A stretch of DNA of 41,142 nt. It comes from an uncultured Actinomycetes bacterium. GTDB lineage: Bacteria > Actinomycetota > Actinomycetes > Nanopelagicales > Nanopelagicaceae. The notes beneath the pieces are model-generated. The model saw only the letters and a program-made list of their open reading frames with translations. It did no database searches and was not told where the DNA came from. The translations under genes were made by a program, and so were the position numbers. Below, piece after piece: positions 1-41,142 of this stretch. The stretch is from assembly GCA_903846075.1 (NCBI GenBank), contig CAIMZW010000133.1:1-41142 (forward strand), in the 5' to 3' direction. The stretch's first letter is position 1. Every line of letters begins with the position of its first letter.

Positions 1-204
1 ACCGACTCCAACACCCACACCCACACCGACTCCAACACCCACACCCACACCGACTCCAACACCCACACCGACTCCGGTATACATTCCACCTGTTATTTAT
101 GTTCCCCCGGTGGATTTGCCGACCCCAACACCAACCCCGACACCAACCCCAACTCCAACCCCAACTCCAACCCCAACTCCAACCCCAACTCCAACCCCGA
201 CTGT
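1..204 (+). repeat. Pro-Thr-coding tandem repeats
   Basis: Two low-complexity tracts encode a Pro-Thr linker. The first (about 2-75) is built from a 24-bp unit beginning CCGACTCCAACACCCACACC, present about three times in imperfect form. The second (about 118-201) is built mostly from a 12-bp unit CCAACCCCAACT. Both units are multiples of three, so copy-number changes would alter linker length without breaking the frame. Confidence 0.85.
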
Positions 205-1597
205 TTCTCAATTAGTGGGTACGGGACTTGTGAGATCTCAAATCATCTCTGGCACTCCGGGACTTCTAAACGTTCTAGATAAAACATCGTTTGCAAATGG
301 TTTCGCTCAGTTCTACGGAATTGGGCTCGGATACAAAGATGCCTTTGTCTACCAGGGGAGTAATTTCACCCTGAGCTTCCACGTTAGTTCTGCAAATGGA
401 TCTGCACTGACAAATCAAGCGGTGACCCTTCAAGCAAATAAAGGTTACGGAGGGAGTACAGCAACATTTACTTCTGGTGTTTATACGATTCCAAATACAG
501 CTGGAGCAAATGATGGTGCAGATATAGGTGGAGTCACAGATAGTGCTGGCAATGTCAGTTTTTCAATAAAAGATACTTCGTTATCGGCAGAGCCAAGTGG
601 GACGTCGCTCACCTCGCTGGACCAATTGACTCAGCAAAATGGTGGAATATATGGTCAATTCGCATTGAAAATCGGCAACATTGATCAACTTCATCAGTCA
701 ATGGATTTGGTGGACATTCACGTTATTGCAACAAGTTCTCCTACGCCAACTCCCTCTCCTACCCCTTCACCCTCTACCAATGATGTCCTTTTGTGGTCAG
801 CCGATTTCAATGATCCGGCTGGAACAAAACCTGATTCTCAGGTCTGGACACCATTGATCGGTAATGGTTTGGCGCAACTTGGGTTTAGTAATTACGGAAC
901 GGGAGAGATTGAACTCAATAGCGCCGATGCGGCAGTTGCCGATGGCAATGGAAATTTAGTTATCTCGACCTCAAAAGCGAATGGCGTGTGGACGAGTTCG
1001 CGTATTTGGACTCAAGGCAAGCTCTCTTTCCAATATGGGAAAATTGAAGCGCGAATAAAGATGCCCGCTGGCTCCTTTAACTGGCCGGCATTTTGGATGT
1101 TAGGTTCTAGTTATCAACCAACAAATAGACTTTTTGGTTCAGTTCCCTGGCCTAACAGCGGTGAGATTGATATTGCAGAAATATTGCAAGGAAACCGAGT
1201 AAACCAAAGCACGTTACACGCTAATAATGTTGGCGGAAATGGCGATTGGAATGGTGGTGGTGGCTTGACTGCTGCTTCTCCAACAATCGATTTTTCAGCC
1301 GACTTTCACACCTATGGAATGCTTTGGGGTCCGAACCTATTCACATTTACCGTGGATGGTGTGGAATTTGTCAAGGACACCTACGTGAATGGACAGATTT
1401 TTCAGTCGATAAATCGTGGTCCTGCATCTTTTACAAACATTGTCGGTGACTGGCCGTTCAACAACAAATTCTTCTTGATCTTAGACAATGCCATTCAAGC
1501 GGGAACGGTTGCACCAGATGGAAGTGCTTCCCAGATGTCGATTGATTGGATTCATTACTCCACCTACAACGGTTTAGGGACATTAAGTCACAGCTAG
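1..1597 (+). CDS. Secreted GH16 beta-glucanase with Pro-Thr linker and accessory domain (5' partial)
   Basis: The reading frame is open back to the first base of the window (codons starting at position 2 read Pro-Thr repeats), so the real start lies upstream; the GTG at 110 is only an internal codon. Order: (Pro-Thr)n linker to about 204, broken once by a Val/Ile/Tyr/Pro-rich segment near 77-117; an unrecognised beta-rich domain at about 205-735, also found in the proteins at 1654-2592 and 6954-8330; a short Ser-Pro-Thr linker (737-779); then a GH16 module from about 781. The GH16 active-site motif GEIDIAE is intact, with the catalytic Glu codons at 1163 and 1178 and the Asp at 1169. GH16 enzymes of this motif type hydrolyse beta-1,3 or beta-1,3-1,4 glucans. 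Sequence around the active site lacks the TLHGP stretch of the other GH16 proteins here, so specificity may differ. The protein is presumably exported, but its signal peptide is outside the window. Confidence 0.9.
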
Positions 1598-1608
1598 ACA
1601 TACATAGA

Positions 1609-1644
1609 GAAACCCCCGAAGGCTAGAAGCCAATCGGGGGTTTC
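1609..1644. terminator. Bidirectional rho-independent-type terminator
   Basis: GAAACCCCCGA at 1609-1619 pairs with TCGGGGGTTTC at 1634-1644, and an inner GGCT/AGCC pair sits in the loop. It lies between the converging GH16 gene (stop 1597) and the minus-strand gene ending at 1654, so it can serve both. Confidence 0.8.
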
Positions 1645-1653
1645 TAGAATTAG

Positions 1654-2592
1654 TTACTTTGTTACAGTCACTTTCTTTGAAATAGAGAAAGAGTTGTACT
1701 TATCGTCGCCGGAATTGGTTCCGATGACATTGCATGAACCAACCTTCTTGGCCGTTACCTTTGTTCCTTTCAGAGAACAATTTTTGGAGTCGATCAACCA
1801 AATGATCGCAAGGCCATTAGTTGTTTTCGCGGGAAGTGAAAGCGTCTTACCAACTTTGATCTTGGTGGCAAAACTGGCAACCATTTGGTCTTTGAGAACA
1901 ACCGGAGCTGGTGTTGCAGTTGGTGTTGGGGTAGGTGTTGCAGTTGGTGTTGGTTTGGCTGTTGGAGTAGGTGTTGGAGCCACTGCGCTTGGAAGATCAC
2001 TAGCAACGTCAAAAGTGGCAATATCGGTATCTTCTGCCTTATCTCCAACTCCAGGCAAAACTGGCTTCATGGTTCCGTAAAGTCTGGCCGGGGCGATCTT
2101 GTCACGATTCATAGTGAGAGAAGTCGGTACATTTTCCAGTCCCGAAGTACTGGTACTGACAATCGTGAATGTGACATCGCCTGAATCATTTGTTGTGCCA
2201 GTGAGCTGCGCTCCATAGCCATCGTTAACTTGGGCGGGGATTGCTTTTCCGTCAGCAGACCACAAGGCAGCAGAACCACTATATGGTGCGTTTACTTGAA
2301 GGAAAACTTGCTGGCTTTTTGCTGCGGTAGACCCATCAGTGGTGACGTGGTAGGTCAGGGTGAGGGTCGAACCCGCTTTAATATAGGTGTAAAAAGCTTT
2401 TGTACCCGGTGAGTAATACTGTGCAATATCGCTAGTCGAATCAACACTGTTTGCACTGGTGTAAACCGGGCTTGTCAATCTAATTGAAGGTAAGCCAGCT
2501 GCATGAGCAACCGAAACACCTGCGGAGACCGTGGTAAATGACAAAGCGAAAGAAAGAGCAACCTTTCCGGCTTTATTAAGGGATAACTTCAT
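1654..2592 (-). CDS. Secreted protein: unrecognised beta-rich domain, Pro-Thr linker, Ig-like C-terminal repeat
   Basis: 312 residues. A signal peptide (charged MKLSLNK, hydrophobic core, AHA-A cleavage region near residue 32) precedes a domain (about 34-200) that matches, by eye, domains in the GH16 protein at the window start and in the protein at 6954-8330. It opens with an I-x-L-T-SP motif and contains a TLTYHVT strand, a VFLQVNAPYSGSA strand and a D-SGDVTFTI strand. Next comes a Pro-Thr/Ala linker (about 205-232) and a C-terminal segment resembling the bacterial Ig-like repeat that carries a GSCNV and GDDKYN pattern. There is no catalytic motif. A GAAAGGAA ribosome-binding site lies just upstream of the ATG. 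It follows the GH16 gene at 2618-3535 by 25 bases on the same strand, so the two are probably co-transcribed. A glucan-binding or cell-surface role is inference from context. Confidence 0.8.
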   Translation of the reverse strand: MKLSLNKAGKVALSFALSFTTVSAGVSVAHAAGLPSIRLTSPVYTSANSVDSTSDIAQYYSPGTKAFYTYIKAGSTLTLTYHVTTDGSTAAKSQQVFLQVNAPYSGSAALWSADGKAIPAQVNDGYGAQLTGTTNDSGDVTFTIVSTSTSGLENVPTSLTMNRDKIAPARLYGTMKPVLPGVGDKAEDTDIATFDVASDLPSAVAPTPTPTAKPTPTATPTPTPTATPAPVVLKDQMVASFATKIKVGKTLSLPAKTTNGLAIIWLIDSKNCSLKGTKVTAKKVGSCNVIGTNSGDDKYNSFSISKKVTVTK

Positions 2593-2617
2593 TGTGTTCC
2601 TTTCGATTTGTTTGAAT

Positions 2618-3535
2618 TTAGTGCTTCAAGACTGTTCCGACTCCATTTACTGAATAGAAACGAACATAATCAATTGCTAGCTGGGCCTTATTAAGCGTTG
2701 GGTCGATGTCACCGGCAAATTCTCCGCCCATGGCAAGATTGAGAATGAGGAAAAATTCATGGTTGAAGACCCATCGACCCGGTGCTACATCTTTCGGAGT
2801 CGCTGAGAAATACAGATTGTCATCGACATAAAAATCGATCTGATTCTTTTTCCATTCAATTGCGTAGGTGTGGAAAGCGTCGGCAAGGGAGGTTTGATTG
2901 TTAAAAGTCGATCCATATCCACCGCCAGAGCCAGCAACAAAGCTTGGGCCGTGGAGAGTTCCGAATGCAGCCTCGGGCATGAATCCTCTACTTTCGAGCA
3001 CATCAATTTCGCCACACTCAGGCCATGGATTTCCCTGCAGTAAATCAGCACCTAACATCCAAAAAGCTGGCCAAGTTCCGGCTCCTGCTGGGATTTTCAT
3101 CCGTGCTTCCAATCGGCCGTAGAGAAAGCCGATCTTGTTGGAGGTTTTTATCTTGGCGCTCGTGAATTGGCACTCATTGCAAATATTGAGTAATTGATCA
3201 GTTCCGGCAACAGTGCCAACCGCTGTGCCAGATTGATCGGAGATTCGATTTGCCGTGAATAAGAGATGACCCTTGCCATCGGTAGAAATGTTTGCCGGCT
3301 TTTGGGTGTAATACTCAAGTTCTGAATTTCCCCAGCCATAACTATTTCCGATGTCATACCCCCAAACTTTCGGATTGGGAAGTGCCCCTTTTTTACCTGC
3401 AAATTCGTCGGACCAAAGTAATTTCAAGACCTTAGGGCCAGAAGCTGCTTGGGCAGGGGTAACGCCGGCGAATGAAGCAAGTGTGGCACCGCAGACGAAA
3501 AGAATCGTGGTGCGCTTCAACAACCTCAGTTTCAT
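2618..3535 (-). CDS. Secreted GH16 endo-beta-glucanase (laminarinase-type)
   Basis: 305 residues. Signal peptide (MKLRLLKRT, hydrophobic stretch, AQA-A near residue 30), then a single GH16 module with no linker. Family features visible: LLWSDEF at the start, [22 protein letters not shown], the catalytic motif GEIDVLE with E176, D178 and E181, and HEFFLILNLAMGG near the end. GH16 enzymes with this E-x-D-x-x-E spacing are typically laminarinases or related beta-1,3(4)-glucanases acting by a retaining mechanism. A Cys just before the motif and an extra C-x-x-C segment (ICNEC) may form a disulfide. The C-terminus ends in NGVGTVLKH, a tail shared with the other GH16 proteins here. It is divergent from the sugar ABC transporter genes, with a LacI-type operator between them. 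Confidence 0.92.
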   Translation of the reverse strand: MKLRLLKRTTILFVCGATLASFAGVTPAQAASGPKVLKLLWSDEFAGKKGALPNPKVWGYDIGNSYGWGNSELEYYTQKPANISTDGKGHLLFTANRISDQSGTAVGTVAGTDQLLNICNECQFTSAKIKTSNKIGFLYGRLEARMKIPAGAGTWPAFWMLGADLLQGNPWPECGEIDVLESRGFMPEAAFGTLHGPSFVAGSGGGYGSTFNNQTSLADAFHTYAIEWKKNQIDFYVDDNLYFSATPKDVAPGRWVFNHEFFLILNLAMGGEFAGDIDPTLNKAQLAIDYVRFYSVNGVGTVLKH

Positions 3536-3561
3536 AGGTTCCTCTTTTTGATTATCACGCT

Positions 3562-3567
3562 TTTATA
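3562..3567 (-). promoter_or_regulatory. Possible -10 element for the 2618-3535 GH16 gene
   Basis: Read on the minus strand the bases give TATAAA, about 30 bases upstream of the start codon at 3535. A clear -35 box was not identified, so this is tentative. Confidence 0.35.
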
Positions 3568-3630
3568 ACATTTCGTAAATGATTGCTGATGGTATTGCGC
3601 ACTTCAGAATCATACAGTTAACTACCCTAC

Positions 3631-3648
3631 TATGAAACCGCTTTCATA
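3631..3648. promoter_or_regulatory. LacI-family operator, site 1
   Basis: TATGAAACCGCTTTCATA is an inverted repeat (TATGAAA / TTTCATA around a CCGC centre) typical of LacI-family operators. It lies in the divergent region between the GH16 gene (start 3535, minus) and the binding-protein gene (start 3702, plus). Its reverse complement matches the site at 10654-10671 at 17 of 18 positions. The most likely cognate regulator is the LacI protein at 12165-13202; that assignment is inference. Confidence 0.75.
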
Positions 3649-3701
3649 GGAAGCATTTGGCAGATTTTTATCGCGGTCCAGACTTAATAGAGGAGTTTGA
3701 A

Positions 3702-5045
3702 ATGCTAAAAAAATGGCGAGTCAAAGGAACCGTTGCTGCTCTTGCGGCGGTAATCGTTGGAGTGGGAACCTTAACAACTCCTGCCAAAGCTGCTGATCCA
3801 GTCACCATTACTATTTGGACTTTTGGTGATGTAATCCAGCGCCAATTGGTCCAGGAATACAAAATTCTTCATCCAGAAGTGACTTTGCAAATTAAGAAAT
3901 CTGACCTTGACCCCCTGAATGGGTCCAACATGGTAACTGCATGTACCTCGAGCACTGGGCCTGACATTGTTGCGGTAGAAGTTTCGTATTCTGGTTACTG
4001 GCGCTCATATCCAAAGTGCTTCCAAGACCTAAAGCAAATGCAAACTTCTGACGCAAATGCCGCAGCCGGAATTCCTGCCGGTCAATCCGCCTCTGATATC
4101 CAGAAGAATTACCTTCCATGGCGTTGGGATCAAGGAGTCGCCTACAACGGCGCTGTGATTGGTCTCCCCACCGATGTCGGCGGTCTAGAGGTTGCTTACC
4201 GCACTGATCTCTTTAAAAAGGCTGGTCTACCAACTGATCGCAAGGCTGTTGCCAAATTATGGCCAACGTGGGATGCGTTCATTGCAACTGGTCAGAAGTA
4301 CCTGGCTAAATTGACCAAAGCACAAAAGAAAAATGGCATGGGCTTTATCGACAACACTGGCACCATCTATGCCGCGATCATGAATCAAGGAACTGCTAAG
4401 TACTATCAAAATGATGGAACTGAAACCGGCAAGTTGATTTATGACACCAACCCTCAAGTTAAGTTGGGTTGGAATACCACCATCAAGGCAACCCAATCTG
4501 GTATCGGTACTCGCATCGGGCAGTACACCTCTGACTGGAACATCGGAATGAGCAAGGGAACCTTTGCCACGATCTTGGCCCCAGCTTGGATGATGGATTA
4601 CATCAAGGCTCAGGCACCTGATACTGCTGGAAAGTGGGATATTGCTGATATGCCTGGCGGCGGCGGAAATCAAGGCGGAACTCAATTAACGATTCCTTCT
4701 TATTCCAAGAACAAGCAAGCGGCATATGACTTTTTAACTTGGTACTTGGCCCCAGCTCAAGAGTTAAAGGTATTCAAGACCTACGGCCTCTTCCCTGCAG
4801 CCTCAGTTCTTTACAAGGATCCAGCTTTGACCGGATTCACCGATCCATTCTTCAGCAATGCTCCGGTCGGCCAGATCTACGCCAGCGGCGTTGTGAAGTT
4901 AAAGCCAATTTTCGAGGGCAAGCTGGAGCGTGCCGTAGACCAAGCCATTGGTGCGGGTCTGGGGCGGGTTGCCGCGAAAAAGATGACGCCGGATCAGTCA
5001 TGGGCGCAGGTACTTTCCGACCTAAAGAAAGTCGTGAACAACTAG
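3702..5045 (+). CDS. Sugar ABC transporter substrate-binding protein
   Basis: 447 residues from the ATG at 3702, chosen because GAGGAG stands seven bases upstream and a normal signal peptide follows (MLKKWRVKG, hydrophobic core, AKA-A); the longer frame from 3657 has no such support. After cleavage the protein begins DPVTITIWTFGD, typical of family 1 extracellular solute-binding proteins of the maltose/oligosaccharide type. Conserved landmarks include a central PAWMMDYI segment, GGTQLTIPSYSKNKQAAYDFLTW, and a C-terminal helix with DQSWAQVLSDL. It is the first gene of an operon with two permeases at 5076 and 6068 and the secreted protein at 6954. Given four GH16 genes and a GH1 around it, the expected ligand is a beta-glucan oligosaccharide such as a laminari-oligosaccharide; this is inferred from context. 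Confidence 0.92.
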   Translation: MLKKWRVKGTVAALAAVIVGVGTLTTPAKAADPVTITIWTFGDVIQRQLVQEYKILHPEVTLQIKKSDLDPLNGSNMVTACTSSTGPDIVAVEVSYSGYWRSYPKCFQDLKQMQTSDANAAAGIPAGQSASDIQKNYLPWRWDQGVAYNGAVIGLPTDVGGLEVAYRTDLFKKAGLPTDRKAVAKLWPTWDAFIATGQKYLAKLTKAQKKNGMGFIDNTGTIYAAIMNQGTAKYYQNDGTETGKLIYDTNPQVKLGWNTTIKATQSGIGTRIGQYTSDWNIGMSKGTFATILAPAWMMDYIKAQAPDTAGKWDIADMPGGGGNQGGTQLTIPSYSKNKQAAYDFLTWYLAPAQELKVFKTYGLFPAASVLYKDPALTGFTDPFFSNAPVGQIYASGVVKLKPIFEGKLERAVDQAIGAGLGRVAAKKMTPDQSWAQVLSDLKKVVNN

Positions 5046-5075
5046 TCCGGGGGGATAGTTGTTTCCTGATAATCA

Positions 5076-6071
5076 ATGAGTCAATTAAAAGTGAAGGCGG
5101 GGCCGTCAAAAGCCCCCCTTTCACCGTGGAAAAGCGCAAAGCCAGAGAAGGCTAAGAAGGCAAAGCCGGCAAAGGTAATTTCAGGAGTCGCCTCGCTCAA
5201 TGGCCGCTGGGGATTCTTGTTCGTTGCCCCATTCTTCTTTATGTTCGTCATCTTCGGCCTGGCTCCAGTTATTTACTCGGTCTACATCTCTTTCTTCCAT
5301 TGGGATCCACTTGGCGGCTCAACCTTTACCGGTCTGAGAAATTTCAATCTTCTCCTTCACGACAGTGACCTTTGGCTCGCCATCCGAAATACCTTTTCAA
5401 TCTGGGCTCTATCTACTTTTCCTCAAATGATTATGGCGATTGGCTTAGCCTCAATTTTGCGAAATAGCCGACTAAAAGCCAAATCATTTTGGCGAACTAT
5501 CTTGTTGGTTCCGAATATCACCTCCGTCATCGCAATTACCATTGTTTTCAGCCAATTATTTGGTCGAGATTTCGGAATAGTCAACGACATTCTTGGCTTC
5601 TTCGGTGTGCACCATCACATCGATTTTATTGAAGGTGTAATCCCTAGCCACATCGCGATTGCATCCATGATCACCTGGCGCTGGATCGGTTACAACACAT
5701 TAATTTTCTTGGCGTCAATGTTGGCAATTCCGGGGGAGCTTTACGAATCCGCCAGTGTTGATGGCGCTTCTAAGCGGCAACAATTCTGGTACGTCACATT
5801 ACCTTCTTTAAAGAACACCATTACTTTCGTTCTGATTGTCGGAACAATTGGTGGCTTGCAAGTATTTGCTGAGCCACAACAACTCGCAGCTGATGGCGGA
5901 TCTAGTAAGCAATTCTTAACCTTAACTTTATTCCTCTATAACCAGGCATTTGTGAATAACAAATATGGATATGCCGCAGCCATCGGAATCATTATTACTT
6001 TCATTGTTCTCATTATTTCGTTGGTGAACTTCGTAATCACCCGTAAGATTTCAAGTGACGGTAGCCGATGA
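5076..6071 (+). CDS. Sugar ABC transporter permease, MalF/UgpA type
   Basis: 331 residues, first of the two transmembrane subunits of the importer. A Lys/Pro/Ala-rich cytoplasmic N-terminus (about 40 residues) precedes about six membrane segments beginning GFLFVAPFFFMFVIFGLAP. The cytoplasmic EAA loop, which docks onto the ATPase, is visible as ELYESASVDGASKRQQFWYVTLP in the second half. It follows the binding-protein gene by 30 bases and overlaps the next permease by an ATGA. The ribosome-binding site is weak. No ATPase gene occurs in the cluster, so the importer probably uses a shared ATPase encoded elsewhere, as is common for this family. Confidence 0.92.
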   Translation: MSQLKVKAGPSKAPLSPWKSAKPEKAKKAKPAKVISGVASLNGRWGFLFVAPFFFMFVIFGLAPVIYSVYISFFHWDPLGGSTFTGLRNFNLLLHDSDLWLAIRNTFSIWALSTFPQMIMAIGLASILRNSRLKAKSFWRTILLVPNITSVIAITIVFSQLFGRDFGIVNDILGFFGVHHHIDFIEGVIPSHIAIASMITWRWIGYNTLIFLASMLAIPGELYESASVDGASKRQQFWYVTLPSLKNTITFVLIVGTIGGLQVFAEPQQLAADGGSSKQFLTLTLFLYNQAFVNNKYGYAAAIGIIITFIVLIISLVNFVITRKISSDGSR

Positions 6072-6913
6072 AAACTAGAACTCCAAAATGGCGTAGAACC
6101 TCACCGGTTCATTATCTCTTGCTTGCCACGATCACCTTCCTTTCGATCTTCCCGTTCTATTGGATGTTTGTTGTCTCTTCCAATACCAATGCTGAAATTT
6201 CAAAATCTCCTCCTTCACTTATTCCAGGAGGACGTTTCTTCATCGTAGCCAAGAAAGTGTTAAGTGCACAGGGCGTTTACTTCAATAGCGCCTTGTTGAA
6301 CACTTTTATAGTAGGAACATCAATCGCCGTGGCGCAGGTACTTCTTTCCGCGATTGCTGGTTTTGCATTTGCAAAATTAAATTTCAAGGGACGAAAATTC
6401 TTTATTCTTTTCGTCGTTGGAACCATGATGTTACCAAGCCAGTTAGGAATTATTCCGCTCTTCATGCTGGTCAAGAACTTACATATGATCGATTCGTTAT
6501 TTGGTCTTATTGTGCCGGCACTAGTCACAGCTTTTGGCGTTTTTTGGATGCGTCAAATCATTGACGCTCAGATTCCAAATGAACTGTTGGAAGCCGCCAG
6601 TATCGATGGGGCATCTGTCCCACGAATCTTCTGGAGCATTGTGATGCCCATCGTTAGGCAAAGCGGTTTTGTTTTGGGCCTGTTTGCTTTCCTTGCTGCA
6701 TGGAACGACTATCTCTGGCCCACGATTGTTCTACAAAGTCCAAAGCACTTCACACTCCAGGTTGCGTTAACCCAACTCAAGCCAATGTATGGCTTGGATT
6801 ATGGATTGCAAATGGGTGGCGCATTTCTCGCGACTGCTCCGTTGCTAATTCTCTTTATTTTCGTCGGTCGCAAACTTGTGAGTGGCGTGATGGATGGCGC
6901 AGTAAAAGGTTAA
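6068..6913 (+). CDS. Sugar ABC transporter permease, MalG/UgpE type
   Basis: 281 residues, second transmembrane subunit. It starts at the ATG in an ATGA overlap with the preceding permease, indicating translational coupling. The first membrane segment (YLLLATITFLSIFPFYWMF) is followed by a periplasmic loop and the usual binding-protein-dependent permease core. The EAA loop reads NELLEAASIDGASVPRIFWSIVMP. The C-terminus is short and basic. It should form the heterodimeric channel with the 5076-6071 product. Confidence 0.92.
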   Translation: MKTRTPKWRRTSPVHYLLLATITFLSIFPFYWMFVVSSNTNAEISKSPPSLIPGGRFFIVAKKVLSAQGVYFNSALLNTFIVGTSIAVAQVLLSAIAGFAFAKLNFKGRKFFILFVVGTMMLPSQLGIIPLFMLVKNLHMIDSLFGLIVPALVTAFGVFWMRQIIDAQIPNELLEAASIDGASVPRIFWSIVMPIVRQSGFVLGLFAFLAAWNDYLWPTIVLQSPKHFTLQVALTQLKPMYGLDYGLQMGGAFLATAPLLILFIFVGRKLVSGVMDGAVKG

Positions 6914-6953
6914 GAAATTTCACGCACGAACCACTAGGAAAGGTAATCCAAGA

Positions 6954-8330
6954 ATGATGAATAACAGAAAAATCGGAGCTGCTTTTGCTGCAGTTGTTAC
7001 AGCAATTGGAGTCTCCTCTGTCGTCATTGCTCCCGCTCAGGCAGCCGGTACTCCACCAACAGATGCTCATATCGTGCTTTTGAGTCCAGTTTTGGATGCT
7101 ACTAACACCAGTGAAGCAAAGAAGAACCAAGCGATGGCTGATGGTTGGGTCGCAAATGGTTGGTTCGGCGACGGACTTCTCTATCAACGCACCTTTGCTC
7201 CCGTTGGTTCGAATATTAACTTGACCTATCACGTCACTGATAAAGATGGAAAGCCTCTGATTAATCAGGACGTGAAATTACGTGTCAATAAGGGCTACAG
7301 CACTTCAACTTCAATCCTTAAAGTCGACTACGCAAAGACCAAAGGTGTTGATAAGCCACCACTGGACCAAGCTGATGTGATTCATAAAACCGATGCTTTT
7401 GGAAATGTAACTTTCGCGGTTCAAGATCTCGATGGCGCTCCCTTTGGTGAACCACAGCCTGATTCATTCACAAGTGCTCCTAAAATCAGCGACGATGGTC
7501 TGAATGATCTACATTCACAGATGTTGCCTGAAGTTGCGGGAGAGAAACCAGATCACTCGGCAATTACTGAATTTCACTATTACATTCCCAATGCTGCCGA
7601 CGTCTATTCCTTAAACCATCCCACAATTAAATTAGTCTCACCAGCACTAGATGCAACTAATTCGGCATCCGGAGATGGGCTTCGTCAGGCCTTCGCACCT
7701 GCTGGTTCCAAGTTTGTGGTCGTATACAAAGTGACCGACGATGCTGGAATGCCTGTTCGAAATACCGTGGTGAAGCTTCACCTCAATAAGGCAGGAAGTA
7801 ATTCCAATGCAAGTATTACTGATGGCAAGACGGGAACCGATGCCAAGAAAGGTGACGTCGTTCTGCAATCTATGACAGATGCATTTGGGTTTGCTGCATT
7901 CAATTTGCAAGACACCGATAAGAAAGGTGAAGCCGCTCCAACTAACTTCACAATTCCTGCGCCTTCAGCTGGGGCTGTATTCAGTCAAGTAGTTCCTGAA
8001 ATTGCTGGTATTGGCGTCGACAATGCTGATGTCACCCAATTCCATTTCTATGGAACCTCAACATCTGCATCGCCTTCTACAAATCCAATCTCTATCTCTG
8101 CTTCAAGCACAAAATCGGGCACCAAATCAAAGCCGGTTTATACGCTTACTCTAGGAATTGCTAATGCCACTGGTAAATCTGCTGCCATTTCAATTTCGGG
8201 CTTGAAGGTTATGAAAGCCAATGTCACTATCGCTAACCAAGGATTTTCTTACACCGTTACTCCAGGAGTAAAGAAAATTACTGTGGTTATTGACGGTAAG
8301 AAGTATTCCACTTCAATAAACATCAAATAA
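6954..8330 (+). CDS. Secreted protein with two copies of an unrecognised domain
   Basis: 458 residues, starting at the first of two adjacent ATG codons after GGAAAGG. Signal peptide (MMNNRKIG, hydrophobic, AQA-A near residue 31). Two tandem copies of the same domain follow: copy 1 about 37-212 and copy 2 about 224-367. Both open with an (I/V)-x-L-x-SP-x-LDATN motif, carry a VTD-(K/D)-x-G-x-P strand and a V-K-L-(R/H)-(V/L)-NK strand, and end PE-(V/I)-AG followed by EFHYY or QFHFY. A Ser/Thr-rich link leads to a final Ig-like C-terminal domain (about 375-458). No catalytic motif is visible. It is 40 bases downstream of the second permease and so belongs to the importer operon. A role in holding or presenting glucan at the cell surface is plausible but unproven. 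Confidence 0.8.
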   Translation: MMNNRKIGAAFAAVVTAIGVSSVVIAPAQAAGTPPTDAHIVLLSPVLDATNTSEAKKNQAMADGWVANGWFGDGLLYQRTFAPVGSNINLTYHVTDKDGKPLINQDVKLRVNKGYSTSTSILKVDYAKTKGVDKPPLDQADVIHKTDAFGNVTFAVQDLDGAPFGEPQPDSFTSAPKISDDGLNDLHSQMLPEVAGEKPDHSAITEFHYYIPNAADVYSLNHPTIKLVSPALDATNSASGDGLRQAFAPAGSKFVVVYKVTDDAGMPVRNTVVKLHLNKAGSNSNASITDGKTGTDAKKGDVVLQSMTDAFGFAAFNLQDTDKKGEAAPTNFTIPAPSAGAVFSQVVPEIAGIGVDNADVTQFHFYGTSTSASPSTNPISISASSTKSGTKSKPVYTLTLGIANATGKSAAISISGLKVMKANVTIANQGFSYTVTPGVKKITVVIDGKKYSTSINIK

Positions 8331-8344
8331 AGGTTCTTCATTCT

Positions 8345-8375
8345 TTTAGGGGGGTCTCATCGAGGGCCCCCTAAA
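8345..8375. terminator. GC-rich hairpin after the importer operon
   Basis: TTTAGGGGG at 8345-8353 pairs with CCCCCTAAA at 8367-8375. There is no T-run after it on the plus strand, so it may be an attenuator or mRNA-stabilising hairpin between the importer operon and the GH16 gene at 8412, not a full terminator. Confidence 0.55.
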
Positions 8376-8411
8376 TAGAAATGATCGATGAGAGAAATTA
8401 TTGGAGGGATC

Positions 8412-9791
8412 ATGCGCAAGAGGTTGATTGGTCTTTTTTTAACACTCTCAATTGTTTTTACCTTAGCCTCACCTCTTAGTTTTGCGACGACGACTCCTTC
8501 AGTTTTAAAAGCTCCGACCATTTCAATTTCCAGCGATGGAATGATCGTCACCGCTTTGCCAGCTAAATGGAGCGCTTCAGTAAAGAGTGTCATTAGTTGG
8601 TTTATTAACGGAAAGAGTGTTTCAGGGAAAGCTCCTTCGCTTCATTTACCTAGTAAATTCACTGGCGGCACCATCAAATACATAGAGAATGTAAAAACAC
8701 CGGCCGGCAAGACCATTTCGGCTATATCCAACACCTTGCAGATTTCCCCCATTTCTCTCCGTGGTGACGTGCAAATTAACTTCTCAGACCAGAGCAATTC
8801 AACTCTGTCAGCGTCACTACCAATCGTTTTGTCTGGCAATCCACTTATTACTTATCAATGGTTTCGTGGTCCTTTTGAAATCCCAGGTGCCACATCAAGT
8901 ACATACTCGATCACTTCTGCCGACGAAAAAACAGATGTCAGTCTTGAAGTGACCTACTCAGCGAAAGGCAGCGCCTCTATCAAGAAGGACTCCCCACCTC
9001 TTACTATCGCAGCAAAGCCCAGAAACTACTCTTTGATTTGGTCAGATGAATTTAACGCTGCAACCGGAAGCCCAGTGGATCCCAATATTTGGGTGCCGCA
9101 AAATGGTGATGGAGTCGCCTTCGATAACAAGGGCTGGGGCAATAGAGAGCGTGAATGGTATGTGGATTCCCAATCATCAATAGATAGCACAGGGGCGCTC
9201 GTTACTACGGCTACTCGTACCGGGGCAAATGCTTATAACTGTTATTACAAGGCACCATGTGAATGGATTAGTTCAAAATTCGTGACAAAGGGCAAAGTCG
9301 GCTTTAAATATGGGCGAATTGAGGCGCGAATAAAAGGTCCAGTCGGAAATGGGAGTTGGGCAGCATTTTGGATGTTAGGTGCGAATATCGATACACGTCC
9401 ATGGCCAGGTTCTGGCGAGATTGACGTTACGGAACTACTTGGAAGAACTCCAAAAACTGTTTATGGGACTTTGCATGGACCACTTTCCGGAGGTGGCGGC
9501 CGCGGTGGAACTATCGATTTAAGTGGTGGATTCGCCGATGGTTATCACACGTATGCCGTGGATTGGTTGCCGGATCAAATAACTTGGTACGTTGACGGAA
9601 CCGCTTATGCCACCATAAATAAGACTGACAATGACTGGGTTTTTGATCATGAGTTCTACCTCATCATTAATCTTGCCATGGGAGGGATTTTTGGCGGAGA
9701 TGTCGATCCAAATTTAACCACCGCGACTCAATCAGTTGACTATGTCCGAGTTTTCTCCATCAATGGTATTGGTGAAGTAATCAAGCACTAA
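8412..9791 (+). CDS. Secreted GH16 endo-beta-glucanase with N-terminal Ig-like region
   Basis: 459 residues from the ATG at 8412, preferred because GGAGGG precedes it and the signal peptide (MRKRLIGLFLTLSIVF) then starts normally; an in-frame ATG at 8388 is the alternative. Residues about 30-115 and 116-205 look like two Ig-like domains of the kind that bind carbohydrate or act as spacers (the second has a YQWFRG strand and a TYSITSADE strand). The GH16 module runs from about 210 (SLIWSDEFNA) to the end. The catalytic motif GEIDVTE has E336, D338 and E341, followed by GTLHGP. The C-terminus ends in the shared tail NGIGEVIKH. Its stop overlaps that of the minus-strand gene at 9788-10576 by four bases. 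Confidence 0.92.
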   Translation: MRKRLIGLFLTLSIVFTLASPLSFATTTPSVLKAPTISISSDGMIVTALPAKWSASVKSVISWFINGKSVSGKAPSLHLPSKFTGGTIKYIENVKTPAGKTISAISNTLQISPISLRGDVQINFSDQSNSTLSASLPIVLSGNPLITYQWFRGPFEIPGATSSTYSITSADEKTDVSLEVTYSAKGSASIKKDSPPLTIAAKPRNYSLIWSDEFNAATGSPVDPNIWVPQNGDGVAFDNKGWGNREREWYVDSQSSIDSTGALVTTATRTGANAYNCYYKAPCEWISSKFVTKGKVGFKYGRIEARIKGPVGNGSWAAFWMLGANIDTRPWPGSGEIDVTELLGRTPKTVYGTLHGPLSGGGGRGGTIDLSGGFADGYHTYAVDWLPDQITWYVDGTAYATINKTDNDWVFDHEFYLIINLAMGGIFGGDVDPNLTTATQSVDYVRVFSINGIGEVIKH

Positions 9792-10576
9792 TGTCGAATT
9801 AATTCACCAATTCCATCAACGTTGTAAAAGCGCACCCAATCGATCACTAGTTCAGCCTCATTCAGCTCTGGATCGACCTCTCCGCCAAACCAACCTCCGA
9901 TAGCTTGGTTTATTAACAGATAGAACTCATTGTTAAAAGGCCATTCTTTTCCTTCGAGTTCTGAGTCCGCCCGATTAATCGAGTTATAGACCTCGCCATC
10001 AAAGGTCCAATCAATCTGATCTTCTCTCCAGCTAATTCCATAGACATGAAATTCTTCTGATAGGTCGACTGGATTCTCGTAAGTTTTAGTCAAGCCTTGT
10101 TCCCCAAAATAAAGAGGGCCATGAATAGTGCCACGAACTGTTTTTGGCGCGCTGCCTACACCCTCTTGGAGGTCGATTTCGCCACAGAAAGGCCAATTGG
10201 TGCCATGATTTATTGAGGCTCCTAACATCCAAATAGCCGGCCAAGTGCCGATACCGAAGGGCATTTTCGCGCGAACTTCAAGAGAACCGTATTTAAATCC
10301 AACTTTTTGGCTGGTGTGAATCTTTCCACTAGTCCAGAGAGCGGGGCCGTAATAGCAAGAGTGGGCACTATCTCTACCTTCGCGCTTAGCAGTGATAGTT
10401 AATGAACCATTAACCTTCATCGACTCTTCGGTGTAGTACTGAAGCTCGTTGTTACCCCATCCAATCAGACCATGAGAGGAACCGTCACCGATATCCGGTG
10501 TCCATGTTGTTTGCGAGAGAGCGCTACCTTCGAATTCCTCTGACCAGACAAGAGTTCGATTGACAGTACTAGACAT
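9788..10576 (-). CDS. GH16 beta-glucanase without signal peptide (predicted intracellular)
   Basis: 262 residues, essentially one GH16 module. The start MSSTVNRTLVWSEEF leads straight into the family fold with no hydrophobic export signal, preceded by a GGGAGAAG ribosome-binding site. Key features: GWGNNELQYYT, GTWPAIWMLGA, the catalytic motif GEIDLQE with E133, D135 and E138, GTIHGP, and the tail DGIGELIRH. Retaining GH16 chemistry is expected; with no export signal it probably acts on imported oligosaccharides with the GH1 enzyme next door. It is divergent from the GH1 gene at 10782, with a LacI-type operator between them. Confidence 0.9.
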   Translation of the reverse strand: MSSTVNRTLVWSEEFEGSALSQTTWTPDIGDGSSHGLIGWGNNELQYYTEESMKVNGSLTITAKREGRDSAHSCYYGPALWTSGKIHTSQKVGFKYGSLEVRAKMPFGIGTWPAIWMLGASINHGTNWPFCGEIDLQEGVGSAPKTVRGTIHGPLYFGEQGLTKTYENPVDLSEEFHVYGISWREDQIDWTFDGEVYNSINRADSELEGKEWPFNNEFYLLINQAIGGWFGGEVDPELNEAELVIDWVRFYNVDGIGELIRH

Positions 10577-10630
10577 ATAACTTCTCCCTCACAGTTTCAT
10601 CAAAAATACATGTAATTCACTTGCTTTTAG

Positions 10631-10636
10631 AGTCAA
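10631..10636 (-). promoter_or_regulatory. Possible -35 element for the intracellular GH16 gene
   Basis: On the minus strand this reads TTGACT, with TACATG 16 bases further downstream as a possible -10. It sits between the operator at 10654-10671 and the start codon at 10576. Confidence 0.4.
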
Positions 10637-10653
10637 AATCCCATTAAATAGTG

Positions 10654-10671
10654 TGTGAAAGCGGTTTCATA
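10654..10671. promoter_or_regulatory. LacI-family operator, site 2
   Basis: TGTGAAAGCGGTTTCATA is a near-perfect inverted repeat in the divergent region between the intracellular GH16 gene and the GH1 gene. It equals the reverse complement of site 1 (3631-3648) except at the second position. The gene for a likely cognate LacI-type regulator ends next to the GH1 gene. Confidence 0.75.
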
Positions 10672-10781
10672 CTCTGATTCAACTCGAAGGAAATATTTCG
10701 GTCAAGTGGCTCTATGCTACACAGACCAGAGATGGTTCTATTGAGGATTTGTCAGGCTCACTGGATAGGAAAATTATTATT

Positions 10782-12164
10782 ATGAGTTCATTTCCATCAG
10801 ACTTCGTTTGGGGTGCCGCAACATCTAGCTACCAGATTGAAGGAGCGACGGAGGTGGATGGTCGAGGAGTCAGCATCTGGGATACCTTCAGTAGAACTCC
10901 TGGAACCATTGTTAATGGTGATACCGGAGATGTTGGTTGCGATCATTACAACAGATTTCCTGAAGACATTTCGATTATGCGCGCGCTCGGTATTAAATCT
11001 TATAGATTTTCTATTTCCTGGCCTCGCCTTTTTCCTCAAGGAGACGATGTCCGAGAAGAACGTGGTTTCGACTTTTACAATCGCCTTATAGATGCGCTAC
11101 TTGATGCTGAAATAACTCCAGTTATAACTTTGTATCACTGGGACTTACCACAACCACTAGAGGATGTCGGTGGTTGGGCTAACCGCAGCATCGTGGATCG
11201 CTTCAAGAGTTATGCCCAAGCGTGCGCGGAAGCTTTTGGGGATCGAGTTTCAATTTGGACAACTCTCAATGAGCCATGGTGTACCGCTTGGTTAGGCTAT
11301 TCATCTGGCGTGCACGCACCCGGAAAGAAAGATTATCGACTTGCTATTGCCGCTTCTCACCATACGGCTCTTGCTCATGCTGAAGGCGTGAGGGCAATTA
11401 AAAGTATTCTTCCTAAGGCCGCCGTTGGGCTAACGGTAAACATGACTAATTTTAGAAATCTAAATCCAGAAGACATTGAAGTCGAGGCGCTAAAAGGTCT
11501 TTTAGACGCCAATCTCAACAGATGGTGGATTGACGCATATCTTAAGGGTGAATATCCGCAGAACCTCATCCATCATTATGGTGAGGATTTGTTACGGGTA
11601 ATACATTCGGGCGATATGGAACTCTTGAAATGTGAAACGGATTTTCTGGGCATCAACTATTACAGCGATAGCTTTCTTCAAACTGCGAAACCTGGAAGCA
11701 AAACATTTCTAGAGGAGGGATTTCTGCCATTTCCTTATCGCGCAGATGGAACTCCTCCCAGCGAATACGCTGGTTCGTTAACTGCAATGGGATGGGTCGT
11801 GACTCCCGAAGGACTTGGTGAATTGATGAAAAGGATCCACCAAGATTGGCCAGAAATCAAAGAGATTCTTGTTACCGAAAATGGTGCCGCTTATGATGAC
11901 CAAGTTGAGGCAAACGGAGATGTTCGAGACGAAGCGCGTGCCCAATATTTCAAGGAGCATCTAAAATCTTTGCAAGCTGCGGTTGCAAGCGGAGTTCCCG
12001 TTAAAGGCTATTTTGCTTGGTCTTTGTTAGATAATTTTGAGTGGGCTGAGGGTTATGACAAACGATTTGGGCTGGTCTATATCGATCGCAAGACTTTAGA
12101 TCGAAAAGTCAAACTAAGCGGAGAAGTTTATGCTGAGGTTATAAGGCACAATAAAGTTCTATAG
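10782..12164 (+). CDS. GH1 beta-glucosidase
   Basis: 460 residues from the ATG at 10782, which places the family-typical opening FPSDFVWGAATSSYQIEG right after the start; a TTG at 10749 would add eleven residues. Both GH1 catalytic motifs are intact: TLNEPW with the acid/base E164, and VTENGA with the nucleophile E366. Other landmarks are YRFSISWPRLFP, YHWDLPQPLE and the C-terminal GYFAWSLLDNFEWAEGY. There is no signal peptide, so the enzyme is cytoplasmic and should release glucose from beta-linked oligosaccharides. Length is normal for bacterial GH1. Its stop codon abuts that of the convergent LacI gene with no spacer. Confidence 0.95.
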   Translation: MSSFPSDFVWGAATSSYQIEGATEVDGRGVSIWDTFSRTPGTIVNGDTGDVGCDHYNRFPEDISIMRALGIKSYRFSISWPRLFPQGDDVREERGFDFYNRLIDALLDAEITPVITLYHWDLPQPLEDVGGWANRSIVDRFKSYAQACAEAFGDRVSIWTTLNEPWCTAWLGYSSGVHAPGKKDYRLAIAASHHTALAHAEGVRAIKSILPKAAVGLTVNMTNFRNLNPEDIEVEALKGLLDANLNRWWIDAYLKGEYPQNLIHHYGEDLLRVIHSGDMELLKCETDFLGINYYSDSFLQTAKPGSKTFLEEGFLPFPYRADGTPPSEYAGSLTAMGWVVTPEGLGELMKRIHQDWPEIKEILVTENGAAYDDQVEANGDVRDEARAQYFKEHLKSLQAAVASGVPVKGYFAWSLLDNFEWAEGYDKRFGLVYIDRKTLDRKVKLSGEVYAEVIRHNKVL

Positions 12165-13202
12165 TTATTTCTTACTTGAATCGCGCACAACCAATTTAAC
12201 ACTCAATGTTTTGCGCTCTACTTTTTTTCCTTCAAGAATTGAAACGAGAGAGCGAGCGACCTCAGCACCTAATTCTCGGGTCGGTTGATAAATGCTTGAC
12301 AGACTAGGTAAGTTTCTTGATGCTAAGGGTGAATCGTCGAAGCCCACGACTTTGACATCCTCTGGAACTCGAATTCCATTTTGCAACAAAACATTTATAG
12401 CCCCAACTGCGGTCAAGTCATTTCCAGCAAAAATTCCATCAAACTTAATTTTCTTGGTTAGTACATTCCGGGTTAACTCTTCACCCATTGCCATGGAGTA
12501 GTCGCCATGTAATACGTGTGAATCGGCAATCTTTAAGCCAGCCTCCGACATCGCATGTTCAAATCCATTAAAACGATCGCGCCCCGATTGAAGTTTTAAA
12601 TCACCAGTGATTGTGATGATGTTTTTACATCCTTGCTTAATCAAATGCTTAGTGGCTAGATACCCACCTTCGACGTTATCTACATCGACGTAAGGATACT
12701 TGTCGGTTCCGCCTAAATCTCCACCGAAGACGACCGCCATAGTTGGCGGAATTAATTTTTCAAAACTACGTACCGAACGGTGCCAACTGAAAATGGCGAG
12801 CCCATCAACTTGGGCAATTCGGAGCGAAGCGAAGAGTGAATCTTCCGAACCGGTTTTTGGACGAATAAGAAGAACAGGTTGCATTCCCGCATCGGTGATC
12901 GCAGAAGTAAAGCCTTGAACTACGAAACCCCAGAATGGATTGAGGAAGAACTCCTCACTAGATTCTTCTAAGACTAAGGCCACAAGTCCACTGCGACCCC
13001 CGGCAAGTCGCCGAGCAGTCATATTTGGTGTGAAATTATGTTTTTTAATTGCCTTCCGAACAGCTCGCTCGGTATCAGGAGAGACTCTTGCGGTGCCATT
13101 CATGACTCGAGAGACGGTGGCACGACTTACTCCAGCGGTCTGCGCAACTAAGTCGATGGTAGCGACAGTATTTGCTACTTGCCCAACTTTTTTAGCCGCC
13201 AT
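12165..13202 (-). CDS. LacI-family transcriptional regulator of the glucan locus
   Basis: 345 residues. N-terminal helix-turn-helix at about 15-37 (IDLVAQTAGVSRATVSRVMNG) and hinge region TARRLAGGRSGLVALV, followed by a periplasmic-binding-protein-like effector domain to the end (VDGLAIFS, GCKNIITITGD, FDGIFAGNDLTAVGAI, VVGFDDSPLA). Such proteins usually repress sugar-use genes until a sugar ligand binds. The two matching operators at 3631 and 10654 in the flanking cluster are its likely targets. The gene upstream on the same strand (13254-14342) ends 51 bases before its start, with no terminator visible between. Confidence 0.92.
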   Translation of the reverse strand: MAAKKVGQVANTVATIDLVAQTAGVSRATVSRVMNGTARVSPDTERAVRKAIKKHNFTPNMTARRLAGGRSGLVALVLEESSEEFFLNPFWGFVVQGFTSAITDAGMQPVLLIRPKTGSEDSLFASLRIAQVDGLAIFSWHRSVRSFEKLIPPTMAVVFGGDLGGTDKYPYVDVDNVEGGYLATKHLIKQGCKNIITITGDLKLQSGRDRFNGFEHAMSEAGLKIADSHVLHGDYSMAMGEELTRNVLTKKIKFDGIFAGNDLTAVGAINVLLQNGIRVPEDVKVVGFDDSPLASRNLPSLSSIYQPTRELGAEVARSLVSILEGKKVERKTLSVKLVVRDSSKK

Positions 13203-13253
13203 AGTTTGTGAGTCTAAACTAGTCCTCGTAACGCCGACAACCTTCCATCAGAA

Positions 13254-14342
13254 TTACTTCAGCGAAAGTAAGACTCTTTGGTTAGCATCGGTAACACCTT
13301 CGTCGATCATGAGGAACCCGTTAGAGATATCTTGACCTTTAGGAATCTGCACCATAAGACCACCAGTAGCAGTCTGCCCAGCGGCAATACCCGAATCATT
13401 GATGCTTGGAAGTGAAGCACTTACTGAGACAAATTCCAGTTGATTGCCTACTAGAAGGCGAAAATTAATTTCGGGAATGGGGCTCGACGATCGATTGTTC
13501 ACCGTCACGGTAAATTCAACATATCGAGTGTCTGCAGTCGGGTCAGGGATGCTGCCGCCACTTCCGTCATCGATACAAGTGTCCATTAATATGTCGGAAG
13601 TGCAAACACGTTTGCTGGCATCGTTGTCATATTTAACCAAGGTAATGTCGACCAAGTCACCATTGTAGGTAGCACCAAGATTTCTTCGGAAATATGTAGT
13701 GACGCCATCGAGAGCAACATCTGGTGTTGCGATAACAGGGCTCGCAATTTGAATCGTGGAAGAAAGATCAGTTGCAGCTGCGAAATTGTCATCTCCTGTT
13801 TGCGTGGCGGAAATCGTGCACGCCCCTGTTTTGACTGGCATCAAAATTTCACCTTGGACTAAACAGATGTCGGGGGTTTTAGAGATGGTAGTCACGGCTA
13901 AGCCCGAGTCCGATTTAATGGTGGACAAATCCAAAGTGTTGGTTATCGGTAAAGTTGTAGTTGCAACGGCGGCAATGGTTTGAGATTGCTTGGTTTTGCT
14001 GGGAGTCGGTGTTGGCGTGGCAGTTTCCGATGGAGTCGGTGTTGGCGTAACGCTCTCTGAAGGTGATGGCTCTGGAGTCGAAACAGGCGAGCTGGTCGGG
14101 GTCGGTGTTGGTGTTACTGCAGGAGTCGTCTTGGCTTTAGGAGCGGGAGCAACTTTCCATTTCAAAACTGTCCCGCTTTTTACGCAGATTTCCTTTTTTC
14201 CGGCATAGGTCGTTGTGGCGTTGAGTTTTGGACATTTTGTTCCTGGCTTGTGGGCGGTCGTGGCTGACGCCGATACCGGGTGGAGAAAAGCGAGAACTAA
14301 GAAAAGCGCACTTGCCGAGATTAGCTTGCGACCCATTTCCAC
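13254..14342 (-). CDS. Secreted Pro-Thr-rich protein with Ig-like repeat and C-terminal beta domain
   Basis: 362 residues; ATG codons at 14342 and 14336 are both possible starts. Signal peptide, then a short module with two Cys (GTKCPKLNATTTYAGKKEIC ... GTVLKWKV) that I recall from secreted proteins of related Actinobacteria. A Pro-Thr/Ser linker (about 75-118) follows, then an Ig-like repeat with the GACTISATQTGDDNF pattern (about 120-200), then a C-terminal domain (about 215-362) resembling DUF4352-type extracellular Ig-like domains (YVEFTVTVNNRSSSPI, G-I-AAGQTATGGLMVQIP). It has no enzymatic motif. It lies upstream of the LacI gene in the same direction. Function unknown. Confidence 0.75.
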   Translation of the reverse strand: MEMGRKLISASALFLVLAFLHPVSASATTAHKPGTKCPKLNATTTYAGKKEICVKSGTVLKWKVAPAPKAKTTPAVTPTPTPTSSPVSTPEPSPSESVTPTPTPSETATPTPTPSKTKQSQTIAAVATTTLPITNTLDLSTIKSDSGLAVTTISKTPDICLVQGEILMPVKTGACTISATQTGDDNFAAATDLSSTIQIASPVIATPDVALDGVTTYFRRNLGATYNGDLVDITLVKYDNDASKRVCTSDILMDTCIDDGSGGSIPDPTADTRYVEFTVTVNNRSSSPIPEINFRLLVGNQLEFVSVSASLPSINDSGIAAGQTATGGLMVQIPKGQDISNGFLMIDEGVTDANQRVLLSLK

Positions 14343-14453
14343 ATAGTACTCATGAAAGTCACAACTTCCCCTAGGTCCTTTTTGGTTAAAGAGGTGAATA
14401 ATCTCTATTACGAAGTTAGAACAATGCGAACATTATTAAAGGCAGGGGTCGAA

Positions 14454-14747
14454 ATGATGGGTTGGGGTAACGAGCACGATCAATTTAACCAAGGACATGG
14501 GTGGTTGATGGCCGGAATGGGTTTCTTCTGGTTGGTGGTAATTGCTTTAGTTATAGTTTTAATAGTCAGAGTCTCGGATCGGAATCCAAGCCGAAGTGTG
14601 CACCATGGTCGTCACGAGGCGGAACGAGCTTTCGCACCTGTCGGACCTAGGGTTGAATCTGCTCGGGAAATAATCGATCGTAGATTGGCAAATGGCGAAA
14701 TGTCCGGAGAGCAGTACGCAGAAGCTCGGCGACTTCTTGAAGGCTAA
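14454..14747 (+). CDS. Small SHOCT-domain membrane protein
   Basis: 97 residues from the ATG at 14454, chosen for the AGGGG just upstream; the open frame back to 14352 lacks support. One membrane segment (MAGMGFFWLVVIALVIVLIV) is followed by a basic, His/Arg-rich cytoplasmic stretch and a C-terminal SHOCT motif (AREIIDRRLANGEMSGEQYAEARRLLEG). SHOCT is a short helical domain found at the ends of many bacterial membrane proteins; its exact role is unclear. The gene is alone, between divergent and convergent neighbours, and ends at a strong terminator. Confidence 0.8.
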   Translation: MMGWGNEHDQFNQGHGWLMAGMGFFWLVVIALVIVLIVRVSDRNPSRSVHHGRHEAERAFAPVGPRVESAREIIDRRLANGEMSGEQYAEARRLLEG

Positions 14748-14764
14748 TTAGCAGGAAGAATTAC

Positions 14765-14796
14765 AAAGAGGTGGATCCCAGTGGATCCACCTCTTT
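14765..14796. terminator. Strong bidirectional terminator
   Basis: A 14-bp perfect stem, AAAGAGGTGGATCC at 14765-14778 with GGATCCACCTCTTT at 14783-14796 and a CAGT loop, followed by T on the plus strand. It separates the SHOCT gene from the small minus-strand gene at 14804. Confidence 0.88.
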
Positions 14797-14803
14797 TACA
14801 TTA

Positions 14804-14917
14804 TTAGGAATTCTTCTTTGAATTTTCCTTCTCTTGCTTTTTAACTCTCTTTTCCTTTAACGAGAGTTTCGGTTCCTTTTTCGCGTTTGCATTGCTTTTC
14901 TGCTCTTTGTTGGCCAT
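14804..14917 (-). CDS. Tiny Lys-rich basic protein (37 residues)
   Basis: An ATG at 14917 on the minus strand opens a 37-residue frame ending at a TAA (14804-14806). AAGGAT stands a few bases upstream of the start, and the stop lies just before the 14-bp terminator stem, so the frame fits its transcription unit exactly. The sequence is hydrophilic and highly charged, starting MANKEQKSNANAKKEPK and with 12 Lys, no Cys and no membrane segment. It may bind nucleic acid, but the sequence alone does not show that. It lies downstream of mscL on the same strand. Confidence 0.65.
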   Translation of the reverse strand: MANKEQKSNANAKKEPKLSLKEKRVKKQEKENSKKNS

Positions 14918-14941
14918 TTTCATCCTTTCTAGATTCCACAA

Positions 14942-14957
14942 ACAGTCTCGTGACTGT
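14942..14957. terminator. Hairpin downstream of mscL
   Basis: ACAGTC (14942-14947) and GACTGT (14952-14957) form a 6-bp stem with a TCGT loop, six bases beyond the mscL stop. The T-run is short, so it may be a weak terminator or a processing hairpin. Confidence 0.45.
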
Positions 14958-14962
14958 GATTA

Positions 14963-15343
14963 TTAAGATTGTTTTTTAAGAAGGTCGCGGATTTCCTGAA
15001 GTAGTGCAACATCTTCAGGAGTCACTGATGGTGCCGCAACCTCTTCTCGCTTACGCTTGGCGAGAATTCGATTCATCGGAACAACAATGAAGAAGTAGAG
15101 GACTGCGGCCACAATAACAAAATTAATGATTGCGTTAATGAAAGCAGCCCAGTCAAATGTGATCCCTCGGATTACGAAGGCTCCACCATGAATTCCACCG
15201 CCTCCGAACACTTTAATGAGTGGCTCAATAAAGGATTTCGTTAGTTGTGTGACTATTGCAGTGAAGGCACCACCAATAACGACAGCAATTGCGAGATCGA
15301 CGATATTCCCTCGCATCAGAAAATCACGGAAACCTTTAATCAT
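14963..15343 (-). CDS. mscL: Large-conductance mechanosensitive channel
   Basis: 126 residues, normal for MscL. The N-terminus MIKGFRDFLMRGNIVDLAIAVVIGGAFTAIV is the conserved amphipathic helix plus pore-lining first transmembrane segment; a periplasmic loop follows and then the second transmembrane segment (AFINAIINFVIVAAVLYFFIVVP). The C-terminal cytoplasmic helix contains the usual LL-x-EIRDLL. It releases solutes upon sudden osmotic downshift. It lies 27 bases downstream of the glutamate dehydrogenase gene on the same strand. Confidence 0.96.
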   Translation of the reverse strand: MIKGFRDFLMRGNIVDLAIAVVIGGAFTAIVTQLTKSFIEPLIKVFGGGGIHGGAFVIRGITFDWAAFINAIINFVIVAAVLYFFIVVPMNRILAKRKREEVAAPSVTPEDVALLQEIRDLLKKQS

Positions 15344-15370
15344 TTTTCTCCCCTATCCCAGTTCAGTGGC

Positions 15371-16609
15371 TTAAGGATAGAGCCCTCGCAGTCGGTGCGC
15401 TTCTGCCACTCGACCTACCCCCAACATATGCGCCGCTTCCCGCCACGTGACAGAACGCCCAGTTGCCATATCTTCGACATCTTTGAAGGCTTTCATCATT
15501 ATTGAATTGAGATTCTGCTTTACCTCATCGGCATCCCAGAAATAATTCTGCTTATCCTGAACCCATTCAAAATAGGAAACAATGACACCACCAGAGTTGG
15601 CGAGGATGTCTGGGACCACCAAAATTCCCTTTTCATTGAGAACCGCATCACCCTCAGGCGTCGTCGGCGCGTTGGCACCTTCCACGACAATTTTTGCCTT
15701 GATGCCCGGCGCAGTATGAGCTGTAATGGAATCTGCAAGAGCCGCCGGGATGAGGACATCAACTGGAAGGTGGAGCAATTCTTCATTGGAGAGGCGATCT
15801 GTTCCAGGCGCATTTAGATTGTTATGAAGTAAGAAGTGATCCCAGAGCGCCTTTACCGAAGAGAATCCGGTTACACCTCCATTGACATCGCTCACGGCCA
15901 CGATTTTTAATCCCATATTTTCCAACGCCACGGCGGCCCAATACCCCACCTTGCCAAAGCCTTGAATGGCAACGGTAGCTCCCTCGGGATTTATCCCTCG
16001 ATGGATGAGCGCCTCACGGGTAGAGATTGCGACGCCATCGCCAGTTGCGGAAGTTCTTCCCAGAGAGCCGCCTAGAACTATTGGCTTCCCAGTGACGACA
16101 CCAGGAACAGCAAAGCCGGCATTTACAGAGTAGGTATCCATCATCCATGCCATGTTCCGTTCATCGGTTCCAACATCAGGAGCAGGAATGTCCCGTTCTG
16201 GTCCAATAATGGGAAGGATTTCGGAGGTATACCTGCGGGTGAGGCGCTCGTTCTCAGTGATCGAGAGAGTCGCCGCATCCACAGCAATTCCACCTTTTGC
16301 ACCCCCGTAGGGCAGGTTAGTTAAAGCGCACTTCCATGTCATTAACATGGCTAAGGCAATTGTTTCCTCAAGATCGATATCTGGGTGGAAGCGAACGCCA
16401 CCTTTGGATGGTCCACGAGTTGTTGAATATTGAACTCGAAAACCCTTATACATCTCGATATTTCCATTGTCCCGGCGAAGGGGAACTGCTACTTCAAGGA
16501 TTCGCCTGGGGGTGGAAAGGGTTTGCCATTCATTTTCAGAGAGCCCAAGTTGGTCGACTGCCCTGCGAAGTTGGGATAAAGCGGTATCAAATGCAGACTC
16601 CGTTGTCAT
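15371..16609 (-). CDS. gdhA: Glutamate dehydrogenase (Glu/Leu/Phe/Val family)
   Basis: 412 residues, within the normal range for the hexameric enzymes. Visible signatures: KGFRVQYSTTRGPSKGGVRFHP (substrate-binding region), LPYGGAKGGI with the catalytic Lys at K105, the PAPDVGT region, and the Rossmann dinucleotide motif GFGKVGYWAA in the second half. It interconverts glutamate with 2-oxoglutarate and ammonia; the sequence does not settle NAD or NADP use. It lies 69 bases downstream of the Liv-type transporter genes on the same strand, so a shared transcript linking amino-acid uptake to deamination is possible. Leucine or phenylalanine dehydrogenase activity is a less likely alternative. Confidence 0.9.
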   Translation of the reverse strand: MTTESAFDTALSQLRRAVDQLGLSENEWQTLSTPRRILEVAVPLRRDNGNIEMYKGFRVQYSTTRGPSKGGVRFHPDIDLEETIALAMLMTWKCALTNLPYGGAKGGIAVDAATLSITENERLTRRYTSEILPIIGPERDIPAPDVGTDERNMAWMMDTYSVNAGFAVPGVVTGKPIVLGGSLGRTSATGDGVAISTREALIHRGINPEGATVAIQGFGKVGYWAAVALENMGLKIVAVSDVNGGVTGFSSVKALWDHFLLHNNLNAPGTDRLSNEELLHLPVDVLIPAALADSITAHTAPGIKAKIVVEGANAPTTPEGDAVLNEKGILVVPDILANSGGVIVSYFEWVQDKQNYFWDADEVKQNLNSIMMKAFKDVEDMATGRSVTWREAAHMLGVGRVAEAHRLRGLYP

Positions 16610-16678
16610 ATCTACAAGATACGACTCTTTTGGTGGTTAAGCCAACCAACCCCCAATAAATCAGATGTGATTTGAGTT

Positions 16679-17413
16679 TTACTTCGCGCTAGCACCTAAA
16701 TAGAGCCTGGAAACCTCAGGATCTGTAAGTAGTGATTCCCCGGTACCAATCAGGGCAACTTTTCCGGATTCAAGGACCGCGCCTTGATCTGAGACTGCTA
16801 AGCCAGAGCGAGCATTTTGCTCAACTAAAAGAATGGTACGTCCGGCGCTCGCTAGCGATCGAATACTTTCGAAGACTAGTTTTCGTGATTTTGGATCCAG
16901 GCCAATCGACGGTTCATCCAACAAAATAATAGTTGGGTCGAGCATCAGAGAGCGAGCAATTTCCACCTGCTTCTGCTCTCCTCCCGAAAGGGAGCCAGCC
17001 ATTGCGCTTTTTCGCTCAACAATAATTGGGAAGAGTTGCGCAGCCAGTTCGCTGCGCTTTTGAATCAGCTTTTGATCATTCAAAATAAAGGCACCCATCA
17101 GAACGTTTTCCCAGACTGACATTGCCGGGAAGAGACTTCGATCTTGAGGAACGTGAACGATCCCGTGAGAGAGCCGTTGCTTGGAAGAGAGCCCAGATAT
17201 CTCCTCGCCATTGAAAAGAACCTGGCCACTCTTGATTCCTAGTAAACCGCTGATAGTTTTTAGCACGGTGGACTTGCCGGCACCATTAGGTCCAATAAGA
17301 CAAACAATTTGCCCGGCTTCAACGGTTAGGTCTACACCCTTGAGAACTAGTCCTGCGCCGTATCCAGCCGTTACGCCTTTTAACTGTAGTAAAGAAACGT
17401 GATTATTTGTCAT
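16679..17413 (-). CDS. livF: Branched-chain-type ABC transporter ATPase LivF
   Basis: 244 residues. Walker A GPNGAGKST, ABC signature LSGGEQKQVEIARSLM and Walker B IILLDEP are all intact, with the Liv-type second motif VHVPQDRSLFPAMSVWENV. Its length and order match LivF, the second of the two ATPases that power a Liv importer. It starts one base after the LivG stop on the same strand. Confidence 0.93.
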   Translation of the reverse strand: MTNNHVSLLQLKGVTAGYGAGLVLKGVDLTVEAGQIVCLIGPNGAGKSTVLKTISGLLGIKSGQVLFNGEEISGLSSKQRLSHGIVHVPQDRSLFPAMSVWENVLMGAFILNDQKLIQKRSELAAQLFPIIVERKSAMAGSLSGGEQKQVEIARSLMLDPTIILLDEPSIGLDPKSRKLVFESIRSLASAGRTILLVEQNARSGLAVSDQGAVLESGKVALIGTGESLLTDPEVSRLYLGASAK

Positions 17414-17414
17414 C

Positions 17415-18146
17415 TCAACTTCCTAGGTATGCATCGAGAACTTGAGGATTGTTTTGAACTTCAACGGGAGTGCCCCTTGCGATCATTGCGCCCCGATCAA
17501 GAACGATTACCGGGTTGCAAAGACGCATAACAAGTTGCATGTCATGTTCAACGATGAGGAAAGTTACCCCTGCTTCATTTCGCTCTCTGATGTGACGTTC
17601 CATTGTTTCAATCATGACGGGATTTACTCCAGCCGTGGGTTCATCCAGTAACACCAATTTCGGACTGCTCATAAGTACCGAGGCAAACTCAAGAAGTTTG
17701 CGTTGGCCATAAGAAAGTTCCGAGGCATAAAAGTCAGCCAGAGTCGAGAGTTTAAATTCCTCCAACATCTCACCGGCCTGTGCTCGATCCGCCTTTGTAG
17801 TTCGGGAGCCAAAGAGAGCTTTCCAGGAGTATCCACTTGCGACGATGAGATTTTCTAAGACACTTATTTCAGGAAAAATTCGAGCTTGTTGGAAAGTACG
17901 GGAGAGACCGCTGCGATAAAGACGAGCAGGATTTGGTTCCTCAATCTTCTTTCCGCGAAAATTCATGGAGCCAGAATCAGCCTTTAAATATCCAGTCATG
18001 ATGTTGAAAGCTGTCGTCTTACCGGAACCATTTGGTCCAATGAGGGCCGTAATAGAACCTTCTTCAACTTCAAAGGAGCAATTATTGACGGCGGTAATAC
18101 CGCCAAACTTCTTTGTTAATCCGTTTACTTCTAGGAGAGCGCTCAT
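17415..18146 (-). CDS. livG: Branched-chain-type ABC transporter ATPase LivG
   Basis: 243 residues. Walker A GPNGSGKTT, the LivG-type signature LSYGQRKLLEFASVLM, Walker B LVLLDEP and the following TAGVNP. FQQARIFPEISVLENL is the usual LivG Q-loop region. The start overlaps the LivM stop by four bases. It pairs with LivF at the cytoplasmic face of the permease. Confidence 0.93.
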   Translation of the reverse strand: MSALLEVNGLTKKFGGITAVNNCSFEVEEGSITALIGPNGSGKTTAFNIMTGYLKADSGSMNFRGKKIEEPNPARLYRSGLSRTFQQARIFPEISVLENLIVASGYSWKALFGSRTTKADRAQAGEMLEEFKLSTLADFYASELSYGQRKLLEFASVLMSSPKLVLLDEPTAGVNPVMIETMERHIRERNEAGVTFLIVEHDMQLVMRLCNPVIVLDRGAMIARGTPVEVQNNPQVLDAYLGS

Positions 18147-19114
18147 TTATTCGCCTCCGCGACAATCTTGGCTTTCAAGCGAATCCGATCGGTGAGGGTG
18201 GGCAAGATGCCGCGAGGAAGTACCAACATGATGACGAGAAAGATTGCGGCATAGGCCAATAGGTAGAACTGTGTTGCGCCAAATTCATAAGAGAAATATT
18301 GCTGTGCTGGAACCAAGATGAAAGCTCCGAGGACTGGTCCCCATAACGTTGCTCTACCGCCCAAGAAGGTCATGAGAACCATTCCGATAGTGATGAGCGG
18401 ATCGACGGCAAATTGCGGATAGATAAAACCTTCGTAGTAACCCCACACTGCTCCCACCATTGCTGCGATGGCAACAGAGAGTGCGAAGGCGATTATCTTC
18501 ACTGTGGTTACCTGAATACCGACACCGTGTGCCTTATCTTCATCTGCTCGTACTGCCGCAAGTGATAGGCCAATCTTTGAACGCCGGAAGTACATCGAGA
18601 TGGACATCGCGGTTAAGAGCAAAATCAACATGACGTAGTAATACGGGCGACCAAAAGTTGCTGGGTCAAAAGGTGGTACTGCAACGCCCTTGCCTTGGGC
18701 GCCACCAGTGAGACCGCGCCAGTTGTACGCGAGGGTTTGCACCATAAAGAGCAGAGTGATTGTGACAATCGCAAAGACATCTTTCCTGGTTTTCATCGCA
18801 ATAAAGCCAATGGGGATGCTGATGATTGCGGCACAGAGACCAACTAGCGGAAGAATAAAGAAAGGGTTATATCCGTTGCCCACACTATTTTCGAAAATGA
18901 TTCCGATAAAGTACGCGCCAAATCCGAAGAAGGCTGCATGCCCTAGCGATGGATAACCGGCATAACCGCCAATCAAGTTCCAGGATGAAGCAAGGGCGGC
19001 GTACATGAGAGTGAAAATCAGTAAATTAATAACCCACTGAGGTTTAACACCGAGTGGCAGAAGAGCCAAAATACCGAAAAAGGCACTAGCTCGAATGATG
19101 CCGGCCTTGCTCAT
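18143..19114 (-). CDS. livM: Branched-chain-type ABC transporter permease LivM
   Basis: 323 residues with about ten hydrophobic segments. The conserved SLGHAAFFGFGAYFIGI motif and the GRATLWGPVLGAFIL motif near the C-terminus identify the LivM subunit. It overlaps LivH by four bases upstream and LivG by four bases downstream. Confidence 0.93.
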   Translation of the reverse strand: MSKAGIIRASAFFGILALLPLGVKPQWVINLLIFTLMYAALASSWNLIGGYAGYPSLGHAAFFGFGAYFIGIIFENSVGNGYNPFFILPLVGLCAAIISIPIGFIAMKTRKDVFAIVTITLLFMVQTLAYNWRGLTGGAQGKGVAVPPFDPATFGRPYYYVMLILLLTAMSISMYFRRSKIGLSLAAVRADEDKAHGVGIQVTTVKIIAFALSVAIAAMVGAVWGYYEGFIYPQFAVDPLITIGMVLMTFLGGRATLWGPVLGAFILVPAQQYFSYEFGATQFYLLAYAAIFLVIMLVLPRGILPTLTDRIRLKAKIVAEANK

Positions 19115-19989
19115 AGCGCTCCTCTAACTTTGGCACCAAAGAGGCCACGGGGACGAAGAAGTAATACAAGAAGTAAGACTGCAAAGAAAGTGAAGTCGGA
19201 CCAAATTGGTGCTGCAAGGGCTGATACGAGTGCGGCCCCTATTCCCATAATCAGGGCGGCAATTACAGATCCCCCAATGGCGCCCATTCCACCCAGTACA
19301 ACGATGGTGAGAAGGCGACTGATTAAGTCGTAGTGACTTCCCGGATTGAACGGCGTAATCAGTCCAAAGACCGCGCCTGCGGCTGCCGTGGTGGATACTC
19401 CAAGACCGAAGCCAAAAGCAGAAACTGCTTTTGAATTCACTCCAAGCAATTGAGCAGACATCGGATTTTGAACGGTGGCTCGGACTGAGCGACCAAATTT
19501 TGTCTTTTGCAGAAGTAAGTAAAGAACTCCGAGCATTGCGATCGAAAGTAAGAATGCATAGAAACGAACTTCGTTAATTTGGTATCCCCACAAGGTCCAG
19601 CTGTGGTTTTCATAACCAGGCATAATGCTTCGAAGAGTTGTTTTGTAAACAATCGAGAGGGCGCCTTCTAAACCCAATGCAACCGCAAAGGTGACGAGCA
19701 GCGAAAGTTCGGCGGCATCATCTGGGCGCAACGGTCGCAGTAAGAACCATTGAGTGGCTGCGCCCAAGATGAACATAATCGGTGTAGTCACAATGATGAG
19801 TAGGAACGGATCGAGCCCAGTCATTTGGAAAAGGCTGAACGTGAGATACGAGGCGACGATGACAAAGGCCCCCTGGGCCAGATTGATGACTTTCATAATT
19901 CCGAAAATCAAAGTCTGGCCACTCGCCATAAGCGCGTAAACGCCTCCGGTTAGGGAACCTAATATCAGTGCCTGAATTACTGAATGCAC
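19111..19989 (-). CDS. livH: Branched-chain-type ABC transporter permease LivH
   Basis: 292 residues, all hydrophobic segments. Family motifs: NLAQGAFVIVASYLTF in the N-terminal half and GGMGAIGGSVIAALIMGI near the C-terminus. It is the partner channel subunit of LivM and follows the binding-protein gene by 57 bases. Confidence 0.93.
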   Translation of the reverse strand: MHSVIQALILGSLTGGVYALMASGQTLIFGIMKVINLAQGAFVIVASYLTFSLFQMTGLDPFLLIIVTTPIMFILGAATQWFLLRPLRPDDAAELSLLVTFAVALGLEGALSIVYKTTLRSIMPGYENHSWTLWGYQINEVRFYAFLLSIAMLGVLYLLLQKTKFGRSVRATVQNPMSAQLLGVNSKAVSAFGFGLGVSTTAAAGAVFGLITPFNPGSHYDLISRLLTIVVLGGMGAIGGSVIAALIMGIGAALVSALAAPIWSDFTFFAVLLLVLLLRPRGLFGAKVRGAL

Positions 19990-20046
19990 GTCTCTACTCT
20001 CTAATCATTGATTCACTAGTTGGTATGGATTAATCCTTGTGAGAAA

Positions 20047-21291
20047 TTAACCAACCCAAGCTGGCTTTGGAGCCATAGGTGCATGTTGAGCGATTTTTGC
20101 TGGATAGACCGTCTTAAGAGATCCACCAATCCACTGTGTCAACAAGTAGGAACCTTGTGGTTCACCAAATGCATTCCAACTGAGATTTCCTTCAAGAGTT
20201 GGCCAAGAACCGGTGTGAAGAGTCTTGATGATTGTTGCGTTGTCAATCTTTCCAGTCTTCTTCGCAACTAATTCGAGCAGGGTACCTGCCGAATATGCCT
20301 CTGCTGAAGTGCTATCAATGAGTTCTGCTGTTCCGCCATACATTGCCACGTAAGACTTAATGAAGGCAGCAGTTCCAGGAGCCGTTGATTTTGGATACCA
20401 ATCGCTACTAGTGAAAACACCTTCAGTGTTCTTAAGTCCGATCGCTTTAGGAAATTCCAAAGGCGAACTTGCACCATTGGAGAGGAAGAGCCACTTCGGA
20501 TTGAACTTCAACTGAATCATTGCCTTTACCTGAGCAAATGCATCTGCAGTTTGAGTTCCACCGACCAAAACATCTGGTTTCTTTGCAGCAACTCCCGAAA
20601 TGACTGGAGTCATATCTGCAGTTTCCGATGGATAAGTCTGGTTGTATACCGTTTTGATTCCGGCAGCTTCGAATCGAGCCTTGATGTTATCTGCCAATGG
20701 TGCGGCAAAAGGGTCATCAAGCTTTACATAAGCCGCGGTCTTTGGCCTGGAAGCGGCTGGCAGAGAGAGGATGTAATCGGCGAAGACATCGCCACCCTTT
20801 GTGGTTGCAGCAGGTTGGACAAAGAAAAGATTTGGATTCTTCTCAGCGAAAACTTTTGGTCCGCCACCAGCTGGTTCGATAAAGGAATATCCGTAACGTC
20901 TTGCCACACGAGAAGCGGGAATTGTCAGAAGGCTAGAGAAAGGTCCCATGACGATATCAACTTTGGTCTGGGTGATGAGGTTGGTGTAGTTAGAAACGAC
21001 CTGATCTGGGCTCGATGCATCATTAACGATCTTGAGTGAAACTTGGCGACCCAAGATTCCACCCTTCTTATTGACATCCGAGACCCAGAGTTTGTAACCC
21101 TTTTGGGCAGCAGTTCCTGAATCCGCGAAGTCTCCAGTGAGGGAGAGTGAGACGCCGATTGTGAGCGGCTTAGTGGCCGCAGAAGCGGCATTTCCAAGCG
21201 TGGAGATGAGCGAAGCAGACACAAGAGTGAGAGCCACGGCGGCTGCAACTGTGCTTCGACGCTGTAATAACTTGCTGGTACTTAACTTCAT
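20047..21291 (-). CDS. Liv-type ABC transporter substrate-binding protein
   Basis: 414 residues from the ATG at 21291, preferred because the signal peptide (KLLQRRSTVAAAVALTLVSASLISTLG) then begins normally and GGGGG lies upstream; the frame back to 21363 overlaps the promoter and operator. The mature protein begins KPLTIGVSLSLTGDFADSGTAAQKGYKLWVSDVNKKGG, typical of family 6 Leu/Ile/Val-type binding proteins. This family also binds amides, urea and aromatic compounds, so the ligand is open. It is first in the liv operon. The LacI-type control region argues for a specific catabolic substrate over general amino-acid uptake. Confidence 0.9.
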   Translation of the reverse strand: MKLSTSKLLQRRSTVAAAVALTLVSASLISTLGNAASAATKPLTIGVSLSLTGDFADSGTAAQKGYKLWVSDVNKKGGILGRQVSLKIVNDASSPDQVVSNYTNLITQTKVDIVMGPFSSLLTIPASRVARRYGYSFIEPAGGGPKVFAEKNPNLFFVQPAATTKGGDVFADYILSLPAASRPKTAAYVKLDDPFAAPLADNIKARFEAAGIKTVYNQTYPSETADMTPVISGVAAKKPDVLVGGTQTADAFAQVKAMIQLKFNPKWLFLSNGASSPLEFPKAIGLKNTEGVFTSSDWYPKSTAPGTAAFIKSYVAMYGGTAELIDSTSAEAYSAGTLLELVAKKTGKIDNATIIKTLHTGSWPTLEGNLSWNAFGEPQGSYLLTQWIGGSLKTVYPAKIAQHAPMAPKPAWVG

Positions 21292-21358
21292 TGTTACCCC
21301 CATAAGGTTGAAAGCAAGTAAATATGCGTGACTGATTTCCCCGCTTGGCAAGCGGTTC

Positions 21359-21372
21359 TGCAATCGTTTGCA
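21359..21372. promoter_or_regulatory. Palindromic operator for the second LacI regulator, transporter site
   Basis: TGCAATCGTTTGCA differs at one base from the core of the perfect palindrome at 22508-22523. On the minus strand it lies about 28 bases downstream of a TTGACA -35 (21399-21404), where a bound repressor would block transcription of the liv operon. Confidence 0.7.
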
Positions 21373-21398
21373 TCATCTTTGCCCTGTATCAGGAATGG

Positions 21399-21404
21399 TG
21401 TCAA
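21399..21404 (-). promoter_or_regulatory. -35 element of the liv operon promoter
   Basis: On the minus strand this is a perfect TTGACA. A weak -10 follows at about 17-18 bases (CAAAGAT), immediately before the operator at 21359-21372. Confidence 0.5.
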
Positions 21405-21426
21405 GGGTTTATTTATAAAGGTCTCG

Positions 21427-22458
21427 TTATAAAGCGCGAGCGGTTGAACCTCGGAGTATGAGTGATACCGGCAGAGTTACCTTGACCGGGGCGCTATCAA
21501 TTCCATCAATTTGGCTCAAAAGAAGTCTTGCCGCTTCAACTCCCATGTCATAGTGGGGAGCGTTCACCGTAGTCATAGGTGGCTGAAAGTCTGCAGTGAA
21601 TGGCATGTTATTAAATCCAACGACCGAAACATCATCTGGGCACCGTAGACCGTGAGTCCGTAGCGAGTGGTAAGCACCAAGGGCAAGGAGATCATTGCCG
21701 GCAACTATGGCGGTAAAAGTTCTAGCGCCATGGTCCAAAATCTTATCTATTGCGGCTTGGCCGTCATCAATTGAATAATTTTCATTCTTGATAACTTTTC
21801 CTACTAGCCCTCGCTTCTTGCATTCACTTGAGAAAGTTTTAGAACGAAGCAAACCAGTGGAGGAATCACTTGGCCCAGCCAAATGAAGAATATTTGTATG
21901 GCCAAGTTCTACTAAATGTTCAATAATGGCGCTGATTCCAGCCCCATCATCGCTGGTAACAGCAGGGAAAGGTATCCCAGGGGATTCGCGATTAACCATC
22001 ACGACTTTTACGCCTCGCTCATGAAACTGACTGAGCAAGTCCCCTTCGGTATGTCCAGTAGCAACAATCAGACCATCTACTTGGCGCTCCATCAAAGAAC
22101 TTATAAGTGTCTGTTCAATCTCCTTATTACCGTCGGTATTGACCACCATGGCGGAATACCCGCGCGGAAGAAGGTAACTATCAATTCCACGCACAATCGG
22201 GGGAAATATCGGATTTGTGAGGTCAGGAATAACAACCCCAATGGTCAAAGACTTTCGAGTTCGAAGACCTCTAGCTACGGTATTTGGGGTGTAACCAAGA
22301 TCCTTAGCAATCTTCTTTATTTTTCTGGCTGTCTCTTTTCGAACCTGACCTTCCGTTGCTGGGTTGAGCGATCTTGAGACTGTGGCCGCATTGACTCCAG
22401 CCGCCTTGGCAACATCTGCCAGAGTTACTCGGTTTCGCATTGCTGAACGATATGCCAT
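21427..22458 (-). CDS. LacI-family transcriptional regulator (second regulon)
   Basis: 343 residues if started at the ATG at 22458; an ATG at 22440 giving MRNRVTLADVAK is equally likely. The frame continues to 22545, but that part covers an operator palindrome and is unlikely to be coding. The N-terminal helix-turn-helix is VTLADVAKAAGVNAATVSRSLNP; then the hinge TVARGLRTRKSLTIGVVIPD and a periplasmic-binding-type effector domain (VDGLIVATGH, HTNILHLAGP, AIVAGNDLLALGAYHSL, VVGFNNMPF). It is divergent from the dehydrogenase gene at 22548 and lies between it and the liv operon. Both intergenic regions hold the same palindrome. Confidence 0.9.
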   Translation of the reverse strand: MAYRSAMRNRVTLADVAKAAGVNAATVSRSLNPATEGQVRKETARKIKKIAKDLGYTPNTVARGLRTRKSLTIGVVIPDLTNPIFPPIVRGIDSYLLPRGYSAMVVNTDGNKEIEQTLISSLMERQVDGLIVATGHTEGDLLSQFHERGVKVVMVNRESPGIPFPAVTSDDGAGISAIIEHLVELGHTNILHLAGPSDSSTGLLRSKTFSSECKKRGLVGKVIKNENYSIDDGQAAIDKILDHGARTFTAIVAGNDLLALGAYHSLRTHGLRCPDDVSVVGFNNMPFTADFQPPMTTVNAPHYDMGVEAARLLLSQIDGIDSAPVKVTLPVSLILRGSTARAL

Positions 22459-22507
22459 GGCTGGATAGTTGACGAGAGCGGCAAAGTGCGCTGATAATGG
22501 GCTATTC

Positions 22508-22523
22508 GTGCAATCGATTGCAC
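22508..22523. promoter_or_regulatory. Perfect palindromic operator at the regulator/dehydrogenase divergent region
   Basis: GTGCAATCGATTGCAC is a perfect 16-bp palindrome typical of LacI-family sites. It lies 24 bases upstream of the dehydrogenase start at 22548 and 50-70 bases upstream of the regulator start, so it could control both. Confidence 0.78.
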
Positions 22524-22547
22524 TTAGGCCATGACTGAGGAGCAACT

Positions 22548-23495
22548 ATGACCACCAATGAATCACCCACCTTGGGTTGGATCGGGACTGGCCGAATGGG
22601 CTTTGAACTTGCCACACGCCTTCTGAACGCCGGTTATGACCTCACCGCCTATAACAGAACTCGGGCGAAGGCCGAGCCTCTCAATCAGAAAGGGGCAAAG
22701 ATTGTCGACACCCCGAAAGAGTTGGCCGATCGCGACGTTGTCTTTGTCATGGTCTCGGCACCGAAAGATCTTGAACAAGTTATGTACGGCGAAAACGGAC
22801 TTCTCACTAATTCAGAACATGCGCCAAAAGTCATCGTTGACTCCTCGACTGTTTCTGAAGCCGTCTCAGCCAAGGTTCGTGTTGCTGCAGCCGAACGGGG
22901 AACGGTCTTCCTGGCTGCCCCAGTAAGTGGTAATCCGGCAGTTATTGCGGCTGGCAAATTGACGGTAGCAGTGTCAGGACCTCGCGATGCCTTCACCAAA
23001 GTGGAACCGTTGTTAGCAACGTTCGGGAGAAGTGTCACTTGGGTAGGCGAGGGAGAAGTCGCGCGCTTGGTAAAGATTGCCCACAATGTCTACCTAGGAA
23101 TTGTGATTCAAGCCCTTGCCGAAATTACTGTTTTGGCCGAGCGTGGCGGCGTGAGTCGAGCCGCTTTTCTAGATTTTCTCAATGACTCGGTAATGGGATC
23201 CACATTTTCGAAGTACAAGACTCCGGCATTAGTGAATCTCGACTTCAATGCAACGTTCACCATTCCATTGTTAAGTAAAGATTTTGATCTAGGCCTGGCA
23301 GCCGCCCATGACCTTAAAGTGCCAATGCCGATCGCTTCGGCAACCTCGCAACTCATCCAATCCGCTGGTGGAGCTGGCTATCTAACAGAAGACTTTGCAG
23401 TGTTGATTGTGGAACAAGCCAGGCGGTCTGGCTATGTGATTGAGTCAGAGAACACCCCGGTTCTCAGTGGCTTGGAGGTGCCTGCAAGTGACTAA
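22548..23495 (+). CDS. Beta-hydroxyacid dehydrogenase (3-hydroxyisobutyrate dehydrogenase family)
   Basis: 315 residues, ATG preceded by GAGGAG. N-terminal Rossmann domain with GWIGTGRMG at about 6-14 and YNRTRAK after the second strand; substrate motif APVSGNPAVIAAGKLTVAVSG (about 124-144); catalytic Lys in LVKIAHN at K176; all-alpha C-terminal domain. The family oxidises short beta-hydroxyacids such as 3-hydroxyisobutyrate, 3-hydroxypropionate or tartronate semialdehyde with NAD or NADP; the substrate here is unknown. It overlaps the M24 gene downstream by eight bases and is controlled from the operator at 22508. These links suggest one small pathway with the liv-type importer. Confidence 0.85.
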   Translation: MTTNESPTLGWIGTGRMGFELATRLLNAGYDLTAYNRTRAKAEPLNQKGAKIVDTPKELADRDVVFVMVSAPKDLEQVMYGENGLLTNSEHAPKVIVDSSTVSEAVSAKVRVAAAERGTVFLAAPVSGNPAVIAAGKLTVAVSGPRDAFTKVEPLLATFGRSVTWVGEGEVARLVKIAHNVYLGIVIQALAEITVLAERGGVSRAAFLDFLNDSVMGSTFSKYKTPALVNLDFNATFTIPLLSKDFDLGLAAAHDLKVPMPIASATSQLIQSAGGAGYLTEDFAVLIVEQARRSGYVIESENTPVLSGLEVPASD

Positions 23496-24735
23496 GAAAA
23501 TTCAATTACAATCCCCAGGACATATGGGCGTTGATTACGAATCTCGGGTTGACTTTGATCGACTTCGTAAATATCGAATAGCAAGAGCCAAAGCCTCACT
23601 AGATTCCAGTGAATGTGGCGCCTTTTTACTTTTTGATTTCTACAATATTCGATACACCACACAAACTTGGATCGGTGGCGCTCTCGGGGACAAGATGACT
23701 CGCTACGCGCTGCTCACTCGGGATGGTGGCGAGCCAATGCTTTGGGATTTCGGATCTGCTGTTCGTCACCACAAACTTTATTCACCATGGCTTAAAGAAG
23801 AGAATAACCGTCCTGGAATGCTTGGTATGCGCGGTGCTGTTGCACCGTCTGCAGGACTCATGGAATCGGCAATCAAAGAGATTAAGGGATTACTGGAAGA
23901 TGCAGGGGTAGCCCATTTACCTGTGGGCGTTGACATCGTTGAACCTGCATTTCTTTTTGAGATGCAACACCAAGGGCTGAAAGTTGTTGATTGTCAGCAG
24001 TTAATGCTTGATGCGCGAGTAATCAAGTCAATGGATGAGATTATGTTGCTTAATCAAGCTGCGGCGATGGTGGATGGTGTTTACCAAAATATCGTTGACG
24101 TTTTAAAGCCGGGCATTCGTGAGAATGAAATTGTGGCCTTGGCGAATAAACGTTTGTACGAAATGGGCTCGGATCAAGTCGAGGCTATCAATGCGATCTC
24201 TGGAGATCGGTGCAACCCGCATCCGCACAATTTCACCGACAGAATTATTCGCCCCGGAGATCAAGCTTTCTTCGACATTATCCATTCCTTCAATGGTTAC
24301 CGCACCTGTTATTACCGAACTTTTGCCGTTGGAAGCGCAACCTCCAGCCAACACGATGCATATAACAAGGCGAGAGAGTGGATGGATGCCGCTATCGACA
24401 CCGTAAAAGTTGGAGTAGGAACAGATGACATTGCCAAGGTGTGGCCGAAAGCTGAAGATTTTGGATTTGCCAACGAACTTGCTGCATTTGGACTTCAGTT
24501 TGGTCATGGACTTGGACTCGGACTTCACGAACGCCCGATAATTTCTCGCCTGAATAGCCTAGAAAATCCGATTGAAATCAAACCTGGCATGGTTTTTGCA
24601 CTTGAGACCTACTGTCCGGCTTCAGATGGCGTCTCCGCCGCTCGAATAGAAGAAGAGGTCGTGGTTACCGAATCTGGCGTACATATCTTGACTAAGTTCC
24701 CGGCCCAAGAGCTCTTTATTGCCAACGAATACTGA
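23488..24735 (+). CDS. M24 (pita-bread) family hydrolase with altered metal site
   Basis: 415 residues from the GTG at 23488, chosen for the GGAGG nine bases upstream; ATG at 23524 is an alternative. The N-terminal creatinase-like domain begins RVDFDRLRKYRIARAK and contains LLFDFYNIRYTTQTW; the C-terminal domain is the M24 pita-bread fold. Of the five usual metal ligands four are present: D263, H340, E373 and E388. The second Asp of the canonical D-x-TRTF motif is replaced by Cys (GYRTCYYRTF, C274). Annotation as Xaa-Pro peptidase is therefore uncertain; related non-peptidase M24 members include creatinase, ectoine hydrolase and the DMSP lyase DddP. It is translationally coupled to the dehydrogenase. 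Confidence 0.82.
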   Translation: MTKKIQLQSPGHMGVDYESRVDFDRLRKYRIARAKASLDSSECGAFLLFDFYNIRYTTQTWIGGALGDKMTRYALLTRDGGEPMLWDFGSAVRHHKLYSPWLKEENNRPGMLGMRGAVAPSAGLMESAIKEIKGLLEDAGVAHLPVGVDIVEPAFLFEMQHQGLKVVDCQQLMLDARVIKSMDEIMLLNQAAAMVDGVYQNIVDVLKPGIRENEIVALANKRLYEMGSDQVEAINAISGDRCNPHPHNFTDRIIRPGDQAFFDIIHSFNGYRTCYYRTFAVGSATSSQHDAYNKAREWMDAAIDTVKVGVGTDDIAKVWPKAEDFGFANELAAFGLQFGHGLGLGLHERPIISRLNSLENPIEIKPGMVFALETYCPASDGVSAARIEEEVVVTESGVHILTKFPAQELFIANEY

Positions 24736-24801
24736 GGTTAAAGCGACTTAAAGTATGGGCAAATCGGGTTGACTTAAATCTCATCACGAATAAGGGGTGA
24801 G

Positions 24802-25194
24802 ATGAAGAGTTATCGTTTCATAAGTGCACTGGTCGTTGGAGCTCTTCTTGCGGCCTCCCCTGCTCATGCGTTAACCCCAACCAAGATGTACGAACCCAAT
24901 GCCACCACTGCATGCACTGAAATCATGGTGGGGATCAAGATCGCAAATAAATTAATACTTATGACTAAGTCGAACCCTCAGATCAATCCATTGGCAACTT
25001 CCAGCATTAACACCATGATTTCATTGGCTCTAGGACCGTTGAAATTGGCCACGGCAGCAAATCCGAAACTTCAATCTTTAATGCCAAATCTCTTAGTCAT
25101 CCAAAAATATGCAACCACAGGAAAATTAACCGCTTCAGTATCTGCCGCGCTTAAAAATGTGACTTCCATCTGCGCTGGTTATTTAAAGAAATAG
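24802..25194 (+). CDS. Small secreted protein of unknown function
   Basis: 130 residues. Signal peptide MKSYRFISALVVGALLAASPAHA, then a mostly helical mature domain with two Cys (ATTACTEI and TSICAGYL) that could form one disulfide. No family is recognised. A GGGGTGAG ribosome-binding site precedes the ATG, and a TTGACT about 30 bases upstream could be a -35. It is separate from the M24 gene by 66 bases. Confidence 0.7.
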   Translation: MKSYRFISALVVGALLAASPAHALTPTKMYEPNATTACTEIMVGIKIANKLILMTKSNPQINPLATSSINTMISLALGPLKLATAANPKLQSLMPNLLVIQKYATTGKLTASVSAALKNVTSICAGYLKK

Positions 25195-25236
25195 AGTGAC
25201 CACTAGCCGTTCAATCGGCAGTATCGAAATTCGTTT

Positions 25237-25565
25237 CTACTCCTCTTGGTACCTCGCTACAGAAAATCCAAAGTGGATGGGGATATTCACGGCGAAGATG
25301 AGGAGAATTGCGGAAAATAGAAGAAGCGTTGATCCCCGTGTTTTATCGAATATAAAAATAAATTCGATAGTTCCAGCAATGATCGCATAAGCCAGCAAAG
25401 ACCATTTCGCTACTGTATAAAAAGTTTTCCAGGCAAAATCCTTTAAGTGGCTGAGGAACCCGATATTAAGAAGAAGAAGGGCGCTCGCAACAAGTGTGAG
25501 AAGAATGGCAGGGCTTTAACAGGCACAATCTGAAAATTAGCTTTTGCAGGTGCTTTCGTTGTCAT
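25237..25565 (-). pseudogene. Small membrane-protein gene with an apparent frameshift
   Basis: On the minus strand a strong AAGGAG precedes an ATG at 25565 that opens MTTKAPAKANFQIVPVK, but this frame stops soon after. A second frame picks up at about 25514 with SPAILLTLVASALLLLNIGF and continues through three to four hydrophobic segments to ARYQEE and a TAG at 25237-25239. Adding one base in the AAA of GTTAAAGCCC (near 25514-25516) would join both into about 109 residues with an ordinary cytoplasmic start and membrane core. It is either a sequencing or assembly indel or a real recent frameshift. No family is recognised. Confidence 0.6.
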
Positions 25566-25671
25566 TTCAGCCACTCTCCTTGGTTGCTAAGACATTATGG
25601 AATTTTCTAATCGCAATAACATCGGATTTGGCTAGTGGCACACTCACAAATCGCGTAAGGCATAAACTTCG

Positions 25672-25687
25672 GAGGGTGAGCACCCTC
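25672..25687. repeat. Inverted repeat at the MFS gene start
   Basis: GAGGGTG (25672-25678), AG, CACCCTC (25681-25687) form a perfect 7-bp inverted repeat covering the likely ribosome-binding site and start of the MFS gene. It could be an operator or a translation-masking hairpin. Confidence 0.4.
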
Positions 25688-26899
25688 TTGCCCAAACGAG
25701 TAATTCAGGCCAGGTGGGCACTTCGGGCAACCTTCTTCTTTATGGGAATGACGGTGGCGGCAACAGCCGCAAGACTTGCCGAAATCAAGTCCCATGTTGG
25801 GGCTTCAAATACTGCCTTCGGTACTAGTTTGATGATTGGCAACTTGGGATCCATGGTTGGAACCATTTATGGCGGTCGTATCGCCCATAGTGTAGGCACT
25901 CGAAAATTGGTTCAAGTCATCATGATTGGAGTTGCTCTCGTTCAAGTTGCCAATGGGTTTATGAATGCCCTCTGGCAGGTTCCGATCGTTGCCTTCTCTG
26001 GCGGTTTTATGTACGCCATGGCAAATGTTGGAGTCAACTCTCAAGGTTCGATGATCGAAGCCAAGAGCGGGCGTTCACTGATGCCTTCTTTCCATGGTTC
26101 TTGGAGCATTGGGGCACTGGTGGGCTCAATAACTGCCGGAGCTGTTGCAAAGGTTTTGACTCCTGAATATCACTTGATCATCAATTCAGTTGTAGCTCTT
26201 TTTGGAGTGTGGGTAGTTTCGAGAGAGTTATTGCCCTTCTCGTCAGACCAAGAAGATATTGCGGCAAACCAAGAGATAAAGCATGAAGAAGCTATTCCTC
26301 AACCAATTAAGAAATTCTTGTACTTGGTCTCCCTCGGCTCTCTCCTTGCCCTGGTTGCAGAAGCCTCGGTTGGTGATTGGAGTTCAATTTTGCTCAAAGA
26401 GGATCTGCACATCGGGATTGGTGTAAATACCTTGGGCTACACCTCTTTCCTCGCAGCTCAAATCATTGGCAGGTTTGCTGTGGGTGGCTTGATTGATAAA
26501 TTCGGCATCCCGCGAATCATTAGGTTTGGCGGCATCATCGGGGGATTGGGATATGCGACAGGTCTGATCGTCTCGCATGTCACTGTCGAACATCACAAGT
26601 TGTTGGCAGTGATTGTTATGTGCATGTCATATGCAGTTTTAGGCGTAGGTGTAGCCCCGATGCCTCCTTCCTATGTCAGCATTTCAGGCAGTATTCCTGG
26701 GCTTCCGACTTCCAGAGCGCTTGCTCGAATGGGAGTGATAAGTGCCTTTGGTTTCTTTGTGGGGCGCGGCGTGGTCTCCGTACTCGCAGGGTGGATAGGA
26801 CTGCCACTAGCTCTGCTCTTTCCAGCCGCTGCGTTAATCGGAAGTGGATTATTAGCAAATACTTTGAGAATCGAGAATATTGGTTCCGAAAAAGCTTAG
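25676..26899 (+). CDS. MFS transporter
   Basis: About 407 residues if started at the GTG at 25676; a TTG at 25688 is also possible, and the frame extends to 25544 without support. The first membrane segment is WALRATFFFMGMTVAATAAR. About twelve membrane segments follow, with the loop motif GGRIAHSVGTRKL after the second segment and GGLIDKFGIPRIIR in the equivalent place of the second half, the two-fold repeat typical of MFS. It resembles the fucose-permease/YbjJ-like branch by layout; the substrate cannot be told from sequence. Confidence 0.82.
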   Translation: MSTLLPKRVIQARWALRATFFFMGMTVAATAARLAEIKSHVGASNTAFGTSLMIGNLGSMVGTIYGGRIAHSVGTRKLVQVIMIGVALVQVANGFMNALWQVPIVAFSGGFMYAMANVGVNSQGSMIEAKSGRSLMPSFHGSWSIGALVGSITAGAVAKVLTPEYHLIINSVVALFGVWVVSRELLPFSSDQEDIAANQEIKHEEAIPQPIKKFLYLVSLGSLLALVAEASVGDWSSILLKEDLHIGIGVNTLGYTSFLAAQIIGRFAVGGLIDKFGIPRIIRFGGIIGGLGYATGLIVSHVTVEHHKLLAVIVMCMSYAVLGVGVAPMPPSYVSISGSIPGLPTSRALARMGVISAFGFFVGRGVVSVLAGWIGLPLALLFPAAALIGSGLLANTLRIENIGSEKA

Positions 26900-26951
26900 T
26901 TTTATGGGAGAATCGCACTCCGTCTAACAGTCCCCGAAAGGCGAAACGTCC

Positions 26952-27221
26952 ATGAAAAAAGTCCTTATCCCTGCATTGCTTCTTGCGGCGCTAATTGCAC
27001 CGACCGTTGCATTTGCTTCATCACCATCACCATCGACTTCACAGAAACCATCTATTGGTGGTTCCGGCGAAAGCGGTTCTGGTCACGAAACCAGCGAAGG
27101 TTCGAAGAATCAGAACGAAAAAGAAAAAGCTAAATACCCGCCAAAAGTTAGGCATCCAAGAAGGCACAAACCGTCCCCTACTCCAACTCCAACTTCTACA
27201 ACTCAGAAGAAAAATTCTTAA
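26952..27221 (+). CDS. Small secreted low-complexity protein
   Basis: 89 residues. Signal peptide MKKVLIPALLLAALIAPTVAFA, then an entirely low-complexity Ser/Gly/Glu/Lys-rich mature part ending in a basic HPRRHKPSPTPTPTSTT stretch. No fold or function can be assigned. It is 52 bases after the MFS gene. Confidence 0.65.
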   Translation: MKKVLIPALLLAALIAPTVAFASSPSPSTSQKPSIGGSGESGSGHETSEGSKNQNEKEKAKYPPKVRHPRRHKPSPTPTPTSTTQKKNS

Positions 27222-27248
27222 GTAGTAACAAGCAGATTGTCGTGGTGC

Positions 27249-27827
27249 ATGATGCAAGGTCAATGGGTTCGATTAGAACCATTAAATCTTGGTCATGCAC
27301 CACAGCTTTTTCGTCATACCGCTAACGACGACGAATTGTGGCGATGGGTCCTCACGAAATTTCCCATTCCGCATAGCGAAGAAGATATGGTTGATATCGT
27401 TTCGAGAATGATTGCCCAACGTGATTTAGGAACTCGTGAGCCTTTTGCTGTTGTAGACCTTCGATCCGGTGAAGTTGTTGGCTGCACATCTTTTTCAGAT
27501 ATCTCGATTGAATTTAAAAATATCGAAGTTGGCTCTACTTTTTACGGTGCAGTTGCAAGGCGAACTGGAATCAACACTGAAACCAAACTGCTGCTCCTTA
27601 CAGAGGCTTTTGAAGTTCGTAATTTTGAACGAGTGCAAATTAAGGCAGATAATCTCAATTCACGTTCGTTACGAGCGATCGAACGCATCGGCGCCAAATA
27701 CGAGGGAACGCTACGAAATCACATGCCGCGACGCGATGGCTCTCGCCGCGACACAATTATGTATTCAGTCATAAGGCCAGAATGGCCGGAAACTAAAGCC
27801 CATCTGACTCGGCTCTTGGACCGCTAA
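27249..27827 (+). CDS. GNAT acetyltransferase, RimJ/RimL type
   Basis: 192 residues from the ATG at 27249 (a second ATG follows directly). WVRLEPLNLGHAPQLF opens the fold; EPFAVVDLRSGEVVGCTSF and IEVGSTFYGAVARRTGINTETKLLLLTEAFE cover the acetyl-CoA-binding strand and helix; NSRSLRAIERIGAKYEGTLR is the conserved C-terminal part of the family. These enzymes transfer an acetyl group from acetyl-CoA to N-termini or small molecules; the acceptor is unknown. Confidence 0.88.
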   Translation: MMQGQWVRLEPLNLGHAPQLFRHTANDDELWRWVLTKFPIPHSEEDMVDIVSRMIAQRDLGTREPFAVVDLRSGEVVGCTSFSDISIEFKNIEVGSTFYGAVARRTGINTETKLLLLTEAFEVRNFERVQIKADNLNSRSLRAIERIGAKYEGTLRNHMPRRDGSRRDTIMYSVIRPEWPETKAHLTRLLDR

Positions 27828-27899
27828 AAAGTCTCTTTGAGTGCTCGAAAGTGCCTGATAAATAGTATCTTTACCCCTTCGTATTAAATGAGGAGAGCA

Positions 27900-29324
27900 A
27901 TGACTAATTCCAGGATCGAACTCAATGGGACAAATGTCATCTCTGAACCAGAGCGCGGCGGCAATCCTCGTTCCCTCTTTTGGCCATGGGCAGCGGCAAA
28001 CGTCTCCTTCTTAGCTCTTTCTTACGGCGCTTTCTTTTTAGGTTTTGGGATCTCCTTTTGGCAGGCAACTTTTGCTGCAATCATCGGAACCGTCGCATCA
28101 TTCTTTTTAGTAGGAATTAGTTCGCTGGCGGGAAAGCGAGCAAGCGCACCGACTATGACTCTTTCTCGGGCTGCGTTTGGGGTGAAAGGCAATGTGGTAC
28201 CTGGATTACTTTCTTACCTGATTTTTGTGGGATGGGAGACGGTACTGGTTTCTTTGGCAACACTTGCGACTGAAACAGTCTTTACTCGATTAGGTCATGT
28301 GGACCATAACCTTTCCCGGATTCTAGGATTTCTTGCCGCTGCAGGTTTAACAGTTTTTGGTGGCGTCTTAGGATTTCAAGTAATTATGAAAATTCAACGA
28401 TGGCTAACTATTTCTACAATTATTTTGACCATCGGGTACATCGCTTTGACTTTTCACAAGATCAACTGGAGTTCTGTTCACGCAATTCATAGCGGTTCAA
28501 TCCAAGGATTTATCGGCGCCTTGATATTCGGTATCACTGGAATTGGATTAGGTTGGGTGAATTCAGCGGCGGATTATTCGCGCTACTTACCGCGAACTGC
28601 ATCCAGTCGCGGTGTTATCGGTTGGACGGTTTTTGGTTCCTCCATCGTTCCCGTGATTCTTGTTATTTATGGTTCTCTTCTGGCAGGAAGTAGCAAAACC
28701 TTGAGTGACAAGATTGCCAACGATCCCATCGGAGCACTGACTACTTTGCTTCCCACCTGGTATCTCATTCCCTTTGCAGTGGTTGCAGTGTTGGGACTTA
28801 TTGGTGGAGCTATTTTGGATCTCTATTCCTCGGGAATTACCTTAGTTTCGATTGGATTGCCAGTCCGTCGCCATGTTGCCGCCTCCATTGATTCGGTCAT
28901 TATGACCATCGGAACTATCTATATTGTTTGGATTGCAAAGAATTTCTTTATTCCTTTCCAAGGTTTTCTCATTACCTTAGGAGTTCCCATCGCTGTCTGG
29001 TCGGCGATTTTCGTTGCTGATGTGATCATGCGAAAGAAGGATTATGCAGAGAGCGAACTCTTTGATCCTCGTGGGAGATATGGCGCTTGGAATTTTAGAT
29101 CCATCGGATTAGTTATTTTTGGTTCCATCGTCGGATGGGGATTCGTCACCAATACCTTTGCATCTTGGCTTTCTTGGCAGGGGTATTTTCTTCATTTCAT
29201 CGGTGGGAAGACCGGTCCCTGGGCTTACTCCAACATTGGAGTCATCGTGGCATTGTTTATTGGCTTCTTTGGACACCTTATTTTGTCAAAGAAGGCAATC
29301 AAGGAGCAGGAAAGCAGACCTTAG
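27900..29324 (+). CDS. NCS1-family nucleobase permease
   Basis: 474 residues from the ATG at 27900, just after AGGAGAGCA; an in-frame ATG at 27888 falls inside the ribosome-binding site. About twelve membrane segments. The family pattern is visible: NPRSLFWPWAAANVSFLALSYGAFFLG in segment 1, PTMTLSRAAFGVKGN, and GLGWVNSAADYSRYLPR in the middle. NCS1 members (CodB type) take up cytosine, purines, allantoin, hydantoins or thiamine with H+ or Na+; the precise ligand is not clear. No catabolic gene for nucleobases lies next to it. Confidence 0.88.
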   Translation: MTNSRIELNGTNVISEPERGGNPRSLFWPWAAANVSFLALSYGAFFLGFGISFWQATFAAIIGTVASFFLVGISSLAGKRASAPTMTLSRAAFGVKGNVVPGLLSYLIFVGWETVLVSLATLATETVFTRLGHVDHNLSRILGFLAAAGLTVFGGVLGFQVIMKIQRWLTISTIILTIGYIALTFHKINWSSVHAIHSGSIQGFIGALIFGITGIGLGWVNSAADYSRYLPRTASSRGVIGWTVFGSSIVPVILVIYGSLLAGSSKTLSDKIANDPIGALTTLLPTWYLIPFAVVAVLGLIGGAILDLYSSGITLVSIGLPVRRHVAASIDSVIMTIGTIYIVWIAKNFFIPFQGFLITLGVPIAVWSAIFVADVIMRKKDYAESELFDPRGRYGAWNFRSIGLVIFGSIVGWGFVTNTFASWLSWQGYFLHFIGGKTGPWAYSNIGVIVALFIGFFGHLILSKKAIKEQESRP

Positions 29325-29379
29325 GGCTACCCCTCAAATATTCACATAAATTCAATATTTTGAGCGTAAAAAAACGTTT

Positions 29380-29395
29380 CGTGACCTATTTCACG
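29380..29395. promoter_or_regulatory. CRP/GlxR- or Rex-like palindrome upstream of cydA
   Basis: CGTGACCTATTTCACG has the GTGA-n6-TCAC layout shared by CRP/GlxR sites (TGTGA-n6-TCACA) and Rex sites. It lies 70-85 bases upstream of the cydA start. cydAB is a known CRP target in mycobacteria, so the position makes sense, but which regulator binds is not decided by the sequence. Confidence 0.5.
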
Positions 29396-29464
29396 CACGA
29401 TTGTGTGGGAAGAGGCTGATTCTTTTGACACTATCTCCCTAGACCTAACAGAGGAGAGTCTTTA

Positions 29465-30853
29465 GTGAACGCATTGGATCTCGCTCGTTGGCAATTTGCC
29501 ATCACGACCGTGTATCACTTTATCTTTGTTCCAATCACTATTGGATCAGGATTTTTGGTAGCTGGTTTGCACACCGCTTGGTATCGCACCAACAATGACA
29601 AGTACCTTCGAGCCACAAAATTCTTTGGAAAATTATTTCTTATTAACTTCGCCATGGGTGTTGTTACCGGAATTGTTCAAGAATTCCAGTTCGGTATGAA
29701 CTGGTCTTCTTACAGCCGTTTCGTTGGTGACATCTTCGGCGCACCACTCGCCATGGAAGGCTTGCTCGCATTCTTCCTTGAGAGCACATTCCTCGGCTTG
29801 TGGATTTTCGGTTGGGATCGCCTTTCTAGAAAAGTCCACGTTGCCACCATTTGGTTGGCTGCGTTTGGAACTCTTTTCTCGGCGTACTTCATTTTGGCTG
29901 CAAATGCCTTTATGCAACATCCAGTCGGATACACATTAAATGCAGGTCGAGGTCGAGCAGAACTCACCAATATTTTTAAAGTGCTCTTCCAAAACACTGC
30001 ACTAGCCGCCTTTTTTCACACCGTTCCTTCTGCCTTCTTAAGCGCTGGCGGTCTATTCGCTGGTGTTGCTGGATGGATGTTGGTACGAGGACGCGATACT
30101 GAAGTGGCAAAGCCAGTTCTCAAAATAGGTCTGGTAACTGTCATCATCGCCTTCTTGATCGTTGCTGTTTCCGGCGATTGGACTTCAAGAATTATGGTCA
30201 AGCAACAGCCAATGAAGATGGCTGCAGCTGAAGCGTTGTACAACACGGAGAGCAGTGCACCTTTCTCACTCTTTACTGTCGGGACTCTTGACGGCTCAAA
30301 GCCGGTATTTCAAATTGGATTGCCAGGCGTTCTCTCCTTCCTCAGTACCGGCAACTTCAAAGGTGTTGTGGAAGGCGTCAATGACCTACAGAAGAGTTAC
30401 GAACAGAAATACGGGCCAGGAAATTACAAGCCAAATATTCCGCTTGCTTATTGGGGTTTCCGATTAATGATTGGTTTCGGTGCACTCGCTGCCCTCTTCG
30501 CCTTCATGACTTTGTGGTGGATGCGAAAAGGACGCAAGATGCCCGAAAATAAATGGTTTGTTCGTGGCTTGATTAGCATGCCAATTCTTCCACTTCTAGG
30601 AATTGCAGCTGGATGGATCTTCACCGAGAGCGCTCGACAACCGTGGATTGTCTTCGGCTTGATGAAGACCTCTGATGGCGTGAGCACCAGCGTTAGTGCT
30701 GGCAGCGTGCTCTTCACGATGATCGTCTTTACGGCACTTTATGGATTCCTCGCTGTCATCGAATTCGGTTTGATGATTCGGGCAATCAAAGTCGGACCAG
30801 AGAAGACTCCAGTAGCTGAAAAATCCGATTCCATGTTAACGATGGCTTACTAA
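29465..30853 (+). CDS. cydA: Cytochrome bd quinol oxidase subunit I
   Basis: 462 residues, GTG start after GAGGAG. Membrane subunit carrying the heme groups. Visible: LARWQFAITTVYHFIFVPITIG with the conserved His near residue 19; FFHTVPSAFLSAGGLF with the second heme His; MVKQQPMKMAAAEALYNTE of the quinol-binding loop; and the RQPWIVFGLMKT motif near the third heme ligand. The short loop fits the common actinobacterial short-Q-loop type. It oxidises quinol and reduces oxygen with high affinity. First gene of the cydABDC cluster. Confidence 0.95.
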   Translation: MNALDLARWQFAITTVYHFIFVPITIGSGFLVAGLHTAWYRTNNDKYLRATKFFGKLFLINFAMGVVTGIVQEFQFGMNWSSYSRFVGDIFGAPLAMEGLLAFFLESTFLGLWIFGWDRLSRKVHVATIWLAAFGTLFSAYFILAANAFMQHPVGYTLNAGRGRAELTNIFKVLFQNTALAAFFHTVPSAFLSAGGLFAGVAGWMLVRGRDTEVAKPVLKIGLVTVIIAFLIVAVSGDWTSRIMVKQQPMKMAAAEALYNTESSAPFSLFTVGTLDGSKPVFQIGLPGVLSFLSTGNFKGVVEGVNDLQKSYEQKYGPGNYKPNIPLAYWGFRLMIGFGALAALFAFMTLWWMRKGRKMPENKWFVRGLISMPILPLLGIAAGWIFTESARQPWIVFGLMKTSDGVSTSVSAGSVLFTMIVFTALYGFLAVIEFGLMIRAIKVGPEKTPVAEKSDSMLTMAY

Positions 30854-30865
30854 GGGGCGATGAAA

Positions 30866-31909
30866 ATGTCACTAAATTCATTTTGGTTTGTTCTCATCGC
30901 TGTTCTTTGGATTGGATATTTCATCCTAGAAGGTTTCGACTTTGGAGTCGGAATCACCTTGAAGTTAGTTGCTAAGGATCAGGCGGAACGTCGAGCAGTA
31001 ATTACAACTCTCGGACCACTGTGGGATGGAAATGAGGTTTGGCTACTTGTGGCCGGTGGCGCTACCTTCGCCGCTTTCCCAGAGTGGTATGCGACGCTCT
31101 TTAGTGGTTTCTATTTACCGCTCTTCCTTATTCTGCTCTCCCTCATCGTTCGCGGTGTGGCCTTTGAATACCGCAGCAAGTACGGCAAGGCTCAATGGCG
31201 TAACCGCTGGGACAATGCGATTGTCATTAGTAGCGCAGTTCCGGCGCTTCTTTGGGGCGTTGCCTTTGCCAATATCGTCCGCGGCGTTCCACTACAAAAG
31301 AGTGGAAAAGGCGTAATTGAATATGTTGGTGGATTCTTTAATCTCCTCAATCCTTATGCCCTACTTGGAGGTTTGGTCACGCTCTTCCTCTTCGCAACAC
31401 ACGGAGCGCTTTTCCTAGGTCTTAAGACTGATGGATCAATTCGCAAGCAAGCTAACGAACTCGCTGGCAAGTTAGGGCTGGTTACGGCAGTACTGGCCGT
31501 CGCTTTTCTTTCCTGGACCACCTTCTCACTTACGTCGAAGACGGATGTTCGGATGCTTTCCTTAGCCGTCGTTGTATTTTGGGTAGGGACCTTGGCCGCT
31601 AACCGAGCCGGTCGCGAGGGCGTAGCATTCTTGACCTCTTCGATTACCTTGGCTCTTGTGGTTATTACGCTCTTTGCGGCCCTCTATCCAAATGTGATGC
31701 CTAGTTCGCTCTCCCCAGCGGACTCGTTGAACATTTTCAACGCCTCGAGCACTCATTACACGCTCAAAGTAATGACCGTAGTTGCAGTTGTCATGACCCC
31801 TATCGTCCTGATCTATCAAGGCTGGACTTATTGGGTATTTAGAAAACGCATCAGTTCTACCCATATCACTTCGCCAGAAGCTGGAGTTTTAGACAAAATA
31901 CACCAGTGA
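30866..31909 (+). CDS. cydB: Cytochrome bd quinol oxidase subunit II
   Basis: 347 residues from the ATG at 30866, which has the better spacing from AAGGGG than the ATG at 30860. Opening FWFVLIAVLWIGYFILEGFDFGVG and the motif GPLWDGNEVWLLVAGGATFAAFPEWYA are diagnostic of CydB. About eight membrane segments. It forms the oxidase with CydA, and its stop overlaps the cydD start (GTGA). Confidence 0.95.
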   Translation: MSLNSFWFVLIAVLWIGYFILEGFDFGVGITLKLVAKDQAERRAVITTLGPLWDGNEVWLLVAGGATFAAFPEWYATLFSGFYLPLFLILLSLIVRGVAFEYRSKYGKAQWRNRWDNAIVISSAVPALLWGVAFANIVRGVPLQKSGKGVIEYVGGFFNLLNPYALLGGLVTLFLFATHGALFLGLKTDGSIRKQANELAGKLGLVTAVLAVAFLSWTTFSLTSKTDVRMLSLAVVVFWVGTLAANRAGREGVAFLTSSITLALVVITLFAALYPNVMPSSLSPADSLNIFNASSTHYTLKVMTVVAVVMTPIVLIYQGWTYWVFRKRISSTHITSPEAGVLDKIHQ

Positions 31910-33537
31910 AACCATTAGATCCGCGGCTACTTCGATACTCTCGCAGTAGCCGCGGATTTCTCTTTGCCGGGGCTTTGCTTGCTCTCCTCTCAGCGATTCT
32001 GGTTATCGGACAGGCAGTAGCAATCTCTTCGCTGGTGACTTCGATTTTCCAAGATAAACGCAACCTGACTAGCAACCACAAACTCATAATTTTCATCCTC
32101 GGAATTTTTCTTCTGAGAGGGTTCATTAATTTTTCGGTTGAGTATCTGGCTTCTCGCTCTAGTTCAAGAATGCGCAATGAACTCCGGGCGGTGCTATTAG
32201 ACAAAGTACTTGGTGGGCAAGCGCAAGAGATTTTTGATGAGGGTCCCGCCACGATTTCCCTCCTTGCAACAAGAGGTATCGACAATCTAGATTCCTATTT
32301 TTCTCGCTTCTTACCGCAACTTTTCATTGCGGCTTCAGTTCCACTCGTTGTTGGGATTGCAATTGCTTCGAAAGATCTAACATCCGGATTCATCATCCTT
32401 GCTACCGTTCCTTTGATCCCCCTCTTTGGAATATTCATTGGTCGCTTTACGGGATCAGCAACTCAAAAACGTTGGCAGACTTTGGCAACTTTGAGTGGCT
32501 ACTTTCTTGATCTCCTGACTGGACTACCAACCTTGAAAGTCTTCGGTCGTTCCAAACATCAAGAAGCAAATCTAGAAAAAATTGGCCTTCAGTATCGAGA
32601 TGAGACGATGAAGGTTCTCAAAATTTCATTTCTTTCGGCGCTGGCTCTCGAAGTTATTGCAACCTTGTCCGTCGCTTTGATTGCGGTCTCTATTGGACTC
32701 CGGCTTGTTGGTGGTTCGTTAACTCTCAAAAGCGGGCTCTTTATCTTGATTTTGGCACCTGAAGTTTATTGGCCGATAAGACAAGTTGCTTCGTATTTTC
32801 ATGCTGCTGCGGAGGGAGTTGAGGCTGCATCCAGGATTTTCACGATTTTGGATAGTGCCACGGAACAGGGAGAGATGGAAATTTCTCAGATAGATGAAAT
32901 TTCATGGAGTGAATTGGTGGTTACTTACCCCAATAGGGCAAATGTAATTGTCCCTGCCGGGCGGATCACAAAGAATCGAGTCAATCTCATTGTTGGGCCA
33001 TCAGGCTCGGGCAAAAGTACACTCCTTGCAATTCTTCTCGGATTCCAAAGGAGTTACCGGGGAGAAATACTCATTACCTCGAGTGGGCATAGCCACAACT
33101 TACGCCGAGTTGAAATTAGCAGCTGGCGAAAGCAACTCTCCTGGCTTTCACAATCGGTCAACTTTCCCAGGGCAAGCGTTCGTGAGATTTTGCTTCAAGG
33201 AGATTGCAATCTCACCGATGATCAATTGAAAGTAGTTCTGACAAAAGTTGAACTTGATCTTGCAGATCTTCCCTTTGGTCTGGATACTAATTTAGGTCGA
33301 ATCAGCGAACAACTTTCTGTCGGTCAAAAACGAAAGATTGCCCTCGCCCGAGCCCTGCTAAAGCCAGCGCAAATCCTTTTGCTCGATGAACCCTCAGCCT
33401 CTGTCGATGACATCGGCGAATTGGGAATATCTCAAGCAATTCAAGATGAAATTGCTAGTGGAAAGTTTGTCGTATTGGTAACTCATCGAATCGGCCTTAT
33501 GGGTGAAGATCCCGTTGTTGTCATGGGTGCCAATTAA
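31906..33537 (+). CDS. cydD: ABC exporter half CydD (bd oxidase assembly)
   Basis: 543 residues, GTG start in a GTGA overlap with cydB. Six membrane segments (about 15-300), then the ATPase domain with Walker A GPSGSGKST, signature LSVGQKRKIALARALL and Walker B ILLLDEPSASVDD. CydDC exports thiols (glutathione or cysteine in E. coli) and is needed to mature cytochrome bd. Its ATPase signature begins LSVGQ in place of LSGGQ. The start of cydC overlaps its stop by one base. Confidence 0.92.
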   Translation: MKPLDPRLLRYSRSSRGFLFAGALLALLSAILVIGQAVAISSLVTSIFQDKRNLTSNHKLIIFILGIFLLRGFINFSVEYLASRSSSRMRNELRAVLLDKVLGGQAQEIFDEGPATISLLATRGIDNLDSYFSRFLPQLFIAASVPLVVGIAIASKDLTSGFIILATVPLIPLFGIFIGRFTGSATQKRWQTLATLSGYFLDLLTGLPTLKVFGRSKHQEANLEKIGLQYRDETMKVLKISFLSALALEVIATLSVALIAVSIGLRLVGGSLTLKSGLFILILAPEVYWPIRQVASYFHAAAEGVEAASRIFTILDSATEQGEMEISQIDEISWSELVVTYPNRANVIVPAGRITKNRVNLIVGPSGSGKSTLLAILLGFQRSYRGEILITSSGHSHNLRRVEISSWRKQLSWLSQSVNFPRASVREILLQGDCNLTDDQLKVVLTKVELDLADLPFGLDTNLGRISEQLSVGQKRKIALARALLKPAQILLLDEPSASVDDIGELGISQAIQDEIASGKFVVLVTHRIGLMGEDPVVVMGAN

Positions 33538-35108
33538 TGAGAAATCTACGAAGATATTTGCGCACTCAAACGAACTTAATGCTCTTCTCTGGGCTCATTG
33601 GTGGACTATCGAGCGCAATGGCGGTTGGGCTATTAGCCACTAGCGCGTGGTTAATTTCTATGGCCTCGATGAGACCGCCAATATTAGTTTTGGAAGTCGC
33701 GATTGTTGCCGTTCGATTTTTCGGTCTCTCACGGGGAGCCCTTCGCTATGTTTCTAGACTTATCGAGCATAAAGCTGCCCTGACAACGATTAGCAATTTG
33801 AGAATCGGGATTTACCTTTCGCTTGAAAGAAAAGTCTCAAAATATTTTTCACTAATAAGTCGAGGCGGGCTACTTCGCCGATTGGTCTCCGACACCGAAA
33901 CTGCCCAGGATTTATGGCTGCGCCTTGCTAACCCATGGATAGGAGCGATTGTTTCGGGAGTTTGCGGAATTGGAATTGTAGATTTCTTGCTTCCTAAACT
34001 TGCGTTAATCCTCGGTGGAATATTAGCGATGGCAATTTTCTTTGTACCCGTTCTCGCTCTACGGTGGGAATCCACCCAACAGGAGATTGAGGAGTCGGTA
34101 TTTGATTCAGTGGTTCAGGCTTGTGACAGTATTCAAGAATCTCTGATCTTTGGGTATCAAGAGAATGTGAGAGAAGAAATCGATGAGGCGCAGAGTGCAC
34201 TTCGCCGAATAGATATTCGTAGCGGCCTTTCAACCGGCTTTGCAGTTTTTGTTCACACAATTTCTGTCGGTGCATCTGTTGTGATTGCCGCGGCATTTGC
34301 AACCAAGGCTTTCCAAAGCGGAGAGATTGCGGGAGTCAATGTCGCTGTTCTCATTCTGCTGCCGCTCGTTATTTTTGATGGACTGACTGGCTTGCCTGCC
34401 GCCTTCTCTCGAGCCGGCAATATTTTCGCTTCGGCGAAATCTATTGATGGCTTGTTGGTAGTCGATAGTCAAGAACTGACAAGCGCGTACGAGTGCTTTC
34501 CAGATTCCGATAATTATCAAATTATTTTTGATAAGACAGTTCCAATTCTCGTGAATACAAATCTTGAACCATTTTCGGGCATTGCTGATTTGGGTTCAAT
34601 TCTTGTGCTTCGAGGCAAAAGCGGCTCGGGCAAATCTTCGATTGTTCATGCCTTGCTCGGATTCTTAGAATATGAAGGCAGTATTACCATTAACGGCATC
34701 GAGGCTTCTCACATTTCTTCAGAAGAACGGATTGCTCGCTTTAGCGTGTTGCTTCAACAGGACCACTTGTTCGCTACGTCCATACGCGAGAATATGAAAA
34801 TTGCTAACCCGTTAGCCAGCGATGACGAAATTATGGACGCATTCAAAATAGTTGAATTATTTGATTTAGTTACCGAAGTTGGGCTCGATACCCATATTGG
34901 CGCTTATGGTCACAATTTTTCAGGGGGCGAGCGGCAACGAATCAAATTAGCCAGAGCCCTACTTCATCCAAGCCAAATTTTGATCCTGGACGAACCATTC
35001 GAATTCCTCGACTATGCCCAAGTTACGAGAATTGCTTCTCGAATTAATGAATTAACCGCTAATAAAACCTTGATAGTGGTTTCCCACTTGGAGTTCGCTC
35101 TCAATTAA
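33537..35108 (+). CDS. cydC: ABC exporter half CydC (bd oxidase assembly)
   Basis: 523 residues, ATG in TAATG overlap with cydD. N-terminal six-segment membrane domain beginning LMLFSGLIGGLSSAMAVGLLATSAWLIS, then the ATPase domain with Walker A GKSGSGKSS, signature FSGGERQRIKLARALL and Walker B ILILDEPFEFLD. It pairs with CydD. Confidence 0.92.
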   Translation: MRNLRRYLRTQTNLMLFSGLIGGLSSAMAVGLLATSAWLISMASMRPPILVLEVAIVAVRFFGLSRGALRYVSRLIEHKAALTTISNLRIGIYLSLERKVSKYFSLISRGGLLRRLVSDTETAQDLWLRLANPWIGAIVSGVCGIGIVDFLLPKLALILGGILAMAIFFVPVLALRWESTQQEIEESVFDSVVQACDSIQESLIFGYQENVREEIDEAQSALRRIDIRSGLSTGFAVFVHTISVGASVVIAAAFATKAFQSGEIAGVNVAVLILLPLVIFDGLTGLPAAFSRAGNIFASAKSIDGLLVVDSQELTSAYECFPDSDNYQIIFDKTVPILVNTNLEPFSGIADLGSILVLRGKSGSGKSSIVHALLGFLEYEGSITINGIEASHISSEERIARFSVLLQQDHLFATSIRENMKIANPLASDDEIMDAFKIVELFDLVTEVGLDTHIGAYGHNFSGGERQRIKLARALLHPSQILILDEPFEFLDYAQVTRIASRINELTANKTLIVVSHLEFALN

Positions 35109-35118
35109 GGTTAGAGGT

Positions 35119-35901
35119 GTGAAACGAACCCTCGCACTTGGCATTTCAATCGCAGTTCTCCTAACCGGCTGCTCCGCGAAGAGCTCTCCCAATCCAGTGG
35201 AGAGTTTGAAGCCTGGACAAGGTGCGGCCGCTCCAATGGGAGGAACTTTTCTCAACGAAAAAATCCCAGAAAATATTCTCGCAATTCCTTTTTTTGATTC
35301 CAATGGCAAAAGTTTTACTTTAGGTTCTTTATCCGGAAAGACCGTAGTGCTTTCGAATTTTTTGACCTCTTGCCAAGAAATCTGTCCTATGACGACGGCA
35401 AATATGCGAGATATCGGAGATGCAGTTGCGGCAAGTAGCTCGAAAAATAAAGTGGAAGTTCTGGAGCTATCCGTTGACGCGCAACGTGACAATGTTTCTC
35501 GGTTAAAGGCTTATGCCGCATTGTTTAATGATTCCAATTTCACATTGGCTTCTGGCACTCTTGAAGGAATCAAGAATTTTTGGACCTATTTTGGAGCACC
35601 ACCGGTGCGAGTCGAAACTTCGAAGGCCGAAGCTGCCAAAGCGCCAGTTGATTGGCAGACCGGAAAACCGCTTACCTACGATATCTCTCATGCAGATTTG
35701 ATCGTGATTATTAGCCCTGATTCGAAATGGACTTGGCTCGATCTTGGTTCGCCAAGTGCCAAGAGTCCGATTCCAGCGAAATTAAAAGCCTTCCTTACTG
35801 CGGATGGACTGGCTAACCTTGTGAAAGCACAAGAGCCTTCGTGGAGTGTTCCAACGGCGTTAGCAGCCCTCTCTCAACTTGTCGGAGACAAGATTTCTTA
35901 A
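35119..35901 (+). CDS. SCO1/SenC-family copper chaperone, lipoprotein
   Basis: 260 residues, GTG start with GAGG upstream. A lipoprotein signal with LLTGC puts the lipid Cys at C18. The thioredoxin-like fold has the copper motif C-x3-CP (CQEICP, C85 and C89) and the distal His ligand H191 in DISHADLIV. SCO proteins deliver copper to the CuA site of aa3 oxidases. It is only ten bases from cydC and probably shares that transcript, while its likely client, the ctaC product, is encoded on the opposite strand nearby. Confidence 0.9.
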   Translation: MKRTLALGISIAVLLTGCSAKSSPNPVESLKPGQGAAAPMGGTFLNEKIPENILAIPFFDSNGKSFTLGSLSGKTVVLSNFLTSCQEICPMTTANMRDIGDAVAASSSKNKVEVLELSVDAQRDNVSRLKAYAALFNDSNFTLASGTLEGIKNFWTYFGAPPVRVETSKAEAAKAPVDWQTGKPLTYDISHADLIVIISPDSKWTWLDLGSPSAKSPIPAKLKAFLTADGLANLVKAQEPSWSVPTALAALSQLVGDKIS

Positions 35902-35907
35902 GAATAA

Positions 35908-35941
35908 AAATCCCCCCCAGCCGTAAGGCTAGAGGGGATTT
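35908..35941. terminator. Bidirectional terminator between SCO and ctaE
   Basis: AAATCCCC (35908-35915) pairs with GGGGATTT (35934-35941), with an inner AGCC/GGCT stem. On the minus strand the stem is followed by TTATTCTT, a good terminator tail for the ctaE operon; the plus-strand tail is weaker. Confidence 0.75.
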
Positions 35942-35953
35942 CGGTTGAATCTA

Positions 35954-36553
35954 TTAGTGGATAAACGATGTAGTGATTGCGCAAGCAACACCTGAAATCG
36001 CGATCCAGGTGAACCAAGAACCCGCAGTTCGCAAGCGCCAAGTTTCAAGCACTGCATCAACTTTGGCACGGCCATTGCGTAGCACTAATCCGAGGGCGAT
36101 AAAGCTACCCAAGAGGTAGTGGAACATGTTGGCTCCTGCGATAAGGACCCACATTGACGCGTAGGCACCTTCGAATCCACCAGTGTCCTTAACGATAAAT
36201 GGCATGTGCGCTAGTTGGTGCCATTGATAGTAAGCACCAGCGAGAAGCGCCACCAAGGTAATAATGGAGAGCGCTTTGAAAGAATCACGACGACGCTCAC
36301 CTGTTCGATGAGCTAGGGCTGCGATTGCCAGAGGCACTGCTGTCCACCATCCCGAAAGAGCGCTCATGTAATGAGCCCCTTTTGGAAGCCAGCCACCATT
36401 TGCATCGAGGTTGCGAAGGTAGAAGTAGGAGAAGATCAGGCCGAAAACAAAGGCCCCATCCGCAACGATTAATAGGCGAACACCAAGTCGCTCTCGGCGC
36501 CCTCTTACTTCTGGCGAATCATGATGAACATGGAATTGAGTATCTGCGCTCAT
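35954..36553 (-). CDS. ctaE: Cytochrome c oxidase (aa3) subunit III
   Basis: 199 residues, typical for the short actinobacterial subunit III. Five to six membrane segments. Landmarks: LGVRLLIVADGAFVFGLIFSYFYLR and AYASMWVLIAGANMFHYLLGSFIALGLV. The start abuts the ctaD stop. Last gene of the cta operon, just ahead of the terminator. Confidence 0.9.
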   Translation of the reverse strand: MSADTQFHVHHDSPEVRGRRERLGVRLLIVADGAFVFGLIFSYFYLRNLDANGGWLPKGAHYMSALSGWWTAVPLAIAALAHRTGERRRDSFKALSIITLVALLAGAYYQWHQLAHMPFIVKDTGGFEGAYASMWVLIAGANMFHYLLGSFIALGLVLRNGRAKVDAVLETWRLRTAGSWFTWIAISGVACAITTSFIH

Positions 36554-38415
36554 TATTTTTCACTCCTTCCATACCCGTATGGGTCACTAGTTATCACAGG
36601 GAGTTCATCAAAGTTTTCCAAAGGCACAGGGAATGGAACCGTCCATTCCAATGTCTTTGCGCCCCATGGATTCTGCGGAGCGACATCTCCCTTGCGCCAT
36701 GAGTGGATGACCGCCCATAGCAACGTAATCATTCCGATGCCAATCAGGTAAGCACCAATTGTGCTGATTCGATCGGAGGTGGCGTAGGTATGTGCGTAGT
36801 CGGCGACGCGACGAGGCTGACCTTCGGCACCTGCAATAAACATTCCCAGGAAGAGGATCTGGAAACCAATTTGAGTAAACCAGAATGCGGTATATCCAGC
36901 TTTCTCGTGCAACATTCTTCCAGTCATCTTTGGGAACCAATATGCCAGACCAGCAATCGCACCAGTTAAGGCGGCGCCCATCAAGGTGTAATGGAAATGG
37001 GCCGTAACGTACATCGAACCGTGAAGGTAGTTGTCAGCTGGAACATCGGAGAGGTAGACCCCGGTGATTCCACCGATCAACATATTCCACAGGAATGCGT
37101 AAACCGAGAGCATGGGCAATTTCATCCATGGTTTACCACGCCACAGAGTTCCTAAAATAACCAAGAAAATGAGCCCAGTAGGAACCGAGATCATTTCGGT
37201 GGTGATCATGAAGGGACCATTGAGAAGAGGCAACCAACCCGACATATACATGTGGTGAGCCCAAACCAGACCGCTCAGTCCAGAAATTCCAGCAAAGCCC
37301 AGGATGGCCGCGTTGTAAGAGAAAAGTGGCTTTCTTACAAAGACGGGAACAATCTCCATCAGGATGGCAACGCCGGGAATAAGAATGACATAGACCTCTG
37401 GATGTCCCATGATCCAGAACAAATGGGCATAGAGCCAGCCGCTGCCACCAAAATTGGCATCAAAGAAAGTGGTGTTTACGGTGCGGTCCAATGCCGTCAT
37501 GATCATGGAAACCATGAAAGTTGGGAAGGCTGGGATGGCAAGCGCAACAGACATCGTGGCACCAACAACGAAAATCGGAACTCGGTTCCATTTCATTCCC
37601 TTAGCACGCATCGTCACTACGGTCGCAGTTATATTTGCTCCAGCAACAGCAGTAGAGATAGCAAAGATAATAATGGTGGCTATGAACGCATTCATTCCTG
37701 GGCCGGCTTGAACGCTCAGTGGTGCATAGGCGGTCCAACCTGTTGGAATACCACCCAGAAACCAAGCGCTGCAAAGAACTGGGATGGCTGTGAAGAGAAC
37801 CCACCAACTCAATGCATTCAGTCGTGGGAATGCCATATCTCGGGCGCCAATCATGATGGGCAAAATGAAGTTTCCAAATGGTCCAGTAGAAACAACAATC
37901 ATTGCCACGATCATCGTGATTCCATGAAGTCCTACCAATGAGTTGTAAATAACGGGCGTAACAAACTTTGAACCTGGGCTCAGCAGATTGGTACGGATCA
38001 TCATCGCCAAAGTTCCACCGGCGCCTAACATAACCATGACGCCAACGAGATATTGAATTCCGACGACTTTATGATCGGTGCAGTATCTAAAATAGCGAGA
38101 AACTCCTTGGCCATCACCGGCTAGGAAGAGTTGCTCCTCATCTGTTAAATCTTTTCCAATCAACCATCTGAATGGACCAATGAAGGCACCGATTCCAATG
38201 AGGAAACCAAAACTCCACATGAACATGGAGATGAGGAGAACTCGGTTTACATTGTGGGCGACAGTCATATCTTCGCCCGAACGGAGCCAGAAGTAAGTTC
38301 CGAAAGCGAAGATGGCGCCAACCACCATTCCCGTACCCATGTGAAGTTTGGTGATCAGACTTTTCGCTGGATTGGGAACTGGTCGGGAGCTGACCTGATA
38401 TTCGACGGTGGTCAT
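36553..38415 (-). CDS. ctaD: Cytochrome c oxidase (aa3) subunit I
   Basis: 620 residues from the ATG at 38415, which is in an ATGA overlap with ctaC and nine bases after AAGGAGG; the open frame to 38445 is not needed. About twelve membrane segments. Active-site motifs are intact: WIMGHPEVYVILIPG (CuB His cross-linked to Tyr), GLVWAHHMYMSG, and VTAHFHYTLMGA with the heme a/a3 ligands. It holds heme a and the heme a3-CuB oxygen-reduction site. Confidence 0.96.
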   Translation of the reverse strand: MTTVEYQVSSRPVPNPAKSLITKLHMGTGMVVGAIFAFGTYFWLRSGEDMTVAHNVNRVLLISMFMWSFGFLIGIGAFIGPFRWLIGKDLTDEEQLFLAGDGQGVSRYFRYCTDHKVVGIQYLVGVMVMLGAGGTLAMMIRTNLLSPGSKFVTPVIYNSLVGLHGITMIVAMIVVSTGPFGNFILPIMIGARDMAFPRLNALSWWVLFTAIPVLCSAWFLGGIPTGWTAYAPLSVQAGPGMNAFIATIIIFAISTAVAGANITATVVTMRAKGMKWNRVPIFVVGATMSVALAIPAFPTFMVSMIMTALDRTVNTTFFDANFGGSGWLYAHLFWIMGHPEVYVILIPGVAILMEIVPVFVRKPLFSYNAAILGFAGISGLSGLVWAHHMYMSGWLPLLNGPFMITTEMISVPTGLIFLVILGTLWRGKPWMKLPMLSVYAFLWNMLIGGITGVYLSDVPADNYLHGSMYVTAHFHYTLMGAALTGAIAGLAYWFPKMTGRMLHEKAGYTAFWFTQIGFQILFLGMFIAGAEGQPRRVADYAHTYATSDRISTIGAYLIGIGMITLLWAVIHSWRKGDVAPQNPWGAKTLEWTVPFPVPLENFDELPVITSDPYGYGRSEK

Positions 38416-39209
38416 GCTGTGTGGCCTCCTTGTGCTGTAACCCAATTATTGAAATCCGAACCTGTCATAATTTGTCCGCTTGTTTCCATGTATGCGTGGT
38501 AAAGCCCGCACAACTCGGCACATTTAATATCGATGTTGCCAAGTTTTGTTGGAGTTGTATGGACCACGGTGGTTTCAAGGCGATTGGCATCAACCTTGAC
38601 CCCGAGTTGAACTGGCCAGAACGAATGATTGACGTCCGACGAGACAACATCAAAAATCACTGGCTGATTAATCGGCAAGTTCAATTCGTGAGTCTCAATA
38701 CCAAGTGATGGGTAATTGAAAGTCCACACCCATTGCGAACCGGTTACCTCAACGACCAAAGCGCTTTTTGCTTCTGCTGCCGCGGCAGTTGCACCGACGT
38801 TGAGTTCGGTAATACCCCAAACGATTGCAAGGAGTGCAAAGAGACTGGTAACCACAGTCCAGGTAACTACCAACGGACCGTTCGTTCGAATTGCTGGTCC
38901 ATCCTCAGGTGGAGTGTCACCTTTATGACGATGCATAAAGGTGTAGGTTGCAATTCCCAAAACGATTCCGCAGATCGGCGCTGAGATGTAGGTGAAAGCC
39001 ACCATTAGTGCTTCATTGGCCTTCATATCCGTACTCATAATTGTTGGCATCCAGTGTGGGTAGAACTTCCAACCAAGCAGAACGAAAACGAGAGTAAAGA
39101 AGATTCCAAGAGCCGTTGAAACCCGAACGTCTCGACGTTTGAGAAACGCCGTAACTCGAGCGCCAGGTGTTGGTGCTAAAACTTCTTCTTCATGTTCATG
39201 TGAACTCAT
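38412..39209 (-). CDS. ctaC: Cytochrome c oxidase (aa3) subunit II, CuA
   Basis: 265 residues. Unlike the usual exported precursor it starts with a His/Glu-rich cytoplasmic segment (MSSHEHEEEVLAP) and then three hydrophobic segments. The C-terminal cupredoxin domain carries a complete CuA motif C230-x-E232-x-C234-G-x-x-H238-x-x-M241 plus the upstream His in VNHSFWP. It takes electrons from cytochrome c or a linked cytochrome bc1. The start overlaps the upstream gene by an ATGA. Confidence 0.92.
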   Translation of the reverse strand: MSSHEHEEEVLAPTPGARVTAFLKRRDVRVSTALGIFFTLVFVLLGWKFYPHWMPTIMSTDMKANEALMVAFTYISAPICGIVLGIATYTFMHRHKGDTPPEDGPAIRTNGPLVVTWTVVTSLFALLAIVWGITELNVGATAAAAEAKSALVVEVTGSQWVWTFNYPSLGIETHELNLPINQPVIFDVVSSDVNHSFWPVQLGVKVDANRLETTVVHTTPTKLGNIDIKCAELCGLYHAYMETSGQIMTGSDFNNWVTAQGGHTA

Positions 39210-39937
39210 GCGACGGTCACCTTTCCTGACATATAACCGAGTTGACCCATCACAGCTCCAAATTTCTGGTAAGTGCCATCACCGCATGGATATTCGCAAT
39301 TCCACACGTATTCACCTTTGCCACCAGTGATGAAGGAGAAGACGACGGTGTGACCTTTGAAATTAGTTCCGGCATCTTTGGTCGGTAAGAAATTGTCTTG
39401 GTCATCTGTTGCTACCCGTTGTAGTGGAACGTTGACGAAAAGTGGATCTTGAGTTGAAGTTGGCAAGCCATGGAGTGTGAAAGTGTGTTGCACCTGCGTC
39501 GGATCAATCCCTGTTACCTCTTGGCCATCAACTGTCATGGTTCCGTTGACTGTTCCAACCACTTTTCCAAAGTATGCGTTGTTGAGGTTTTCACCACTGT
39601 CATAAACGTGAAGCGTCATCGTCACATATGCATGTTGTGGGAGAACTAAGTGAGTGGCAGGTCCATATTGGACCCAATCCTTGTTGTTATTCGCCCCCGA
39701 CCCATTTGCTCGGGCGGTTGCTAAGTCGGGATAGACGCCTTCGGTAATGAATGCATGCGGGAGATTGCCTTGAGGAGTACTCATGGTTCCATTTACCGTT
39801 GCGTAAAGTTTCTTCTGTGGATCAGCGCTGAGGGAATGTAAGACAAATCCGACTGTTGAAACAACAGTCACCCCAATCAGCACAAAAATTAATCCACCAA
39901 TCGCACTTTTACTGCGGCTTGATGTTGAGGTAGTCAC
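39206..39937 (-). CDS. Membrane-anchored cupredoxin-like protein of the cta operon
   Basis: 243 residues from the GTG at 39937, which has GGAAAGG seven bases upstream; the frame to 40204 overlaps the divergent ctaG gene and is not real. One N-terminal membrane segment (AIGGLIFVLIGVTVVSTVGFVL) leads to an extracytoplasmic beta domain with an EYVWNCEYPCGDG motif near the end (C214 and C218). The C-x3-CG spacing resembles CuA, but the His four positions on is a Thr, so a normal CuA site is not formed. It is the first gene of the cta operon, overlapping ctaC by four bases; electron transfer or copper delivery to the oxidase is inferred from this position. Confidence 0.75.
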   Translation of the reverse strand: MTTSTSSRSKSAIGGLIFVLIGVTVVSTVGFVLHSLSADPQKKLYATVNGTMSTPQGNLPHAFITEGVYPDLATARANGSGANNNKDWVQYGPATHLVLPQHAYVTMTLHVYDSGENLNNAYFGKVVGTVNGTMTVDGQEVTGIDPTQVQHTFTLHGLPTSTQDPLFVNVPLQRVATDDQDNFLPTKDAGTNFKGHTVVFSFITGGKGEYVWNCEYPCGDGTYQKFGAVMGQLGYMSGKVTVA

Positions 39938-40073
39938 TTGGGACCTTTCCAAATCAGTTACGTATTTTGCGAATGAGTAGCAATTAGTGACGTAGATTAC
40001 GCCAGAGAGTATGTTTAGGGAATGCTGAACGCGCACCAATATGATGTAAAGAAAAGTTATAAATGAGGAGCAT

Positions 40074-40877
40074 GTGAGTTTGAATCCGCTTTGGGATTTA
40101 TTGTTTGCAACGATTCTTATTTTCTCAGTTGCTTGGTATTTTTCAGAGAAACCTTCAGCCCATGGAATCAGCAAGGCTCGGCAAATTTTGTTTTCCACCG
40201 CCATGTTTCTTACCTTTGTCGTCTTAGTGGGTCCGGTTCCTCATTTTGCGGTTCGGATTTTTTGGGTCCACATGGTTCAGCACATCTTGCTCATGATGCT
40301 GATTTCGCCGTTAATAGTTTTGGGATCTCCATTTCGTCTTGCTTTTAATTCCAGACGTTTAAAAATTAGACTCTTTGTTCAAAGACTTTCCAAGTTCTCT
40401 TTCGTTCGCATCTTTTTTAAACCTGAGATCGGGTTCGCGCTATTTTTGTTTACGTTGGTCGGAACCCACTTTGGTCCACTGGCAAATGCTGGAATGCGAA
40501 ACAGCAACGTTCATTGTTTCGAACTCATACTCTTTTTGCTATCTGGCGTCACTTATTACTATCCCGTTCTCGATGGAAACCCGACCCCTTATCCGGTTGC
40601 CTATTCGACCAGACTCGGCTCACTGTTTGCCATGATGCTTCCCGAAACGATGGTCGGGTTCTTTCTCTACTCAGGAAACAAATTGCTTCACACCGCGCCC
40701 ATGCGAATGGGTGGAATGGATCCGCTACGTGATCAACACACCGGCGGAGCCCTGATGTGGGCCATGGGGATGCTCATAGATTCTATGTGGGTCGTCATTG
40801 CGGCAAGAGATTGGTTCGCAAATGAAAAACGACTTGGGGAGTTAGAAGACGCAGAAAGTGTTGGAGAAACTACGTGA
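40074..40877 (+). CDS. ctaG: CtaG (caa3-type) cytochrome oxidase assembly protein
   Basis: 267 residues, GTG start after GAGGAG. Seven or so membrane segments with the family's HMVQHILLMMLISPLIVLGSP motif and the later conserved LFAMMLPETMVGFFLY and GGALMWAMGMLIDSMWVVIAARDW. This is the Bacillus-type caa3 CtaG family, required for CuB or CuA assembly, not the Cox11 type. It is divergent from the cta operon. Confidence 0.85.
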   Translation: MSLNPLWDLLFATILIFSVAWYFSEKPSAHGISKARQILFSTAMFLTFVVLVGPVPHFAVRIFWVHMVQHILLMMLISPLIVLGSPFRLAFNSRRLKIRLFVQRLSKFSFVRIFFKPEIGFALFLFTLVGTHFGPLANAGMRNSNVHCFELILFLLSGVTYYYPVLDGNPTPYPVAYSTRLGSLFAMMLPETMVGFFLYSGNKLLHTAPMRMGGMDPLRDQHTGGALMWAMGMLIDSMWVVIAARDWFANEKRLGELEDAESVGETT

Positions 40878-41110
40878 GCCAAACTCCGGAAATCGATCCA
40901 AAACGAAAATGGCTTTTGCTGGCAATTCCGTTGTGTATCTTTTTAGGGATTGTCGAATTTCAAAGAGCCCTGGATGGAAATCATCGAAGTTGGGTTTATG
41001 TTTTTGAGTGGCCGTTCTTTGGCCTCTTTATCTACTACATGTATTGGAAGTTGTCCCAACCTCTTGAACCATATGATGATTCAGATGATCCACCGCGAGA
41101 GGTGAATTAA
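40874..41110 (+). CDS. Small membrane protein after ctaG
   Basis: 78 residues, GTG start in a GTGA overlap with ctaG, so translationally coupled. Two membrane segments (KWLLLAIPLCIFLGIVEF and WVYVFEWPFFGLFIYYMYW) and an acidic C-terminus. No family is recognised; a role in oxidase assembly or function is suggested only by its position. Confidence 0.7.
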   Translation: MSQTPEIDPKRKWLLLAIPLCIFLGIVEFQRALDGNHRSWVYVFEWPFFGLFIYYMYWKLSQPLEPYDDSDDPPREVN

Positions 41111-41142
41111 GAACGCCAGGAAGTATGAAGGGGTCGACCTTC

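What the first reader, a model, noticed from the sequence alone, without database searches (positions are those of the whole stretch)
205..8055. An unrecognised domain repeated four times in three secreted proteins of the glucan locus
Seen directly: about 150-175-residue segments at 205-735 (+), 1992-2493 (-), 7062-7590 (+) and 7623-8055 (+) share the same order of motifs. Three open with an I-x-L-x-SP motif. All carry a hydrophobic strand with a GS-(x)3-L-x-(Y/F)-x-V core, a V-x-L-x-x-N strand followed by Ser-rich residues, a T-D-x-x-G-x-(V/A)-x-F turn, and a closing segment with D-x-x-x-(F/I). Two of the three carriers have no enzyme domain, and one is fused to GH16. I infer an accessory domain, possibly binding beta-glucan or building a surface scaffold.
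Basis: partly seen in the sequence, partly recalled or inferred. Interest (0 to 1): 0.7.

Follow-up and report, generated by a model that had tools for sequence, protein, structure and literature searches.

The report
Ig-like domain of glucan-eating loci
A sugar-eating actinobacterium carries four copies of one antibody-like (Ig-fold) protein module next to its beta-glucan-cutting enzymes; the module is almost always found with those enzymes in relatives and probably holds glucan at the cell surface, although binding has not been tested.

Summary
The repeat is real. Four copies of one ~145-176-residue module lie in three secreted proteins: a GH16 fusion (A), a one-copy protein (B) and a two-copy protein (C). 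Every pair of copies is similar far beyond shuffles. Copy A must be read from 206/212, not 205.

It is not wholly unrecognised. Pfam BIg21 (an Ig-like family) matches the central ~75 residues of all four, over its cut-off in protein C. AlphaFold gives a confident Ig/macroglobulin-like sandwich with extra N- and C-terminal parts. No known carbohydrate-binding module was hit.

The new part is the context. In 201 genomes of the family, all 16 with strong hits also have GH16 (18 genomes have GH16). Of 40 carrier proteins, 35 lie within 2 kb of GH16 or are fused to it, and 15 follow the last sugar-importer permease directly. A second actinobacterial class, with a different importer, pairs the module with GH16 and GH1 too. 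In the window's genome a LacI-type operator occurs only at this locus's two divergent promoters.

Best explanation: a surface beta-glucan-binding (or enzyme-positioning) module, analogous to Bacteroides SGBPs, in a Gram-positive utilisation locus. Binding is inferred, not shown. A plain structural spacer remains possible.

The parts
212..736 (+). Copy A of the Ig-like module, inside the GH16 fusion protein (ORF 2-1597, cut by the contig start)
   Evidence: AlphaFold pLDDT 95.7, pTM 0.91
2..1597 (+). Carrier A: PT-rich linker, module, GH16 (EIDIAE at residue 388); 5' end missing from the contig
   Evidence: complete homologue L012:5219-7246 with signal peptide
1999..2493 (-). Copy B of the module
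1654..2592 (-). Carrier B: signal peptide, one module, PT linker, small C-terminal Ig-like region; starts 25 bp after the GH16 gene stop
2618..3535 (-). Secreted GH16 glucanase (EIDVLE), first gene of the minus-strand operon with B
3633..3646 (.). LacI-type operator TGAAACCGCTTTCA between the divergent GH16-B and importer-C-GH16 operons
3657..5045 (+). ABC importer solute-binding protein (likely start near 3702)
5076..6071 (+). ABC importer permease 1
6068..6913 (+). ABC importer permease 2
6954..8330 (+). Carrier C: signal peptide, two modules, 90-residue tail; 40 bp after the permease stop
7062..7589 (+). Copy C1 of the module
   Evidence: AlphaFold pLDDT 88.8, pTM 0.85
7620..8054 (+). Copy C2 of the module (lacks about 25 residues of the N-terminal segment present in orthologues)
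8388..9791 (+). Secreted GH16 glucanase with N-terminal Ig-like region (EIDVTE)
9788..10576 (-). GH16 without signal peptide (EIDLQE)
10656..10669 (.). Second and only other copy of the operator in the genome, between divergent GH16 and GH1 genes
10749..12164 (+). GH1 beta-glucosidase family gene
12165..13202 (-). LacI-family regulator, candidate reader of the operator

Best explanation
The repeated segment is a secreted Ig/macroglobulin-like beta-sandwich module of a beta-glucan (probably laminarin-type beta-1,3-glucan) utilisation locus. It sits on one GH16 glucanase and, in one to several copies, on non-enzymatic proteins made together with the glucan importer. Shown: homology, fold class, fusion to GH16, operon position, shared operator, and co-occurrence with GH16 in two classes. 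Inferred: the module binds beta-glucan chains. It would keep the substrate and the GH16 enzyme at the cell surface, so that released oligosaccharides are caught by the importer's binding protein and cut by GH1 inside the cell. That is the work done by surface glycan-binding proteins (SGBPs) in Bacteroides, achieved here with an ABC importer.
For: Co-occurrence: profile A1 hits 16 of 201 genomes of the family strongly, and all 16 hold GH16, which is in only 18 of 201 (Fisher p about 1e-21, not corrected for relatedness). Neighbourhood: of 40 carrier proteins in the fetched loci, 35 have GH16 within 2 kb or are fused to it (7 fusions), and 15 start directly after the last importer permease. Second class: in one genus of another actinobacterial class the module sits just upstream of, and in line with, GH1 in five genomes (gaps about 130-210 bp), with GH16 in the same region in four and, where the flank could be read, a different, oligopeptide-type importer; a sixth genome has a module-GH16 fusion. 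Regulation: operator TGAAASCGSTTTCA occurs only twice in 1.82 Mb, at the locus's two divergent promoters, and the same or nearly the same site recurs upstream of the binding-protein gene in 14 of 17 related loci, two of the other three being contig-cut. Conservation: Tyr/Trp and Asn/Asp positions outside the generic Ig motif are kept in both classes (Y34, Y35, Y45, W/Y56, N76, Y79, N122, D167 in C1 numbering). All four window GH16s carry ExDxxE, the laminarinase-type active-site motif (reading of the motif from general knowledge).
Against: No hit to any carbohydrate-binding module family in Pfam, and none among the top 50 PDB fold matches. Best fold matches are complement MG4 and Big_1-type domains, which serve mostly as structural or protein-binding modules. 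No ligand data exist. Some carriers lie far from any GH16 (L006, L059). Some conserved aromatics may be core residues: no coordinates were available to test exposure.
Confidence: 0.5

Rival explanations
1. The module is a structural spacer or surface-scaffold domain. It lifts GH16 and other proteins away from the envelope, like Big-domain stalks of adhesins or S-layer Ig domains, and does not bind glucan.
For: Core matches BIg21 and Big_1. Fold matches include the S-layer protein SbsC and macroglobulin domains. It occurs in tandem, with PT linkers in carriers A and B. Some carriers lie outside glucan loci.
Against: A generic spacer should not be almost confined to GH16-bearing genomes and GH16 neighbourhoods or keep so many polar and aromatic positions outside the Ig motif across two classes.
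Confidence: 0.27
2. The module is a protein-docking domain that gathers the GH16 enzymes and the importer's binding protein into a surface complex, in the manner of a cohesin scaffold.
For: Non-enzymatic two-copy protein encoded between importer and GH16; a cohesin is among the weak fold matches of copy C1 (rank 32).
Against: No dockerin-like partner was found in the window's GH16, GH1 or binding-protein genes. The GH16 fusion makes docking unnecessary for that enzyme. The cohesin match is weak (TM 0.33).
Confidence: 0.13
3. The module attaches proteins to the cell's own envelope (peptidoglycan or glycan coat) and has no role in substrate capture.
For: The proteins have signal peptides but no LPxTG or transmembrane end, so some retention device is needed.
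Against: Relatives' B-type carriers bear a separate family-wide C-terminal tail that is the better candidate anchor. An envelope anchor should not track GH16.
Confidence: 0.07

Closest known systems
Pfam BIg21 (PF05688) / Big_1 (PF02369) bacterial Ig-like domains
   Same: Central ~75 residues (GS-x3-L-x-Y-x-V-T-D-x-x-G ... TD-x-x-G-x-V-x-F) align to BIg21 positions 1-82 in the copies of alignment A1; Ig-like sandwich predicted.
   Different: About 45 N-terminal and 45 C-terminal residues with their own conserved Y, E, D and H positions are not covered; single window copies score 16.7-22.2 bits, under the 27.4 cut-off; tied to glucan loci.
Macroglobulin domain MG4 (complement C5, PDB 6rpt)
   Same: Best domain-sized fold match (probability 1.00, TM 0.67 by target length, 0.46 by query length).
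   Different: 13% identity, protein-binding role in complement, no extra N-terminal segment.
Surface glycan-binding proteins (SGBP-B) of Bacteroides beta-1,3-glucan loci (PMC7157763)
   Same: Non-enzymatic, encoded in the same locus as importer and GH16.
   Different: Works with SusC/SusD and an outer membrane; here an ABC importer in an actinobacterium; no sequence relation was tested; binding not shown.
Gram-positive polysaccharide utilisation loci (gpPUL), e.g. Blautia producta mixed-linkage glucan locus (PMC10318527)
   Same: GH16, ABC importer and transcriptional regulator in one locus.
   Different: That paper says gpPULs lack an SGBP and that CBMs on the enzyme (four CBM4 in BpGH16MLG) take over its role; this locus has two separate non-enzymatic module proteins besides the fused one.

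Membership tests
BIg21 (PF05688) | Score over the curated cut-off (27.4 bits) | tested here: inconclusive
   Met for whole protein C (34.2) and protein D of contig C148 (31.9); not met for proteins A (15.9) and B (15.2) nor for single window copies (22.2, 19.8, 17.2, 16.7)
BIg21 (PF05688) | Coverage of the whole 109-position model | tested here: not met
   Matches stop at positions 79-86; the module's C-terminal strands diverge
BIg21 / Ig-like superfamily | Ig-like beta-sandwich fold | tested here: met
   AlphaFold models of A and C1 share eight main strands in the same order; PDB matches are Ig-like/MG sandwiches
Big_1 (PF02369) | Score over cut-off (34.9 bits) | tested here: not met
   At most 19.2 bits for the window copies
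Known carbohydrate-binding module family | Match to a CBM family in Pfam or to a CBM structure | tested here: not met
   No CBM among matches of 80 copies or in the top 50 PDB matches
Known carbohydrate-binding module family | Measured glycan binding | not testable with these tools
   Needs protein
Gram-positive polysaccharide utilisation locus (gpPUL) | Polysaccharide-degrading enzyme, carbohydrate transport system and regulator together | tested here: met
   GH16 x4, GH1, SBP, two permeases, LacI regulator; shared operator
Bacteroides SGBP | Partnered with SusC/SusD at an outer membrane | tested here: not met
   Importer genes are ABC type; only the working analogy is proposed
Cohesin-dockerin scaffold | Dockerin on partner enzymes | tested here: not met
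   No dockerin in the window's GH16, GH1 or SBP proteins

The most novel reading that the evidence does not exclude
Actinobacteria evolved their own class of free-standing, multi-copy surface beta-glucan-binding proteins, built from a new Ig-like binding module and coupled to an ABC importer: a Gram-positive counterpart of the Bacteroides SGBP, in loci described as lacking one.
Probability: 0.4. Interest if true: 0.62.

Novelty: new variant of a known kind. Interest (0 to 1): 0.46.

Why it matters
If the module binds glucan, it is a new carbohydrate-binding module family and explains how small planktonic Gram-positive cells could hold on to a soluble polymer while cutting it outside and importing the pieces. 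It would also be a sequence marker for beta-glucan use: in the 201-genome sample it tracks GH16 almost perfectly. The question can be tested directly with one or two recombinant proteins.

Tried and rejected
Sequence search of the PDB with profiles A1 and A2 gave only chance hits. NCBIfam gave nothing useful for the modules. Phage and plasmid collections had no match. The viral contig scan could not run because alignment A3 is too divergent. The genome-contig scan with protein C found only one close relative. A phylum-wide sample of 396 genomes found the module outside the family in only one strong case (G430), so it is rare rather than a general actinobacterial Ig domain. Weak hits in G135, G165 and G540 (E 1e-4 to 9e-3) lack GH16 and were treated as generic Ig similarity. 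Co-occurrence within the G430 genus alone is not significant (4 of 4 against 21 of 41, p 0.06); adjacency to GH1 carries that argument. Literature searches found no description of this module or locus type.

Full report
Observation. The three carrier ORFs and four segments exist. With the frame of copy A corrected (206/212 instead of 205), every pair of copies scores far beyond 500 shuffles. The listed motifs are mostly correct; exceptions are noted in the observation check. The window is an entire contig of a 1.82 Mb, 149-contig assembly, and carrier A is cut inside its PT repeat. A complete homologue in a same-genus genome has a signal peptide, a short Cys-pair segment, a PT linker, the module and GH16 (L012).

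More copies. The same genome has two further full copies and one partial on contig C148 (717-residue open frame) and a partial one on C98. Orthologues of protein C stand in the same order (importer, C, GH16) in a same-genus genome and in a public MAG, L010.

What the module is. Pfam BIg21 matches the middle of all 11 copies of alignment A1 and 57 of 80 copies of the widened alignment A3 at E up to 0.01. Protein C is over the curated cut-off (34.2 against 27.4 bits), as is protein D of C148 (31.9); single window copies are under it. The best domain-sized PDB match of A is the MG4 domain of complement C5 (probability 1.00, TM 0.67 by target, 0.46 by query). Viral matches include Big-1 proteins. 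No carbohydrate-binding module appears. So the core is a known fold and partly a known family, with about 90 flanking residues that no family covers.

Where it occurs. In 201 genomes of the same family, 18 have a match to the module and 16 of these are strong; GH16 is found in 18 genomes, including all 16. The two GH16 genomes without the module are G020 (a short fragment) and G083. In G083 the GH16 lies near a related importer but without the module. Genomes are related and incomplete, so the Fisher value (8e-22) overstates independence, but the module occurs in six genera. Of 40 carrier proteins, 35 lie within 2 kb of GH16 or are fused to it, 7 are fused, and 15 directly follow the second permease. 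The usual layout is GH16 and B-type protein on one side, then SBP-permease-permease-C-GH16 on the other, then GH16 and GH1.

Second class. In a phylum-wide sample of 396 genomes the only strong case outside the family is G430. Within its class, one genus carries the module. There it lies about 130-210 bp upstream of GH1, in line with it, in G430, G844, G701, G740 and G880. GH16 is within 0.5 kb in G844 and G701, about 10 kb away in G430 and G740, and on another contig in G880. In G430, G844 and G701 the cluster includes an oligopeptide-type ABC importer, and in G430 and G844 a LacI-type regulator as well. G896 has a module-GH16 fusion. The association thus holds with an unrelated type of importer.

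Regulation. A CG-centred palindrome, TGAAACCGCTTTCA, lies between the divergent operons GH16-B and SBP-permeases-C-GH16 (3633-3646). Its mirror lies between divergent GH16 and GH1 (10656-10669). These are the only two exact matches in the whole genome, with none for the reversed control pattern, against 0.05 expected in the window with one mismatch. The same or nearly the same site is upstream of the binding-protein gene in 14 of 17 loci; two of the other three are contig-cut. With a LacI-family gene at 12165-13202, proteins B and C are probably members of one glucan regulon. Co-transcription is inferred from gaps of 25 and 40 bp.

Mechanism. The four GH16s carry ExDxxE, which from general knowledge is the laminarinase-type site; no substrate was tested. 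Positions conserved in both classes beyond the Ig motif include two adjacent Tyr (34, 35), Tyr45, Trp/Tyr56, Asn76, Tyr79, Asn122 and Asp167 in C1 numbering. Conserved Tyr, Trp, Asn and Asp are what a sugar-binding face needs, but some may be structural. I judge beta-glucan binding most likely (0.5), plain spacer next (0.27), protein docking (0.13), envelope attachment (0.07).

Comparison with the known. Gram-positive loci of this kind are described as lacking an SGBP, its role being taken by CBMs on the enzyme (PMC10318527). Bacteroides beta-1,3-glucan loci have SGBP-A and SGBP-B next to GH16 (PMC7157763). The present locus has a module on an enzyme and also free-standing non-enzymatic proteins with one or two copies. 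It works like an SGBP system in the proposal; it is not a member of the SGBP family. The paper searches found no description of this locus type.

Limits. No binding data, no coordinates, MAG-based genomes without names. The organism is an actinobacterium with relatives of 1.0-2.2 Mb; a freshwater planktonic lineage is likely but was not established.

Noticed in passing
L050:12857-12952, L052:7363-7473, L051:325-420 and others (alignment A4); not on window protein B: A ~32-residue C-terminal tail (I-x-C-x-K-G-x4-6-V-x-G-x-x-P-x-C-P-x-G-Y-x-K-K) ends the B-type carriers of relatives. It occurs up to 20 times per genome in 12 of 16 genomes of the family and in none of 10 genomes of other families; in 17 of 17 readable cases the stop follows within 5 residues. 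It looks like a family-specific surface or sorting tag.
   Followed up: partly
window 13254-14342 (-), L012:5219 on, L088:10317 on, L096:7063-8268, L102:5772 on: A short N-terminal segment with two Cys (G-x-x-C-x-x-x-G-x5-Y-x-G-x-x-Y-x-C-x-K ... K-L-x-W) follows the signal peptide of several secreted proteins, including GH16s of two actinobacterial classes.
   Followed up: no
window 3633-3646 and 10656-10669: Perfectly locus-specific LacI-type operator: the only two exact matches in 1.82 Mb, both at divergent promoters of the glucan locus.
   Followed up: yes
window 7620-8054: Copy C2 lacks about 25 residues of the N-terminal segment that its orthologues in L010 and L011 keep; a shorter second copy also occurs in L057, L062, L064, L065 and L067.
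   Followed up: no
L050:5738-7063 against other C-type proteins: One C-type protein carries the CPxGYxKK tail in place of the usual 80-90-residue tail, suggesting that the two tails do the same job.
   Followed up: no
window 9788-10576 (-): The third GH16 has no signal peptide, so it may act inside the cell on imported oligosaccharides; its orthologues look the same.
   Followed up: no
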